Shown here: positions 1 to 64,000 of the stretch, in pieces
Position numbering within the stretch: position 1 is the stretch's first letter
Layout: each line of letters begins with the position of its first letter
Assembly (NCBI RefSeq): GCF_030586465.1
Contig: NZ_JAUQYP010000001.1
Coordinates: 2,693,946 to 2,757,945, forward strand
Direction of reading: 5' to 3'
From: Actinotalea lenta
Lineage (GTDB): Bacteria; Actinomycetota; Actinomycetes; Actinomycetales; Cellulomonadaceae
DNA: 64,000 bases
Notes under the pieces: model-generated
Seen by the model: only the letters and a program-made list of their open reading frames with translations
Told to the model about the DNA's origin: nothing
Databases searched by the model: none
Translations under genes and position numbers: made by a program

Positions 1-1175
1 GTGTCCTGCCGCCAGAGCACGACACCCGTCGCGGCGTCCACGGCGATGACCGCCCCGGGTGACGCCCCCTCCCCGGTGGCCACTGAGGTCAGGGCGATCA
101 CCCCGGCCATCTGCAGCAGCGGGAAGCTTGCCCCCGACATCCGCCACCGCACGTCCCCGGTGGCCGCATCGACCCCCAGGAGCGCCCCCGCCGAGGAGTA
201 CACCGGGACCACGTCGCGCGACCACGGGTCGTCCACCGACGGCGGCAGGTAGTAGCCGCCGACGCTCCAGCGCTCGGTCCCGTCGGCCCCCGTCGCGACG
301 GCCGACGCCGCGAACCCGTCGGCCGCCCACACGGTCGCCACGTCGCCGCCGTCCCGCATCGGGCGTCGCTCGAAGGTGAGATCGGTCGCGGTGGCGTCGA
401 TCCGCTCACCCGTGGCGGGGTCGAAGGAGTAGCGCCCGGACAGCGTGGTCGCCACCAGTCGGTCACCGATGGCGAACATCGAGCCGATCCCGCCGTCGGC
501 CGCGCTCACCGTGACAGACCACTCGGCCGACCCCGTGAGCAGCGACCACGACGAGACCGTCCGCCCGCCGCGTGCGGAGTCGGCGACCCCGACCAGGTGC
601 GCGCCCAACGCGACGACGCCGACGTCCGCGTCGCTCACGTCGGGCTCGCCGACCACCCGACCGGTGACGGGGTCGAGGATCACGGCGCTGGGCTCCTGGC
701 CCTCGCTCACGAGCCCGAGACACACCACGCGGGACCGGTCCGCGGGCAGCACCTCGGTCCCCCGCCAGGAGACCGGGTCGACGTCGTCGACGTCGTTCAG
801 GGTGCACCGCCCCCCGTCGTGGCGCCAGGCCGTCGAACCGTCCTGCCAGGCCAGACCGCGCGCCCCCGTCCCGTCCGCGCCCCCCGTCACCAGCACACCC
901 GGCACCGTGCCCAGCACCTCACCGGCGTCCGCACGCCACAGCTCGTGGCGGGGTATCCGCAGGTCACCGGTCAACCCGGTGACCGGCAGTCGCCCGGCCA
1001 GATCCGCGCGAACCGCACCGCCGGTACCCACGGCGACCGCGCCGACGGTCGCGAGCGCCGCCGTGACGGCGGCCCAGCGCCGCAGCGACCACGGGGGGCG
1101 GGGCGGACGGCCGTCACCGTCCGAGAGGGGATCCAGCTCGTCGTCGAGCTCGACCTCGATCAGGTCGCCGGGCAC
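1..1175 (-). CDS. PQQ-like beta-propeller membrane protein (3' end outside window)
   Basis: The reading frame is open from a GTG at 1175 to the window edge, so the C-terminus is missing. The protein starts with an acidic stretch (DLIEVELDDE), then a basic patch and one membrane segment (about residues 35-60), followed by an extracytoplasmic region with repeated blades such as DGSTAWRHD, DAATGDVRW and DAATGVVLWRQ, typical of PQQ-like/quinoprotein propellers. It is a tandem paralogue of the gene just upstream (1235-2590), sharing the N-terminal motif and overall layout. Such proteins usually lack catalysis; a structural or binding role outside the membrane is inference. No strong ribosome binding site is seen before the GTG. 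Confidence 0.75.
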   Translation of the reverse strand, partial: MPGDLIEVELDDELDPLSDGDGRPPRPPWSLRRWAAVTAALATVGAVAVGTGGAVRADLAGRLPVTGLTGDLRIPRHELWRADAGEVLGTVPGVLVTGGADGTGARGLAWQDGSTAWRHDGGRCTLNDVDDVDPVSWRGTEVLPADRSRVVCLGLVSEGQEPSAVILDPVTGRVVGEPDVSDADVGVVALGAHLVGVADSARGGRTVSSWSLLTGSAEWSVTVSAADGGIGSMFAIGDRLVATTLSGRYSFDPATGERIDATATDLTFERRPMRDGGDVATVWAADGFAASAVATGADGTERWSVGGYYLPPSVDDPWSRDVVPVYSSAGALLGVDAATGDVRWRMSGASFPLLQMAGVIALTSVATGEGASPGAVIAVDAATGVVLWRQD

Positions 1176-1234
1176 GGATCCAGCGTACGGGCCCGTGGCG
1201 CGCGGCACCGTCCCGGGCCGATCGCTGCGTCGAC

Positions 1235-2590
1235 CTAGGGGCCGAGCACGACGGTCCGGATGCCGTCCGAGAGCAGGATCGTGCCGTCCGGACCGGGCAC
1301 GGGTGCGCCGTCCCATCCCCACCCGCCGAGCATCCGCGTGTCCGACGGCGGGGTCAGGTTCAGCCCGCCGACGCGGTACCTGACCACGGCGTGACCGTCC
1401 CGCAGGTCCCTGACCACGAGCTCGTCGTCGGTCACCGAGCGCACCAGCACGAGCTCACGGTCGCTCACCGCGACGAGGTGCTCTCCCGCGGACGGCACCC
1501 AGAGGGTCTGCCCCGTGCGGTCGTCCAGCACCCGCCCCGGCGTGCCGTCGACGGCCACGACCCCCGGGACGTGCACCAGCATCCTCCCGGTCGACGACCG
1601 CCACAGCTCGCGCCCGGTCGCCGCGTCGAGCGCGACGAGCTCTCCGTTGTCCATCGCCTCGACCACGAGCACCGAGCGCGCCGCCGGATCCTCAGCACCC
1701 GAGGCGACGTAGAAGGCGTCCTCCTTGGCCCACAGCGTGGCGCCCGTCGGGTCCAGCGCGCTGAGCCGCATCGAGCCGTCGACCCAGGTGGCGGTGATCG
1801 TGATCCCGCCCGGTGCCTCGACCGTCGCGACCGTCTGCCCCGCGGACGCCCCCGGGTGCACCGCACCCGTGGTGAGGTCGATGGCCACGGCCGTCGAGCC
1901 CTCACCCACGATCAGCGCGGACTCGGAGAGCCCGTAGCCGCCCGACAGGTCGACGTCGTAGTGGCGCGACCAGCGGGGCTTCCCGTCCCTCAGGGACCAA
2001 ACGCTGACGGTCACCCCTGCGCCGCCCGGCGAGTCCGGCTCGACGTCGACCCAGAGGTCCCCGAGGGCGGCACCTCCCCCGGCGGGCAGCGTCACCAGCG
2101 TGGCGCCGGTGGCCGCGTCGACCACCTGGGTGTGCATCGGGCCGCCGAACGGGTCGGTGACGTCCTGGCACACGACCCGCTGCGGAGTCGCCGGGTCGCG
2201 CGTGCCGGTCGACCCGATGGGCTGGCAGAAGCCGGCGTCGACACGCCACGCCGTGGAACCGTCCTGGAGCCGCGCGGCACGCACCCCCGTCCCGGTGCGG
2301 CTCAGCAGCAGCACGTTGCCCCCGGCCAAGCCGAGCACGTCCTCGTCCGAGATCTCCCACAGGATGTGCCTGGGCACGGACAGGTCCGTCGTGAAGCCCA
2401 GCAGGCCGCCGCGTCCGGCCCGGCTCGCGGAGTCCGTCGCGGTGGCGGCCGAAGCCGCGGTGGCCAGCACGGCCAGCACCGCGGCCAGGCCGCCCCAGCG
2501 GCGCAGAGACCACGGCCGTCGCGGGCGCCCACGTGGCGTCGACCCGGGCGGCTCGTCGTCGAGCTCGACCTCGATCAGCTCCCCTGCCAC
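1235..2590 (-). CDS. PQQ-like beta-propeller membrane protein
   Basis: This 451-residue protein starts at a GTG preceded by a GGAGG-like site. It has a short cytoplasmic N-terminus (GELIEVELDDE, then an Arg/Pro-rich stretch), one membrane anchor at about residues 30-50, and a large outer domain. Blade motifs visible there include DGSTAWRVD, DAATGATLV, DLTTGAV and DAATGRELWRSS, which place it in the PQQ-like propeller family. No quinoprotein dehydrogenase active site is apparent, so a binding or scaffold role is more likely than catalysis (inference). It is separated by 59 bases from a downstream paralogue with the same N-terminal signature, which indicates tandem duplication. Confidence 0.8.
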   Translation of the reverse strand: MAGELIEVELDDEPPGSTPRGRPRRPWSLRRWGGLAAVLAVLATAASAATATDSASRAGRGGLLGFTTDLSVPRHILWEISDEDVLGLAGGNVLLLSRTGTGVRAARLQDGSTAWRVDAGFCQPIGSTGTRDPATPQRVVCQDVTDPFGGPMHTQVVDAATGATLVTLPAGGGAALGDLWVDVEPDSPGGAGVTVSVWSLRDGKPRWSRHYDVDLSGGYGLSESALIVGEGSTAVAIDLTTGAVHPGASAGQTVATVEAPGGITITATWVDGSMRLSALDPTGATLWAKEDAFYVASGAEDPAARSVLVVEAMDNGELVALDAATGRELWRSSTGRMLVHVPGVVAVDGTPGRVLDDRTGQTLWVPSAGEHLVAVSDRELVLVRSVTDDELVVRDLRDGHAVVRYRVGGLNLTPPSDTRMLGGWGWDGAPVPGPDGTILLSDGIRTVVLGP

Positions 2591-2639
2591 CCCTCCAGGC
2601 TAGGCCGCCCGCCCACCTCACGGGGTCCGGCCACCGGGG

Positions 2640-3794
2640 TCACCCCCCGGAGACGCTGAGCTCCGCCTCGTCCAGGGCCCGGCGGAAGTCCGCGTCCAAC
2701 GTGCGCGAGGCCAGCCAGCCCTCGGGCAGCACGGGGCGCTTGGGTCCGCCACCGCGGCCCCGGTGACCTTCGGCAGGCTCCCCGGGATAGGGCTGGTCCA
2801 GATCGAGCCCGGCCAGCAGCGCGTCGAGCTCGTCCAGCGTGGACACCATCGCCAGGGCCCGTCGGTGCTCACCGCCCACGACGTAGCCCTTGAGGTACCA
2901 GGCCATGTGCTTGCGCAGCTCTCGCATCCCCCGCTCCGGCCCGAGGTCGGCGATCATCAGCTCGGCGTGCCGCCGGATGGTCGCGGCCACCTCGCGCAGC
3001 CCCGGCCGCACACGCTGCGGGGAGCCGTGGAAGGCCGCCGCCAGGTCGGCGAACAGCCACGGGCGGCCCTGGCAGCCGCGACCCACGACCACGCCGTCGC
3101 AGCCGGTCTGCGCGACCATCGCCAGGGCGTCCTCGGCGGACCACAGGTCCCCGTTGCCCAGCACAGGCACGTCCAGGTGCTCCTTGAGCCGCGCGATCGC
3201 GGTCCAGTCCGCCGTGCCCGAGTAGTGCTGGGCCGCAGTGCGCGCATGCAAGGCCACCGCCGCCACGCCGGCGTCCTGGGCGATCCGGCCGGCCTCGAGG
3301 TAGGTCAGGTGCTCGTCGTCGATGCCCATCCGCATCTTCACGGTCACCGGCACCCCGTGCGGTGCGGCAGCCGCCACCGCGGCGCTGACGATCGAGGTGA
3401 ACAGGTCGCGCTTCCACGGTAGTGCCGCTCCTCCGCCGCGTCGGGTCACCTTGGGCACCGGGCACCCGAAGTTCAGGTCGACGTGGTCCGCGCGGTCCTC
3501 CGCGGCGATGATCCGGACCGCGGCGCCCACCGTGGCCGGGTCCACGCCGTAGACCTGGACCGAGCGCGGTGTCTCGTCGGGGTCGTGCGCGATGATCCGC
3601 AGCGACTCCGGGGTGCGCTCGACGAGCGCCCGGGAGGTCACCATCTCCGCCACGTAGAGCCCCGCGCCGTGCTCGCGGCACAACTTGCGGAAGGCGCGGT
3701 TGGTCACGCCCGCCATCGGGGCCAGCACGACCGGGGTGTCGATGGTCAGCGGCCCGAGGCGCAGCGGCGGCAGCAGGTCGGTGGTCGTCGTCAC
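2640..3794 (-). CDS. dusB: tRNA-dihydrouridine synthase (DusB-like)
   Basis: FMN-dependent reductase that converts uridines in the tRNA D-loop to dihydrouridine using NADPH. The 384-residue product shows the Dus TIM-barrel order: APMAGVTNRAFR near the start, NFGCPVPKV with the catalytic Cys, KMRMGID, the RNA-binding HARTAAQHY, GNGDLWS, and the FMN-phosphate motif GRGCQGRPW. The C-terminal helical domain (MRELRKHMAWYLKG) is also family-typical. The start chosen is the GTG at 3794, from which MTTTTDLLPPLRLG leads straight into the barrel; longer in-frame extensions upstream lie opposite the YibE/F gene and are not credible. It is divergent from the YibE/F gene. Confidence 0.93.
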   Translation of the reverse strand: MTTTTDLLPPLRLGPLTIDTPVVLAPMAGVTNRAFRKLCREHGAGLYVAEMVTSRALVERTPESLRIIAHDPDETPRSVQVYGVDPATVGAAVRIIAAEDRADHVDLNFGCPVPKVTRRGGGAALPWKRDLFTSIVSAAVAAAAPHGVPVTVKMRMGIDDEHLTYLEAGRIAQDAGVAAVALHARTAAQHYSGTADWTAIARLKEHLDVPVLGNGDLWSAEDALAMVAQTGCDGVVVGRGCQGRPWLFADLAAAFHGSPQRVRPGLREVAATIRRHAELMIADLGPERGMRELRKHMAWYLKGYVVGGEHRRALAMVSTLDELDALLAGLDLDQPYPGEPAEGHRGRGGGPKRPVLPEGWLASRTLDADFRRALDEAELSVSGG

Positions 3795-3878
3795 CCCACG
3801 ATTCTCCCATCCTCCACCAGCGGCACCCACCCCCGGGGTCCGGACCTGGGCCGGCGGCGGGTGCGGGATGATCAGGAG

Positions 3879-5096
3879 GTGCCACGCCGACCCGACCGCA
3901 CCTCGCTCCTGCTCGCTGCGATCCTGGTGCCGTTCGCGCTGGCGACCGCCCTGGGCCTGGTCCTCCTGCGCCCCACGGGCGCGCAGCACACCACCGGGGT
4001 GGTGGACACCGGCGCCGACTACCCGCTGGGCACCGTGGTCGCCGCGACGGACCAGAGGTGTCAGGGCACCAACGAGGACCGCCTGCCCGACGGCACGATC
4101 CCGGCCACGGTGCCGTGCACCCAGGTGACCGTCGCGCTGCGCTCGGGCAGACAGGTCGACGTGTGGGGGCCGAGCGGCTACGACGCCGCGAGCCTGCCCG
4201 CCGGGACGCGGGTGGTGATCATGCACTTCCCCGCGTCGGACGGGCAGCGCGAGACCTTCGTGTGGCACGACTTCGACCGCACCGTGCCGTTGGGGGCTCT
4301 TGCCGCGGCGTTCGCGCTGGTCGTCGTGGTGGTCGCGGGAGTGCGCGGGCTGCGGGCGCTGGTCGGGCTGGCCCTCGCGTTCGGCGTGATCGGCTGGTAC
4401 ATGCTGCCCGCGCTGCTCGACGGGCGGAACCCGGTCGCGGTGGGCCTGGTCGGTGCGGCGACGATCATGGTCGTGGTGCTGTACCTCGCGCACGGCTTCT
4501 CCCGCCGGACCACGACGGCACTGCTGGGGACGTTGGCGGGACTGCTGGTCTCCGCGGGGCTGGGCACGGCCGCCGCCGTGACGACGCACCTGACCGGCAT
4601 CGCTACCGAGGACGGCTACCGCCTTGCGCAGCTCACCGGGCAGCTCGACGGCACCGCGCTGCGCGGGATCGTGGTGTGCGGCATGGTGCTGGCCGGGCTC
4701 GGCGTGCTCAACGACGTCACCATCACGCAGGCGTCGGCCGTCTGGGAGCTGCACGCCGCCGCACCGCACGCGGACCGCCGCACCCTCTTCGGCCGCGCGA
4801 TGCGCATCGGGCGGGACCACATCGCCTCGACGGTCTACACCATCGCGTTCGCGTACGCCGGTGCGGCGCTACCGGTCCTCATGCTGCTCGAGATCTACCG
4901 CCTGCCGCTGGCCCAGACGATGTCCAGCGGGGCGTTCGCCGAGGAGATCACCCGCACGCTGGTCGGCTCGATAGGCCTCGTGCTGGCCATCCCGCTGACC
5001 ACGGCGCTCGCCGTCGCGGTGGTCAGCGCCGCACCGCCGCACGGTCGGCACTCGCGCCCCGAGCCGACGGCGCACCACGCCGCCGAGCTCACCTGA
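3879..5096 (+). CDS. YibE/F family multi-pass membrane protein
   Basis: The product of about 405 residues has an N-terminal signal-anchor (LLLAAILVPFALATALG), an outer domain with two cysteines, and then seven or so membrane helices. Signature YibE/F stretches are GVLNDVTITQASAVWEL, IGRDHIASTVYTIAFAYAG and the final helix LVLAIPLTTALAV. The family's biochemical function is unknown; transport is often suggested only from topology. The start is uncertain: GTG at 3879 gives a natural MPRRPDRTS terminus but overlaps the AGGAGG sequence, while an in-frame GTG at 3861 would add six residues. It is convergent with glyS, with 18 bases between stops. Confidence 0.85.
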   Translation: MPRRPDRTSLLLAAILVPFALATALGLVLLRPTGAQHTTGVVDTGADYPLGTVVAATDQRCQGTNEDRLPDGTIPATVPCTQVTVALRSGRQVDVWGPSGYDAASLPAGTRVVIMHFPASDGQRETFVWHDFDRTVPLGALAAAFALVVVVVAGVRGLRALVGLALAFGVIGWYMLPALLDGRNPVAVGLVGAATIMVVVLYLAHGFSRRTTTALLGTLAGLLVSAGLGTAAAVTTHLTGIATEDGYRLAQLTGQLDGTALRGIVVCGMVLAGLGVLNDVTITQASAVWELHAAAPHADRRTLFGRAMRIGRDHIASTVYTIAFAYAGAALPVLMLLEIYRLPLAQTMSSGAFAEEITRTLVGSIGLVLAIPLTTALAVAVVSAAPPHGRHSRPEPTAHHAAELT

Positions 5097-5114
5097 GGCT
5101 CACGACTCGAGCGG

Positions 5115-6494
5115 TCAGGCCCCGATGAGCCGCTCAGCCAGGTACCGCGCGACCTTGTCCAGCGCCACGCGCTCCTGCGACATCGTGTCGCGCTCGCGGA
5201 TCGTCACCGCGTGGTCCTCGAGCGAGTCGAAGTCCACGGTCACGCAGAACGGCGTGCCGATCTCGTCCTGCCGGCGGTAGCGGCGCCCGATCGCGCCGGC
5301 GTCGTCGAAGTCCACGTTCCAGGCCTTGCGGAGCTCGGCCGCGAGGTCCCGCGCCACGGGCGACAGGCTCTCGTGCCGGGAGAGCGGCAGGACGGCGGCC
5401 TTGACGGGAGCCAGCCGCGGGTCGAGGCGCAGGACGGTGCGCACGTCCACACCGCCCTTGGTGTTGGGCGCCTCGTCCTCGGCGTAGGCCTCCGTGAGGA
5501 ATGCCATGAGCGACCGGGTCAGGCCCGCCGCAGGCTCGATGACGTACGGGATCCAGCGCTCGTTCTTGGTCTGGTCGAAGTAGGACAGGTCCTGCCCCGA
5601 GTGCTCCTTGTGGGTGCTCAGGTCGAAGTCGGTGCGGTTCGCGATGCCCTCGAGCTCACCCCACTCGCTGCCCGTGAACCCGAACCGGTACTCGATGTCC
5701 ACGGTGCGCTTGGAGTAGTGCGAGAGCTTCTCGGCCGGGTGCTCGTACAGCCGGAGGTTCTCCCGGGAGATGCCCAGGTCGACGTACCAGTCGCTGCGCG
5801 TGTCGATCCAGTACTGGTGCCACCGCTCGTCGGTGCCGGGCTCGACGAAGAACTCCATCTCCATCTGCTCGAACTCGCGGGTGCGGAAGATGAAGTTGCC
5901 GGGCGTGATCTCGTTGCGGAACGACTTGCCGGTCTGCGCGATGCCGAACGGTGGCTTCTTGCGCGCCGCGCTCATCACGTTGGCGAAGTTCACGAAGATG
6001 CCCTGCGCGGTCTCCGGCCGCAGGTAGTGCAGCCCGGACTCGTCCTCGACCGGGCCGAGGTAGGTCTTGAGCATCATGTTGAAGTCGCGCGGCTCGGTCC
6101 ACTGGCCGCGGGTGCCGCAGCTCGGGCAGGCGATGTCGCCCAGGCCGTTGGCCGCGGGGTGCCCCTTCTTCTCCTCGAACTCCTCGAGCATCTGGTCCTC
6201 GCGGAACCGCTTGTGGCAGGACAGGCACTCGGTCAGCGGGTCGTGGAACGCCTTGAGGTGACCCGACGCGACCCAGACCTGACGCGGCAGGATCACCGAG
6301 GAGTCCAGGCCGACGATGTCCTCGCGGCTGGTGACCATGGCCTTCCACCACTGCCGCTTGATGTTCTCCTTGAGCTCGACCCCGAGCGGTCCGTAGTCCC
6401 ACGCCGAGCGCGTCCCGCCGTAGATCTCGCCGGACGGGAAGACGAAGCCCCGGCGCTTGGCGAGGTTGATGACGGAGTCCAGACGAGAGGCCAC
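5115..6494 (-). CDS. glyS: Glycyl-tRNA synthetase (single-chain, dimeric type)
   Basis: Class II synthetase that charges tRNA-Gly with glycine and ATP. The 459-residue length and N-terminus ([25 protein letters not shown]) identify the alpha2 type found in Actinobacteria, not the alpha/beta tetramer. Class II motifs are visible: motif 2 region [23 protein letters not shown] and the glycine-binding region [14 protein letters not shown] Cys4 insertion (CLSCHKRF and CPSCGTRG) probably binds zinc. The C-terminal anticodon domain begins near [15 protein letters not shown]. The GTG at 6494 is preceded by GGAG and matches the family N-terminus; upstream in-frame codons would add an unrelated extension. 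Confidence 0.95.
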
Positions 6495-6586
6495 AGCAGC
6501 TCCAGAGGTTCGGCCCGCACGTGGCTCGCGCGGGCGGTCAGCGCTCCAGGCTACCGGGCACGGCGGGGTGAGCAGGACCGCTAGAG

Positions 6587-6616
6587 TTGACAACGGTTCT
6601 CATTACTGTTGAGAAT
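6587..6616 (+). promoter_or_regulatory. Promoter of the zinc-uptake operon
   Basis: A perfect -35 TTGACA (6587-6592) lies 18 bases from a -10-like GAGAAT (6611-6616). The predicted transcription start would fall within a few bases of the znuA ATG at 6624, so the transcript may be leaderless; no convincing Shine-Dalgarno precedes that ATG. The Zur palindrome overlaps the -35 and spacer, fitting repression by zinc-loaded Zur. Confidence 0.6.
6588..6602. promoter_or_regulatory. Zur box
   Basis: The 15-mer TGACAACGGTTCTCA reads as the near-perfect palindrome TGA-N-AAC-N-GTT-N-TCA, the form of a Fur-family (Zur) operator. It overlaps the znuA promoter, and the last gene of the operon encodes a Zur-like regulator, so an autoregulatory loop is likely. 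Confidence 0.75.
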
Positions 6617-6623
6617 CGCGCTC

Positions 6624-7535
6624 ATGAAGACTCGCCCGTCGGCCCGCGCGGCCGCAGTAGCCTCGGTCGCCGCCTTGGCGGTGCCGCTCGCCGGGTGCTC
6701 GACGTCGTCGCCCGGCCAGGGCGCCGGGATCTCCGTGGTGGCCGAGGTCTACCCGCTGGCATGGATCGCCGAGCAGGTGGGCGGTGGCCGCGTCTCGGTG
6801 GCCACCCTCGTGCCCGCCGGCACCGAGGTGCACGCCTTCGAGGTCTCCCCTCAGCAGGTCGACGAGCTGGGCCGGGCGGACCTGGCCGTGGTGTCCCGCG
6901 AGGTCTCCGCCGCGGTGGACGACGCCGTCGCCACGAACCCACCGGACCACGTGGTCGACGCGGCGGACCTGGTGACCCTGCGCCCCGCGGCGCAGGACGG
7001 GCACCCCACGGGCACCGAGACGACGTTCGACCCGCACACCTGGCTGGACGTTCCCGGCTTGCCGGCCGTCGTGGACGCCGTGGCCCGGACGCTCACGCAG
7101 ATCGACCCCGAGGGCGCCTCGACCTACGGCGAGAACGCGGCAGCCCTCGACGAGCGCCTCGCAACGCTGGACGGCGACTACCGCACCGGGCTGTCCTCGT
7201 GCGAGCAGACCACGTTCGTCGTGACCCACCCGGCCTTCGGTTACCTCGCCGACGCCTACGGGCTGACCCAGGTGGGGGTGTCCGGCTTCGACGAGGACAC
7301 CGAACCGTCACCGGCCCGGGTGGCCCAGGTCGCCGACACCGCGCGGCGAGCCGGCGTCACCACGGTGTTCGTCCCGGACACCTCGAACCCGAAGGTCGCG
7401 GACGTGATCGCCTCGGACCTCGGGATCACCGTGTCGACCCTGTCCACCATCACGGGGGCCGACGCCGGCCAGGACTACATCTCGCTCGCCGAGGCCAACC
7501 TGGCCGCCCTGCGCGCCGGACTGGGCTGCTCGTGA
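6624..7535 (+). CDS. znuA: Zinc ABC transporter substrate-binding lipoprotein
   Basis: This 303-residue cluster A-I (ZnuA/TroA) binding protein delivers Zn2+ (possibly Mn2+) to the membrane permease. It has a lipoprotein signal ending in LAVPLAGC with the lipidated Cys at about residue 24. Metal-ligand positions are recognisable: GTEVHAFE, FDPHTWLD, VTHPAFGYLADAYGL and the late acidic residue in VFVPDTSNPK. No long His-rich loop is present, unlike enterobacterial ZnuA. ATG 6624 is chosen over a TTG at 6609 because it starts the basic signal n-region (MKTRPSARA). It is the first gene of a Zur-box operon, with znuC immediately downstream. Confidence 0.93.
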   Translation: MKTRPSARAAAVASVAALAVPLAGCSTSSPGQGAGISVVAEVYPLAWIAEQVGGGRVSVATLVPAGTEVHAFEVSPQQVDELGRADLAVVSREVSAAVDDAVATNPPDHVVDAADLVTLRPAAQDGHPTGTETTFDPHTWLDVPGLPAVVDAVARTLTQIDPEGASTYGENAAALDERLATLDGDYRTGLSSCEQTTFVVTHPAFGYLADAYGLTQVGVSGFDEDTEPSPARVAQVADTARRAGVTTVFVPDTSNPKVADVIASDLGITVSTLSTITGADAGQDYISLAEANLAALRAGLGCS

Positions 7536-7591
7536 CCGCCCGGCCCGCAGCACCCCGTGGGGACGCGTCACCCCATGAGACAGTGACCCCC

Positions 7592-8359
7592 ATGGTTGCC
7601 GGCACCGTGCTGCGCGCGCGCGGCGTCGACGTGTCCCTGGGCGGCCGCCGGATCCTGGCGGCCGTCGACCTGACCGTCCGACCGGGCGAGGTGGTCGCGC
7701 TGCTGGGCGCGAACGGCTCCGGCAAGTCGACGCTGGTGCGCGCCGCCCTGGGCGTCGTGCCGACCTCCGCGGGCGAGATCCGACTCTTCGACCAGCCGCT
7801 GGCGTCGGCCCCGTGGAGGCGGATCGGGTACGTCCCACAGCGCATCCCCGCCGTCACCGGCGTGCCGACCACGGCGTGCGAGGTGGTGCGCGCCGGGCTG
7901 CTGTCCGGGCACAGGCTGCGGCGGGGAACCCGCGCCCAGGCCGTCGCGGCACTGGACGCGATGGGCATGGCAGCCCTCGCCCACCGACCGGTGCAGGAGA
8001 TGTCGGGCGGCCAGCAGCAGCGGGTGCTGATCGCCCGCGCCCTCGTCCGCGAGCCGGACCTGCTGGTGCTCGACGAGCCGACCACCGGGATCGACCTGGG
8101 CACCATCGAGACCTTCGTGGCCACGATCGACCGGATGCGTCGGGCCGGGACCGCTGTCGTGGTGGTCCTGCACGAGACCGAGTCGTTCGCGGCGATGCTC
8201 GATCGCGCCGTCGTGCTGCGGCACGGACGCGTGGTGCACGACGGCCCTCCTCCGCCCGCGCGGGCGGAGCACGCGCGACCCGAGCACGAGCACGCGCACC
8301 CGCACCCGGTCGAGCCCGACGGCGTGCTGGGCGACCTGGTCGGAGGTGGTGACGCGTGA
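7592..8359 (+). CDS. znuC: Zinc ABC transporter ATPase
   Basis: Nucleotide-binding subunit that powers zinc import through ZnuB. Canonical ABC motifs are present: Walker A GANGSGKST, Q-loop YVPQR, signature MSGGQQQRVLIARAL, Walker B LLVLDEPTTGID and the switch His in VLHETESF. The C-terminal 40 residues are His/Pro/Glu-rich (HARPEHEHAHPHP), likely a metal-sensing or metal-buffering tail (inference). ATG 7592 gives 255 residues and a normal N-terminus. A GTG at 7532, overlapping the znuA stop, would add a 20-residue low-complexity extension and cannot be excluded. The stop overlaps the znuB start by 4 bases. Confidence 0.92.
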   Translation: MVAGTVLRARGVDVSLGGRRILAAVDLTVRPGEVVALLGANGSGKSTLVRAALGVVPTSAGEIRLFDQPLASAPWRRIGYVPQRIPAVTGVPTTACEVVRAGLLSGHRLRRGTRAQAVAALDAMGMAALAHRPVQEMSGGQQQRVLIARALVREPDLLVLDEPTTGIDLGTIETFVATIDRMRRAGTAVVVVLHETESFAAMLDRAVVLRHGRVVHDGPPPPARAEHARPEHEHAHPHPVEPDGVLGDLVGGGDA

Positions 8360-9252
8360 TCGAGATGCTGACCTCCCCGCTCATGCAGCGTGCGCTCGTC
8401 GCAGCCGTGCTGGTCGGGGCCACCGCCCCGGTGGTCGGCACCTTCCTCGTGCAGCGACGACTCGCTCTCCTGGGGGACGGCATCGGCCACATCGCACTCA
8501 CCGGCGTGGCCACCGGCTGGCTCGTGGGGGCGCTGGTCGGGCTCACACCCGCCGACGCGCTCGCGCTCCCCGGCGCGATGCTGGTCGCGGTGCTCGGCGC
8601 GGTGGGGATCGAGTGGGTGCGGGCCAGGGGCCGGATCACCGGGGACGTGGCCATGGCCATCCTGTTCTACGGCGGTATCGCCGGCGGCGTGCTGCTCATC
8701 AAGGTCGCCGGTGGCACCAGTGCCAACCTGATGAGCTACCTGTTCGGTTCCATCGCGACCGTGTCGACGACGGACGTCGGGTGGACCGTCGCCCTGGCCG
8801 GCCTCGTCCTGGCCGTGGGTCTCGGACTGCGGGGCGCGCTCTTCGCGGTGAGCCACGACGAGGAGTTCGCCCGTGCCAGCGGGCTTCCGGTGGGACTGCT
8901 CACGTCCGTCCTTGCGGCGCTGGCGGCTCTGACCGTGACGGTCGCGATGCGGGTCGTCGGGCTCCTGCTGGTCTCCGCGCTGATGATCGTCCCCGTGGCC
9001 ACCGCTCAGGTCGTCGCGCGGTCCTTCGCCCGTACCATGGCTCTCGCCAGTGCCATCGGCGCCGCGGTGAGCGTCGTGGGGCTGGTCGTGACCTACTGGC
9101 AGGACCTGCCCCCAGGTGCGGTGATCGTCGTGCTGGCGATCGTCGTGTACGCCGTGACCACCGCGGTGCAGCACCGGCGACACCGACCTGACCCGACCGT
9201 CGACCCGCACCCCGACCTGGACGACGACGTCCGGGTGGAGCAGGAGGCCTGA
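8356..9252 (+). CDS. znuB: Zinc ABC transporter permease
   Basis: Membrane permease of the ABC-3 family, 298 residues with about eight helices. It begins MIEMLTSPLMQRALVAAVLVGATAPVVG-like and contains the family stretch LLGDGIGHIALTGVATGW and the later SHDEEFARASGLPVG loop that docks the ATPase. The GTG start overlaps the znuC stop (GTGA), indicating translational coupling. The charged tail (HPDLDDDVRVEQEA) is cytoplasmic. With ZnuA and ZnuC it completes a high-affinity zinc importer. Confidence 0.93.
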   Translation: MIEMLTSPLMQRALVAAVLVGATAPVVGTFLVQRRLALLGDGIGHIALTGVATGWLVGALVGLTPADALALPGAMLVAVLGAVGIEWVRARGRITGDVAMAILFYGGIAGGVLLIKVAGGTSANLMSYLFGSIATVSTTDVGWTVALAGLVLAVGLGLRGALFAVSHDEEFARASGLPVGLLTSVLAALAALTVTVAMRVVGLLLVSALMIVPVATAQVVARSFARTMALASAIGAAVSVVGLVVTYWQDLPPGAVIVVLAIVVYAVTTAVQHRRHRPDPTVDPHPDLDDDVRVEQEA

Positions 9253-9677
9253 TGCAGCGAATGACGCGCCAGCGCTCGGCCGTGACGGAGGCCCTGGACG
9301 AGCTCGACGACTTCCGCTCGGCGCAGCAGCTGCACGAGCTGCTGCGCGCGCGGGGAACCGAGATCGGCCTGGCCACGGTGTACCGCACGTTGGCAGCCCT
9401 CGCGGACGAGGGCGTCGTGGACGTGCTGCGGACCTCCGACGGTGAGCAGGTGTTCCGCCGCTGCGCCCGCAGCGAGCACCACCACCACCTGGTGTGCCGG
9501 CAGTGCGGCCGGGCCGAGGAGATCGACGGTCCCGGGGTCGAGGCCTGGGCGGACCGCACAGGCGCCGCACACGGCTTCAGCGCCATCGAGCACACCGTCG
9601 AGCTCACCGGCGTGTGCGCGGACTGCCGGGCTGCGCAGGGTGGACTGAGCTCCGGTCCCGGCCCCCACGACGACTGA
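9252..9677 (+). CDS. zur: Fur-family zinc uptake regulator
   Basis: This 141-residue Fur-type repressor has an N-terminal winged helix (TRQRSAVTEALDELDDFRSAQQLHELL, then GLATVYRTLAALADEG) and a C-terminal dimerisation domain. The His cluster SEHHHHLVCRQCG and the second pair CADCR supply the regulatory and structural zinc sites. Location directly behind znuACB, with a 1-base stop/start overlap and an AGGAGG site at 9242-9247, identifies it as Zur rather than an iron regulator. It is expected to bind the palindrome at 6588-6602 when zinc is plentiful. Confidence 0.92.
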   Translation: MQRMTRQRSAVTEALDELDDFRSAQQLHELLRARGTEIGLATVYRTLAALADEGVVDVLRTSDGEQVFRRCARSEHHHHLVCRQCGRAEEIDGPGVEAWADRTGAAHGFSAIEHTVELTGVCADCRAAQGGLSSGPGPHDD

Positions 9678-9716
9678 GCGCCCCGCGGCTCGCGCGAAAA
9701 ATACCTAGTACTGCGG

Positions 9717-9746
9717 TTACCTGATACCAGCAGACTCGGATACAGT
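9717..9746 (+). promoter_or_regulatory. Candidate promoter of the etf operon
   Basis: In the 134-base gap between zur and etfB, TTACCT (9717-9722) and TACAGT (9741-9746) are separated by 18 bases. The -10 is good and the -35 is weak. An A-run at 9696-9701 upstream is unusually AT-rich for this region. Confidence 0.4.
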
Positions 9747-9811
9747 GGCGTCGAGCCCGGCACGTCGAGCGGCGACCCGCACCGCGCGTGGCAGGCGACG
9801 GAGAGTGGTCG

Positions 9812-10579
9812 ATGAAGATCGCAGTGCTCGTCAAGCACGTTCCCGACACCTACGGCGAACGGCGCCTGGACCCCGCCACGGGGTGGGCGGATCGCACCGC
9901 AGGCGACCAGGTGATCGACGAGATCAGCGAACGCGCCGTCGAGGTCGCCCTCGCGCACAAGGACCAGGACCGCTCCACCGAGGTGGTGGTCGTCACCATG
10001 GGTCCGCCTCAGGCGACGGACGCGCTGCGCAAGGCCCTCGCCATGGGCGCCGACCGCGCCGTGCACGTGCTCGATGACGCCCTGGCGGGAGCGGACCTCA
10101 TGGTCACCGCCACCGTGCTGGCCACCGCGCTCCGCCCCGAACGGTTCGATCTCGTCATCGCGGGCAACGAGTCGACGGACGGCCGCGGCGGGATGCTCCC
10201 GGCGCTGCTGGCCGAGATGCTCGGCCTGCCGCTGCTGTCCGCCCTGCGCACGGTCGGCCTCACCGAACGCGAGGTGAGCGGGACGCGGATCACCGACGCG
10301 GCGTCGACCCAGGTCCGCGCCCAGCTCCCGGCGGTCATCTCGATCACCGAGCAGCTGCCCGACGCCCGGTTCGCCGGCCTGCGCGGGATCATGGCCGCCA
10401 AGCGCAAGCCGCAGGCCAAGCTCACGCTGGCCGCCCTGGGGCTCGAGGAGCCGCGCCCCCGCACGGTCGTCACCTCGACCACCGCCGTGCCAGGTCGGAC
10501 AGGCGGACCCCGGATCGAGGACGACGGGTCCGCGGCCCGGCAGCTCGCGGACTTCCTGGCCGACCGGCACCTGATCTGA
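9812..10579 (+). CDS. etfB: Electron transfer flavoprotein, beta subunit
   Basis: The small subunit of the ETF heterodimer, 255 residues, binds AMP and carries electrons from acyl-CoA dehydrogenases with EtfA. It begins [20 protein letters not shown], typical of EtfB/FixA, and includes [42 protein letters not shown] and the recognition-loop-like [15 protein letters not shown]. The ATG at 9812 has a GGAGAG site about 7 bases before it; an in-frame GTG at 9788 is less likely. etfA follows after 10 bases, and the cytochrome b and acyl-CoA dehydrogenase genes after that form one operon. Confidence 0.95.
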
Positions 10580-10589
10580 GGAGACCACC

Positions 10590-11567
10590 GTGACACCGAT
10601 CCTCGTGCACGTCGAGCTCGGCGCCGACGGGCGGGTCGCCTCGTCGGCCGCCGAGCTGCTCGCCGCCGCGGCCCGCCTAGGGGACCCGGTGGCCGTCGTC
10701 GTCTCGGCCGACGACCCCGCGCCGCTCGTCGCCCAGCTCGCCGAGCAGGGCGCGACCCGCGTCGTGACCGCGACCACCCCGGCAGCGGCGACCCTGCTGT
10801 CCACGCCCGCGGCCGCTGCCCTGGTGGCCGCCTCCGCGTCCGAGCCGCCGGGCGCCGTGCTGGTGGCCAACACGGTCGACGGGCGCGACGTCGCTGCACG
10901 GGTGGCCGTCCGACTGGCCGGCGGCCTGCTGGCAGACGCGGTGGACGTGTCCGCCGGCCCCGACGGCCCGGTGACCGCACACACCGCCTTCGGCGGTGCG
11001 TGGACCACGACCGCCACGGTGGCCTCGGGACCGGCGGTGATCACGCTGCGACCCGGCTCGGTCCCCGACCGGCTCGATCCCGCGGACCCCGTGGTGAGCA
11101 CCGTCGAGATCGACCTCGACCCGGCCCGCGACGGCGAGGTCACCGCGAGCGAGCCGGTGCAGGTCAGCACGTCCCGCCCAGCGCTGCGGGGCGCATCCGT
11201 CGTGGTCTCCGGCGGGCGGGGCATGGGCTCCGCGGACGCGTTCGGGCTCGTCGAGCAGCTCGCCGACACCCTGGGCGCAGCCGTCGGTGCCTCGCGCGCC
11301 GCCGTCGACGCCGGCTACGTGCCGCAGTCCTACCAGGTCGGCCAGACCGGGGTGACGGTCTCCCCCGAGCTGTACGTCGCCCTGGGCATCTCCGGCGCGA
11401 TCCAGCACCAGGCGGGGATGTCCACCTCACGCACCGTTGTCGCGATCAACACCGATCCCGACGCGCCGATCTTCGACATCGCCGACCTCGGCGTGGTCGG
11501 TGACCTGTTCACCGTGGTCCCCGAGCTGATCCGGCAGATCGAGGCGCGTCGAGCGGGGGGCGCGTGA
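10590..11567 (+). CDS. etfA: Electron transfer flavoprotein, alpha subunit
   Basis: FAD-binding subunit of ETF, 325 residues. The C-terminal FAD domain is clear: [57 protein letters not shown] and [22 protein letters not shown]. With EtfB it shuttles electrons from flavin dehydrogenases to the respiratory chain. GTG 10590 sits after GAGGAG. The stop overlaps the next start (GTGA), tying its translation to the membrane cytochrome b. No ETF:quinone oxidoreductase gene is adjacent. Confidence 0.95.
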
Positions 11568-12493
11568 GCACGGCGCCCACGACCCGGCGGTTCAGCGGGC
11601 TCTCCGCCCGAGCCCGCTGGGTGGTCGGCGCGATCGCAGCCGTCACGGTGCTCGTCGCGCTCGTGGTGCTGGCCCGGTGGGCGTGGGGCCTGGCCGGCGT
11701 GCAGGACTTCGTGGCGCGCTACCCGGGTGTGGCCACCGGCGCGACGCGGACGGGGACCCCGGCCTGGGTCGACATCCTGCACTTCTTCAACCTCTTCCTC
11801 ATGGCCCTGATGATCAAGTCGGGCCTCATGATCCATCGGACCCGCAGGCCCGCCGCGCACTGGACGCGGCGCGGCCGAGCCCTGCTCGCGCGCTCGCGGA
11901 CTCGGCCGGCCACGATCACTCTCGAGCAGTGGTTCCACGTCTCGCTTGACCTGACCTGGCTCGTGGTGGGCGCGACGTTCGTCGTCCTGCTGTTCACGTC
12001 CGGACGCTGGGTCCGGCTCGTGCCGACGAGCTGGGACGTCGTGCCCAACGCCCTGTCGGTGGTCCTGCAGTACCTGTCGCTGCACTGGCCCCAGGAGAGC
12101 ACCTGGGTCGCGTACAACGCGCTGCAGATGCTCACGTACTTCGTGACCGTGTTCGTCCTCGCACCGATCTCGGCCGCCACCGGGCTGCGGCTGTCCGAGC
12201 TGTGGCCCAAGCAGGCCGCGATCAACCGGTACTACCCGATCGAGCGAGCCCGGGCCGTCCACTTCCCGACGATGTGGCTCTTCGCCGCCTTCATCGTCGT
12301 GCACGTGGCGATGGTCATGGCGACCGGAGCGGTCGCCAACCTCAACCACATGTTCGGCGCCCGCCCCGGGGACTCCCTCGTCGGCGTGCTCGTGTTCACG
12401 GCGAGCGCCGTCGTCGTGGCCGGCGCGTGGCTCGCCGCGCGGCCGGTCCTGCTGCGCCCGCTCGCCGCCCTGACCGGGAAGGTCACCCGCTGA
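11564..12493 (+). CDS. Cytochrome b/b6-type integral membrane protein linked to ETF
   Basis: This 309-residue protein has about six membrane helices and resembles the formate-dehydrogenase-gamma / cytochrome b561-like family. Histidines at membrane positions that could ligate haem b occur in [34 protein letters not shown] and IVVHVAMVM. No flavin or iron-sulphur domain is visible. It is translationally coupled to etfA (4-base overlap) and followed after 35 bases by an acyl-CoA dehydrogenase. This suggests it passes ETF-derived electrons to the quinone pool, which is inference; the family is defined for other dehydrogenases. Confidence 0.82.
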
Positions 12494-12528
12494 CCCCACC
12501 GCACCCACCGTCTCACCGAGGAGGAACA

Positions 12529-13680
12529 GTGCCGTTCTTCGAGCAGGACCACGACGACTACCGCGAGACCGTGCGCGACTACATCGCGACCTGGGTCGAG
12601 GGCGCCTACGACCAGTGGGAGGCCGACGGGCTCATCGACCGGACGGTGTGGCCACCCGCCGCGGAGGCCGGGCTGGTCGCCCTGGACATCCCCGAGCAGT
12701 ACGGCGGCATGGACCTGCACGACTGGCGGTTCCGGATGGTGGTGGCCGAGGAGCTCAACATGGCTGCCGCGCCCTCGTTGACGATCGCGTTCGCGGTGCA
12801 CGACGACCTGGTGCTGCCCTACCTCCTCGACCTGGCCACCGACGAGCAGAAGGCGCGCTGGCTGCCGAAGATGGCGTCCGGCGAGTGGATCGGTGCGATC
12901 GGCATGACCGAGCCGGGTGCCGGCTCCGACCTCCAGGCCATCCGGACGACCGCCGTCCGCGACGGCGACGACTGGGTGCTCAACGGGCAGAAGACCTTCA
13001 TCTCCAACGGCATGCAGGCCGACCTGGTGATAGTCGTGGCCAAGACCGACCCGGCCGCCGGCGCCCAGGGCTTCAGCCTGTTCGTCGTCGAGACCGGGAT
13101 GCCCGGCTTCGAGCGCGGTCGCAAGCTCGACAAGCTGGGCCTGCACGCACAGGACACCGCAGAGCTGTTCTTCACCGACTGCCGCGTGCCCGGCGCGAAT
13201 CTCCTCGGTGAGGCCGGCATGGGCTTCGCGTACCTCATGCAGCGCCTGCCCCGCGAGCGGCTGTCGATCGCCGTCGGCGCCTACGCGGGCTCGCGCGCGG
13301 CACTGCGCTGGGCCCAGGACTACGTCTTCGAGCGCAAGGCCTTCGGGCACCGGATCGGCGACTTCCAGAACACGCGGTTCGTGCTGGCCGAGGCCGAGAC
13401 CGAGATCGACATCACCCAGGCCTACATCGAGCGGTGCGTGACCAGGCTCAACGAAGGCACGTTGACGACCATCGAGGCCTCGAAGGCCAAGTGGTGGGCC
13501 ACCGAGCTCGAGGGCACGATCACCACGAAGATGCTGCAGCTGTTCGGCGGCTACGGGTACATGGAGGAGTACCCGATCGCCCGGGCCTACCGGGACTGCC
13601 GCGTCCAGACGATCTACGGGGGCACGACCGAGATCATGAAGGAGATCATCGGCCGCGACATCGCGGGCCGGTACCGCTGA
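12529..13680 (+). CDS. Acyl-CoA dehydrogenase (long-chain/isovaleryl type)
   Basis: FAD enzyme of 383 residues that oxidises an acyl-CoA at the alpha-beta bond and donates electrons to ETF. Family motifs are present: IGMTEPGAGSDLQAI, NGQKTFISNG, KLGLHAQDTAELFF and FGGYGYMEEYPIARAYRD. The C-terminal motif reads IYGGTTEIMKE, not IYEGT, so the catalytic base is expected at the LCAD/isovaleryl position, here Glu-243 in PRERL. Substrate chain length cannot be told from sequence. GTG 12529 follows a strong GAGGAGG. It is the last gene of the etfBA-cytochrome b operon and is convergent with uppS. Confidence 0.93.
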   Translation: MPFFEQDHDDYRETVRDYIATWVEGAYDQWEADGLIDRTVWPPAAEAGLVALDIPEQYGGMDLHDWRFRMVVAEELNMAAAPSLTIAFAVHDDLVLPYLLDLATDEQKARWLPKMASGEWIGAIGMTEPGAGSDLQAIRTTAVRDGDDWVLNGQKTFISNGMQADLVIVVAKTDPAAGAQGFSLFVVETGMPGFERGRKLDKLGLHAQDTAELFFTDCRVPGANLLGEAGMGFAYLMQRLPRERLSIAVGAYAGSRAALRWAQDYVFERKAFGHRIGDFQNTRFVLAEAETEIDITQAYIERCVTRLNEGTLTTIEASKAKWWATELEGTITTKMLQLFGGYGYMEEYPIARAYRDCRVQTIYGGTTEIMKEIIGRDIAGRYR

Positions 13681-13693
13681 CTGCCCGGCCTCG

Positions 13694-14506
13694 TCAGGCG
13701 CCGTCGCCCGCCGCGCGGTCGACGGCGCCGCCGTAGCGCCGGTCCCTGCGCGCGTACGTCTCCACGGCGCGCCACAGGTGCCGGCGGTCCACGTCGGGCC
13801 AGTACTCCTCGAGGAACACCAGCTCGGCGTACGCGGCCTGCCAGATCATGAAGTTGCTCGTGCGCTGCTCGCCCGAGGTCCGCATGAACAGGTCGACGTC
13901 CGGCAGGTCCGGCTCGTCGAGGTACCGGGCCACTGTGCGCTCGTCGACCCGGTCGGGGTTGAGCCGGCCTGCGGCGACCTCGCGCGCGATCGCCCGGGCA
14001 GCATCGGCGATCTCCGCCCGGCCGCCGTAGTTGACGCACATCGTCAGCGTGCACACGTCGTTGTGCCGGGTGAGCTCCTCCGCGGTCTCGAGCTCGGCGA
14101 TCACCGAGCGCCACAGCCGGGGTCGGCGCCCCGCCCACCGGACGCGGACTCCCCAGTCGTGCATCGTGTCCCGGCGGCGGCGCAGCACGTCCCGGTTGAA
14201 CCCCATGAGGAACCGCACCTCGTCGGGCGAGCGCTTCCAGTTCTCGGTGCTGAACGCGTACGCCGAGATGTGCGTCACCCCGATCTCGATCGCACCGGCG
14301 ACGACGTCCAGCAGCGCGGCCTCCCCCGCCGCGTGACCTGCTGTGCGGGGCAGACCGCGCTCGTTGGCCCACCGGCCGTTGCCGTCCATCACGATGGCGA
14401 CATGGCGGGGCACGAACTCCGCAGGGATCCGGGGGGGCCGCGCACCGGACGGGTGCGGCGGCGGGGCGATCACCGGGTGGTCGCGGTGCGCTGGACGGCG
14501 GCTCAT
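13694..14506 (-). CDS. uppS: Isoprenyl transferase (cis-prenyltransferase, UppS-like)
   Basis: Makes long-chain cis-polyprenyl diphosphate, the lipid carrier for peptidoglycan and other wall polymers. The 270-residue protein carries the five cis-prenyltransferase regions: [13 protein letters not shown] with the catalytic Asp, [37 protein letters not shown] and [19 protein letters not shown]-type with WPD near the end. In Actinobacteria the product is usually decaprenyl or undecaprenyl diphosphate; which one cannot be read here. The ATG overlaps the recO stop by 4 bases (ATGA). Confidence 0.95.
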
Positions 14507-15234
14507 ACCCGCTCGACCATCCGCAGCGAGCGCAGCCCGCGCTCGAGATGGAACTGGCTGTACGCGGCCACCAGACCGGCGGCCTCGCGGCGGTGGCGCT
14601 CGTCGCTCGCCTCCGCCACGGCCCAGTCGCCCGTCTGCAGTGCTGCCAGCAGCGCGAACGTCTGCGGCGCAGGCGAGGCCGACCCGGGTGGGCGGCACGT
14701 GGGGCACACCGCACCCCCGGAGCCCGCCGCGAAGGCGCCGTGCGGGCCTGGCCTGCCACACCGTGCGCAGTCGGTGAACGACGCCGCCCACCCCGCGACC
14801 GCCAGGGACCGCAGCAGGTAGGAGTCCAGCACCAGACCTGCCGGGTGAGCGCCCTCAGCGAGGGCCCGCACCGCTCCCACCAGCAGCAGGAACTGCTGGA
14901 CCGCGGGCTCGTGCTCGGCGTCGACGAGCCGTTCAGCGGTCTCCAGCATCGCGGCGCCGGCGGTGTACAGGCCGTAGTCCGCACCGACCTTGCTGCCGTA
15001 GGAGGCGATGGACTCGGCCTGGGTGACGGTGTCCAGGCTCCGGCCGGTGTACAGCTGCACGTCGACCACCATGAACGGCTCGAGCCGCGCGCCGAACCGG
15101 GACGACGTGCGCCGCACGCCCTTCGCCACCGCCCGCACCTTGCCGTGCTGACGGGTGAGCAGCGTGACGATGCGGTCGGCCTCACCCAGCTGGTGGGTGC
15201 GCAGGACGATGCCCTCGTCGCGGTACAGGCTCAC
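14503..15234 (-). CDS. recO: DNA repair protein RecO
   Basis: Mediator that loads RecA at single-stranded gaps with RecR. The 243-residue product has the N-terminal OB fold ([26 protein letters not shown], then [12 protein letters not shown]) and a C-terminal helical domain with a zinc knuckle (CARCG and CPTC). GTG 15234 matches the family start; an upstream in-frame ATG would add 12 non-conserved residues. It is transcribed with uppS (4-base overlap). The 180-base gap toward rsgA holds the candidate divergent promoter listed separately. Confidence 0.94.
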
Positions 15235-15334
15235 CGCACCATTGTCCCCCGGGCGCCGACACGCCCGCACGAGGCAGGGCCGTGGAGCGCCGGTTCACAC
15301 GCACGGAACGCCGCCGACCCGCGGGGAAAAGCCC

Positions 15335-15364
15335 GTGACCCCGCGCGACGCACGCGGCTAGCGT
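15335..15364 (+). promoter_or_regulatory. Candidate promoter for the uORF-rsgA transcript
   Basis: GTGACC (15335-15340, 4 of 6 to TTGACA) is spaced 18 bases from TAGCGT (15359-15364), a common actinobacterial -10 form. A transcript starting near 15371 would have a 5' leader of about 45 bases before the tiny ORF at 15415. Confidence 0.4.
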
Positions 15365-15414
15365 GCGAACCGCACGGCCCGCCATCCGCGGGCCCGGCAG
15401 GGAAGGAGCACGTC

Positions 15415-15471
15415 ATGTCGGTCATCCCGGGAGTCCACGCGCCCACGCACCCCTGCCCGCCGCAGCACTGA
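15415..15471 (+). CDS. Tiny upstream ORF (18 residues) before rsgA
   Basis: An ATG preceded at ideal spacing by AAGGAG opens an 18-codon frame, MSVIPGVHAPTHPCPPQH, ending 48 bases before the rsgA start. It has five prolines (including PCPP), three histidines and one cysteine. The strong ribosome binding site suggests it is translated. A role as a leader peptide that senses translation, for example stalling at the proline cluster near its end, is inference. It is not a recognised family. Confidence 0.45.
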   Translation: MSVIPGVHAPTHPCPPQH

Positions 15472-15519
15472 GACCACCGCCGGACACCCCGGCGCGGCGG
15501 GCCGACGAAAGGCCCACCG

Positions 15520-16698
15520 TTGTCCCACCAGCCCATGCCGCGTCCGGCGTCCTCGACGCGCAACCCTCCGGCGCGCCCGCCCCGGCGCACCCCGCGCCAC
15601 CCGCTCCCGGGCCAGGCAGGACGCCTGGGCTGGGACGGACGCTGGCAGCACGTCTTGGACGGCCTGTCGACCGATCCCGACACGAATCTCGTCGCGCGCG
15701 TCACACGTGTGGACAAGCGCGCGTGCGGCGTCCTGCTGGCCGACGAGGCGCTGTCCCCCGCCACGGCGCGCTGGTCCCCCCGCCTCAGCCGCGCAGCCGA
15801 CGAGGACCCCGCCGCGACGCCCGCCGCCGGCGACTGGGTGCTCCTCGCCCCGGGCGACCAGGACGGCGCTGCCTGGGTGCTCACCGAGGTGCTCCCCCGC
15901 CGGACAGCCGTCGAACGGCTGGGCGTGTCCGGCACGTCGCACACCCAGGTGCTGGCGGCCAACGCCGACGTCGTCGCCGTGGTCGCGGGCATGGTGCCCG
16001 ACCTCGACCTGGGCCGCGTCGAACGGATGCTCGCACTCGCGTGGTCGTCAGGTGCGCGCCCGGTGGTCGTGCTCACCAAGGCCGACCTGCACCCCGACCC
16101 GGGCGCCGCGATCTCCCTCGTCGCCGCGAGCGCCGCGGGCTGCGACCTGCTCGCGGTGTCCGCACCGCTCGACGAGGGCCTCGACCCGCTGCGCGCCTGG
16201 CTCGCCGAGGGTGCGACGATCGCCCTGGTCGGGGCGTCCGGCGTCGGGAAGTCCACCCTGCTCAACGCGCTGCTCGGCGACGACGTCATGGCCACCCGCA
16301 CCCTGGGCAACGAGGGCAAGGGGCGCCACACCACCGTCACGCGCGAGCTGCACCTTGCGCCCGGCGGCGGTGCCGTGCTCGACACCCCCGGCCTGCGCTC
16401 CGTGGGCCTGAGCGCTGACACGGGCCTGGACGACGTCTTCGCGGACGTCATCGACCTCGCGGACCGCTGCCGCTTCAACGACTGCGCCCACACGGTGGAA
16501 CCTGGGTGCGCGGTGCTCGAGGCTGTCGAGACCGGTGCGCTGCCCCGACGGCGGCTCGACTCGTGGCGCGCCCTGCAACGCGAGGCCGCGTTCCAGGCCA
16601 GGCGCGCCGACGCCCGCCTCCAGGCTGCCTGGACCTCCGAGCGCAAGGCCCGCACCCGCGCCTACCGCGCCCGCCCCACCCACCCCCAAGGGTGGTGA
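15520..16698 (+). CDS. rsgA: Ribosome small-subunit-dependent GTPase A
   Basis: Circularly permuted GTPase that checks late maturation of the 30S subunit. The 392-residue protein has an N-terminal OB-like region (about 40-150), then G4 (VVLTKADLH), G1 (GASGVGKSTLLNALLG), the G2 region (GNEGKGRHTTVTREL), G3 (DTPGLRSVGL) and a C-terminal zinc-binding Cys/His segment (CRFNDCAHTVEPGCAV). The TTG at 15520 is chosen because GAAAGG lies 7 bases upstream; ATG 15535 is an alternative. The stop codon TGA lies inside the first copy of the GTGATCAAGGAA repeat. The gene sits between leuA and recO, interrupting a commonly conserved order. Confidence 0.93.
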   Translation: MSHQPMPRPASSTRNPPARPPRRTPRHPLPGQAGRLGWDGRWQHVLDGLSTDPDTNLVARVTRVDKRACGVLLADEALSPATARWSPRLSRAADEDPAATPAAGDWVLLAPGDQDGAAWVLTEVLPRRTAVERLGVSGTSHTQVLAANADVVAVVAGMVPDLDLGRVERMLALAWSSGARPVVVLTKADLHPDPGAAISLVAASAAGCDLLAVSAPLDEGLDPLRAWLAEGATIALVGASGVGKSTLLNALLGDDVMATRTLGNEGKGRHTTVTRELHLAPGGGAVLDTPGLRSVGLSADTGLDDVFADVIDLADRCRFNDCAHTVEPGCAVLEAVETGALPRRRLDSWRALQREAAFQARRADARLQAAWTSERKARTRAYRARPTHPQGW

Positions 16699-16745
16699 TC
16701 AAGGAACTCCTGCCCCCCACCCAGGCGTGATCAAGGAACTCCTGC
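16695..16745. repeat. Short intergenic repeat, left array (2 copies)
   Basis: Two copies of GTGATCAAGGAACTCCTG (16695-16712 and 16727-16744) with a 32-base period. The same element, inverted, occurs three times at 17484-17566, and the two arrays bracket a lipoprotein gene. Each unit holds TGATCA and the near-dyad AGGA-A-N-TCCT. The first copy contains the rsgA stop codon. Confidence 0.85.
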
Positions 16746-16771
16746 TCGCCTCGCAGCGCGTCGGCCCGCCG

Positions 16772-17296
16772 TCAGCCCGGGGTCCGGATCCAGCCCGCCA
16801 GCGCGAGGTCGGTGTCCGTGCCGGCGATGAACTCCTGGTACTCCAGCCCTTCGTAGGCACCCTCGCCGACGTAGCGCACGCTGCCGTAGTTGTAGGGCGC
16901 GAGGCCCGGGGAGGTGGGCAACACCCCGACCAGGTCGAAGACGCCTGCTCCCGTGCCGGTCCAGGTACCTCCGCTGGTCGTGAGGCTCGCCGACTCGGTC
17001 ACCCAGACCTGCCCCTGCTCCTCACCCAGGGCGAGCCACACCAAGGTGAGCTCCTCGGTCCCGCTGACGCGGGCGTCGGACAGGTCGTTCTGACAGACGA
17101 ACCGCACCCTCGTGACGAGCGGGTCGCCCTCGGTGGCCGGCGAGTCCCAGGTGCAGTGCTGGGTTCCCGCCACCATCGTGGTCGTCTGCAGAAGTGCCAC
17201 ACCGTCGGCACTCGACGCCGATCCCTCGGCCTCTCCTGAGGCACAGGCCGTCAGCGCCAGCGCCAGTAGTGCCGGAACGACCAGGACGATCCGCAT
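16772..17296 (-). CDS. Putative lipoprotein of unknown function
   Basis: The 174-residue product starts with a lipoprotein signal, MRIVLVVPALLALALTAC, with the lipobox Cys at about residue 18. The mature part is a beta-rich secreted domain with two cysteines (QHCTW and FVCQND) that could form a disulphide. No family was recognised. ATG 17296 is used because it begins the signal peptide; the longer in-frame start upstream adds an unrelated arginine-rich stretch. The gene lies between two inverted arrays of a short intergenic repeat. The 187-base gap upstream holds a possible -10 (TAGCCT, 17379-17384, minus strand) inside a small dyad. Confidence 0.75.
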   Translation of the reverse strand: MRIVLVVPALLALALTACASGEAEGSASSADGVALLQTTTMVAGTQHCTWDSPATEGDPLVTRVRFVCQNDLSDARVSGTEELTLVWLALGEEQGQVWVTESASLTTSGGTWTGTGAGVFDLVGVLPTSPGLAPYNYGSVRYVGEGAYEGLEYQEFIAGTDTDLALAGWIRTPG

Positions 17297-17483
17297 CAAC
17301 CCACCCGCTTCCGGTCGGCACGATCCGTCTCGGGAACGGAGCCCGACACGGCGTCGCGAACGGCTCGGTGACACTTCCAGGCTAGGAAGACGGGCACGCG
17401 GGCTCCAGGGCCCTTTGGCCACCTCGTCGAGACACGCTCGACACTCGCCGGCCGACGGGCACCCCTGGACACCCCCGCGCGGG

Positions 17484-17566
17484 CAGGATTTCCTTGATCA
17501 CCGCCACCTTGTGGACAGGACTTCCTTGATCACGCCTGAGTGGGGGGCAGGAATTCCTTGATCACC
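17484..17566. repeat. Short intergenic repeat, right array (3 inverted copies)
   Basis: Three copies read CAGGANTTCCTTGATCAC on the plus strand (17484-17501, 17516-17533, 17549-17566), spaced 32 and 33 bases. On the minus strand they match the left array, and the 14-base linker CCCCCCACTCAGGC also matches the left linker except for one base. The variable base is A, G and T in the three copies, and C in both left copies. Confidence 0.85.
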
Positions 17567-17586
17567 GTGTGTGTGGGAGGCGGGGG

Positions 17587-19462
<1,876 letters not shown>

Positions 19463-19468
19463 GGCGAC

Positions 19469-19497
19469 ACCATACCCCGATCCCTCGGCGACGTGCA
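19469..19497 (-). promoter_or_regulatory. leuA promoter
   Basis: On the minus strand a strong -10 TATGGT (19474-19469) is preceded at 17 bases by a weak -35 TGCACG (19497-19492). The predicted start point coincides with the GTG of the leader peptide at 19462. Confidence 0.6.
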
Positions 19498-19501
19498 GGG
19501 C

Positions 19502-20995
19502 TCAGAGCAGCGCCGGGAACACGTTCCAGTAGGCCAGCAGCGTCAGCAGCATCGCCGACCCCGTCAGCGATCCGATGAGGCACCACCGGCCCCCCACGGT
19601 GCGCGATGCGCGCACGTGCCTGCGTCGACGTCCGTCCAGCACGCGATAGGCGAGCACCACTCCGGCGACGACGCTGATCAGCCCGAGCAGCCGCACCAGC
19701 AGCCAGCCGCCCTGCACCACGAGCGCATTGGTGCGGTAGTTCTGCGCGAGGTTGGCCACGACCAGCAGATAGACCACGAACAGCGCGAACGACGACGCAG
19801 CGGAGACCGACATCACCGCGAGCGGCACCGGGACGCCCTCCGACAGGGCAGGGGTCCGGTGTCCCCGCAGCCGCCGGACGAGCCACGTCACGGGAGCCAC
19901 GAGCAGGCTGATCCCGATGGTGACCAGGAGGGCGACCAGCATGTCGCCCTCGGCGTACCACCGCGGCCGCGCGACGGGGCTCGCGAGGAAGCGCTGGTGC
20001 GGCTCCGCACCGGCCACGCGTGGGTCGGCGTGCCCCGTGGCGGGCAGCCCCTGGATCCATGCGGCCATGTCCCGCAGGAAGTCCCGGTCGACCTTGCCGT
20101 CCACCTTGATCCCGTGATCGGCGCCCTTGTAGTAGCGGACCGTCCAGTCCGGGTTCCCTGCGGTCGAGACGTCGTCGATGATCTGCAGCGCGCCCTGCAC
20201 GGTGGGCATCGCCGCGTCCCCGGTGCCGTAGACGATCAGCACGGGTTGCCGCATGCGCTGCTGGAAGGGCTCGACGTCGAAGTCGATGTACCCGAACCCG
20301 CCCCCCGGCAGCTCCATCCCGACGGTGCGCGGGATCGCCCGCAGCACCTCCACCGGCACGCCCGTGTTGCGCAGGTAGGAGTCGACGGCGAAGGCGGCCT
20401 GCTGACGAGGCGGCACCACGGGCGCGGCCGTGAGGATGGTGAACGCGACCCGGGGGTTGTCGGCCGCCATCACGGGGACGATCCAGCAGCCCTCGCTCTC
20501 ACCGAACACGCCCACCCGGTCCGGGTCGACACCCGGGAGTCCGCGCAGCAGCTCCACGCTGCGCAGGTAGTCGTTGGCCATGGCCACGTAGTCGCGGTGC
20601 CGGGTGGTGTAGGTGTCCAGTCGCTTGTTCGGAACCATCGTGACGACACCGGCCGACGCGAGCGCGTGCGCCTGGGTCCGGAACGCCCGGGTGAACTTCC
20701 CGGTCCCGGCCCCGTGCACGAACACGACCCCGGGCCGCAGCCCTCGTGCCCCGACGGGCTCGCTGATCTGCGCCTCGACGCTCGCACCGTTGAGCCGGAC
20801 CGTCACCACCGAGGTCACCACGTCGTAGGTACCGATCGGCTCGGTGCCCTGCGACTGGCCGATCGTGGTGTCCGGCGTCTCGACGTCGATGGTGGCCGTC
20901 ATCGGCACCGGATCCCAGCCCGGTCCTGCCAACGCCCCGAGCGCCCCGAGCAGCACCACGGCGAGCGCACTGGTCAGGGCGATCCGGTAGCGCAC
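19502..20995 (-). CDS. Membrane-associated alpha/beta hydrolase
   Basis: The 497-residue protein has an N-terminal signal-anchor, an alpha/beta-hydrolase domain (about 80-330) and four C-terminal membrane helices (about 355-495). The nucleophile elbow is GESEG in VGVFGESEGCW; GTGDA (acid region) and DHGIKVDG (catalytic His) complete the triad. The oxyanion stretch VVFVHGAGTGKF precedes. The hydrolase half resembles dienelactone hydrolase/prolyl-oligopeptidase-like secreted esterases; the substrate is unknown. The GTG start lies 39 bases downstream of era, so it may be transcribed with the phoH-ybeY-corC-era genes. Confidence 0.82.
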   Translation of the reverse strand: MRYRIALTSALAVVLLGALGALAGPGWDPVPMTATIDVETPDTTIGQSQGTEPIGTYDVVTSVVTVRLNGASVEAQISEPVGARGLRPGVVFVHGAGTGKFTRAFRTQAHALASAGVVTMVPNKRLDTYTTRHRDYVAMANDYLRSVELLRGLPGVDPDRVGVFGESEGCWIVPVMAADNPRVAFTILTAAPVVPPRQQAAFAVDSYLRNTGVPVEVLRAIPRTVGMELPGGGFGYIDFDVEPFQQRMRQPVLIVYGTGDAAMPTVQGALQIIDDVSTAGNPDWTVRYYKGADHGIKVDGKVDRDFLRDMAAWIQGLPATGHADPRVAGAEPHQRFLASPVARPRWYAEGDMLVALLVTIGISLLVAPVTWLVRRLRGHRTPALSEGVPVPLAVMSVSAASSFALFVVYLLVVANLAQNYRTNALVVQGGWLLVRLLGLISVVAGVVLAYRVLDGRRRRHVRASRTVGGRWCLIGSLTGSAMLLTLLAYWNVFPALL

Positions 20996-21034
20996 CCCGG
21001 GAGTCTACTGAGCCGATGGGCGTGACCCGGACGC

Positions 21035-21994
21035 TCAGAAACCCAGCCGGCCGAGCTGCTTGGGGTCCCGCTGCCAGTCCCGGGCGACCTTCACGTGCAG
21101 GTCCAGGTTGACCTTGGAACCCAGCAACGCCTCGATGCCCCGCCGTGCGGTGGTCCCGACCTCGCGCAACCGCGAGCCACCGCGCCCGATCACGATCCCC
21201 TTCTGGCTGTCACGTTCGACGAACAGGTTCACCCGCACGTCGAGCAGCGGCGCGCGACCGTCCGAGCCGTCGCGGCCCTCCCGCGGGACGATCTCCTCGA
21301 CGACCACGGCGAGCGAGTGCGGCAGCTCGTCGCGGACTCCCTCCAGGGCGGCCTCGCGCACGAGCTCGGCGACCATGACGGCCTCGGGCTCGTCGGTCAG
21401 CTCGCCGGCCGGGTACAGCGCGGGGCCCGGTGGGACGTGCCGCACCAGAACGTCGACCAGCGTGTCCACCTGGAACCCGTCCACGGCGCTGACGGGGACG
21501 ATCTCGTCCCACTCGCCCAGCTGGTCGATCGCCACCAGGTGCTCGGCGAGCCGCTCACGACCCACGAGGTCGGCCTTGGTCGCCACCGCGACCACGGGTG
21601 TACCCGCGCCGCCGCGGCGCAGCTGCGCCAGGGACTCGGCGATGAACCGGTCCCCCGGTCCGACGCGCTGGTCGGCCGGCAGGCAGAAGACCACCGCGTC
21701 GACCTCGCCCAGCGTGGCCATCACCAGGTCGTTGAGGCGTTCGCCGAGCAGGGTGCGGGGCCGGTGCAGTCCGGGGGTGTCCACGAGCACGAGCTGCGCG
21801 TCCGGTCGGTGCACCACACCGCGGATCACGTGCCGGGTGGTCTGCGGGCGACCGGACGTGATCGCCACCTTCTCCCCGACCAGCGCGTTCGTCAGGGTCG
21901 ACTTGCCGGCGTTGGGCCGGCCGACGATGCACACGAACCCGGAACGGTGCTCGGCGGGCTGCTCGGCGGTGCGGTCGGCGGGCTGCGGTGTCAT
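21035..21994 (-). CDS. era: GTPase Era
   Basis: Ribosome-associated GTPase that binds the 3' end of 16S rRNA during 30S assembly. The 319-residue protein has G1 GRPNAGKST, G3 DTPGLH and G4 ATKADL, followed by a KH domain (about 215-300) with the family stretch VERDSQKGIVIGRGGSRLREVG. It ends near KVARDWQRDPKQLGRLGF, typical of Era. The ATG overlaps the stop of the CBS-domain gene upstream (ATGA), within a run of overlapping genes from phoH. Confidence 0.96.
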   Translation of the reverse strand: MTPQPADRTAEQPAEHRSGFVCIVGRPNAGKSTLTNALVGEKVAITSGRPQTTRHVIRGVVHRPDAQLVLVDTPGLHRPRTLLGERLNDLVMATLGEVDAVVFCLPADQRVGPGDRFIAESLAQLRRGGAGTPVVAVATKADLVGRERLAEHLVAIDQLGEWDEIVPVSAVDGFQVDTLVDVLVRHVPPGPALYPAGELTDEPEAVMVAELVREAALEGVRDELPHSLAVVVEEIVPREGRDGSDGRAPLLDVRVNLFVERDSQKGIVIGRGGSRLREVGTTARRGIEALLGSKVNLDLHVKVARDWQRDPKQLGRLGF

Positions 21995-23250
21995 CGGTGT
22001 CCCCTCGGTGTGGGTTCGCCGGGCGTCGGCGCGTGCGAGACCAGCAGGGTGGACAGCTGCTTGCGCCGCCCCTCCACCCGGTCCGCGACCAGCAGGAGCG
22101 GCCCGACCTGGGCCTTGGAGCCGGACAGCGGGACCTTGCCGAGGGCCTTGGCGAGCAGACCGCCCGCGGTGTCGACGTCCTCGTCCTCGAGCTCGAGGTC
22201 GAACAGCTCGCCCAGCTCGTCCACCGGCAACCGGGCGGGTACCCGGTACGTGCCGTCGCCCAGGTCCTCCACCTCCGGTGGTGTCCGGTCGTGCTCGTCG
22301 GTGAGCTCGCCGACGATCTCCTCCAGGGCGTCCTCGATCGTCACGAGCCCAGCGATGCCACCGAACTCGTCGACCACGAGCGCGAGATGGCTCGAGCCGT
22401 GCTGCATCTCGCGCAACAGCTCGTCCACCGGCTTGGACTCCGGCACGAACACGGCCGGCCGGGCAAGCGTGTCCACCGGCGCGTTGTCGCTGTCCGGCAC
22501 GAGGTGGCGGTGCCGGACGAGGTCCTTGAGGTAGAGGACGCCCAGCACGTCGTCCACCGACTCACCGACCAGCGGCACGCGCGAGTACCCCGAGCGCAGG
22601 AACAGCGAGAGCGCCTTGCGGACGGGAGTACCGCGCGGCAGCGTGATCATCTCGGTCCGCGGCACCATGACCGCCCTGGTCAGCGTGTCGCCGAGCTCGA
22701 GGACGGACCGGAACAGCTCGCGGTCCTGGTCCTCGATCGAGTCGGACTCGCTGACCCGGTCGACCATGTCGCGCAGCTCCTCGTCGGACAGGTCGTGCTC
22801 CTGCTCCGCGGCACGCGAGACCCTCGCGAGGCCCACCACCCCGGCCGCCGCGACCAGCAGCGCCGACGAGGCCACCACCGCGCCACCGGGGTGGTGGCGT
22901 CCCACCCGCCGGGGCGCGAGCCGCACACCGAGCAGGGCGGCGACGAGCGCGACCGGCGCGGCGAGGAGCAGCACCTGCCACCACCGCCACCCGAACGTCG
23001 CGATCCCGAGCGTGAGGAGGACCGCGGCGAAGGCCTCCAGCGCGACCCGCACCGCGGCGGCGGCGTCAGCGGCCACCGGCGGGTCGGCCGCCAACCGCGC
23101 CACCCGCCGACCCGACGCGGTCGGCGTGGCGAGCTCGGCGAGCGCGTGCCGGCCGATGCGCCGCAGGCCAGCCTCTCCGGCGGACAGCCCGGCGGCGAGC
23201 AGGACGGCGACGAGCGCGGCCGCGAGGAGCCAGCCTCCTGGACCGCTCAT
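21991..23250 (-). CDS. CorC/HlyC-type membrane protein with CBS domains
   Basis: The 419-residue protein has an N-terminal DUF21/CNNM-like membrane region (about 1-150, unusually Ala-rich), a CBS pair (about 195-320, with [23 protein letters not shown] and [22 protein letters not shown]) and a C-terminal CorC_HlyC domain ([15 protein letters not shown]). Relatives are implicated in Mg2+ or Co2+ efflux. The ATG overlaps the ybeY stop and its own stop overlaps era, a conserved arrangement. Confidence 0.9.
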
Positions 23251-23699
23251 CGCCCGGCGAGGAAGGTGAGCAGCAGGCGGCGCTGCAGCGCGAACATCTC
23301 CTTCTCCTCGTCCGGCTCGGCGTGGTCGTAGCCGAGCAGGTGCAGGATCCCGTGCGTGGTGAGCAGCAGCAGCTCCTCGGTCGTGGAGTGGCCGGCCTCG
23401 CGCGCCTGACGCGCGGCCACCTCCGGGCACAGCACCACGTCCCCCAGCAGACCAGGGGTGGGCACCTCGCCTTCGAGCGCCGGGCGCAGCTCGTCCATCG
23501 GGAACGACAGCACGTCGGTGGGACCCGGTTCGTCCATCCACCGCATGTGCAGGTCCGACATCACGTCCGAACCGACGAGCATGATGGACAGCTCGGCCTG
23601 CGGGTGCACCCGCATGGCGTCCAGCACGTGCCGCGCCAGGGCCGCGAACTCGGCCTCGTCGACGCTGACGCCGCTCTCGTTGTTGACCTCGATGCTCAC
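23247..23699 (-). CDS. ybeY: Endoribonuclease YbeY (16S rRNA maturation)
   Basis: A 150-residue single-domain metal-dependent RNase needed for 16S 3'-end processing and ribosome quality control. The zinc-binding signature H-G-x-L-H-L-x-G-x-D-H is present as [11 protein letters not shown], and the family motifs [15 protein letters not shown] and [11 protein letters not shown] precede it. The GTG start overlaps the phoH stop by 4 bases. Confidence 0.96.
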
Positions 23700-24682
23700 C
23701 CTCGGCTCCGTGCGTCGAAGTGCGCGTACGCGTCGATGATCTCGCTGACCAGCCGGTGCCGGACGACGTCGGAGGACGTCAGCCGGCAGAACTGCACGTC
23801 GTCCACCCCCCCGAGGATCCCCTCGACCACGCGAAGGCCGGACGTCGTCGCCCCGGGCAGGTCCACCTGCGTGACGTCGCCGGTCACCACCATCTTCGAG
23901 CCGAATCCCAGCCGCGTGAGGAACATCTTCATCTGCTCGGTCGAGGTGTTCTGCGCCTCGTCGAGGATGATGAACGCGTCGTTGAGGGTGCGGCCGCGCA
24001 TGTAGGCCAGCGGGGCGACCTCGACCGTGCCGGACTCCATGAGCCGCGGGATGGAGTCCGGGTCGACCATGTCGTGCAGGGCGTCGTACAGAGGCCGTAG
24101 GTACGGGTCGATCTTGTCCGCGAGCGTGCCGGGCAGGAAGCCCAGGCGCTCTCCTGCCTCCACGGCGGGACGGGTCAGGACGATGCGGTTCACCTGCTTG
24201 GACTGCAGTGCCTGCACCGCCTTGGCCATGGCGAGGTACGTCTTGCCCGTCCCGGCCGGCCCGATGCCGAAGGTGACCGTGTTCGCGTCGATGGCGTCGA
24301 CGTAGGTCTTCTGCCCGACCGTCTTGGGCCGGATCGTGCGGCCGCGGCTGGACAGGATGTTCTGGGTGAGCACCTCGGCCGGGCGCGCGGTGGCTCCGCG
24401 CAGCATCTGCACCGACCGGGTCACCACGTCACGGTCCAGGGTCGCGCCCGACGTCGCGACCTCCAGCAGCTCGTCGAGCAGACGGCCCACGAGCGCGACG
24501 TCGCCCGGCGAGCCGTGCACCGTGACCACGTCGCCCCTGGCATGGATGCGGACGTCCGGGAAGCCGGCCTCGATGGCCCGCAGGACCTCGTCCCCCGGCC
24601 CCAGCAGTGCCAGGCTGAGATGCGAGGGGACCACGATGCGGTGCTCGACGCCAGAGGCGGAGCTGCGCGCTGGTGTGCTCAT
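23696..24682 (-). CDS. phoH: PhoH-family ATPase
   Basis: A 328-residue PhoH-like P-loop protein, a cytoplasmic ATPase/helicase-like factor always linked to ybeY. Walker A is [16 protein letters not shown], Walker [10 protein letters not shown], and the sensor-like motif [13 protein letters not shown] follows. An N-terminal KH-like region (about 20-110) precedes. ATG 24682 gives the usual N-terminus leading into [19 protein letters not shown]. In the 82-base gap upstream a -10-like TACTAT (24734-24729, minus strand) could drive the phoH-ybeY-corC-era genes; no convincing -35 was found. Confidence 0.94.
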
Positions 24683-24764
24683 GGGTGGGGCCGGACGGCC
24701 CAGGTCCTCCTCGGTCCGCGGACCTCCCATAGTAGTCGTCCGCGCCGCACTGACCCGCGGGGCC

Positions 24765-25127
24765 TCAGGCGGGCGTCCAGCCCAACGACGCACCGGCGAT
24801 CACGTGCCCGTGCACATGGAAGACCGACTGGCCGGCGTGCGTGCCGGTGTTGAAGATCAGCCGGAACTGACCGTCCGCCATCGACTCGGCCACCTCGTTC
24901 GCGGTCCGCACCACGTCGGCGAGCAGAGCGGGGTCGGCCGCCGCGAGCTGGGCGACGTCGGCGTGGTGGTCGCGAGGCGCCACCAGGACGTGGACGGGCG
25001 CCTGCGGCGCGATGTCCCGGAAAGCCACGACCGTGTCGGTGCTCGTCACCACCTCCGCGGGCACCTCGCCGGCGACGATCTTGCAGAACAGGCAGTCGGG
25101 TGACGTGAGCGGCGCTGTCGACGACAT
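24765..25127 (-). CDS. HIT family nucleotide hydrolase
   Basis: A 120-residue histidine-triad protein of the HinT/HIT group that hydrolyses AMP-linked phosphoramidates or dinucleotides. The triad is visible as FHVHGHVIAG near the C-terminus, and CLFCKIVAGEVPAEVV at the N-terminus holds the CxxC often found in actinobacterial members. It lies just upstream of phoH on the same strand and is divergent from the Gmad2 lipoprotein gene. Confidence 0.92.
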   Translation of the reverse strand: MSSTAPLTSPDCLFCKIVAGEVPAEVVTSTDTVVAFRDIAPQAPVHVLVAPRDHHADVAQLAAADPALLADVVRTANEVAESMADGQFRLIFNTGTHAGQSVFHVHGHVIAGASLGWTPA

Positions 25128-25197
25128 GCGGCCAGGCTAGACCTGACGTCGGGGTCCGCACCTGGGAGGATGGGAGGCACCGACCAGGAGGTGGTCC

Positions 25198-25677
25198 ATG
25201 TACGTCCGCACCGCTCGTGCTCTCGGCGCTGCCGTCGCGCTCGCCGCAGGCCTGTCCCTGGCCGGCTGCGCCACGGGCAGCCAGGCGAGCTCGGAGACGC
25301 CCGCGTCCACCGCGTCGCCGAGCACGAGCGCGACCCCGACGGCCACCGCGACGGAGGGCCAGCCCGTGACCAACGGCTCCAACTCGCTGCTGACCCCGGG
25401 CGACGGTGCCACGGTCGTCGGACCGACGGTGACGGTGACCGGCGACGCGACGGCGTACGAGGGCAACCTCGCCTACGAGGTGGTGGACTCCTCGGGCGCG
25501 ACGGTGGACCGCGGCTTCACGAACGGCGGGGCGAACGGAGAGGTCGGACCCTACGAGTTCGAGCTCACGCTCGACCCGGGCACCTACACCGTGCGCGTGT
25601 GGGAGCCCGGACAGGGTGAGAACGACTCCTCCGCGCCACCGCGCAACGAGGTGAGCGCCACCTTCACCGTGCGCTGA
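25198..25677 (+). CDS. Gmad2-domain lipoprotein
   Basis: The 159-residue product has a lipoprotein signal (LAAGLSLAGC, Cys at about 23), a Ser/Thr/Pro-rich linker (about 25-60) and a Gmad2 immunoglobulin-like domain with PTVTVTGDATAYEGNLAYEV, GPYEFELTLDPGTYTVRVWE and a final NEVSATFTVR strand. Gmad2 domains occur in cell-surface and spore-germination proteins; the role here is unknown. AGGAGG at 25185-25190 fixes the ATG. Its 3' end overlaps the convergent rsmE by 14 bases. Confidence 0.88.
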   Translation: MYVRTARALGAAVALAAGLSLAGCATGSQASSETPASTASPSTSATPTATATEGQPVTNGSNSLLTPGDGATVVGPTVTVTGDATAYEGNLAYEVVDSSGATVDRGFTNGGANGEVGPYEFELTLDPGTYTVRVWEPGQGENDSSAPPRNEVSATFTVR

Positions 25678-26449
25678 CGTCCGACCGGCCGGGCGTCGCC
25701 CAGCGGCCCAGCCGCTCGCACACCAGGGCGGCGGCCACCGGTCCCGCCGTCGAGGTCCGCAGCACGTGCGGCCCCAGCCGCACCGGGCGCGCCCCGGCCC
25801 GCACGAGGTCGGCGAGCTCGACATCGTCGATGCCCCCTTCGGGGCCGACCACGAGCAGGACGTCACCGGAGGTGGGCAGGCCGACCGCCGACAGCGGTTC
25901 AACGGCCTCCTCGTGCAGCACGAGGGCGGCGCCTGCGGCGTCAACGGTGGCCGCGACCCGCTCGGCCAGCCCGGTGGTGGTCACCGCCTCAGCGACCTCC
26001 GGCAGACGCGCCCTCCGGGACTGCTTGGTCGCTGCCCGCACGGTGGCGATCCACTTGGCCCGGCTGCGCGCCGCCCGGTCCCCGCGCCACACCACGATGG
26101 ACCGCTGCGCCTGCCACGGGATCACGCCGTCGACGCCGACCTCCGTCGCGGCCTCGATCGCGCGCTCGTCCCGATCGCCCTTGGCCAGGGCCTGCGCGAG
26201 GAGCACGCGCACCGCGGGCTCCGGCTCCACGAGCCTGGCACGCACCTCGAGATCCAGCACGCCCGGTTCCACGTGCGTGATCGCGCAGCGCAGCCGAACC
26301 CCGGCGCCGTCGACGACGTCGACCAGGTCGCCGACCCGGCGGCGCTGGACCACGCCGGCGTGCCGCGCCTCGGCGCCCTCGAGCCGGTAGGCCTGGCCGG
26401 GCTCGTGGCCCAGCGTGCCGGCGGCGGCCAGGAAGACCGGTGCGCTCAG
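25664..26449 (-). CDS. rsmE: 16S rRNA (uracil1498-N3)-methyltransferase
   Basis: SPOUT methyltransferase that modifies U1498 in the 30S decoding region. The C-terminal knot is clear (LLVVGPEGGIDDVELADLV, then LGPHVLRTSTAGPVAAALV), as is AQALAKGDRDERAIEAATEVGVD-type central sequence. The N-terminal PUA part APVFLAAAGTLGHEPGQAY lies upstream of the first GTG (26353), so that GTG cannot be the true start. The only in-frame candidate before it and after the TGA is CTG at 26449 (MSAPVFL), 6 bases from the dnaJ stop. This implies a rare CTG start and 261 residues. Confidence 0.9.
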   Translation of the reverse strand: MSAPVFLAAAGTLGHEPGQAYRLEGAEARHAGVVQRRRVGDLVDVVDGAGVRLRCAITHVEPGVLDLEVRARLVEPEPAVRVLLAQALAKGDRDERAIEAATEVGVDGVIPWQAQRSIVVWRGDRAARSRAKWIATVRAATKQSRRARLPEVAEAVTTTGLAERVAATVDAAGAALVLHEEAVEPLSAVGLPTSGDVLLVVGPEGGIDDVELADLVRAGARPVRLGPHVLRTSTAGPVAAALVCERLGRWATPGRSDVSAR

Positions 26450-26455
26450 CTCAGC

Positions 26456-27592
26456 TCACCGGCCCGCGAGCTTCTCGCGCAGCCGGGCGAAGACACCCGA
26501 GTGCGCCGGGGCGAGCCTGGACGCCGGGCGCTCCTCGCCACGCGCCGCTGCCAGCTCCCGGAGCAGACGTTCCTGCTCCTCGTCCAGTGCCGTGGGGACC
26601 TGGACCGCGACGTGCACGTGCAGGTCACCACGGCCGTCGACGTGCAGCCGGCCGACGCCCAGCCCACGCTGCACCAGGACCTCGCCCGGCTGGGTCCCGG
26701 GACGCACGTCGACCTCCCGCGGACCGTCCAGGGTCTCCAGCTGGACGACCGTGCCCAGCGCGGCCGCCGTCATGGGCAGCTCGAGCGTGCAGTGCAGGTC
26801 GTCCCCGTCCCGGATGAACACGTCGTGAGGGCGCTCACGGACCTCGAGGTAGACGTCCCCGGGCGGGCCACCGGCCGGGCCCACCTCGCCCTGCCCCGTG
26901 AGCCGGATCCGGGTGCCGGTCTCCACGCCCGCGGGCACGTCCACGGTGAGCGTGCGACGGCTGCGCACCCGTCCCTCGCCCGAGCACTCGGGGCACGGGT
27001 CCGGGATCACGGTGCCGAAGCCGTGGCACGCCGCGCACGGGCTGCTGGTCATGACCTGGCCGAGGAACGAGCGTGCGACCCGCTGGACCACTCCGCGGCC
27101 GCCGCACACCTCGCACGTTCGGGGGCTGGTGCCCGGGCGGCAGCACGAGCCGGAGCACGTGGGGCAGACCACCGCGGTCTCGACCGTGATCTCCCGGTGC
27201 GCGCCGAACACGGCCTCCGCGAGGTCCAGCTCGAGCCGGACCAGGGCGTCCTGGCCGCGCCGCGAGCGTGGCACCGGACCGCGCTGGGACGCTCCGCCCT
27301 GCGCGGCGCCGAAGAACGTCTCGAAGATGTCCTGGAAGCCGAACCCGGCACCGAAGCCGGCGCCGCCGCCTCCCGGCGCGGTCGGGTCGACGCCGCGGTC
27401 GTACATCTCGCGCTTCTCCGGGTTGGAGAGCACCTCGTACGCGCGCGAGACGTCCTTGAACTTCTCGGCGGCGCCGTCCCCGTGCGCCACGTCGGGGTGC
27501 AGCTCGCGTGCGAGCTTGCGGTAGGCCTTCTTGATCTGCTCCGGGGTGGCGTCACGCGGCACCCCGAGGATCGCGTAGTAGTCGCTGCTCAC
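26456..27592 (-). CDS. dnaJ: Chaperone protein DnaJ (type I)
   Basis: Co-chaperone that stimulates DnaK ATPase. The 378-residue protein has a J domain with HPD ([14 protein letters not shown]), a Gly-rich linker ([14 protein letters not shown]), four zinc-finger repeats ([32 protein letters not shown]) and the C-terminal substrate domains. It is the second gene after hrcA (47 bases), the usual actinobacterial arrangement for DnaJ2. It is presumably controlled by HrcA through the CIRCE element upstream of hrcA. Confidence 0.96.
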
Positions 27593-27639
27593 TCGTCCCT
27601 CTCAGGCGTTGCCCACGGTGGGCGTCAACACGGCGGCCG

Positions 27640-28659
27640 TCATCCGGCGAGGATCCTGGACAGGTACCTGGCGACCGCGCGCACCGACGCGATCGTGCCG
27701 GCGTAGTCCATCCGGGTCGGGCCCAGGGCACCGATCCGGGCGACGGTCTCGCCGTCGGCACCGTACCCCGCCGCGACGATCGAGGCCTCTGCGAGGCCGA
27801 CATGGGTGTTCTCGTGACCGATGCGCACCGCCACGTCGACGGTGTCCTCGGCCATCTCGGTGAGCAGGCGCAGCAGGACGACCTGCTCCTCGAGCGCCTC
27901 GATCACCGGGCGTACCGTGCCTGGGAAGTCCCGGTCGGCCCGCAGCAGGTTGGAGGTGCCGGCCATCACGACCCGCTCCTCGGTGGTCTCGGCGAGCGTG
28001 TCGCGCACCACGTCGGCCACCGCCCGGACGGCGCCACGCTCCCCGACCGCGAAGGCCTCGACGACCTGGGACAGGGGGACGTCGAGCTCGCTGAGCCGAC
28101 GGCCCGCGGCGCTGACGTTCAAGCGGGCCCGCAGCTCCGGCACGAGGTCTTCGGCCACGGGTTCGTCGAGCTCGACGATCCGCTGCTCCACCCGGCCGGT
28201 CTCCGTGATGATCACCACCAGGATGCGGCGGTCCTCGAGCGGCACGAGCTCGACGTGCCTCAGGGCGGACCGCGCCAGCGAGGGGTACTGCACCACGGCG
28301 ACCTGGTGGGTGAGCTGGGAGAGCAGCCGCACGGACCGGTCGACGACGTCGTCCAGGTCCACGGCGTCGGCGAGGAACGTGGCGATCGCCCGGCGCTCGG
28401 CGGCGGACAGCGGCTTGACGGAGGACAGCCGGTCGACGAAGAGCCGGTAGCCCTTGTCCGTGGGGACGCGACCGGCCGAGGTGTGCGGCTGGGCGATGTA
28501 GCCCGCCTCCTCCAGCACGGCCATGTCGTTGCGGATGGTCGCGGGCGAGACGTCCAGGGCGTGCCGCTCGACGAGGGCGCGCGAGCCGACCGGCTCGTTG
28601 GTCGTCACATAGTCCTCGACGATCGCGCGCAGGACGTCGAGCCGACGGTCGTCGCTCAT
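27640..28659 (-). CDS. hrcA: Heat-inducible transcription repressor HrcA
   Basis: Repressor of heat-shock genes that binds CIRCE elements and is activated by GroEL. The 339-residue protein has the N-terminal winged helix ([27 protein letters not shown], then [18 protein letters not shown]), the linker [17 protein letters not shown] and the GAF-like dimerisation domain ending near [21 protein letters not shown] 28659 is preceded by GAGGAGG. Its promoter region holds a CIRCE copy, which points to autoregulation and control of dnaJ. Confidence 0.97.
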
Positions 28660-28687
28660 CCGGCCTCCTCTCGCACGTCCGACGGCG

Positions 28688-28714
28688 GTGGCACTCGCCA
28701 CCACCGAGTGCTAA
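28688..28714. promoter_or_regulatory. CIRCE element (HrcA operator)
   Basis: GTGGCACTC-N9-GAGTGCTAA, close to consensus TTAGCACTC-N9-GAGTGCTAA: the right arm is perfect, the left arm matches in its inner six bases. A -10-like TACGAT (28726-28721, minus strand) lies just upstream, so CIRCE would sit at the transcription start of hrcA-dnaJ. Confidence 0.9.
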
Positions 28715-28786
28715 TCCCTCATCGTACGACGGCCCACCACGGTGCAGCACCAGGGGCCCGGTCCGCGTGCTCGACGCCTCGCTCTT

Positions 28787-28806
28787 TCGCTGACTAGAGT
28801 CAGCGA
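28787..28806. promoter_or_regulatory. Palindromic operator of the MarR-GNAT gene
   Basis: TCGCTGACT-AG-AGTCAGCGA, a perfect 9-bp inverted repeat with a 2-base centre. It overlaps a -10-like TAGAGT (28795-28800) and ends 2 bases before the GTG start at 28809; a -35-like TCGACG lies at 28771-28776. The downstream gene encodes a MarR domain, so autorepression is likely, and the transcript may be leaderless. Confidence 0.7.
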
Positions 28807-28808
28807 CC

Positions 28809-29675
28809 GTGCACCAGGATGACGGCATCACTGCGACCCTGCGGCGCTTCAACCGCACCTACACCCAGCGGATCGGCGCCCTCGAGGAGTCGTTCCTGGG
28901 GACCGGCCGCCCGCTGGGCGTGTCCCGGGTGCTGTACGAGATCGGCCTGCACGGCGCCGGGGTTGGCGTGCTGCGGGACCGCCTGGACCTCGACTCCGGC
29001 TACCTCAGCCGGGTGCTCTCGCGACTCGAGCAGGACGGGCTCGTGCGGCTACGGCCGGACCCCGGCGACGGCCGTCGGCGCCTGGCGGAGCTCACCCGGA
29101 GCGGCCGGCAGGCGTGGCACGAGCTCGAGTCCCGCTCCGAGGACCTCGCGACGCGCCTGGTCGATCCCCTCAGCCCGCGGCAACGCGAGCGCCTGGCCGA
29201 CGCCCTGGCCACCGCGGACCTGCTGGTCAGGGCAGCGACGGTGGCGCTGCGCGAGGTGCCCGACTCCGACCCCGCGGTGCGCGACGCAGCCGGGCGCTAC
29301 GTCGCGGAGCTCGCCCGGAGGTTCCCGCGGGGCTTCGCGCTCGACGCGCTCGACACCGGCCGGTATGTGCTGGCCACGTCCGACGGCGAACCCGTGGCCC
29401 TGGGGGGGCTCCGCGAGCTCGCCGACCCGGGCACCGCCGAGATCAAGCGCATGTGGGTGCACCCCGCCTGGCGCGGTGCCGGGCTGGGGTCCCGCATGCT
29501 GCGGCACCTGGAGACCATGGCGGCCGCGGCGGGTCACGACCGCGTCGTGCTCGACACCAACGGCACGCTGGTCGAGGCGATCGCGATGTATGAGCGGGCC
29601 GGCTACCACCGGGTCGAGCGCTACAACGACAACCCGTACGCCGAGCTCTTCTTCGCCAAGACCCTGCACTCCTGA
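28809..29675 (+). CDS. MarR-GNAT fusion (regulator with acetyltransferase domain)
   Basis: This 288-residue protein joins a MarR winged-helix domain (about 1-145: GVLRDRLDLDSGYLSRVLSRLEQDGLV, then DPGDGRRRLAELT) to a GNAT N-acetyltransferase domain (about 150-288: IKRMWVHPAWRGAGLGSRML acetyl-CoA loop, then ALDTNG-like strand and AIAMYERAGYHRV). Such fusions are known but their ligands and acetyl acceptors are mostly undefined. A 20-base perfect palindrome overlaps its promoter. No Shine-Dalgarno precedes the GTG, consistent with a leaderless message. Confidence 0.9.
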   Translation: MHQDDGITATLRRFNRTYTQRIGALEESFLGTGRPLGVSRVLYEIGLHGAGVGVLRDRLDLDSGYLSRVLSRLEQDGLVRLRPDPGDGRRRLAELTRSGRQAWHELESRSEDLATRLVDPLSPRQRERLADALATADLLVRAATVALREVPDSDPAVRDAAGRYVAELARRFPRGFALDALDTGRYVLATSDGEPVALGGLRELADPGTAEIKRMWVHPAWRGAGLGSRMLRHLETMAAAAGHDRVVLDTNGTLVEAIAMYERAGYHRVERYNDNPYAELFFAKTLHS

Positions 29676-29835
29676 CCTCACCCCCGCCGAGCGGTGTGCT
29701 CCCGGCCGAGTGGCGCACCTGCAGGCACCGCTCTCGACGGGATGTGCGCCGGTCGCGGGCGCGCGCCCGGCGCGCCACAGCGAAGGGGGGTCCGGGTCGG
29801 GGGATCATGCCGGGGAGCTGCGGGAGGAGACGGCG

Positions 29836-30678
29836 ATGGACAGGTACGGACGCGACGTGCTCGCGGGCCCGCGGACGCCCGCGAGGCCGACGTCGCGACC
29901 GGTGCCCGCGGAACGCGACCTGGTGGTCGAGGAGGTCACCACCGGCTGGGTCGGCGCGGTGGTTCGCGTGGAGCGGTCCGGCGGCATGCGTGTGGTCGTG
30001 CTCGAGGACCGCAAGGGCCGGACGCGGACCTTTCCGCTGGGGCCGGGCTTCTGGGTCGACGGGGAACCGGTCGAGCTCGTCCCGCCCGTGGCAGCGCCCG
30101 CGCCGGCCGTCCCGACCCGGACCGCGTCCGGGTCCCGCGCCGTGCCGCACGCCACCGCGCGGGTGGCACGCGACAGCCGGATCTGGGTCGAGGGCCGGCA
30201 CGACGCCGAGCTCGTCGAGCAGGTGTGGGGCGAGGACCTCCGCCTCGAGGGCGTCGTGGTCGAGATGCTGAACGGCGTGGACGACCTGGCCGCCGAGGTC
30301 GCACGCTTCGCGCCGAGTGCGGGACGCCGCCTTGGCGTGCTCGTGGACCACCTGGTACCCGGCAGCAAGGAGTCCCGGATCGCCGAGGCCGCGGTCCGTG
30401 GCGCGCCGGCCGGGACGGTGCTGGTGCTGGGTCACCCATACGTCGACGTCTGGCAGGCCGTGAAGCCGGAGCGCCTCGGGCTCGGCCGGTGGCCCGACAT
30501 CCCCCGTGGCACACCGTGGAAGGAGGGCATCCTCGCGGCGCTCGGCTGGCCGCACGCCGACCAGGCCGACGTGGCGACGGGCTGGCGCCGCATCCGCGGC
30601 GCCGTACGCGACTACCGTGACCTGGAGCCGAGCCTGCTCGGCCGGATGGAGGAGCTCATCGACTTCGTCACGAGCTGA
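29836..30678 (+). CDS. DUF3097 family protein
   Basis: A 280-residue actinobacterial protein of the DUF3097 family. Recognisable stretches are MDRYGRDVLAGP, RIWVEGRHDAELVEQVWGEDLR, VEMLNGVDDL, LGVLVDHLVPGSKESRIA and VDVWQAVKPERLGLGRWPDIPRG-type sequence. The WVEGRHDAEL / LVDHLVPGSKE pattern resembles a TOPRIM-like acidic arrangement, but that is inference and the function is unknown. ATG 29836 follows GGGAGGAGA. A strong hairpin lies 38 bases after its stop. Confidence 0.88.
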   Translation: MDRYGRDVLAGPRTPARPTSRPVPAERDLVVEEVTTGWVGAVVRVERSGGMRVVVLEDRKGRTRTFPLGPGFWVDGEPVELVPPVAAPAPAVPTRTASGSRAVPHATARVARDSRIWVEGRHDAELVEQVWGEDLRLEGVVVEMLNGVDDLAAEVARFAPSAGRRLGVLVDHLVPGSKESRIAEAAVRGAPAGTVLVLGHPYVDVWQAVKPERLGLGRWPDIPRGTPWKEGILAALGWPHADQADVATGWRRIRGAVRDYRDLEPSLLGRMEELIDFVTS

Positions 30679-30716
30679 GCCGACGCAGCCAGCGTCGAGC
30701 ACGTACCGGACGACGA

Positions 30717-30746
30717 GGGGCCCGGGAGCGGACGCTCCCGGGCCCC
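30717..30746. terminator. Intrinsic-type hairpin, bidirectional
   Basis: A perfect 14-bp stem (GGGGCCCGGGAGCG / CGCTCCCGGGCCCC) with a 2-base centre sits between the convergent DUF3097 and proline-rich membrane protein genes. There is no clear T-run on either side, as is common for actinobacterial hairpins. Confidence 0.75.
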
Positions 30747-30759
30747 CAGCAGAGGACTG

Positions 30760-31701
30760 TCAGGCCGCGACGGGCCCGTTCACCAACCTGCGGTACAGGA
30801 AGGTGGTCGCCAGGACGGCGAGCGGGACGGCCACGAAGTCACCGAGGCCGAGCAGCAGGCCACCGACGAAGACCGCGACGGCCGACACCAGGTACACCAG
30901 GACGACCGGGCCGACGTTCTTGCTCACCAGCGAGAAGCTCGCCTTGATCGCATCCACGGCACCCATCCCCTGGTCCACGGCGAAGAAGATCGCGAACACC
31001 GCGAAGAACCCGACCACGACGCCGCCGAGGCCGCCCAGGAAGAACGTCACCAGGCTGGCGAGCCAGGTCGCCAGTCCGACGAGCAGCGCGGTCACGATCA
31101 CGCGGCCGAGGTTGGGGTAGGTGTAGAAGGTACCCACGGAGATCCGCTCCCCGTTGGCCACCCGCAGCGAGGCGTTGACCATGCCAGCGGCGGCCAGCAT
31201 GGCCACGACCATCCCGAGGATCCCGACCAGGGCGAGCGAGCCGAAGCCGACGCCCAGGAGCCCGCCACCACGCAGGTTGCCGTTCGCGTCGATCGTCATG
31301 GTGCTGGCGCCCGCAGCCATGATCAGGTACGGGATGCCGGCGAGGACGAAGCCGAGCACGGCGTAGCCCAGCATCCCGAGGATGTACGGGCCGACGTTCT
31401 GGGTGAACTTGTTCCAGCCCCAGCCGAACGCGTCACCCACACCCACCTGCGAGCCGGGCGCACCGTACCCGGGCGGTGGCGCCTGGTACCCGGGCGGAGG
31501 TGCCTGGTACCCGGGCGGAGGTGCCTGGTACCCGGGCGGTGGCGCCTGGTACCCGGGCGGAGGTGCCTGGTAGCCACCGGGAGGCGGGGGTGCCTGGTAG
31601 CCGCCGGGAGGCGGGGGGTTCTGTCCGGGTGGCGGCGGCGGCGCTGCGGGTGGATTCTGGTCGGACGCCGGCGTGGGCTGGGAGCCCGGGTTCTCAGTCA
31701 C
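30760..31701 (-). CDS. Proline-rich multi-pass membrane protein
   Basis: The 313-residue product has a Pro/Gly/Gln/Tyr-rich cytoplasmic N-terminus (about 1-90) with tandem YQAPPPG heptads, followed by a hydrophobic region with about five or six membrane helices (GWGWNKFTQNVGPYILGMLGY onward). The membrane part resembles the glycerophosphodiester phosphodiesterase-type membrane domain / DUF7847-like proteins of Actinobacteria, which have no proven function. GTG 31701 follows GGAGGACGA at good spacing. The 211-base gap upstream of it contains the promoter listed separately. Confidence 0.85.
   Translation of the reverse strand: MTENPGSQPTPASDQNPPAAPPPPPGQNPPPPGGYQAPPPPGGYQAPPPGYQAPPPGYQAPPPGYQAPPPGYQAPPPGYGAPGSQVGVGDAFGWGWNKFTQNVGPYILGMLGYAVLGFVLAGIPYLIMAAGASTMTIDANGNLRGGGLLGVGFGSLALVGILGMVVAMLAAAGMVNASLRVANGERISVGTFYTYPNLGRVIVTALLVGLATWLASLVTFFLGGLGGVVVGFFAVFAIFFAVDQGMGAVDAIKASFSLVSKNVGPVVLVYLVSAVAVFVGGLLLGLGDFVAVPLAVLATTFLYRRLVNGPVAA
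31466..31570. repeat. 21-bp tandem repeat within coding sequence (5 copies)
   Basis: Five consecutive 21-base units beginning TACCCGGGCGG encode the YQAPPPG heptads of the proline-rich membrane protein. Units differ by one or two synonymous changes (GGTGGCGCC versus GGAGGTGCC). Copy number is likely to vary by slippage between strains. Confidence 0.9.
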
Positions 31702-31750
31702 TCGTCCTCCTCGCACGTACGTCGACGGAGTCGCCGACGACTGTGCGCCA

Positions 31751-31779
31751 GCGAATCGATAATGCGGCTCTCGTGTCAA
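31751..31779 (-). promoter_or_regulatory. Candidate promoter of the proline-rich membrane protein
   Basis: A perfect -35 TTGACA (minus strand, 31779-31774) is followed 17 bases later by ATTCGC (31756-31751), a weak -10. The AT-rich TTATCGATT just before it may contribute. The gap carries no other recognisable element. Confidence 0.4.
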
Positions 31780-31912
31780 GGGTCCACGCGGTCCGATCAC
31801 GGCCCGAGAGGTCCACCTTCACCCGCGTGATCCATGGCCGTCACGGTCTTCGACGCCCCGGCCGAGGACCTCGAGCACCGCTGCCGGAGCGCTGCTCGCC
31901 CATTGACCCGGC

Positions 31913-33145
31913 TCAGGCCGTGAGCGCCCGCACCACGGCGTCAGCGAGCAGCCTGCCTCGACGGGTCAGCACCACCCGCCCCCGCACCGCTGCCGCACCA
32001 TCCACCAGTCCGTCCGCGACCAGCCCCGCCACTGCGGTCCGGCCACCGGGGGCCAGGCTCTGCACCGCGAGCCCCTCGGCCACCCGCACGCCGAGCAGGG
32101 TCCGTTCCAACGCCACCGACGCCGCGTCCAGGAGCTCGCGGCCGGCCGCCGGGGTGCGGTGCCTCGCTAGCCGCTCCGCGTAGGGGCGCGGATGCTTGAC
32201 GTTCCACCACCGCACCGAGGCTTGCGGGGTACCGACGTGCGAGTGCGCACCGGGCCCCACACCCCACCAGTCGGAACCGCGCCAGTAGGCCTCGTTGTGG
32301 CGGCACGCGGCGCCGGGCCGAGCCCAGTTGCTCACCTCGTACCACGCGAGGCCGGCGGCCGACGCGAGCTCGTCGACGAGCTCGTACTTGGTCGCCTGGT
32401 CGTCGGGATCCGGCGCGGGCAGCAGCCCCCGGCGCACCTGGCCCGCCATCCTGGTGCCGTCCTCGACCACCAGGGCATACGCCGACAGGTGGTCCACACC
32501 CGTCTCCAGGGCCGCCTCGACCGAGCGCCGCCAGTCCTCGACGGTCTCGCCCGGAGTGCCGTAGATGAGGTCCAGCGACACCGCGAGCCCTGCCCGACGC
32601 GCCCACGCCACGACCTGCGGCACGCGGTCCGGGTCGTGCGTGCGGTCCAGCGTCGCCAGCACGTGGCGGACAGCGGACTGCATGCCGAAGGACACCCGCG
32701 TGAAGCCCGCCTCGGCCAGCCGCTCGAGCGCCGCCTCGTCCACGGAGTCCGGGTTGGCCTCGGTCGTGACCTCGGCGTCAGGATCCAGGCCGAGCTCGTC
32801 GCGCGCCGTGGCGAGCATCCGTGCGAGGTCGGACGTCGGCAGCATCGTCGGGGTCCCGCCGCCGACGAAGACCGTGCTGAGCGACCGTGCCCGGCCGACC
32901 GAGCTCAGCGTCCGGGCCGCGAGTGCGATCTCCAGGGAGGCGGTGGTCGCATAGCCGGCCTGGTCGGCTCCCCCGCCCAGCTCCGCGGCGGTGTACGTCG
33001 TGAAGTCGCAGTACCCGCACCGCACGCGGCAGAAGGGCACGTGCAGGTACAGCCCCAGGCCCGGTGCGGCCGGCGGCACGTCGGCGAGCCAGCCGGGCAG
33101 CGAGCCGTCGTCCGGCACGGCCTCACCCACGGGAAGAGCCGGCAC
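31913..33145 (-). CDS. hemW: Radical SAM haem chaperone HemW
   Basis: A 410-residue HemN-like radical SAM protein. The [4Fe-4S] motif CxxxCxxC is CRVRCGYC at residues 39-46, followed by VFVGGGTPTML, SFGMQS and LIYGTPGET; the C-terminal HemN domain (NWARPGAACRHNEAYWRGSDWWGVGPGAHS) is present. The short N-terminus and the YCDF motif point to HemW, which inserts haem into respiratory proteins, rather than coproporphyrinogen dehydrogenase. The GTG start overlaps the MOSC stop by one base (TAGTG), as part of lepA-MOSC-hemW. Confidence 0.92.
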   Translation of the reverse strand: MPALPVGEAVPDDGSLPGWLADVPPAAPGLGLYLHVPFCRVRCGYCDFTTYTAAELGGGADQAGYATTASLEIALAARTLSSVGRARSLSTVFVGGGTPTMLPTSDLARMLATARDELGLDPDAEVTTEANPDSVDEAALERLAEAGFTRVSFGMQSAVRHVLATLDRTHDPDRVPQVVAWARRAGLAVSLDLIYGTPGETVEDWRRSVEAALETGVDHLSAYALVVEDGTRMAGQVRRGLLPAPDPDDQATKYELVDELASAAGLAWYEVSNWARPGAACRHNEAYWRGSDWWGVGPGAHSHVGTPQASVRWWNVKHPRPYAERLARHRTPAAGRELLDAASVALERTLLGVRVAEGLAVQSLAPGGRTAVAGLVADGLVDGAAAVRGRVVLTRRGRLLADAVVRALTA

Positions 33146-33806
33146 TACCGGTCGCTCCCGGAGGGCTCGGGCGCCCTGCCCGCCGCGGTCTCGAGCCCGG
33201 CGCGCAGGTAGTCGGCCGGCTCCCACTCGCCGGAGCGTGCATGGACGAGGACCGCGCGGGCGTCCTCGGGATGCTCGGCCCCGAACCACCGCGCCACGCT
33301 CACGCCGTGCGTCGGACGGTCCAGCACGGTCACCTGGTCCCCCGCCCGGACCTCTCCCCCGCGCACGACGCGCAGGTACACCCCGGGCCTGCCACGCTCG
33401 GTGTACCGCCGGACCCAGCCGTCCTGGCCGAGCCACCGCCCGAACGTGGCGCACGGGCTTCTGGGGCCGGTCACCTCCACCTCGATATCGCCGATCCGCC
33501 ATCGTTCGCCGAGGAGCGCGTCGTCGACGGGCAGGCCGGCCACCCGCAGGTTCTCGCCGAACGCACCCGGCGCAAGCTCGGCACCCAGCTGCGCGCTCCA
33601 CCACGCGATCTCCGCCGCGTCCACGGCGTACAGCGCCTTGTCCTCGCCTCCGTGGTGCTTGCGGTCCGCCTGCACGTCACCGCGCAGCCCGAACCGGCCG
33701 ACACGCACAGGCCCGTCCACGGGTCGCTTGTCGATCGCGGTGACGCCGGCGGTCCCGGCGTCGGGGTGGAGCGCACCGACGACGCACACCGCGGCGACGA
33801 CGGCGC

Positions 33807-33810
<4 letters not shown>
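33145..33810 (-). CDS. MOSC domain-containing protein
   Basis: A 221-residue MOSC (molybdenum cofactor sulfurase C-terminal) protein of the YiiM type. The family Cys is in [24 protein letters not shown] and [17 protein letters not shown] are also typical. MOSC proteins bind a sulphur or molybdenum-cofactor-related group; YiiM-like members reduce N-hydroxylated bases. The function here is inferred only at family level. The GTG overlaps the lepA stop by 4 bases and its stop touches the hemW start. Confidence 0.9.
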
Positions 33811-35690
<1,880 letters not shown>

Positions 35691-35804
35691 CGCACTCCTG
35701 GTCAGGGTCGAGGTGGTGGGCCTGCGATGCAGGTCTGGCGACACTCATCGTCCCACGACGACTGCCGAACAGCCGCACGGGCACCCGTGCGCGATCATGG
35801 CGCC

Positions 35805-36491
35805 GTGACCCTGGACCACCTCGCGGCGCTCGCCGACACCCAGCGCCGGTTCGCCGCGACGCTGGCGACCACCGACCCGGAGGCACCGGTGACCTCGTGC
35901 GGGGCGTGGCGGGTCGCCGACCTCGCGCTGCACCTCGGCGGCGTGCACTGGTGGGCGGCGGCCATGGCGCTGGGCGTGGACCTGGATCCGCACGAGCCCG
36001 CACGGCCGCGGGACGCGGCGAGCCTGACCGCCTTCTACACGTGGGCGGCCGGGCACCTCGTCGACACCCTGGCCGAGGTCGGCGACACGCCCGCGTTGAC
36101 CCTGGTCGGTCGCGGGCCGGCGACGTTCTGGCGCCGGCGCCAGCTGCACGAGACGCTCATCCACCTCTGGGACCTGCAGGAGGCGGCCGGCGCCGGTCAC
36201 GACGCGCTCCCCGACGAGGTGTGGGCGGACGCCGTGGCGGAGGTGGCGGACACCCTGGCACCGCGCCAGGTCCGGATCGGCCGCGCCCCGACGTTCCCGC
36301 ACGCGATCGATCTCGCGTGTGCGCAGGGCGCGTGGCGGCTCGGTCCCGGCGGACCTGCGGCCGCCACGGTGCGGGCCACCGCCCGGGACCTGGCGCTGGT
36401 CCTGTGGCACCGCGTCGACGCCGTCACCCTGACGGTGACCGGCGACCGCACCGCGGCCCACCGCACACTCGCCCTACCCCTGACGCCGTGA
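35805..36491 (+). CDS. Maleylpyruvate isomerase-family (mycothiol-dependent type) protein
   Basis: A 228-residue DinB-like four-helix-bundle protein of the MDMPI family. The N-terminal half holds SCGAWRVADLALHLGGVHWW with a potential metal His; the second region RRQLHETLIHLWDLQEAAG supplies two more, the usual H-x3-H zinc layout. Members use mycothiol, the actinobacterial thiol, as cofactor; the substrate is unknown. The C-terminal part is the small MDMPI C-domain. The GTG start has no Shine-Dalgarno. Its TGA lies inside the first unit of a 19-base tandem repeat. Confidence 0.85.
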   Translation: MTLDHLAALADTQRRFAATLATTDPEAPVTSCGAWRVADLALHLGGVHWWAAAMALGVDLDPHEPARPRDAASLTAFYTWAAGHLVDTLAEVGDTPALTLVGRGPATFWRRRQLHETLIHLWDLQEAAGAGHDALPDEVWADAVAEVADTLAPRQVRIGRAPTFPHAIDLACAQGAWRLGPGGPAAATVRATARDLALVLWHRVDAVTLTVTGDRTAAHRTLALPLTP

Positions 36492-36545
36492 TCGCGGCGC
36501 TCCGGCCAGATCGCGGCACCCCGGCCAGATCGCGGCGCCCCGCAC
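36489..36545. repeat. 19-bp intergenic tandem repeat (3 copies)
   Basis: Three 19-base units built on GATCGCGGC-N-CCCCGGCC start at 36489, 36508 and 36527. The first unit begins with the stop codon of the preceding gene. A related GATCGCCGCCGCG follows at about 36558. The rest of the 171-base gap to the alcohol dehydrogenase shows no clear promoter. Confidence 0.75.
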
Positions 36546-36662
36546 GCCGCGGTCTGTGATCGCCGCCGCGTTCCGTCGTGGCGCCGGGGCCGCCACGCCG
36601 AGTGGGGGCACCGGGGTGGCAGGATCGGGACGACCCACGAATCGATCCGACCGAGGAGCACC

Positions 36663-37664
36663 ATGCGCGTCGCGCGCCTGCACGCCGCCCGAGACCTCCG
36701 GCTGTCCGTCGAGCCCGATGCCGTCGCGGGCGACGGCGAGAGCCTGATCCGCGTCGGCGCCGTCGGCATCTGCGGTTCCGACCTGCACTGGTGGACCGAG
36801 GGCAGCGTCGGTGAGACCGCCCTGGCCGACCCGGTGGTCCCGGGGCATGAGATGGCCGGCCACGTCGTCGGCGGCCCGTGGGACGGCCAGCTCGTCGCGA
36901 TCGATCCGGCGATCCCGTGCGGACGGTGCCCACGGTGCCTGGAGGGCGACCCGAACCTGTGCCCCGAGGTGCGGTTCGCGGGCCACGGCGGCACCGACGG
37001 CCCGCTGCGCGAGCTGATGGCCTGGCCGACGTCCCGGCTGCACCCGCTGCCGTCGTCGATGGATCCCGTGGACGGCGCCGTCCTCGAACCGCTCGGGGTG
37101 GCGCTGCACGCCGTGGACCTGGCACACGTGCGTCTCGGCATGACCGCAGCCGTCGTCGGCCTCGGACCGATCGGGCTGCTCGCGGTCCAGCTGCTGCGCG
37201 CTGCGGGCGCCGTGCGCGTGGTGGGCGTCGAGCCGCTACCCCACCGCCGCGAGGCGGCGCTCGCCGCCGGCGCCGACGACGCCGTGCCACCGCAGGACGC
37301 CGAGGCGCTCGGCGCGTCCCTGGGCGACGGCGCGGACGTCGTGCTGGAGATCGCCGGCAACGACGACGCGATCGCGACCGCCGTGGCGCTGGCCAGGCCT
37401 GGAGCACGTGTACTGCTCGCCGGCATCCCGAGCACCCCGGACAGCGCCTACCCGGCTGCCGTGGCGCGCCGCAAGGGCCTGAGCCTGCTCCTCGTGCGCC
37501 GCATGAAGGACGTCTACCCGCGCACGATCGCGCTGGTGCAGTCCGGGCTCGTGGACCTGGGCGACGTGGTGACCCACCGGTTCGGGCTCTCGGAGGCGGC
37601 CACGGGGTTCGACCGGGCCGCCGAGCGCGCCGGGCTCAAGACCGTGATCCTGCCCCAGTCCTGA
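36663..37664 (+). CDS. Zinc-dependent alcohol/polyol dehydrogenase (MDR family)
   Basis: A 333-residue medium-chain dehydrogenase resembling L-idonate 5-dehydrogenase and sorbitol dehydrogenases. Catalytic zinc ligands are in GICGSDLHWW and PGHEMAGHV; the structural zinc loop is CGRCPRCLEGDPNLC. The Rossmann NAD(P) motif GLGPIGLLAVQLL follows at about residue 165. The substrate is probably a sugar alcohol or aldonate, which is inference from closest resemblance. ATG 36663 is preceded by GAGGAG. It is monocistronic between two repeat-containing or regulatory gaps. Confidence 0.9.
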   Translation: MRVARLHAARDLRLSVEPDAVAGDGESLIRVGAVGICGSDLHWWTEGSVGETALADPVVPGHEMAGHVVGGPWDGQLVAIDPAIPCGRCPRCLEGDPNLCPEVRFAGHGGTDGPLRELMAWPTSRLHPLPSSMDPVDGAVLEPLGVALHAVDLAHVRLGMTAAVVGLGPIGLLAVQLLRAAGAVRVVGVEPLPHRREAALAAGADDAVPPQDAEALGASLGDGADVVLEIAGNDDAIATAVALARPGARVLLAGIPSTPDSAYPAAVARRKGLSLLLVRRMKDVYPRTIALVQSGLVDLGDVVTHRFGLSEAATGFDRAAERAGLKTVILPQS

Positions 37665-37699
37665 GCGCCGACCGGCCCGCGGCGCCCCGCTGTGGGCTC

Positions 37700-37727
37700 G
37701 CTGACGGCGCCGAGCGGCTGATACCCT
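37700..37727 (+). promoter_or_regulatory. Candidate rpsT promoter
   Basis: GCTGAC (37700-37705) and TACCCT (37722-37727) are spaced 16 bases in the 202-base gap before rpsT. This would give a 5' leader of about 130 bases, long enough to hold regulatory structure, though none was recognised. Confidence 0.4.
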
Positions 37728-37866
37728 AGGCGACCGCGTGTCCGCCCAGGTCGGCGGGCACAGGTCCGGATCCTCTCCGCGGGTGTCCCCACGCCCCAGT
37801 CCCGGGTTCGGGCACGTCCTCTACGACCTGTCAGATCGCTCCGGCGAACACACAAGAGAGTCAAAC

Positions 37867-38127
37867 GTGGCCAACATCAAGTCCCAGATCAAGCGGATCC
37901 GCACCAACGAGGCAGCCCGGCTGCGCAACAAGGCGGTGCGCTCCGAGCTCAAGACGCACGTCCGTCGGGTGCGCGACGCCGTCGCGGCCGGCGACAAGGA
38001 CGCCGCCGCCACGGCGCTGCGCACCGCCTCCACGAAGCTCGACAAGGCGGTCAGCAAGGGCGTGATCCACGCCAACCAGGCTGCCAACCGCAAGTCGTCG
38101 CTCGCGAAGCAGGTCGCCGGGCTCTGA
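37867..38127 (+). CDS. rpsT: 30S ribosomal protein S20
   Basis: A basic 86-residue protein, [28 protein letters not shown]-type N-terminus through [20 protein letters not shown], that binds 16S rRNA helices early in 30S assembly. The start is GTG, preceded by AAGAGAG. A perfect 15-bp terminator hairpin begins 28 bases after the stop. It is located between lepA and holA, as in most Actinobacteria, but on the strand opposite to both. Confidence 0.97.
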
Positions 38128-38154
38128 GCCGGTCGGCACACAGCAGACCACACG

Positions 38155-38187
38155 ACGAGGGTGCCTCCCGATGGGAGGCACCCTCGT
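38155..38187 (+). terminator. rpsT terminator
   Basis: Perfect 15-bp stem ACGAGGGTGCCTCCC / GGGAGGCACCCTCGT with a 3-base loop, followed by TTGC on the plus strand. It separates rpsT from the convergent XRE-TPR regulator gene. Confidence 0.85.
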
Positions 38188-38240
38188 TGCATCGCGTCGC
38201 CCCGACTCCCCCTGCCGGCCGGGAGGGACGTATCTCGACC

Positions 38241-39587
38241 TCAGGACTCGCCGAGCTCCCCGAAGCCGACGGCGAGCGGGAGGCGAGTGGTCATCGAGAA
38301 GGTCGTCGGGCGGATGCCCGCTTCGTCGAGGGCGGTGGCGTAGGCCCCCGACGCGCCGGCCGGGTCGCCGAGGGCCACCAGCCGGTCACCCAACGACCGC
38401 CACACCGAAGCGGACTGGCGGCCGGCGGACAGCATCGCGAGGCGATCGGCCGACCAGCGGTACTCCACGAGCGCCTCGTCGAGTCGGCCCGTCGCCGCCA
38501 GCGCGTCGCCCAGCACGATGTGCGCGTCGCACGCGTCGAAGTCGCCGCTGTCCCCGATGCGCTCGAGGCTCGCCCGGGTCAGCTCCTCGGCGCGGGCGGC
38601 ATCACCGAGCAGGAGGTGGGCACGGCCGGTCTCGAACATGCACCGTGCAAGCTCCAGCTCGGTACCGACGTTGACCAACCCCTCGGCGGCCGCCTGGAGC
38701 TGCTCGAGAGCCGCAACGGGCTCGGGCGGGTTGCTCCGCAGCAGCAGCCAGCCGTAGTGCAGCCGCAGACGCGGCACGTCCCGCGTCGGCTCCGCCTCGC
38801 TGAGGTATGCCAGGGCGCGCTCGGTGAGCCGGCGCGCTTCGGCGTACTCACCCCGGCCCTCGGCGACGAGGGACGCATTCCAGTAGACGCTCCCGCGGCC
38901 CCGCCGGGTGCCGTCCCGCTCGGCGAGCTCGATCAAGCCGGAGGCACGGTGCGCGGCGAACAGCAGGTCGCCGCGCTGGTAGTAGGACCACAGGATGGAC
39001 GACGCCAGGCGAAGGTGTTCGTCCGTGGCGGACAGGCCCGCGGCCTCGAGCTCCGCGAGGACCTCCTCGCCCAGCTCGATGCTGTGACTGAGGTCACCGG
39101 CCTCGACGTAGATCGCCACGAGGTAGGCGGCCTGGTTCGCGGCCTGCAGCCACCGCCCCTGCGAGCGCGCCTCGTTCAGGAGGGGCTCGAGCACGGAGAC
39201 GGCCGCGTCCAGGTCCCCGAGCGCCTCGTGAGCCTGGGCGAGCGCGAACCTCGCCTCGACGCGGTGCCGGGGTGCGATCGTCGAGAGGTCGAGCGCGAGC
39301 AGCCGCTCGCGCGCGTCCGCGGCCTCGCCGTTGGCCAGCGCGAGCCTCGCGTAGCCCAGCTCGAGCCGGGCGCGCTCCTCGCTCGGAGCCTTGTCGCCGT
39401 AGCGCAGGTAGTCGGGCGTCGTGCCCAGCCGCTCGGCCAGGACCGTCAGCGCCCGGTCGGTGGGCGTCCGGCGGCCCGCCTCGATCAAGGAGACGTAGGA
39501 AGGCGAGAAGTCGTCCCCGGCGAGCGCCGTCTGGGACAGGCCCGCGCGCACTCGTTCGGCGCGGACGCGATCGGAGAGCTCAGTCAC
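38241..39587 (-). CDS. XRE-family regulator with TPR-like C-terminal region
   Basis: A 448-residue cytoplasmic regulator. Residues 5-58 form an XRE helix-turn-helix (LSQTALAGDDFSPSYVSLIEAGRRTPTDRALTVL-type). The rest (about 70-430) is a run of helical pairs with TPR periodicity, such as ARFALAQAHEALGDLDAAVSVLEPLL and HIVLGDALAATGRLDEALVEYRW. This HTH plus TPR layout is that of peptide-binding regulators (RRNPP group: PlcR, Rgg, NprR). Its GTG start has AAGGTGATG upstream. A gene for a 42-residue exported peptide lies 201 bases upstream on the same strand, with an inverted repeat at its promoter. Peptide control is inference. Confidence 0.85.
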   Translation of the reverse strand: MTELSDRVRAERVRAGLSQTALAGDDFSPSYVSLIEAGRRTPTDRALTVLAERLGTTPDYLRYGDKAPSEERARLELGYARLALANGEAADARERLLALDLSTIAPRHRVEARFALAQAHEALGDLDAAVSVLEPLLNEARSQGRWLQAANQAAYLVAIYVEAGDLSHSIELGEEVLAELEAAGLSATDEHLRLASSILWSYYQRGDLLFAAHRASGLIELAERDGTRRGRGSVYWNASLVAEGRGEYAEARRLTERALAYLSEAEPTRDVPRLRLHYGWLLLRSNPPEPVAALEQLQAAAEGLVNVGTELELARCMFETGRAHLLLGDAARAEELTRASLERIGDSGDFDACDAHIVLGDALAATGRLDEALVEYRWSADRLAMLSAGRQSASVWRSLGDRLVALGDPAGASGAYATALDEAGIRPTTFSMTTRLPLAVGFGELGES

Positions 39588-39728
39588 AACACATCACCTT
39601 ATCCGTGACTTGCCGGGGATGACAGAGCCGGGAGGTCGGGAGCCTCCCGAACCGGGCGTTCCGGGTGCACAACCACCCGGATGGCTCAGCGCGTGCCCGC
39701 CCGTTGGGACGCAGCCTTGCTGGCCCCT

Positions 39729-39757
39729 GGGCCGCCGACGCACGCCGTCGGCGGCCC
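39729..39757 (-). terminator. Hairpin between the small peptide gene and the regulator
   Basis: GGGCCGCCGAC / GTCGGCGGCCC, an 11-bp perfect stem with a 7-base loop, 32 bases after the peptide stop. It could end or attenuate transcription before the regulator gene. The rest of the 201-base gap holds a second small dyad (GGGAGG / CCTCCC near 39631-39649) and a half-copy of the operator (ATGACAG, 39619-39625). Confidence 0.55.
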
Positions 39758-39788
39758 CGGGCCCGCGGAGAGGGATCCGCGAGGGTCG

Positions 39789-39917
39789 TCAGAACGACGC
39801 CTTGCAGCAGCCGGTGCTCTGCGTGCTCACGGTCGAGCCCCCACCCAGAGGCAGACCGACGATCGCGAGCGTGGCGGACAGCAGGGTGACGGTGGCGGCC
39901 TTGACGATGGTGGTCAT
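39789..39917 (-). CDS. Small exported peptide (42 residues), candidate signal pro-peptide
   Basis: The frame starts at ATG 39917 with GGAG 6 bases upstream. The product has a short basic n-region (MTTIVK), a hydrophobic core (about 7-24, ATVTLLSATLAIVGLPL) and a polar tail STVSTQSTGCCKASF with adjacent cysteines. This is the layout of a secretory pro-peptide. It has a good promoter (TGGACA, 16 bases, CATAGT) overlapped by a perfect 7-7-7 inverted repeat, and lies just upstream of an XRE-TPR regulator. No lantibiotic or other modification enzyme is nearby. A role as the regulator's signal is inference; a small toxin-like or antimicrobial peptide is an alternative. Confidence 0.65.
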   Translation of the reverse strand: MTTIVKAATVTLLSATLAIVGLPLGGGSTVSTQSTGCCKASF

Positions 39918-39938
39918 CGTGAACTCCTCGTTCGGGGA

Positions 39939-39959
39939 CTGTCATCATCACTATGACAG
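39939..39959. promoter_or_regulatory. Inverted repeat operator at the small-peptide promoter
   Basis: CTGTCAT-N7-ATGACAG, perfect 7-bp arms, covers the -10 hexamer of the small peptide gene. The likeliest ligand is the neighbouring XRE-TPR regulator. A single ATGACAG half-site recurs at 39619-39625, before the regulator gene. Confidence 0.65.
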
Positions 39960-39977
39960 ACTTCCGCGCGTTGTCCA
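39950..39977 (-). promoter_or_regulatory. Promoter of the small exported peptide
   Basis: Minus strand -35 TGGACA (39977-39972, 5 of 6) and -10 CATAGT (39955-39950) with a 16-base spacer. The predicted 5' leader is about 25 bases and ends with the GGAG site. Confidence 0.65.
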
Positions 39978-40032
39978 GCCCTGAACGGCGTGGCCAAATG
40001 CCTCTTTCCTGCACAAACGCGACCGAAATCGA

Positions 40033-40048
40033 TGTGATGTTCGTCACG
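40033..40048. promoter_or_regulatory. CRP/GlxR-like site
   Basis: TGTGATGTTCGTCACG fits the TGTGA-N6-TCACa pattern recognised by CRP-family regulators (GlxR in Actinobacteria), with one mismatch at the last base. It lies about 55 bases upstream of the -35 of the small peptide promoter. Confidence 0.45.
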
Positions 40049-40078
40049 CCTAGCTAAGAGTTCATTCGCAGGACATGC

Positions 40079-40103
40079 CTGAGTCACATGTGTTATGACT
40101 CAG
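40079..40103. repeat. Inverted repeat at the end of holA
   Basis: CTGAGTCA-N9-TGACTCAG, perfect 8-bp arms, spans the holA stop codon. It is AT-richer than the surroundings. It could be a weak holA terminator or a protein-binding site; no T-run follows. Confidence 0.5.
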
Positions 40104-41110
40104 TTCCCCGCCGCGGCCGCGATCCGCAGCACGGCCCGCTCGACGGCGAAGACCGGGTCACGCCCGGCTCCCTTCACCTCGGCGTCCGCCTGCGCGACCG
40201 CCGTGATCGCCGCCGCCAAGGTCTCCGGTCGCCATGCGGTCAGCTCGCGGCGCGCCCGGTCCATCTGCCACGGTGCCATCCCGAGGTCACCCGCCGTCAG
40301 CCCGCGTCCTCGTGCCGCCGCCACCTTGGCCAGCACCCGGAGCCGGACAGCCAGGGCGGCCACCAAGGGCACCGGGTCGGTGCCGGTCGCCACGGCGTGA
40401 CGCAGGAGCGCAACCGCCTCGCCGGCGCGACCGGCCACGGCGGCGTCGGCGACCCGGAAGCCGGTGGCCTCCACGCGGCCGCCGTAGTAGCGCGTCACGA
40501 CGTCGGCCCCGATCACGCCCGTCGTGTCCGCGAGGAGCTGCTGGCACGCAGCCGCGAGCTCGCGCAGGTCCGCACCGCACGCCTCGACCAGCGCGCGCAC
40601 CGCCGCCGGCTCGGCGCGGCGCCCGCCGCGGCGAAGCTCCGCTACCGCGAAGTCCGTCTTGTCGCTGTCGCGCTTGACCGGGTCGCACGCGACCTCGGTG
40701 GCCCCGGCGGCGCGCACCGCATCCAGGGTCGGCCGCCCACGGTTGCCACCGCCGTGCACCGCGACGAGCACGACGTCCGGCTCCGGCGCTCCGGCATACG
40801 CCTTGAGGTCTGCGAAGGCGGCGTCCGTGCCCGCCTCGAGCCCACCCAGCACGACGACTCGTGGCTCGCCGAACAACGAGGCGCTCGTCGCGACCCCCAG
40901 CCGACCCGGCTCGTACCCGGCCGCCTCCAGCCGGGTCACCTCGACCTCCGGGTCCTCGGCTCGGGCCTGCTGCACGACCCGATCGACCGCACGCTCGGCG
41001 AGCAGGCCCTCCGGACCCGTGACGAGCACCAAGGGCGCCGGGGTCACCTTGTCCCAGGGGATCGTCGTCGCGCGCGCCACGGAGCACAGCCTGCCACGTG
41101 CCGCCGTCAT
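40100..41110 (-). CDS. holA: DNA polymerase III subunit delta
   Basis: The clamp-loader delta subunit, 336 residues, which opens the sliding clamp. It shows APLVLVTGPEGLLAERAVDRVV at the N-terminal AAA-like domain, VVVLGGLEAG, and the C-terminal helical region (WQMDRARRELTAWRPETLAAAITAVAQADAEVKG) that assembles the pentamer. The protein is divergent in sequence, as HolA usually is, but its position between comEC and rpsT is the standard one. The ATG overlaps the comEC stop by 4 bases; a downstream GTG is possible. Confidence 0.92.
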   Translation of the reverse strand: MTAARGRLCSVARATTIPWDKVTPAPLVLVTGPEGLLAERAVDRVVQQARAEDPEVEVTRLEAAGYEPGRLGVATSASLFGEPRVVVLGGLEAGTDAAFADLKAYAGAPEPDVVLVAVHGGGNRGRPTLDAVRAAGATEVACDPVKRDSDKTDFAVAELRRGGRRAEPAAVRALVEACGADLRELAAACQQLLADTTGVIGADVVTRYYGGRVEATGFRVADAAVAGRAGEAVALLRHAVATGTDPVPLVAALAVRLRVLAKVAAARGRGLTAGDLGMAPWQMDRARRELTAWRPETLAAAITAVAQADAEVKGAGRDPVFAVERAVLRIAAAAGN

Positions 41111-42615
41111 CGTCGGCGCCGCCCGCGCTCGGCGAGCAGCGCCCGTCCCGCGCACCAGGCCGCCCCGGTGAGTGCCGCGAGCGCGACCGCCCCGCCGGGA
41201 CCCCCGTGCCATGGTGTCCGCGCGCCCGGGAGCGTGGCGACCACGCGCGCGACGGTGGCGATCCACGTGGCAGGGATCGCGGCGACGGCCGCCACGGCCC
41301 CGGCCGGCGCCGGAGCCACGGGCCCCAGGAGGAGCGTCACGAGCCCCAGCACGGTGACGGGTACCACGGCCGGTGCCGCGACGAGGTTGGCCGGCACCGC
41401 CCACGGGGTGACGACGGGGTCCACCAGCGCCAGGACGGGACCGACGGCGCTCTGCGCCGCCAGCGGGACCGTGACTGCCAGCCACCACCGTCGCGTCCGG
41501 TCGGTGCGGCCCAGCGCCCGGGCAGCCGGCCCCGCCAGCAGCACGATCGCCGCCGTGGCAGCCACCGACAGCCGGAAGCCGAGCGTGCCGGTCGCCCACG
41601 GGTCCACCACGACCAACACCACGACCACCGCGGCGAGCGCGGGAAGCGGCACCGCACGGCGTCCGACGCCGAGCCCGATCGCCCCGACCGCACCGGTGGC
41701 CACGGCGCGGAGCACCGCCGCTCCCCCACCGACGACCACCGCGAACGCCACGGCGGCCAGGGCCGCGGCACCGGCGCGGACCCACCGCGGCGCGCGCACC
41801 GCTCCCGTCGCCGCGAGCGCCAGCATCACCACGACGGCGACGTGCTGACCGGAGACCGCCACCAGGTGGGCGAGACCGGCGGCGCGCAGCGCGTCGGCGA
41901 GCTCTGGGGCGACCTGCGAGGTGTCGCCGACGGTGCTGCCAGGCACGAGCCCCCGGGCGTCGGCCGGAAGCCCGGCAGTGGCGGTGCGCAGGCCGTCCCT
42001 CAGCCGGGCGACCGCCGCCTGCGCGGGCGGCGGCCCACGCAGCGCGGTGGCGGACGTCGCGGTCAGCACCGCGGACTGCGCCCCTCGCGCGGCTGCGAGG
42101 CGCCCGACGACCCGCAGCCGCGTGCCGGGCGGGTGGTCGAGCCCCGCGCCATCCCCCACGATGAGGACGTCGGCTCGGGTGCGTGTCGTCGTTCCTCCCA
42201 CGGTCACGGCTGTCAGACGCATCCTCGTGCGCACCCGGTACACCTCCGGCGCCCACGGGGCCCGGTCGGCGACCGGGTGTGCCGTGAGCGTGCCGACCGC
42301 GATGACCACGGCACCTCGCGCGGCCGCGGCGGCCACCGGTCCCCGCTCGCGCGCGGCCAGCTGCACGGCACAGGACAGCAGGACGGCTGCCGCCGCCGCG
42401 AGCGCGACCACGACCGGCCCGGCCGACGGCGGCCGGGCGGACCGGTGCCGACCACGTCCGGGTAGCACCGTGGCGGCGACGACGGCGCCGCACCCGAGGG
42501 CGAGGACGAGCCCGGCCACGGCTCCGCGGGCGGTGAGCCGGGTCCCGACCGTCGCAGCCAGCCAAGCGGCGACCGCGGCGGGCACGAGCCGCAGGTCGAG
42601 CGGCCCGACGCTCAC
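41107..42615 (-). CDS. comEC: ComEC/Rec2 DNA-uptake channel, lacking the metallo-beta-lactamase domain
   Basis: Inner-membrane channel thought to carry transforming single-stranded DNA. The 502-residue protein has N-terminal helices, a DUF4131-like soluble region (about 115-215, RADVLIVGDGAGLDHPPGTRLRVVG) and the Competence domain with the signature GLAHLVAVSGQHVAVVVM and GFRLSVAATAAIVLL. It stops soon after the last helices and lacks the C-terminal metallo-beta-lactamase domain that many full-length ComEC proteins carry. The GTG overlaps the comEA stop (GTGA) and its stop overlaps holA. Confidence 0.92.
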   Translation of the reverse strand: MSVGPLDLRLVPAAVAAWLAATVGTRLTARGAVAGLVLALGCGAVVAATVLPGRGRHRSARPPSAGPVVVALAAAAAVLLSCAVQLAARERGPVAAAAARGAVVIAVGTLTAHPVADRAPWAPEVYRVRTRMRLTAVTVGGTTTRTRADVLIVGDGAGLDHPPGTRLRVVGRLAAARGAQSAVLTATSATALRGPPPAQAAVARLRDGLRTATAGLPADARGLVPGSTVGDTSQVAPELADALRAAGLAHLVAVSGQHVAVVVMLALAATGAVRAPRWVRAGAAALAAVAFAVVVGGGAAVLRAVATGAVGAIGLGVGRRAVPLPALAAVVVVLVVVDPWATGTLGFRLSVAATAAIVLLAGPAARALGRTDRTRRWWLAVTVPLAAQSAVGPVLALVDPVVTPWAVPANLVAAPAVVPVTVLGLVTLLLGPVAPAPAGAVAAVAAIPATWIATVARVVATLPGARTPWHGGPGGAVALAALTGAAWCAGRALLAERGRRRR

Positions 42616-43298
42616 ACGCGCACCTGGCCGCGCAGGTCGGCGAGCAGGTTCGGACCGATACCGGTCACCTCCGCGAGCTCGTCGACCGAGGAGAACCGAC
42701 CGTGCTCGGTGCGCCAGGCCACGATCCGCCTGGCGAGCACCGGGCCGATGCCCGGCAGCGCCTCCAGGTCGGCTGCGTCGGCACTGTTGAGGTCGAGGCC
42801 CGGCTGTTGCGCGGTGGCCGTCCCGGGCCCAGGGACCACCACCTGCTCGCCGTCGTCCAGCACGCGGGCCAGGTTCACCGCCGCCACCTGAGCGTCGGCG
42901 GTCGGGCCGCCGGCGGCATCCAGCGCGTCGACCACCCGCGAGCCGGCCGGCAGGTGGACGACGCCGGGCGCGCGCACCTCGCCGACGACGTCGACCACCA
43001 CCTCGCCGGTCGTACCGGACGTGGGCGTGGCATCGGCAGGCAACGTGACGAGCACCGCGGGCTCGGCTGGCCATGAGCGCCACGCGACCACGCCCGCGAG
43101 CAGGAGCAGCAGGCCACCGGCCGCAAGCGCCACCGCGGGCCGGATCCGCCAGCGCGCTACCGGCCGGGTCGGGGTGGGCCCGGAACGCGCCGCAGCCTCG
43201 AGGGCTCGTCGCGTCCGCTCCCGCGCCCCCTGGAGCAGGTCCTCCCGGTCGGGCGGCCGGGTCAGGCCGGCCAGGCGGTCACGGGCGTCGGTCGTCAC
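42612..43298 (-). CDS. comEA: ComEA-like DNA-binding protein
   Basis: The 228-residue membrane-anchored DNA receptor has a cytoplasmic N-terminus, one membrane helix (about 53-72, AVALAAGGLLLLLAGVVAW), an SLBB/soluble ligand domain (VVDVVGEVRAPGVVHLPAGSRV) and a C-terminal double helix-hairpin-helix (LNSADAADLEALPGIGPVLARRIVAWR, then LAEVTGIGPNLLADLR). It passes DNA to ComEC during uptake. The GTG start is 104 bases from leuS; that gap contains a short GTCCGGG hairpin at 43328-43345. Confidence 0.94.
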   Translation of the reverse strand: MTTDARDRLAGLTRPPDREDLLQGARERTRRALEAAARSGPTPTRPVARWRIRPAVALAAGGLLLLLAGVVAWRSWPAEPAVLVTLPADATPTSGTTGEVVVDVVGEVRAPGVVHLPAGSRVVDALDAAGGPTADAQVAAVNLARVLDDGEQVVVPGPGTATAQQPGLDLNSADAADLEALPGIGPVLARRIVAWRTEHGRFSSVDELAEVTGIGPNLLADLRGQVRV

Positions 43299-43402
43299 GC
43301 CCCGACGCTAGGCAGGCGGCCGTGCCCCCCGGACGCAGGTCCGGGACGGCTGTGGAGGCCCATGCCCCGCACGAGCTGTGGACGGTGCAGGACCGGTCCG
43401 CG

Positions 43403-46315
43403 TCAGACCACGATGTTGACGAGCGCGGGCGGCCTGGCGATCACCCGGCGCGCAGCCTTGCCGGCCATCGCGCGTTGCGCACCGGCACTGGCCAGCGCGA
43501 GCTCGACGAGACGCTCCTCCGTGATGCTCGGCGGCACCTCGATCCGGTCGCGGACCTTGCCCTGGACCTGCACCACGCACGTCACGGTCTCCTCGACGAG
43601 GTAGGCCGGGTCGGCGACGGGGAACGGCCGGTACGCCACGCTCGGCTCGTGACCCAGTCGAGCCCAGAGCTCCTCGGCGATGTGCGGGGCGAACGGCGCG
43701 ACCAGCAGCACGGCAGTCTCCGCGACGGACCGGGGAACCCGGTCCAGGCCGGTCAGGTGGTTGTTGAGGACGATCATCCGGGCGATGGCCGTGTTGAACC
43801 GCATCCCGTCCATCTCGGTGCGGACCTCGTCGACCGTGCGGTGCAGCACGCGCAGCGTCTCGTCGTCGGGCTCGACGTCGACCACCGTGACCTCGCCCGT
43901 GGCCTCGTCGACGATGTTGCGCCAGAGCCGCTGCAGGAAGCGCTGCGACCCGACCACCGCGCGGGTGTCCCAGGCCCGCGACAGGTCCAGGGGGCCCATG
44001 GACATCTCGTACAGCCTGAACGTGTCGGCCCCGTAGGTGGCGTACATCTCGTCCGGGGACACCACGTTCTTCAGCGACTTGCCGATCTTGCCGTACTCGC
44101 GGCTGACCTCCTGGCCGTTCCACCGGAAGCCGGTCGAGGCCGTCTCGTCCTCGTCGACCTCGGCTGCGGGGACGTACTGGCCACGGGCGTCGGTGTAGGC
44201 GTACGCCTGGATGTACCCCTGGTTGAACAGGGTCCGGAACGGTTCCACGGCACTGACGAAACCCAGGTCGTAGAGGACCTTGTGCCAGAACCTCGCGTAC
44301 AGCAGGTGCAGCACCGCGTGCTCCACCCCGCCCACGTACAGGTCGACGCCGCCGGACGGGCCCGCCAGCTCGTCGTGCCCAGCCCCCATCCAGTAGCGCT
44401 CGAGCTCGGGGTCGACGACCACGTCGCGCCGGCCCGGGTCCAGGTAGTTGAGGTAGTACCAGCACGAACCCGCCCAGTTGGGCATGGTGTTCGTGTCACG
44501 CCGGTAGACCTTCGGCCCGTCTCCCAGGTCCAGTGTCACGTTCACCCAGTCCGTGTTGCGGCCCAGGGGCGGCTCCGGCTCGGAGCCCGCGTCGTCGGCG
44601 TCGTACGTACGCGGGGAGTAGTCCGGGACGTCCGGCAGCTCCACCGGCAGCTGGTCGTCAGGCAGGGCGATCGGCAGGTCGTTCTCGTCGTAGACGACGG
44701 GGAACGGCTCGCCCCAGTAGCGCTGCCGGCTGAACAGCCAGTCGCGCAGCCGGTACGTGACCGTCCCGCGACCGATGCCGTGCCTCTCGAGCCACGCGAT
44801 GATCGTGCGCTTCGCGTCCGTGACGCTCAGTCCGTCCAGGGACAGGTCGTCGTGGGTGGAGTTCACGGCCAGCCCGTCGCCGACGTACGCCCCGTCGGAG
44901 AGGTCCCCGGGACCGTCGACCACCCGGACGACGGGCAGCTCGAAGTCCCGCGCGAAGTCCCAGTCGCGCTGGTCGTGCGCGGGGACGGCCATGATCGCGC
45001 CTGTGCCGTACCCCATCAGCACGTAGTCCGCGGTGAACACCGGGATGTACTCGCCGTTCACCGGGTTCACCGCCAGGTGCCCGGTGAACACGCCGGTCTT
45101 GCGCCCGGCGTCGGCCTGGCGCTCCACGGCGGTCTTCGCAGCCGTCGTGGCGCGGTACGCGGCGACGGCCCGCACCGGGTTCTTGTAGCCCTGGGTCCAC
45201 GCGCCGTGCGTGCCGTCCGGCCACTGGGGCGGCACCTCGTCCAGCAGCGGGTGCTCAGGGGCGACCACCATGAACGTCGCGCCGAACAGCGTGTCGGGCC
45301 GCGTCGTGAAGACCTCGATCTCCTCGCCGCCGATGACCTCGAAGCGGACCTGCGCACCCTCGGACCGACCGATCCAGTTGCGCTGCATGAGGCGGACCTT
45401 CTCGGGCCAGTCGATGAGGTCCAGGTCCTCGGCCAGCCGGTCCGCGTAGGCGGTGATCCGCATGTTCCACTGCCGCAGGTCGCGCTTGAACACGGGGAAG
45501 TTCCCGCGTTCGGAGCGGCCGTCGACGGTGACCTCCTCGTTCGCCAGGACGGTGCCCAGGCCCGGGCACCAGTTGACGGGGGTCTCGGACACATAGGCCA
45601 GGCGCTGGGCGTCGATCACCCGCCGACGCTGCACGTCCTCGAGCTCCGCCCAGCTGCCGGCCCCGGCGTCGGCGGGCAGCGCGCGGGCACCGGACTCGTA
45701 CTGCGCCACCAGCTCGGCGATCGGACGCGCGCGTCCCGTCCCGCCGTCCGGGCGTACCGCGTCGGCGTCGTACCAGGACTCGAAGATCTGCAGGAAGATC
45801 CATTGGGTCCAGCGCACGTACTCCGGATCGATGGTCGCGAAGGTGCGCCGCGGGTCGTGCGCCAGGCCAAGGCGCCGCAGCTGGCGGCGCATGATGCCGA
45901 TGTTCTCCTCGGTGGTGGCGCGCGGGTGCTGTCCCGTCTGCACCGCGTACTGCTCGGCGGGCAGCCCGAAGGCGTCGTAGCCCAGGGCGTGCAGCACGTT
46001 GTCGCCGCACATCCGGCGGTAGCGGCCCACCACGTCTGTCGCGATGTACCCGAGCGGATGGCCGACGTGCAGTCCGGCACCCGACGGGTACGGGAACATG
46101 TCCATGAGGAAGAACGAGCGCGAACCGGGGTCGGCGTGCTCACCCGCGGCGTCGGTGAGCGCACCGTGCGGGTTCGGCGTGTGGAAGGTGCCGAGCTGGT
46201 CCCACCGGTCCTGCCACGCGAGCTCGATCTGCTGGGCCAGCGCGGCCGTGTAGCGGAACGGGACCTCGGCTGCCGTGCTGTCGGTCAGGGGCTCGGGGGA
46301 CGTGGGCGTAGACAC
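43403..46315 (-). CDS. leuS: Leucyl-tRNA synthetase
   Basis: Class I synthetase, 970 residues, that charges tRNA-Leu. The HIGH motif is in [17 protein letters not shown] and the KMSKS motif appears as KIGKS ([16 protein letters not shown]). The CP1 editing domain (about 270-470) and zinc-domain-like stretch around [15 protein letters not shown] are present, as is the C-terminal anticodon-binding part ending in [21 protein letters not shown]-like sequence. The GTG at 46315 is used. It sits upstream of comEA on the same strand. Confidence 0.96.
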
Positions 46316-46403
46316 GGGCCACAGGCTACCGGGCCAGGCCGCTCCCCCCGCGCCCGGACCGCCCGGTCGCGGGGGCCGGGACGGGGGCGACCCGCGGCCC
46401 AGG

Positions 46404-47159
46404 TCAGTGACTCATCAGGAGGAGGAACTCCACGGTGCCTTGCGGCTCCACGGTGACGAAGCCGAGGTCGGGCGCCGTCAGGTCCAGGTCGCTGAGCGTC
46501 ACCGGGACCTTCCCGGCGACCTCGAGGCCGTCGTCCGCACGCCGGACGTCGAGCTCGGCCGTCACGTCCACCGTCGCCGCTCCGATGGTCAGGGTCCCGG
46601 GCGCGGACACGGTCACCGGGCCGCTCCCACCCGCCAGCCCCGACAGGTCGACGGGTTCGGTGAGCTCGAAGGTCGCCGTCGGGTACGTCGACGTGTCCAG
46701 GGCGCGCCGGAAATACACGTCGCGCGCCGACTGGTCGGTGGTGATCGAGCCCACCTCCACCTCGATCGAGGCGGACGCGAGGTCGTTGCCACTCACCGTG
46801 GCCGTCCCGCTGACCTTGTCGGTGCGCCCCACGACCTCGACCGAGGAGCCGTTGAGCACCTCACCGATCCGGTACCCCGCCTGAGAGCCCTGGGCCACGA
46901 GCCACCGGCCGTTCAGCTCGAACCGGCCGCTCGCGGCGAGCGCGGAGTCGACCGTCTGCGAGGGCAGCGTCAGCGGACCGGGGGCCCGCTGGTCCATCAC
47001 CCGGGCGTACACCCAGGGGCCGCCCGTGACCGCTCCGACCGCCAGCACGAGGGCGACGATCGTGACGACGACCCACCGGCGGCGGTGCTCGGGCCCGATC
47101 CCCGCCGGACGCGGGCCGCGCCGGGAGTCGCGGGGTCGTCCGTGCCGGTGACGCTCCAC
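46404..47159 (-). CDS. YceI family protein with membrane anchor
   Basis: The 251-residue protein has a basic N-terminus ([14 protein letters not shown]), one membrane helix (about 30-52, [16 protein letters not shown]) and an extracytoplasmic YceI lipocalin-like domain. Family features are [65 protein letters not shown]-type sequence and the final [16 protein letters not shown] strand. YceI proteins bind polyisoprenoids or amides. GTG 47159 follows AGGAGG. Confidence 0.92.
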
Positions 47160-47264
47160 GATCCTCCTCGCCGTGCGGTGTCGTTCCAAGGCCGCCGCCC
47201 AGGGTAGCCCGCCCCACTGGGCCCGCGGCCCGCTGCGCACCGGCCCGGTGACCCACGCGGTCGC

Positions 47265-48899
47265 TCAGAACGGGACCGTGATCCCGGACGGCGCCTGCGG
47301 CAGGGGCTCGGGAGGTGCTCCGCTCGGCCAGGCGAGCCGGGGACCCACCAAGGCCTCCCCACTCGGCCGGACCTGGACCAGACGGTGGTACAGGATGCGG
47401 TGGGTGTCCGCGTCGAACGTGAGCACGGTCAGCTCCGCCGTGCCGTTCAGAGGGCCGATCGTCGGCTCGTTGAGCTTCGCTCCGGCCGTGGACGAAGAGA
47501 TGTAGCGCACACCGGCGCCCACCCGCGTCGGGCCGTACCTGGTGTGCAGGTGGCCGGAGATCTGGGCCGGCACGCATCCGCGCTGGAGAGCCTCGTCGCC
47601 GACCCACGGCGTGTGGATCAGCAGGAGGTCGACGTCGCCGTCCTCGCAGGCGACGTCCGCGAGCCGGTGACCCTCCTGGCTGGCAGTCTCGTCACTCGCC
47701 AGGCTGGTGCCCTCCCCGATCCGGGTCTTGTTGGGGTCGGAGTCCCCCAGGATGCGGATGCCGTCGACGGTCACGACGCGGCCGGACAGCACCGTGGCGC
47801 CCACCGCGCGCTCCTCCTGCGCGGTCTTGGCGCTGTCGTGGTTGCCGTCCGAGATCACGTAGGGGACCCCGGACGGAACGGCGTGGGCGAAGGTCTGCAC
47901 GCAGTACGCCTCGACCGCCGTGCCGTCCACGGTCGAGTCACCTGCATTGAGCACCATGTCGACGTCGGCCAGCCTGGCGACCCTGGTGATCACCCCGGCC
48001 ATCCCCACGTTGCAGTGCAGGTCGCTCACCACGAGCGCGGTGATCGTGTTCGCGGGGCCCGGTGGCGACGGCATCAGCACCGCGGCGGCCCGCTCGCGCT
48101 GCATCTTGGCGTCCCAGGCCTTCTCGACGTTGTCCGCAGCGGTGGCGTAGAAGGCCTCGTTCTGCCGATAAGCCTGGATGGCCTGGGCGCCGTAGGTGTC
48201 GACCAGCCCCGCCAGGCGCCCGGTGATCCTGGCGCCCTGGAGCGGCGTGCCGTTGAACACCGCGGACGGGATCCCGTCGCTCTCGGGAGAGGGCGGCCGC
48301 TGCCCGCTCGCGGTGACCGTCCCGATCACGAGCACTGCGAGCGCGGTGCCACCGGCGAGCAGTCCCCTGTGCCGTCGTACGGACGCCCACAGCTCCGCAC
48401 GCCGACGTGCACCCAGCAGCCATCTCACGAGTTCCCCGGCCGCGGCAGCCGCCAGGAGCGCGATGGCCGCCCGGCGTGCGGCGTCAAGGGCCAACGCACG
48501 GGCCGCCGCCTCGATCGTGGCCTGCGGGGCCGTGAAGAACTGCACATAGCGCTGCAGGTCACCGGACAGCGAGTCCAGGGTCGCGGGGCCGTCCAACGTC
48601 GTGAGCTCGGCGGGAATCTCCTCCACCACGACACGAGCGCCCAGCGTGGCCGGCAGGGGCGAGTCGATGACGACGGTACCGAGCGGGCCCAGGTCGACGG
48701 TGATCTCGTGGTCGACGGTCATCTCGTACCGCGCGAGGTGGGGTCCCAGCGTGCCGTCGGCCTGCGCCGTCGTCACGCCGAAGACCAGAGCACCCAGCAC
48801 CGCGATCAGGACCACCCCGGCCCAGGACAGGGCACGGCGGAGGCGCCGCGGGGGTCGCGACACTTCCGGTACCTGGTCGGGCAGCTCGTCGTCCTTCAT
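47265..48899 (-). CDS. Membrane-anchored metallophosphoesterase
   Basis: A 544-residue protein with an N-terminal helix (LSWAGVVLIAVLGALVFG), an outer region, two further helices (about 140-205), and a calcineurin-like phosphoesterase domain at about 280-490. Di-metal ligands are in VVSDLHCN, NAGDST, DGNHDS, LIHTPW and SGHLHTR. Orientation suggests the catalytic domain is outside the membrane, but this is inference. The substrate is unknown. ATG 48899. Confidence 0.88.
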   Translation of the reverse strand: MKDDELPDQVPEVSRPPRRLRRALSWAGVVLIAVLGALVFGVTTAQADGTLGPHLARYEMTVDHEITVDLGPLGTVVIDSPLPATLGARVVVEEIPAELTTLDGPATLDSLSGDLQRYVQFFTAPQATIEAAARALALDAARRAAIALLAAAAAGELVRWLLGARRRAELWASVRRHRGLLAGGTALAVLVIGTVTASGQRPPSPESDGIPSAVFNGTPLQGARITGRLAGLVDTYGAQAIQAYRQNEAFYATAADNVEKAWDAKMQRERAAAVLMPSPPGPANTITALVVSDLHCNVGMAGVITRVARLADVDMVLNAGDSTVDGTAVEAYCVQTFAHAVPSGVPYVISDGNHDSAKTAQEERAVGATVLSGRVVTVDGIRILGDSDPNKTRIGEGTSLASDETASQEGHRLADVACEDGDVDLLLIHTPWVGDEALQRGCVPAQISGHLHTRYGPTRVGAGVRYISSSTAGAKLNEPTIGPLNGTAELTVLTFDADTHRILYHRLVQVRPSGEALVGPRLAWPSGAPPEPLPQAPSGITVPF

Positions 48900-48990
48900 C
48901 GCATCTCAAGCGTCACCCATCGGCCGGTGTGCTACCAGCGCGCAGACCCGTTCGCCCTCAGCGAACAAGGCCCTGGGATCGGGTTGACCC

Positions 48991-49236
48991 TCAGGCCGAA
49001 CGTCGCGGTGCGGTGGCCGACGCCAGACCTTCCAGTACGCGCTCGAGCAGGGGCTCGACATCGCCGGCGAGCGCGTCCTCGTCGCGCGGTGCCGGAACGG
49101 AGATGACGACGAGGCGGTCGTCCTGCGAGCTCCCCTCCCGGACGGCCACCAGGCCGCATTCACACCTCCACTCGGCGCCCGCGTCGGGACCGTCGGCGTC
49201 GGCGAAGAACACGTGCCGGTGCGTCTGCGTCCTCAT
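48991..49236 (-). CDS. Small cysteine-containing protein of unknown function
   Basis: An 81-residue frame starting at ATG 49236. It contains HRHVFFADADGPDAGAEWRCECG, where WRCECG and His residues could bind a metal, then a mixed acidic tail. Codon third positions are nearly all G or C, as in its neighbours, while the opposite strand frame looks like a shadow. No family was recognised. A weak GGGGG precedes the ATG. It is divergent from the quinone oxidoreductase gene. Confidence 0.55.
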   Translation of the reverse strand: MRTQTHRHVFFADADGPDAGAEWRCECGLVAVREGSSQDDRLVVISVPAPRDEDALAGDVEPLLERVLEGLASATAPRRSA

Positions 49237-49332
49237 GACCCCCGACGGTAGGCGGGGGCACCGACACGACGGAGCCGACACGCCGCCGACCACCCGGGTG
49301 AGCGCGTGGCCGGCGGGGTGGAGACTGGTCGG

Positions 49333-50385
49333 ATGGCGACGATGCACGCAGTGGTGACCACCGGGGTGGGCGGATACGACCGGCTCGAGTACCGCGAGGT
49401 GCCCGTGCCGACGCCCGGAGCCGACGAGCTGCTGGTGCGGGTTCTCGCTGCCGGCGTCAACAACACCGACCTCAACACTCGGGTGGGCTGGTACTCGTCC
49501 TCGGTCTCCGGATCCACCGAGGACGCGGGTGAGGCGGACGGTCCCCGAACCGACGGGGGGTGGGGAGGCGCGACCCCGTTCCCGCTCATCCAGGGCACCG
49601 ACTGCTGCGGGGTCGTGGAGACCCCCGGCGAGCTGGCCGGTCGACGAGTCCTGGTACGGCCCTGCATGCGAACGCGCGGCTTCGGCTCCCTGGACACGCA
49701 GTGGCTCGGGTCCGACCGGGACGGCGCGTTCGCGCAGTACGTGGCGGTGCCGGCCAGCGAGGTGTTCCCGGTGGACTGCGACTGGACCGATGTCGAGCTC
49801 GCCTCGTTGCCGTGCGCCTACGGCACTGCGGAGAACCTGCTGCACCGTGCCGCGGTGGGGCCCGGCGACCGGGTGCTGATCACCGGGGCTTCGGGCGGGG
49901 TGGGCTCCGCAGCGGTGCAGCTGGCGGTGCGCCGCGGCGCGACGGTCGTGGCGGTGTGCTCGGCGGCCAAGGCCGACGCGGTGCGCGCGATCGGTGCGGA
50001 CCGTGTCCTGGCACGCGACGAGGACCTGGGCGAGGCGCTTGGGGCGCGCGCGGTGGACGTCGCCGTGGACACCGTCGGCGGCCCGGGCTTCGGGGACGTG
50101 CTCAGAGTCCTCCGTCGGGGCGGGCGGTACGCCACGTCGGGCGCGATCGCCGGGGCCGTCGTGCAGCTCGACCTGCGCACGGCCTACCTCAACGACCTCA
50201 CACTGATCGGCGCCACGGCCTGGGACGAGCCGGTCTTCGGCGAGCTGATCCGCGCGGTCGAGGCGCACGAGCTCCGGCCGCTGGTCGCCGGCACGTTCCC
50301 GCTGGCGGACATCGTGGCCGCCCAGCAGGCGTTCGCCGCCAAGAAGCACGTCGGCAAGCTCGTCCTGGTGCCGCCCACGCCGTGA
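49333..50385 (+). CDS. Zinc-binding/quinone oxidoreductase (MDR superfamily)
   Basis: The 350-residue protein has a GroES-like N-terminal domain (AVVTTGVGGYDRLEYREVPVPTPGADELLVRV) and a Rossmann domain with GASGGVGSAAVQLAVRRGATVVAV. The catalytic zinc Cys is replaced in the usual position (GVNNTDLNTR), as in quinone oxidoreductases/zeta-crystallins, but an unusual loop with CC and RPCMRTRGFG is present at about 85-115. NADPH dependence is expected. The ATG at 49333 or 49342 and a GTG at 49306 are all possible; 49333 is used. Confidence 0.88.
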   Translation: MATMHAVVTTGVGGYDRLEYREVPVPTPGADELLVRVLAAGVNNTDLNTRVGWYSSSVSGSTEDAGEADGPRTDGGWGGATPFPLIQGTDCCGVVETPGELAGRRVLVRPCMRTRGFGSLDTQWLGSDRDGAFAQYVAVPASEVFPVDCDWTDVELASLPCAYGTAENLLHRAAVGPGDRVLITGASGGVGSAAVQLAVRRGATVVAVCSAAKADAVRAIGADRVLARDEDLGEALGARAVDVAVDTVGGPGFGDVLRVLRRGGRYATSGAIAGAVVQLDLRTAYLNDLTLIGATAWDEPVFGELIRAVEAHELRPLVAGTFPLADIVAAQQAFAAKKHVGKLVLVPPTP

Positions 50386-50530
50386 CGCGTCGGCGGACCG
50401 TGCGGACGGGGCCGTCGCCGTCTCGGAGCGCGCTCGCGCGGCCGTCGAGCTAGGTTGGTGATCCAACGCCCTCCGCCCGGTTCGCGTGTCGGCAGTTCCG
50501 GCGCCTGCGGTGCGGCCTCGGAGGGATCGC

Positions 50531-51529
<999 letters not shown>

Positions 51530-51633
51530 CGGTCCCCGAGAGGTCCGCGCAGCGCCGGCGGTCGCGCCGCGGTCGCCCCGTGGGCGTCACAGCGCGACCT
51601 GCGCAGGGTCTGTGTCCATCCACAAGACGCCCC

Positions 51634-51677
51634 AAGGCCACGTGCGGCTCCTGGGCTCAGGATCCCGACGTGGCCTT
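51634..51677. terminator. Inverted repeat / nested hairpin between kinase and tRNA-Ala
   Basis: AAGGCCACGT / ACGTGGCCTT, a perfect 10-bp stem, encloses a smaller CCTG-GGCT-CAGG hairpin. It lies 26 bases downstream of the minus-strand tRNA-Ala, so it may terminate that transcript, or that of the kinase gene from the other side. Confidence 0.5.
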
Positions 51678-51702
51678 AGACCGGTACGTTCGGTTCGGTC
51701 GG

Positions 51703-51775
51703 TGGAGCTGAGGGGACTCGAACCCCTGACCCCCTGCATGCCATGCAGGTGCGCTACCAGCTGCGCCACAGCCCC
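51703..51775 (-). tRNA. tRNA-Ala (anticodon GGC)
   Basis: A 73-base cloverleaf: acceptor GGGGCTG pairs with CAGCTCC (one G-U), the anticodon stem CCTGC / GCAGG encloses loop ATGGCAT with anticodon GGC, and the T-arm holds GGTTCGAGTCC. The genomic copy does not encode the full CCA end. It lies immediately downstream of the histidine phosphatase gene. Confidence 0.95.
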
Positions 51776-51859
51776 GTCGCCCCGGAGGGCGACCTGAAGT
51801 CTAGGACACGCCGGCCCGCCAGGGCCAATCCGCGCCGGCGGGCCGGCCCGATAGCGCGG

Positions 51860-52552
51860 TCAGGCCCGCAGCGCGTCGGCAGTCGAGGACGGCAGCACCT
51901 CGCCTGGCACGCCGGAGTTCCAGTCATCGATCGCGACGGCCGGCCCCAGGTTGTGCGACTCGAGATACCAGGCTCCCGGCCTCCGACCGCTCGGGCGCAG
52001 CAGCGACCAGTGCGCGTTGTGCAGCCCGGCGATCCCTCGCCAGCCGGCGTCCAGGCCGAGCAGCCGTGCGATGCCCAGCGTGATCGCGGCCCCGTGCGAC
52101 GTGACCACCAGCGTGGTGTCCGGGTCCATCGACGTCGCCAGCTCCTCGACGGCGGCGGCGACACGCGACGCCACCTCGGCACGGGTCTCCGCGCCGGTGC
52201 GGCGCGGGTCCCCGCCCGAGCGCCAGACCGCGAACTCCTCGGGCCAGCGCTCGCGGATCTCGTTCGCCGTGCGCCCTTCCCAGTCGCCGAACGATCGTTC
52301 GCGCAGCCGGACGTCCGTCTCGCAAGGCACCCCGACCAGGTCGGCGAGCGCCTGAGCCGTGGCCATCGCCCTGCCGAGGTCCGAAGCCACGATCCGGGCA
52401 GGCCGGTGCCGCTGTGCGAGATGCTGAGCGCCCTGCACCGCCTGCCAGGTGCCCACCTCGTCGAGGGGGATGTCGATCCCACCCTGCATGCGTCCCTCGG
52501 CGTTGTAGGCCGTCCGGCCGTGCCGCCACAGCACCACCGCGCGCGCCGTCAC
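51860..52552 (-). CDS. Histidine phosphatase (phosphoglycerate mutase-like)
   Basis: A 230-residue branch-1 histidine phosphatase. The phosphorylated His is in VLWRHGRTAYNAEGRMQGG (RHG), and the second His is in VVTSHGAAITLG; ERSFGDWEGRT holds the acid residue region. It could be a glucosyl-3-phosphoglycerate phosphatase, as proposed for its mycobacterial counterpart in the same position after rsfS (inference from synteny). The GTG overlaps the rsfS stop by 4 bases. Confidence 0.92.
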   Translation of the reverse strand: MTARAVVLWRHGRTAYNAEGRMQGGIDIPLDEVGTWQAVQGAQHLAQRHRPARIVASDLGRAMATAQALADLVGVPCETDVRLRERSFGDWEGRTANEIRERWPEEFAVWRSGGDPRRTGAETRAEVASRVAAAVEELATSMDPDTTLVVTSHGAAITLGIARLLGLDAGWRGIAGLHNAHWSLLRPSGRRPGAWYLESHNLGPAVAIDDWNSGVPGEVLPSSTADALRA

Positions 52553-52935
52553 GGGCGCTCTCCGTCGCCGCCGCGGGCGTCGGCCGGGAGCTCGAGCACG
52601 GGGCAGTCCGCCCAGAGCCGCTCGAGCGCGTAGTAGACGCGGTCCTCGGCGTGCTGGACGTGCACCACGACCTCGCCGAAGTCGAGGAGCGCCCAGCGCC
52701 CCTCCCGCACCCCCTCGCGCCGCACCTCCGTGACCCCGAGCCCGTGCAGCGACTCCTCGACCGCCTCGACGATCGCTCCGACCTGGCGCTCATTGGTGCC
52801 GGACGCGATGAGGAAGACGTCGCTGAGCACCAGCCGCTCACTGACGTCGAGGGCGATGATCTCTGCCGCCTTGCGCGCGGAGGCCGCACGCGCGGCCGCG
52901 AACGCCACCTCGACGGCACGCTCCGAGGCCGTCAC
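52549..52935 (-). CDS. rsfS: Ribosome silencing factor RsfS
   Basis: A 128-residue RsfS/Iojap protein that binds L14 and blocks 30S-50S joining in starvation. Family motifs: AAEIIALDVSERLVLSDVFLIASGTNERQVGAIVEAVEE-type core and WALLDFGEVVVHVQHAEDRVYYALERLW. GTG 52935 overlaps the preceding stop (GTGA); an in-frame ATG at 52968 would extend into the upstream gene. Confidence 0.95.
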   Translation of the reverse strand: MTASERAVEVAFAAARAASARKAAEIIALDVSERLVLSDVFLIASGTNERQVGAIVEAVEESLHGLGVTEVRREGVREGRWALLDFGEVVVHVQHAEDRVYYALERLWADCPVLELPADARGGDGERP

Positions 52936-54533
52936 GGGACTCCCGGCGGGAGAACGGCTCCCACCCATGACGCGGCCGCCGCTCCGTTGGGTGCGGCGCT
53001 ACCGTCCCGCGTGATCACCATGATGATGAGCATCCCGAGCACGAACGCCACGGCGATCAGCGCCACCCAGTGCACCCATGAGTACGGGCGGGCGTGCCAC
53101 TCCTCGTCCTCGGGCTCCGGCGGGTCCTCGGCGTCCAGCTCGGCCTCGTCACCGAACCCCCTGCGCATGCGCACCACCGGCACGGCCGGCTGACCGTCGG
53201 TCGTGTCGGGGATCGCCGGCCAGAGCGGCACGACGGGCTGCCCCTCCGAGCGCCCGTCCGCGTCCCCAACGATGCCGACGGCACCGGGCGCGCGCTCGTC
53301 GGACGACGACAGGGCCACGCGCGTGTGCTCCCGTTCCGCGGCGAGGATCCGGTCGCGCGCCTCCTTCTCGTGGGCCACCCGATCGGCGCGCAGGTGCGCC
53401 AGCTGCTCGACCGCCTCGCGGAGCCGTTCGGCGTCGGGAAGGGCTTCGGCCGGCGGCTCATGGGACACGGTGCCGACGGTGACCGCGGCAGCAACGTCCG
53501 TGCCGTGCGGCCGGCTGATCATCCGGGCTGCGGCGGCTCCGCGCTCGCGGGCACGCCGCTCGGCCGCCTCCGCCTCGCGGGGCCGTGCACCGTGCTCAGC
53601 CTCCGTACGCGCGCGACGGTCGGCCTCCTCGCGTTCGCGAAGCTCAGCCTCCTCGCGCTCCCGCCGCTCAGCCTCCGCACGCGCGGCGCGCTCAGCCTCC
53701 GCACGTTCGCGAAGCTCAGCCTCCTCGCGCTCCCGCCGCTCAGCCTCCGCACGCGCGGCGCGCTCAGCCTCCTCGCGCGCCCGCCGCTCAACCTCCTGTG
53801 CAGCGCGCCCGCGCGCCTCCTCGGAACGCTCCCGCTCCACACGCTCGCGGGCCGCGCGCTGCTGGGCCGCGCGCACGCGCTCCTGCGCCACCTGTTCCCG
53901 CTCGCCCCGGGCGCGGTCCGCCTGCGCCCTCAGCGCCGCGGACCGCTCCTGGGCAGAAGGAAGCTCAGACGTGGGCGGCTCGACCTCGGAGAGCTGTCCG
54001 TCCGGACCGATCCTGCGTACGCCGCCGGTACCCGGCGGTGGAGTGAACCCCACCTGCGGGCCGGTGTCCGTCGACGCGCGGAGCTGACGCCTGCTGATCG
54101 GCCGGTGCTCCACCTGCGTGGTCGCACGGGGGGCCGGGGCCACGTTGACCCGCGGCGTGCGCGTGGTCGGCCCGTCCTGACGCGTGCTGGCCGACCAGCT
54201 GACGTCGGGCTCCGCCTCGCGACGCCCCCCCTGCTCCGGCTCGCGACCCTGATCGCGCTCCGCGGGTTCGCGGGGTGCCTCGTCCCGGTCCCCGTCAACG
54301 GAGCCGTGCGTGGGTCCGACGGACGAGGCCTCCCGCTCGGCCGCGCGTTGCCGCAGCTCGCGCCGCGAGAGCCTCGGCGGCTCGACCGGTGTGGCACGGT
54401 CGGCCGGCCGCTCTGCCTCAGGGCGCGTCTGGCCGTCGCCGGACGCGGCTGCCGCCTCAGCGGCACGCCGCAGGCGCTCCTCCTCGCGCCGCCGTCGGCG
54501 CTCACCCCACTCCGCGGGGAACTGCTCAGTCAT
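52932..54533 (-). CDS. Acidic/basic coiled-coil protein with C-terminal membrane helix
   Basis: The 533-residue protein is mostly low-complexity: a long charged coiled coil rich in Arg, Glu and Ala (about 200-350) made partly of tandem repeats, flanked by disordered Pro/Arg regions, and one membrane helix near the C-terminus (about 493-515, [19 protein letters not shown]). Function is unknown; position between nadD and rsfS is seen for similar poorly conserved proteins in this group. ATG 54533 overlaps the end of nadD by 8 bases. Slippage in the repeats may cause length variation. Confidence 0.8.
53632..53775. repeat. 72-bp tandem repeat within coding sequence (2 copies)
   Basis: Two adjacent 72-base units beginning CGTTCGCGAAGCTCAG (at 53632 and 53704) are nearly identical and encode two copies of a 24-residue coiled-coil unit of the REREEAEL type in the charged membrane protein. 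Shorter degenerate units continue on either side. Confidence 0.85.
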
Positions 54534-55128
54534 CCTGACCTCGATACAGGCCGTGCTTGGCGATGTACTGGACCACGCCGTCCGGGACGAGGTACCAGAC
54601 GGGCTCGCCCGCCGCGGCACGACGGCGGCAGTCCGTCGACGAGATCGACAGCGCGGGGACCTCGACCTCGGTGACTGCGCCGGGGGGCACATCGTCCAAG
54701 GACAGCCGGTGGCCGGGCCGTGTGACCGCGACGAACTGCGCCATGTCCCACAGCCTGTCGACATCCTTCCACGCCGCGATCTTCGCGATCGCGTCCGCGC
54801 CCGTGATGAAGTACAGATCGGCTTCCGGGCGCTCGGCCCGCAGGTCCGCCAAGGTGTCGACGGTGTATGTCGTCCCGGGGCGGTCGATGTCCACCCGGCT
54901 CACCGTGAACCGTGGGTTGGCTGCGGTGGCGATCACCGTCATCAGGTAGCGGTGCTCCGGCTCGGTGACCACGGCGTGCTCCTTGAGGGAGGGCCGCCCC
55001 GTCGGCACGAACACGACCTCGTCCAGCCCCAGCCGGGCGGCCACCTCGCTCGCGGCGACCAGGTGGCCATGGTGCACAGGGTCGAACGTGCCCCCCATCA
55101 CGCCCAGCCTGGGCCGTCCCGTCGTCAT
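54526..55128 (-). CDS. nadD: Nicotinate-nucleotide adenylyltransferase
   Basis: A 200-residue NadD that makes nicotinic acid adenine dinucleotide from NaMN and ATP in NAD synthesis. The nucleotidyltransferase motif is [22 protein letters not shown], with [20 protein letters not shown] and the C-terminal ISSTDCRRR (ISST-x-R motif). ATG 55128. Confidence 0.96.
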
Positions 55129-55168
55129 CCGATCGTGTCTCCGCAGCTCCGTCGCGGTCGGTCGTCGT

Positions 55169-55321
55169 TCAGTGCCGGTGACCCGTGTGCCGGAAGGCGA
55201 AGGTCAGCAGCAGGAGGAGCACCAGGATCCCGAACGCGCTCAAGCCGTACTGCAACGGCGTGAGCGTCGGGCTTCCCGACGCCACCTCGGACGAGACGGC
55301 GGTGAACAGAACCGGGTGCAC
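55169..55321 (-). CDS. Small single-helix membrane protein (50 residues)
   Basis: A 50-residue frame starting at a GTG with AGGAGG 5 bases upstream. It has a short outer part ([16 protein letters not shown]), a membrane helix (about 24-44, [19 protein letters not shown]) and a His-rich tail (RHTGHRH). No family was recognised. It lies between proA and nadD on the same strand. The 122-base gap to proA has no other clear element. Confidence 0.7.
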
Positions 55322-55443
55322 GTCGACCTCCTGAACAAGCGGGGACCTTGGGAGCGGGCACGACAACTCCTCAGTCTCTCATGCCCGCCGAGGGTGCCGG
55401 CCACACCGGCACCCGACTGCGGCATTGTCCCCCGGACGAGCGA

Positions 55444-56733
55444 TCAGTGCCGCACGTGCCCGTCGCCGCGCACGTGCCAGGTCGTCGTGGTGAGCTCGGT
55501 CAGCCCCATCGGCCCGCGGGCGTGCATCTTCTGCGTGGAGATCCCGATCTCGGCACCGAGGCCGAACTGCCCGCCGTCGGTGAACCGGGTGGAGGCATTC
55601 ACCGCGATGACGGCGCTGTCCAGCTCCGTGGTGAACCGGTGCTCGGCCGCCAGGTCGGACGTCACGATCGCCTCGGTGTGCCCCGACGACCACCGAAGGA
55701 TGTGCTCGATCGCCGTGTCCAGGTCGTCGACCACCCGCACCGCGAGGTCCAAGGACAGGTACTCCGTCGCCCAGTCCTCGTCGGTGGCCGGCAGGGTGGG
55801 CACGTCGCCGGCCAGCGCAGCAGTGCGGTCATCCACGTGCAGCACCACCTCGGCCTCGTGCAGCGCGGCGAGCGCGGCCGGCAGGAAGCCCGGCGCCGCG
55901 TCCGCATGCACCAACAGGGTCTCGGCGGCGTTGCAGACCCCGACGCGCTGCGTCTTGGAGTTCATCACGATCGACAGCGCCATCGCCGGGTCCGCGCTCG
56001 CGTCGACGTACACGTGGCAGTTGCCGACCCCCGTCTCGACCACCGGTACCGATGCCTCACGCACCACGGTCTGGATGAGGTCGGCCCCCCCGCGCGGGAC
56101 GAGCAGGTCGACCAGGCCCCGGGCGTGCATCAGGGCCACAGCACCCGCCCGGCCGTGCTCGTCGATCGACTGCACCGCGTTCGCGGGCAGGCCTGCGCCG
56201 GTCAGCGCCTCGCGCAGCACCTCGACGATCACCGTGTTCGAGTGCAGTGCCGCCGAGCCACCGCGCAGGATCGCGGCGTTGCCGCTCTTGAGCGCCAGTC
56301 CGGCGGCGTCGACGGTGACGTTGGGACGCGCCTCGTAGATCATCCCGACCACACCCATCGGCACGCGCACCTGCCGCAGCCGGATCCCGTTGGGCAGCGT
56401 CGACCCGCGGACCACCTCGCCCACCGGGTCGGGCAGCGCGGCGAGCTCACGCAGGGCGCCGGCGATCGAGCCGATGCGTTCCTCGGTCAGCGCGAGCCTG
56501 TCCAGCAGCCCCGGCGACATCCCTGCGGTGCGACCGGCCGCGAGGTCGCGGGCGTTGGCCGCCACGACCCTGGGGGCCGCGACCACGAGCGCGTCGGCCA
56601 TCGCGTGCAGCGCCGCGTCCTTGGTGGCCCTGGTCGCGGTGGCGAGCGCTCGGCCCGCGAGCCTGGCCCGGCGCGCGGTCTCGCGCACCGCCTCCTCGAC
56701 ATCGATGGGCTGGGGAGCCGTCGCTGCGCTCAT
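55444..56733 (-). CDS. proA: Glutamate-5-semialdehyde dehydrogenase (gamma-glutamyl phosphate reductase)
   Basis: Second step of proline synthesis, reducing gamma-glutamyl phosphate with NADPH. The 429-residue protein has an aldehyde-dehydrogenase-like fold with [49 protein letters not shown] and the catalytic Cys in [31 protein letters not shown] is near the end. It follows proB after 61 bases. Confidence 0.96.
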
Positions 56734-56794
56734 GGGCCCAGGGTAGACAGCGCCCGCGGGCGTGCGGCGGCGGCGCCCAGCAGCCGGTCGGCGC

Positions 56795-57919
56795 TCAGCG
56801 TCGGTGGCGGACCACGGCCAGGTGGTCGCGGTGCACGACCTCCCGGTCGTGGCCGATCTCGTCACGCAGCGCGGCGGAGGACTTGCCCAGCAGCGGCGGA
56901 AGCTCCGCCGAGGAGTACGCGACCAACCCACGGGCCACCACGAGGCCGTCGGTCGAGACCAGCTCGACGACGTCACCGACGTCGAACTCGCCCTCGACCC
57001 CGGTGATGCCGGCCGCGAGGAGCGACTTCTTGCCGACGGTGATCGCGCGCACCGCGCCGTCGTCGAGCACCACGCGCCCGTTGGGCCGTGCCGCGTGGGC
57101 GAGCCACAGCCGGCGGGCGTTCTTGCGGCTGCCGGTTGCCGCGAACCACGTGCCGACCGGCGCACCATCGAGCGCTTCGGCGACGTTGGCGGCCGACGTG
57201 AGCATCACGGGGATGCCCGAACCGGTCGCGATCGCCGCGGCGTCCAGCTTCGTCGCCATGCCGCCTGTGCCGACCCGGCTACCCGCGCCACCGATGCGCA
57301 CCTCGGCCAGGTCCTGCGGGCCGGTCACCCGGTCGATCCGGCGTGCCCCGGCCACGCCCGGCGGCGCGGTGTAGAGCGCGTCGACGTCCGAGAGCAGCAC
57401 GAGCGCGTCGGCCCTCGTGAGGTGGGACACGATCGCGGCCAGGCGGTCGTTGTCACCGAACCGGATCTCGTGGGTGGCCGTGGTGTCGTTCTCGTTGACG
57501 ATCGGCATGATGTCCAGGTCCAGCAGCCGGTCCAGCGTGCGCAGCGCGTTGCGGTACTGCGCCCGGCGCATGACGTCCTCGACCGTGAGCAGCACCTGGC
57601 CCACCCGCTGACCGCGCCTGGCGAACGCCTCCGTGTAGCGAGCCATGAGCAGGCCCTGACCCACGCTCGCGGCGGCCTGCGCCGTGGCGAGGTCCCGCGG
57701 ACGGCCGGTCATGCCGAGCGGCCCGAGCCCCGCGGCGATCGCACCCGAGCTCACCAGCACCACCTGGCGGCCGGCGGCCCGCCGCGCCGCGAGGACGTCC
57801 GACAACGCGCGCAGCGCATCCACGTCGAGCCGTCCGTCGTCACCGGTGAGCGAGGACGAGCCGACCTTGACCACCACGCGGTGGGCGTCGGCCAAGGTCT
57901 CTCGCGTCACGCCTGGCAT
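56795..57919 (-). CDS. proB: Glutamate 5-kinase
   Basis: First step of proline synthesis, phosphorylating glutamate to gamma-glutamyl phosphate. The 374-residue protein has the amino-acid-kinase domain ([62 protein letters not shown]) and a C-terminal PUA domain (about 285-374). ATG 57919 or the GTG at 57910 may be the start; neither has a clear ribosome binding site. proA follows in the same operon. Confidence 0.95.
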
Positions 57920-58006
57920 TGTGCCGCGCCGCGCACGGACGACGCCGGGATGTCCGCGGCGTGGGAGTGGGCCGAGGCCCGGCGCCGGCATGCCAGGCTG
58001 GGTGTC

Positions 58007-59116
58007 GTGAAGATCGTCCTCGCGCCCGACTCCTTCAAGGAGTCGATGAGTGCACGCGAGGCGGTGCGTGCCATGGCCACGGGCGTGCGACGCGCAGCCC
58101 CCGACGCCCACGTCACGCTCGTCCCGATGGCAGACGGCGGCGAGGGCACGGCCCGCACGGTGAGCGACGCGCTCGGCGGGGTGCTGCGCGAGGTCGAGAC
58201 GGTCGACGCGCTGGGACGCGCGCGTCGCGGGCGGATCGGCTGGGTCGCCCGCGAGCGGCTCGCCGTGGTGGAGGTGGCCCAGGCCGTGGGCCTGGACCTG
58301 ATCGCTCCGACCGAGCGCGACGCACTGGCGGCGTCCAGCACGGGCGTCGCCGACCTGCTGCGCGGGGCATGGGAGGCCGGGGCGCAGCGCGTCCTCGTGG
58401 GTCTGGGCGGCTCGGCCACGACCGACGGCGGCCTCGGGATGCTCCTCGGGCTGGGCGCGCGGGCCCTGCCCGTGCGTCCCGTGCGGTGCGACTGGGCAGA
58501 CCTGGCCGGGCTCGACCTCACCGGTCTCGACCCGCGCCTGGGCCGGGTCGAGGTCGCCGTGGACGTCGACAACCCGCTGACCGGCCCGCGCGGAGCGGCT
58601 GCCGTATTCGCGCCGCAGAAGGGCGCCGACCCGGCTGCGGTCGCCGTGCTGATCCGCCGTCTGGAGCACCTGGCGCGCGCGCTCCGGGCGGGTGGGCGCG
58701 ACGTCGCCGGTCTGCCGGGAGCCGGTGCGGCCGGTGGCCTCGGCGCCGCCTTCCTCGCGGCCGGGGCTCGCCTGGCACCCGGCGCCACGCTGGTCGCCGA
58801 GGCTGTCGGACTCGCCGAGGCGGTGCGCGGGGCCGACCTGGTGCTCACCGGCGAAGGACGGGTGGACGGGCAGACGCCCTCGGGCAAGGTGCCCGCCGGC
58901 GTCGCCGCGGTGGCGCGCGCGGCCGGTGTCCCGGTGGTGGTCCTGACGGGCAGTCTCGGGCCGGGCTGGCAGGAGGCGCGGGACGCCCTCGGGCCCGTCG
59001 TCGTCATCGGCCCCGCCGAGCGGCCCCTGGCTGAGGCCCTCGCGCACGGTCCGGCCGACCTGGCCGACGCCACGGAGCGCGTCGTGGCCGACCGCATCGC
59101 GGGCGCGCGACGCTAG
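58007..59116 (+). CDS. glxK: Glycerate kinase
   Basis: A 369-residue GlxK/GarK-type kinase that phosphorylates D-glycerate. Motifs: VLAPDSFKESMSAREA, VPMADGGEGTARTV, LGGSATTDGGLGML, VDNPLTGPRGAAAVFAPQKGA, and LTGEGRVDGQTPSGKVPAGVA. It feeds glycerate into glycolysis. GTG 58007 begins the conserved KIVLAPDSFKES start. It is divergent from proB and convergent with the hydantoinase pair, overlapping its end by 4 bases. Confidence 0.93.
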   Translation: MKIVLAPDSFKESMSAREAVRAMATGVRRAAPDAHVTLVPMADGGEGTARTVSDALGGVLREVETVDALGRARRGRIGWVARERLAVVEVAQAVGLDLIAPTERDALAASSTGVADLLRGAWEAGAQRVLVGLGGSATTDGGLGMLLGLGARALPVRPVRCDWADLAGLDLTGLDPRLGRVEVAVDVDNPLTGPRGAAAVFAPQKGADPAAVAVLIRRLEHLARALRAGGRDVAGLPGAGAAGGLGAAFLAAGARLAPGATLVAEAVGLAEAVRGADLVLTGEGRVDGQTPSGKVPAGVAAVARAAGVPVVVLTGSLGPGWQEARDALGPVVVIGPAERPLAEALAHGPADLADATERVVADRIAGARR

Positions 59117-60663
59117 CCGGCGCCCGCCGGCCGCCCCGGCTCCCGACCGGGTTCGCCCCAACCGCCGCCGCCGGGTGTCACGAGCGTGACCACGTCGCCG
59201 GCGGACACCCGGCGAGCGACCTTGGGCTCCAGCTCGTGTGTCGCGTCGGCGGTCTCGAGGAGGTTGCGCCCGACGGCCCCCGGAGCCCCGCCGGCCAGAC
59301 CGGGCGGCGCGTGCCGGCGCCGGTCGGTGAGCAGGTTCACGCTGGCGTCCTGGAGCACCCGGATCGCGCGGACCACGCCGTCGCCGCCGCGGTGCGCACC
59401 CGGTCCGCCAGAGCCGTCCGCAAGCTCGTACCGCTCGACGCGCATCGGGTACTCCAGCTCGAGGGCCTCGATGGGCGTGTTCAGCGTGTTCGTCATCCCG
59501 ACGTGCACCCCGGAGGGTCCCGGGCCCACGCGTGAGGCGCCCTGGCCGCCCGCGACGGTCTCGTAGTAGGTCCAGCCCTCACCCCCGATCACGGTGTTGT
59601 TCATCGTCCCGGTACCCGACGCGGGCACGTCGGCCACCTGCGCGAACGCCGCGAGCACAGCATCGGCGACCCGCTGGCTGGTCTCCACGTTCCCGGCGAC
59701 CACGGCGTGCGGCGGACGGGCGTTGACCAGGGACCCCTCCGGGGCCCGGATGTCCAGCGGCGCGTACGTCCCCGCGCACGCGGGCACGTCCTCGGGCAGC
59801 AGCACGCGCAGGGCGAAGAAGCACGCCGAACGCGTCACCGCGACAGGACAGTTCACGTTGCCCGCGACCGCGTCGGAGGTGCCGGTCAGGTCGATCGTCG
59901 CGCTGTCACCGTGGATGGTCACGGCCACCTGGATCGGGATGTCCTCATCGGTGACGCCGTCACCCTCGAGCTCGGTCCGCGCGCGGTAGGTGCCGTCCGG
60001 CAGAGCGCGCAGCGCCTCGCGCGTTCGACGCTCGGCGTAGGCGATCACCTCGTCGAACCCCGCGAGCAGCGTGGCCAGGCCGACCCGCTCCGCGAGCTCC
60101 ACGACGCGCAGGCCGCCGACCCGGTTCGCGGCAGCCTGCGCGCGGAAGTCCCCGCGCCGCAGGCGGGGCGTGCGCGAGTTCGCGCACACCAGCTCCAGCA
60201 CCTCGTCCGTCATCCGCAGCGGCGGGATGACCAGGCCCTCCTGCCACAGGTCCCGTGACCCGGCGGGCATCGACCCCGGTGCCATGCCGCCGACGTCCGA
60301 GTGATGCGCCCGGGTGACCGCGTAGCCGACCACCGCGCCGTCCACACCGACGGGCGTCACGAGCGTGACGTCGGGCAGGTGCGTCCCGCCCGTGTAGGGA
60401 TCGTTGAGGATCCACGTCTCCCCCGGCCGTGCCCCGCGCGCACGCACCGCCGCCACCGACTCGGGCATGGCCCCCAGGTGCACCGGGATGTGCTCGGCCT
60501 GGGCGACCATCCGGGCGTCGGCGTCGAACAGGGCGGCCGAGCAGTCCCGGCGCTCCTTGATGTTCGAGGAGTAGGCGCTGCGCACCAGCACCGTGCCCAT
60601 CTCCTCCGCGATCCCGGCGAGCGCGCTGCGCAGCACCGACAGGGTGATCGGGTCCAGGCTCAT
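59113..60663 (-). CDS. Hydantoinase/oxoprolinase subunit B
   Basis: A 516-residue HyuB-type subunit. It begins DPITLSVLRSALAGIAEEMGTVLVRSAYSSNIKERRDCSAALFD-type sequence and contains PVHLGAMPESV, ILNDPYTGGTHLPDVTLVTP, DVGGMAPGSMPAGSRDLWQEGLVIPP and LTGTSDAVAGNVNCP, all family-typical. With subunit A it forms an ATP-dependent enzyme opening a cyclic amide (5-oxoproline, N-methylhydantoin or similar). The ATG overlaps the subunit A stop by 4 bases. It lies between proBA and obgE, so 5-oxoproline is an attractive but unproven substrate. Confidence 0.92.
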   Translation of the reverse strand: MSLDPITLSVLRSALAGIAEEMGTVLVRSAYSSNIKERRDCSAALFDADARMVAQAEHIPVHLGAMPESVAAVRARGARPGETWILNDPYTGGTHLPDVTLVTPVGVDGAVVGYAVTRAHHSDVGGMAPGSMPAGSRDLWQEGLVIPPLRMTDEVLELVCANSRTPRLRRGDFRAQAAANRVGGLRVVELAERVGLATLLAGFDEVIAYAERRTREALRALPDGTYRARTELEGDGVTDEDIPIQVAVTIHGDSATIDLTGTSDAVAGNVNCPVAVTRSACFFALRVLLPEDVPACAGTYAPLDIRAPEGSLVNARPPHAVVAGNVETSQRVADAVLAAFAQVADVPASGTGTMNNTVIGGEGWTYYETVAGGQGASRVGPGPSGVHVGMTNTLNTPIEALELEYPMRVERYELADGSGGPGAHRGGDGVVRAIRVLQDASVNLLTDRRRHAPPGLAGGAPGAVGRNLLETADATHELEPKVARRVSAGDVVTLVTPGGGGWGEPGREPGRPAGAG

Positions 60664-62657
60664 CGCGCCTCCTCGCGCCGCAGCACCAGCGTGCCGACCT
60701 CGTCCACGCGCCCGGACCATCCCGGCCGCACCACGCAGGTGGACTCCGGCATCTGGACCACGGCCGGTCCGGCGACCGTGCTGCCTGGGGCCATCCGGGT
60801 CCGGTCGTGCACGGATGCGGTCGTCTCGCCGGTGTCCAGCAGCAGGCGTCGGTGCCCCACCCGCGAGCCGTGCGCGGCCGCGGGACGCTCGCTGCCGCGC
60901 AGGTCGGGCACGGCGCCCGCACGCGTGGCCACCACGCGGACGTTGACCACCTCGACGGGCTCGTCGTCGATGCGGTGCCCGTAGCGACGCTCGTGCGCGT
61001 CCCCGAACGCCTCGACGAGCGCGGCGCGCGTGGCGCCGGGAACGGTCAGCTCGAAGGACTGCCCTGCGTAGCGCAGGTCCGCCTGCCGGGCGAGCGTCGC
61101 ACCGGGCAGCGCAGCGCCAGCGCGGTCTTCCAGCTCACCGAACATCGCCTCGAGGTCGGCGTCGTGGCGTCCGGCGACCGTGGCGACGTGGTCGTGGCGG
61201 ACCTCGGAGATCGCGAGGCCGAGTGCGGACAGCACGCCGGCGGCGCGCGGTACCAGCACGGTCGAGGAGCCCAGCTGCTCGGCGAGCGCGCAGGCGTGCA
61301 GGCCGCCCGCGCCGCCGAACGCCACGAGGGCGAAGTCGCGGGGGTCGAGCCCCCGCTCGACGCTGATCACGCGCAGAGCCCGCACCATCTCCGTGTCCGC
61401 GACCCGGACCACACCGAGGGCCGTCTGCCGGGCATCCAGTCCGAGTCGGGCGCCCAGGGCGGCCAGGGCCCGCTCCGCCGCGCCCCGACGGAGCACGATG
61501 TCGCCGCCGAGCCGGGCGCCGTCCGGCAGAGCACCGAGCACGAGGTTCGCGTCGGTCACCGTCGGCTCCGTGCCGCCCAGCCCGTAGGCCACCGGGCCGG
61601 GGTCCGCACCGGCCGAGTGCGGACCGACCCGCAGCGCACCGCCCTCGTCGACCCAGGCGACGGACCCGCCGCCGGCACTGACGGTGTGCACGTCAACCAT
61701 CGGCAACCGCAGCGGCACGCCCGCGACCACCGCCTCGGTGGTCAGCTGGACCTGCCCGCCGACCACCGGCGCGACGTCCGTGCTGGTGCCGCCCATGTCG
61801 AAGGTCAGCACGTCCGGGTATCCGGACAGACCGGCCACGTGGGACGCGCCGACGACGCCGCCGGCCGGCCCGGAGAGCACGAAACGGGCGGGATGGCGCG
61901 CCGCGACCGCGACGTCGAGCACGCCCCCTGATGACTGCATGACGGTCGGCGCCGGGAGGCCCGCGTCTGCCGCCCGGGCGGCGAGACGCTCCAGGTAGGC
62001 GGCCATCCGCGGACGCAGGTAGGCGTCGGCGACGGTGGTCGACATCCGCTCGTACTCGCGGAACTCGGGCAGCACCTCGTGGGACAGCGAGACGGCCACG
62101 TGCGGCAGCCGGCGACGCACCGCCTCGCCTACCGCGCGCTCGTGCTCGGGGTGCAGGAACCCGAACAGCAGGCACACCGCGACGGCATCGACGCCCGCGC
62201 CGGCGACCGCGTCCACCGCGCGGGCCAGGCTCGCCGGATCGAGCGGCACGACGACGCCGTCCGGGGACATCCGCTCCCGCACCACGAACCGCAGGTCCCG
62301 TGGCACGAGCGGCGCCGGGCGGTGCCGGGTGAGGTCGTACAGCGACGCACGGTCCTGGCGGCCGATCTCCAGGAGGTCGCGGAAGCCTTCCGTGGTCACC
62401 AAAGCGGTGCGCCCGCCGCGCCGCTCGAGCAGCGCATTGGTCGCCACGGTGGTGCCGTGCGCGAAGGCGGCGAGCGCGGCCGGGTCGAGCCCGAGGGCGC
62501 GCCAACCGGCCAGCACGCCGTCGGACTGGTCGCGCGGGGTGGAGGGGACCTTGTCGATCCGGACCCGACCGTCCGGCGCCACCACGACGACGTCGGTGAA
62601 CGTCCCGCCCACGTCGACGCCCAAGCGGCTCCCCGAGCCGTCGTGCCTCCCGGTCAT
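60660..62657 (-). CDS. Hydantoinase/oxoprolinase subunit A
   Basis: A 665-residue HyuA-type ATPase subunit of the ASKHA fold: phosphate-1 motif GVDVGGTFTDVVV, NALLERRGGRTALVTTEGFRD, LSHEVLPEFREYER, TFDMGGTSTDVAPV and FGGAGGLHACALAEQLG. It activates the ring carbonyl for hydrolysis by subunit B. ATG 62657 gives the conserved N-terminus; an in-frame start at 62711 would add 18 residues overlapping obgE's end. Fused homologues are eukaryotic 5-oxoprolinase. Confidence 0.93.
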   Translation of the reverse strand: MTGRHDGSGSRLGVDVGGTFTDVVVVAPDGRVRIDKVPSTPRDQSDGVLAGWRALGLDPAALAAFAHGTTVATNALLERRGGRTALVTTEGFRDLLEIGRQDRASLYDLTRHRPAPLVPRDLRFVVRERMSPDGVVVPLDPASLARAVDAVAGAGVDAVAVCLLFGFLHPEHERAVGEAVRRRLPHVAVSLSHEVLPEFREYERMSTTVADAYLRPRMAAYLERLAARAADAGLPAPTVMQSSGGVLDVAVAARHPARFVLSGPAGGVVGASHVAGLSGYPDVLTFDMGGTSTDVAPVVGGQVQLTTEAVVAGVPLRLPMVDVHTVSAGGGSVAWVDEGGALRVGPHSAGADPGPVAYGLGGTEPTVTDANLVLGALPDGARLGGDIVLRRGAAERALAALGARLGLDARQTALGVVRVADTEMVRALRVISVERGLDPRDFALVAFGGAGGLHACALAEQLGSSTVLVPRAAGVLSALGLAISEVRHDHVATVAGRHDADLEAMFGELEDRAGAALPGATLARQADLRYAGQSFELTVPGATRAALVEAFGDAHERRYGHRIDDEPVEVVNVRVVATRAGAVPDLRGSERPAAAHGSRVGHRRLLLDTGETTASVHDRTRMAPGSTVAGPAVVQMPESTCVVRPGWSGRVDEVGTLVLRREEAR

Positions 62658-62689
62658 GCCCGGGCCTGCTGGCTGATCACCGGGCCATG

Positions 62690-64000
62690 CTAGGGGCCAG
62701 GGGTGGTCCACCGGCCCTGGCTCCGCTCGGTCTGGAGCTCGGCGCGGGCCTCGGCCTTCGCGTCCATCCGGTCGTGGTGCTCACGGCGCTTCTCCGCCCG
62801 GGTCGGGCGGTGCTGGTCCTCGAGCCGGGCGTCCGTGCCCCGCGCGCCGAGCAGCTCGGCGCCCGTCATCAAGGTGGGCTCCCAGTCGAACACGACCGCG
62901 TCGTCACCGTCACCGATGACGACCTCGGCACCCGGCGTGGCTCCGGCCGCGAACAGCTCCTCCTCGACGCCGAGCCGGGCCAGCCGGTCGGCCAGGAAGC
63001 CGACCGCCTCGTCGTTGGTGAAGTCCGTCTGGCGCACCCAGCGCTCGGGCTTGCGACCACGGACCACGAACCACTCGTGCACCCCGTCGTGCTCACGGCG
63101 CACCGTGAACGGCGTCTCGTCCACGGCCGCTGGGTGCAGCACCACGCGCTCGGCCGGCACCGGCGCGGCGGCGCGCGCCTCGTCCACCATGGCGGCGAGG
63201 GCGAACGTCAGCGCTCGCAGGCCCTCGTGCGACGCGGTCGACACCTCGAACACCCGCAGTCCCCTGGCCTCCAGCTCCGGGCGCACCAGCTCGGCGAGCT
63301 CGCGGGCCTCGGGGATGTCGACCTTGTTGAGCACCACGACGGCGGGACGCTCGGTCAGCGGCACGTCGGAGGGGTCCACCAGCTCGGCGGAGTAGGCGGT
63401 GAGCTCGCCGAGGAGCACGTCGAGGTCGCTGATCGGATCCCGGTTCGGTTCGAGGGTGGCGCAGTCCAGGACGTGCGCGATCACGGCACAGCGCTCGATG
63501 TGCCGCAGGAACTCCAGGCCCAGACCCTTGCCCTGGCTCGCACCGGGGATCAGGCCCGGCACGTCGGCCACCGTGAAGCGAGAGCCCCCGGCCTGCACGA
63601 CCCCGAGGTGCGGCACGAGGGTCGTGAACGGGTAGTCCGCGATCTTCGGCTTCGCCGCGGAGACCGCGGACACGAGGCTGGACTTGCCGGCGCTCGGGTA
63701 GCCGACCAGCGCCACGTCGGCGATCGACTTCAGCTCCAGGACGACGTCCACCCCGTCGCCGGGTTCGCCGAGCAGCGCGAACCCGGGCGCCTTGCGCCGC
63801 GGCGACGCCAGGGCTGCGTTACCCAGGCCGCCCCGGCCGCCCGCGGCCACCACGTAGCGGGCGCCGGCGCCGAGCAGGTCGGCGAGGACCTCGCCGTCCG
63901 GGGTGGAGACCACGGTTCCGTCCGGTACCGGGACGACGAGGTCGGCCCCGTTCGCCCCGTGCCGGTCGTCGCCCATGCCCGCGGTCCCCGAGGCCGCCCG
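62690..64000 (-). CDS. obgE: GTPase ObgE/CgtA (5' end outside window)
   Basis: Ribosome-assembly and stress GTPase; the N-terminus runs off the window edge. The visible part has the end of the Gly-rich Obg domain ([22 protein letters not shown]), the G domain with G1 [16 protein letters not shown]2 [14 protein letters not shown]3 [16 protein letters not shown] and G4 NKVDIP, and the C-terminal OCT domain (about 105 residues after [13 protein letters not shown]) ending in a charged tail. It is upstream of the hydantoinase pair and proBA, the usual neighbourhood being obgE-proB-proA. Confidence 0.96.

Follow-up and report, generated by a model that had tools for sequence, protein, structure and literature searches.

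Pairs of a helix-turn-helix (HTH)-TPR receptor and an exported pro-peptide, of the kind grouped as RRNPP systems, are known mainly from Firmicutes. In PlcR-PapR the secreted precursor, PapR, carries its signal in the C-terminal tail, and in Rgg-SHP and ComR-ComS very short hydrophobic precursors are encoded beside an HTH-helical-repeat receptor, with neither SHP nor XIP having, to our knowledge, a cysteine pair. NprR-NprX and Rap-Phr also use a TPR domain as peptide receptor, and we know of no HTH in Rap. From another direction, polycysteine leader-peptide attenuators have been proposed in mycobacteria.

The RRNPP signature of Bernard et al. 2023 (PMC10075063) has five components: a small precursor of 10-100 aa, a Sec export signal (SignalP), a receptor of 250-500 aa, TPRs, and genes that are direct neighbours. 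The RRNPP_detector survey was confined to Firmicutes and viruses. The same paper presents the signals known in Actinomycetota as small molecules made by enzymes and ascribes oligopeptide signals to Firmicutes (PMC10075063). A search of the open literature, which took in few subscription journals and did not extend to preprints, found no description of peptide and XRE-TPR pairs in Actinomycetota.

The gene pair and its likeness to described receptors

The window, by which is meant the whole 64,000-nucleotide stretch of DNA analysed, comes from Actinotalea lenta, a member of the Cellulomonadaceae. In it an XRE-type regulator gene lies 201 bp downstream of a short ORF, on the common minus strand (Table 1), with holA on one side of the pair and rpsT on the other as judged from the window's translations (these two names, and those of comEA and comEC below, were given by eye from translations, with no family search behind them). 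The first-pass annotation had read the two genes as a possible signalling pair of a peptide and a TPR regulator; on recheck the coordinates, strands and translations of both ORFs agree with those it gave, and the good Shine-Dalgarno it placed before the 42-residue frame is there. Neither NCBIfam nor Pfam holds a model matching the peptide, in which a clear AxA cleavage site is absent by eye. The earlier remark that the window lacks an oligopeptide permease holds, the three Opp-type peptide-binding (SBP_bac_5) proteins of the genome all being encoded outside it. The nearest named records for the regulator are from Actinotalea (89% and 65% identity) and an Actinomycetales-labelled MAG (86%); a protein search found no second regulator copy in the window's genome, and over 37600-41200 no Rfam family matched at E<=1.

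Table 1. Features of the locus in the window (positions are those of the window)
Feature	Position	Strand	Basis and remarks
Peptide gene, 42 aa	39789..39917	-	ORF list; basic N-terminus, hydrophobic core, tail STVSTQSTGCCKASF; probably exported
XRE helix-turn-helix + TPR regulator, 448 aa, GTG start	38241..39587	-	ORF, Pfam, AlphaFold2 model, alignments
Shine-Dalgarno GAGGAG of peptide gene	39924..39929	-	Sequence
GC-rich hairpin, 12 bp	39729..39757	-	Between peptide gene and regulator
Peptide promoter, putative -10 CATAGT	39950..39955	-	By eye
Peptide promoter, putative -35 TGGACA	39972..39977	-	By eye
Putative operator O1 GTCATAGTGATGATGAC	39941..39957	-	Overlaps putative -10 of peptide promoter
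Putative operator O2 GTCACGGATAAGGTGAT	39593..39609	-	Surrounds leaderless -10 TAAGGT (39596-39601) of regulator gene
Putative operator O0 GTCATAACACATGTGAC	40083..40099	-	142 bp upstream of O1, abuts holA stop

That the regulator is built of an XRE HTH and TPR-like repeats was borne out by Pfam, with HTH_31/HTH_3 at residues 3-61 and TPR_2, TPR_19, TPR_12 and TPR_14 all exceeding their cut-offs. The AlphaFold2 model is all-helical (pLDDT 88.3). In an alignment of 34 diverse regulators W236 and G206 never vary and R205, D207 and N237 hardly do; in the TPR part of the model all five fall within helices or turns, and W236-N237 and R205-G206-D207 may line the groove.

Foldseek with this model ranks PlcR-PapR 25th (3u3w) and 36th (2qfc) and Rap-CSF 40th (4gyo), with generic TPR proteins scoring above PlcR. 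The likeness to PlcR-PapR lies in the order of domains, XRE-type HTH then TPRs, and in a small secreted precursor encoded next door; the differences are the phylum, the size of the regulator (~450 aa here vs PlcR chains of 280-284), the di-cysteine tails, and putative operators that lie over the -10 boxes of the two genes themselves. With NprR-NprX and Rap-Phr it would share the TPR domain as peptide receptor. The short W-P-tailed precursors of other actinobacterial classes resemble those of Rgg-SHP and ComR-ComS in size. By sequence, known receptors gave weak matches in the HTH region only, that of ComR among them (E 0.0086), and a PDB sequence search with the regulator returned weak matches only, to HTH or to designed or generic repeats.

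Four of the five components of the published signature (PMC10075063) are seen in the pair: the precursor, at 42 aa, falls inside 10-100 aa and the receptor, at 448 aa, within 250-500 aa, TPRs are present and the genes are direct neighbours; the fifth, a putative Sec export, is supported by features of the orthologues' sequences, the window's peptide itself having no clear AxA. On present evidence the pair would appear to work like an RRNPP system, of which it is a candidate member.

Conservation of the peptide and of the pairing

Some match to the regulator was found in 112/200 genomes of the family, the weak ones being mostly HTH-only. Family loci with regulators at >=49% identity (CelA) were fetched as 80 rows, leaving aside an orthologue at a contig edge (in G140) and 10/23 second-copy rows of the family search. 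Three loci were fetched twice (L004/L007, L005/L008, L006/L021), and because of these duplicates counts by locus are out of 77. At all 77 distinct CelA loci a mini-ORF with a cysteine pair lies upstream of the regulator on the same strand, the two genes being direct neighbours with 67-364 bp between them. When the criteria were a Shine-Dalgarno and a hydrophobic N-terminus with the tail unconstrained, 79/80 rows were positive and the one missed (L016) has the mini-ORF in a scan without the Shine-Dalgarno filter; the later ORF selection did require CC. At two diverged family loci (L082, L083) the peptide was not found. The chromosomal setting is stable, rpsT being downstream of the pair in 77/80 rows and holA seen upstream in 44/80, as far as the fetched flanks extend.

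Among the 73 distinct peptides, lengths run from 39 to 48 aa. Lys or Arg occurs within the first 8 residues in 72 of them, Asp and Glu are absent from the first 24 in all 73, and 54 have an AxA motif at residues 18-32. Near the C-terminus Cys-Cys is found in 73/73, preceded by Gly in 71 and followed by Arg or Lys in 70, the motif being nearly always GCC[K/R]. Over 20 independent close pairs dN/dS is 0.35 for the peptide and 0.33 for its last 14 codons, and the mini-ORF is, on these codon comparisons, under purifying selection. The signalling-pair reading is supported on both of the counts that could be computed, a small ORF at the equivalent place in homologous loci and selection on the 42-codon frame. 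In a sample of the order that included 35 family genomes, matches to a peptide profile at E<1e-8 came from exactly the 12 genomes with a full regulator; the other 361 genomes gave no equally good match, the best (1e-6) covering the hydrophobic N-terminal part only.

Cellulomonas has a second regulator type (CelB, 36-40% identity, 11 loci) with its peptides downstream, up to four tandem genes at a locus, and a PCCK motif. Across the class a search with the regulator alignment found homologues at E<=1e-30 in 62/394 genomes, the window's included, from 28 genera, and 69 loci were fetched of 84 non-window rows, the remainder being second or partial hits. Short hydrophobic ORFs whose last two residues are Cys-Cys were found at 47/69 of these loci, in eight other families (2/3, 20/21, 5/5, 7/12, 1/1, 8/21, 1/1 and 3/5 by family) and usually divergent from the regulator. 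Among all 109 hydrophobic short ORFs <=600 bp from the 69 regulators this exact ending accounts for 51, the next ending for 5; in 20 Markov shuffles there was none, and 13 of the searched genomes, sampled for 400 kb of ordinary DNA, gave 0/172. That the mini-ORF arose by chance is ruled out by its presence at orthologous loci, the CC enrichment outside the family and the 400-kb control DNA. At 22/69 class-level loci the exact-CC ORF is missing: at seven a divergent mini-ORF is related to the others in its N-terminus but has a different tail, tryptophan-rich in six (..WGWPG), one (L212) has an ORF ending CCG, and at fourteen, two of them with <300 bp of upstream DNA, no mini-ORF was recognised. 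Of 16 plasmid records with a regulator homologue seven were opened, and three of these have a CC-ending ORF, in one divergent and next door, in another 143 bp downstream and in the third 1.9 kb away.

Phylum-wide, 29 loci were taken from 38 non-window rows, and by manual reading 14 of them have an ORF of 28-54 aa with a tail of aromatic-Pro or CC type (..YPWPK, ..NWPHH, ..PWPHCC), the 172 control ORFs containing one aromatic-Pro tail and no CC; 4/5 f37 loci have divergent hydrophobic ORFs lacking either tail. On a quick tree of 100 regulators, in which several branches are long and orientation and tail labels were assigned by hand, the orientation of the peptide gene changed at least 8 times and the tail type three times with the pairing kept. 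The tree took in 29 CelA and 8/11 CelB loci; 13 class-level loci that are nearly identical, and L204 and L207, whose proteins are short, were left out. The pairing of peptide and regulator that was first noted in one genome survives rearrangement and reaches beyond the Cellulomonadaceae.

Putative operators, an EAL-like neighbour and distant sites

Peptide gene and regulator gene appear to share control sites. The form GTCA-N9-TGAC is present at O0 in 66/80 CelA rows, at O1 in 59/80 and at O2 in 64/80, with at most 0.14 in shuffles; at least one such operator occurs in 80/80 rows, at least two in 76 and all three in 33, and there is none in the first ~1200 nt of each regulator coding body. The window's own O2 departs from this form in its final base. 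Variants were also counted, GTCAY-N7-RTGAC being at O1 in 44/80 rows and GTCA-N7to9-RTGA at O2 in 71/80. O0 and O1 are 142-203 bp apart, commonly 164-165, and a -10 box (TAnnnT) of a leaderless-type promoter stands directly before the regulator start in 66/67 distinct upstream sequences. In the window's genus the palindrome upstream of the peptide takes, with variation, the form TGTCATAGTnnnnrTGACA. Outside the family half-sites are enriched upstream of CC peptides from 17 genera, TGACA occurring 21 times vs 5.4 and GTCAT 26 vs 4.75, TTGAC being also a -35 consensus.

In the window's genome the peptide promoter is the one place with the stricter TGTCAYN7RTGACA. Among 19 genomes of the genus 17 have it there, four of these with one extra copy elsewhere, and from the other two the exact form is absent. 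A possible link to the comEA- and comEC-like genes that neighbour the pair was considered; the genome has this palindrome nowhere beyond the peptide promoter.

A candidate output in the Cellulomonadaceae is a divergent EAL-like gene, of cyclic-di-GMP type, proposed from its position. Such a gene lies within the fetched flanks in 59/80 rows, matching about the C-terminal half of the Pfam EAL profile at E 4e-12 to 2e-15, and in 51/80 it is divergent with its start codon inside the right half of an operator of O0 type. This neighbour is absent in the window and in most of its genus, several members of which still keep O0; at two loci of the genus (L009, L023) the EAL-like gene is on the far side of the regulator.

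One mismatch allowed in TGTCAYN7RTGACA gives four further sites in the window's genome and five each in two close genomes. One of the four (G000:C1:1323659) is in a homologous intergenic place in a close genome, G147, and is downstream of promoter-like sequence and before a gene that by eye resembles an Rpf-type wall protein; the one-mismatch search gave no match at its counterpart in G099, and no Rfam family matched at the site. The looser GTCAYN7RTGAC occurs 38 times in the window's genome vs 1 for a control. Of 35 distant sites of this form 21 fall in frames that run for >100 codons without a stop and have high GC3, and because these are clear coding frames no regulon is drawn from the distant sites. 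G147 also has exact copies of two more 17-mers (L308, L327) that lie outside clear frames.

A proposed circuit weighed against other readings

We think it rather probable that the pair is a peptide-sensing circuit, working like RRNPP systems, which controls the peptide and the regulator and has the exported tail as its ligand. Comparison of loci shows an export-like N-terminus, a conserved tail, an adjacency kept through repeated rearrangement and a common palindrome at both promoters. In the proposed scheme the 42-aa precursor would leave the cell by Sec and be cut down to a C-terminal peptide that includes GCC[K/R]. The mature peptide could re-enter via an oligopeptide permease, a route that the three SBP_bac_5 proteins of the genome make possible, and would bind the TPR domain on its concave side, close to W236-N237 and R205-G206-D207. 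Binding would alter the occupancy by the dimeric HTH of GTCA-N9-TGAC over the -10 boxes of both genes, the simplest outcome being relief of repression and with it a threshold switch. The positions of O1 and O2 over the -10 boxes suggest that the regulator represses or switches both promoters, which would let it govern its own peptide and itself; that the best operators are local fits a self-regulated circuit. The tail is proposed as the natural ligand because it is conserved by lineage, is encoded beside a TPR receptor and has been kept with it through rearrangement.

If this is true, a gene-encoded peptide-receptor system would add a new layer of regulation across a phylum to which many antibiotic producers belong, and actinobacteria may use peptide self-sensing like that known mainly from Firmicutes. 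Operator, promoters and candidate peptide can each be named from the sequence, and the system is thereby directly testable.

A much bolder proposition, which we offer tentatively and consider doubtful as it stands, is that Actinomycetota have peptide-receptor circuits of a class of their own, phylum-wide and not described before, each with an XRE-TPR receptor and an exported mini-peptide whose tail would follow a code particular to the lineage: GCC[K/R], PCCK, a terminal CC, or aromatic-Pro, the last with CC or without it. In many lineages the signal would have the vicinal cysteines at its chemical heart, as disulfide, metal-bound or modified, and redox or metal state would be read besides peptide level; the Cellulomonadaceae version would be wired to the cyclic-di-GMP-type gene.

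Is the peptide the ligand, or is it the product? It could be a secreted bacteriocin-like, hormone-like or envelope peptide governed by an XRE-TPR autorepressor that senses something else, and the locality of the best operators, suggestive of the peptide as main output, and the tandem peptide genes of CelB loci are what such a product would lead one to expect. Multi-copy precursors exist in RRNPP systems too, however, and the palindrome is also at the EAL-like gene and at one distant intergenic site. A dedicated TPR receptor of ~450 aa that keeps its place next to the peptide across many families, despite at least 8 changes of orientation, is what is predicted of a ligand and its receptor, and we regard the product alternative as unlikely, albeit the most serious one.

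Less probable again is that the mini-protein stays in the membrane as an anchored redox, metal or envelope sensor, its vicinal cysteines sensing outside and the regulator being titrated or released. The vicinal pair is kept in the tail across many lineages and the shortest precursors, of 28-36 aa, are nearly all membrane segment, both as such a sensor would have it, but the charge distribution, on the positive-inside rule, would place the tail outside, away from the cytosolic regulator, and the tails of some lineages (..WGWPG, ..YPWPK) are without cysteine.

A small hydrophobic product beside an XRE regulator also brings to mind a toxin-antitoxin-like pair, in which the toxin would be repressed by its XRE partner, and the regulator does have a match to the HTH of the couple_hipB antitoxin family, weak (E 0.0015) and under its cut-off. 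Against this are the stable chromosomal place next to rpsT and holA, the conserved polar tail and a TPR domain of >350 residues for which an antitoxin would have no need, and we give the toxin-antitoxin alternative very little credence. A scan of viral contigs with the regulator alignment yielded one HTH-only relative, which also speaks against this pairing and on which a phage module was rejected.

The peptide-sensing circuit is preferred to these alternatives, and to one more in which the hairpin between the genes (Table 1) would matter. The small ORF might be a cysteine-responsive leader peptide, ribosome stalling at its Cys codons attenuating the regulator gene downstream, as the arrangement in the window (ORF upstream on the same strand, hairpin between) and the short ORF with adjacent Cys codons of the mycobacterial leaders, also actinobacterial, would suggest; it was rejected, as scarcely conceivable, since the ORF of most other lineages lies downstream of the regulator gene or diverges from it, and since that gene has its own predicted leaderless promoter past the hairpin, and the ORF differs from those leaders too in its export-like N-terminus, which is conserved whereas the hairpin is not. 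The hairpin that was noted as separating the genes is present in the window; as a conserved element it was rejected, perfect stems of at least 7 bp being found in only 24/80 intergenic regions vs 4-14 in ten mononucleotide shuffles. Intergenic stems exceed chance, yet occur at under a third of loci.

A candidate target beyond the locus

The longer form of the predicted operator, the palindrome TGTCAYN7RTGACA of the peptide promoter, recurs with one mismatch at homologous intergenic places in two genomes, that of the window (G000) and G147; each copy has promoter-like sequence before it and, after it, a gene whose product resembles, by eye, an Rpf-type wall protein. This site is the sole candidate for a target outside the peptide-regulator locus.

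Features within and outside the window
Feature	Position	Strand	Remark
Palindrome copy, L312	G000:C1:1323659-1323677		one mismatch; intergenic
Palindrome copy, L325	G147:C28:14503-14521		one mismatch; intergenic, homologous to L312
Additional CC-ending peptide, L141, L146, L147, L150	about 1440-1680 bases past regulator start	opposite
comEC- and comEA-like competence genes	window 41107-43298	minus	ORF translations, by eye only

Neighbouring genes

An EAL-like gene of about 240 residues adjoins the peptide-regulator pair in 59 of the 80 Cellulomonadaceae rows (77 distinct loci), L043 of G020 being one, and its start codon lies within a predicted operator in 51 of the 80. Its active-site region looks degenerate in some rows (AYQLSFR, versus GYELAFR in others), and the two diverged family loci that have no peptide, L082 and L083, likewise carry it. 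The gene is absent from the window, and none of the 19 places with EAL-domain matches in the 3.3-Mb genome G000 falls there. The comEC- and comEA-like genes of the window are directly past holA. A second, diverged XRE-TPR gene (34-35% identity) is directly upstream of the pair in L076 and L077.

Peptide number and tails

Among loci of the second Cellulomonas regulator type, a single regulator is followed by four tandem variants of the PCCK peptide in L092 and L093, and there are two such peptides each in L085, L087 and L088. The genomes whose additional, different CC-ending peptide (e.g. ..DGGSDFCC) is downstream of the regulator also own the divergent peptide. One clade with genomes of 8-9 Mb (L193, L198, L199, L202, L203 and L205) retains the divergent mini-ORF with Trp-rich tails (..YGWGWPG, ..WQWPI) instead of CC.
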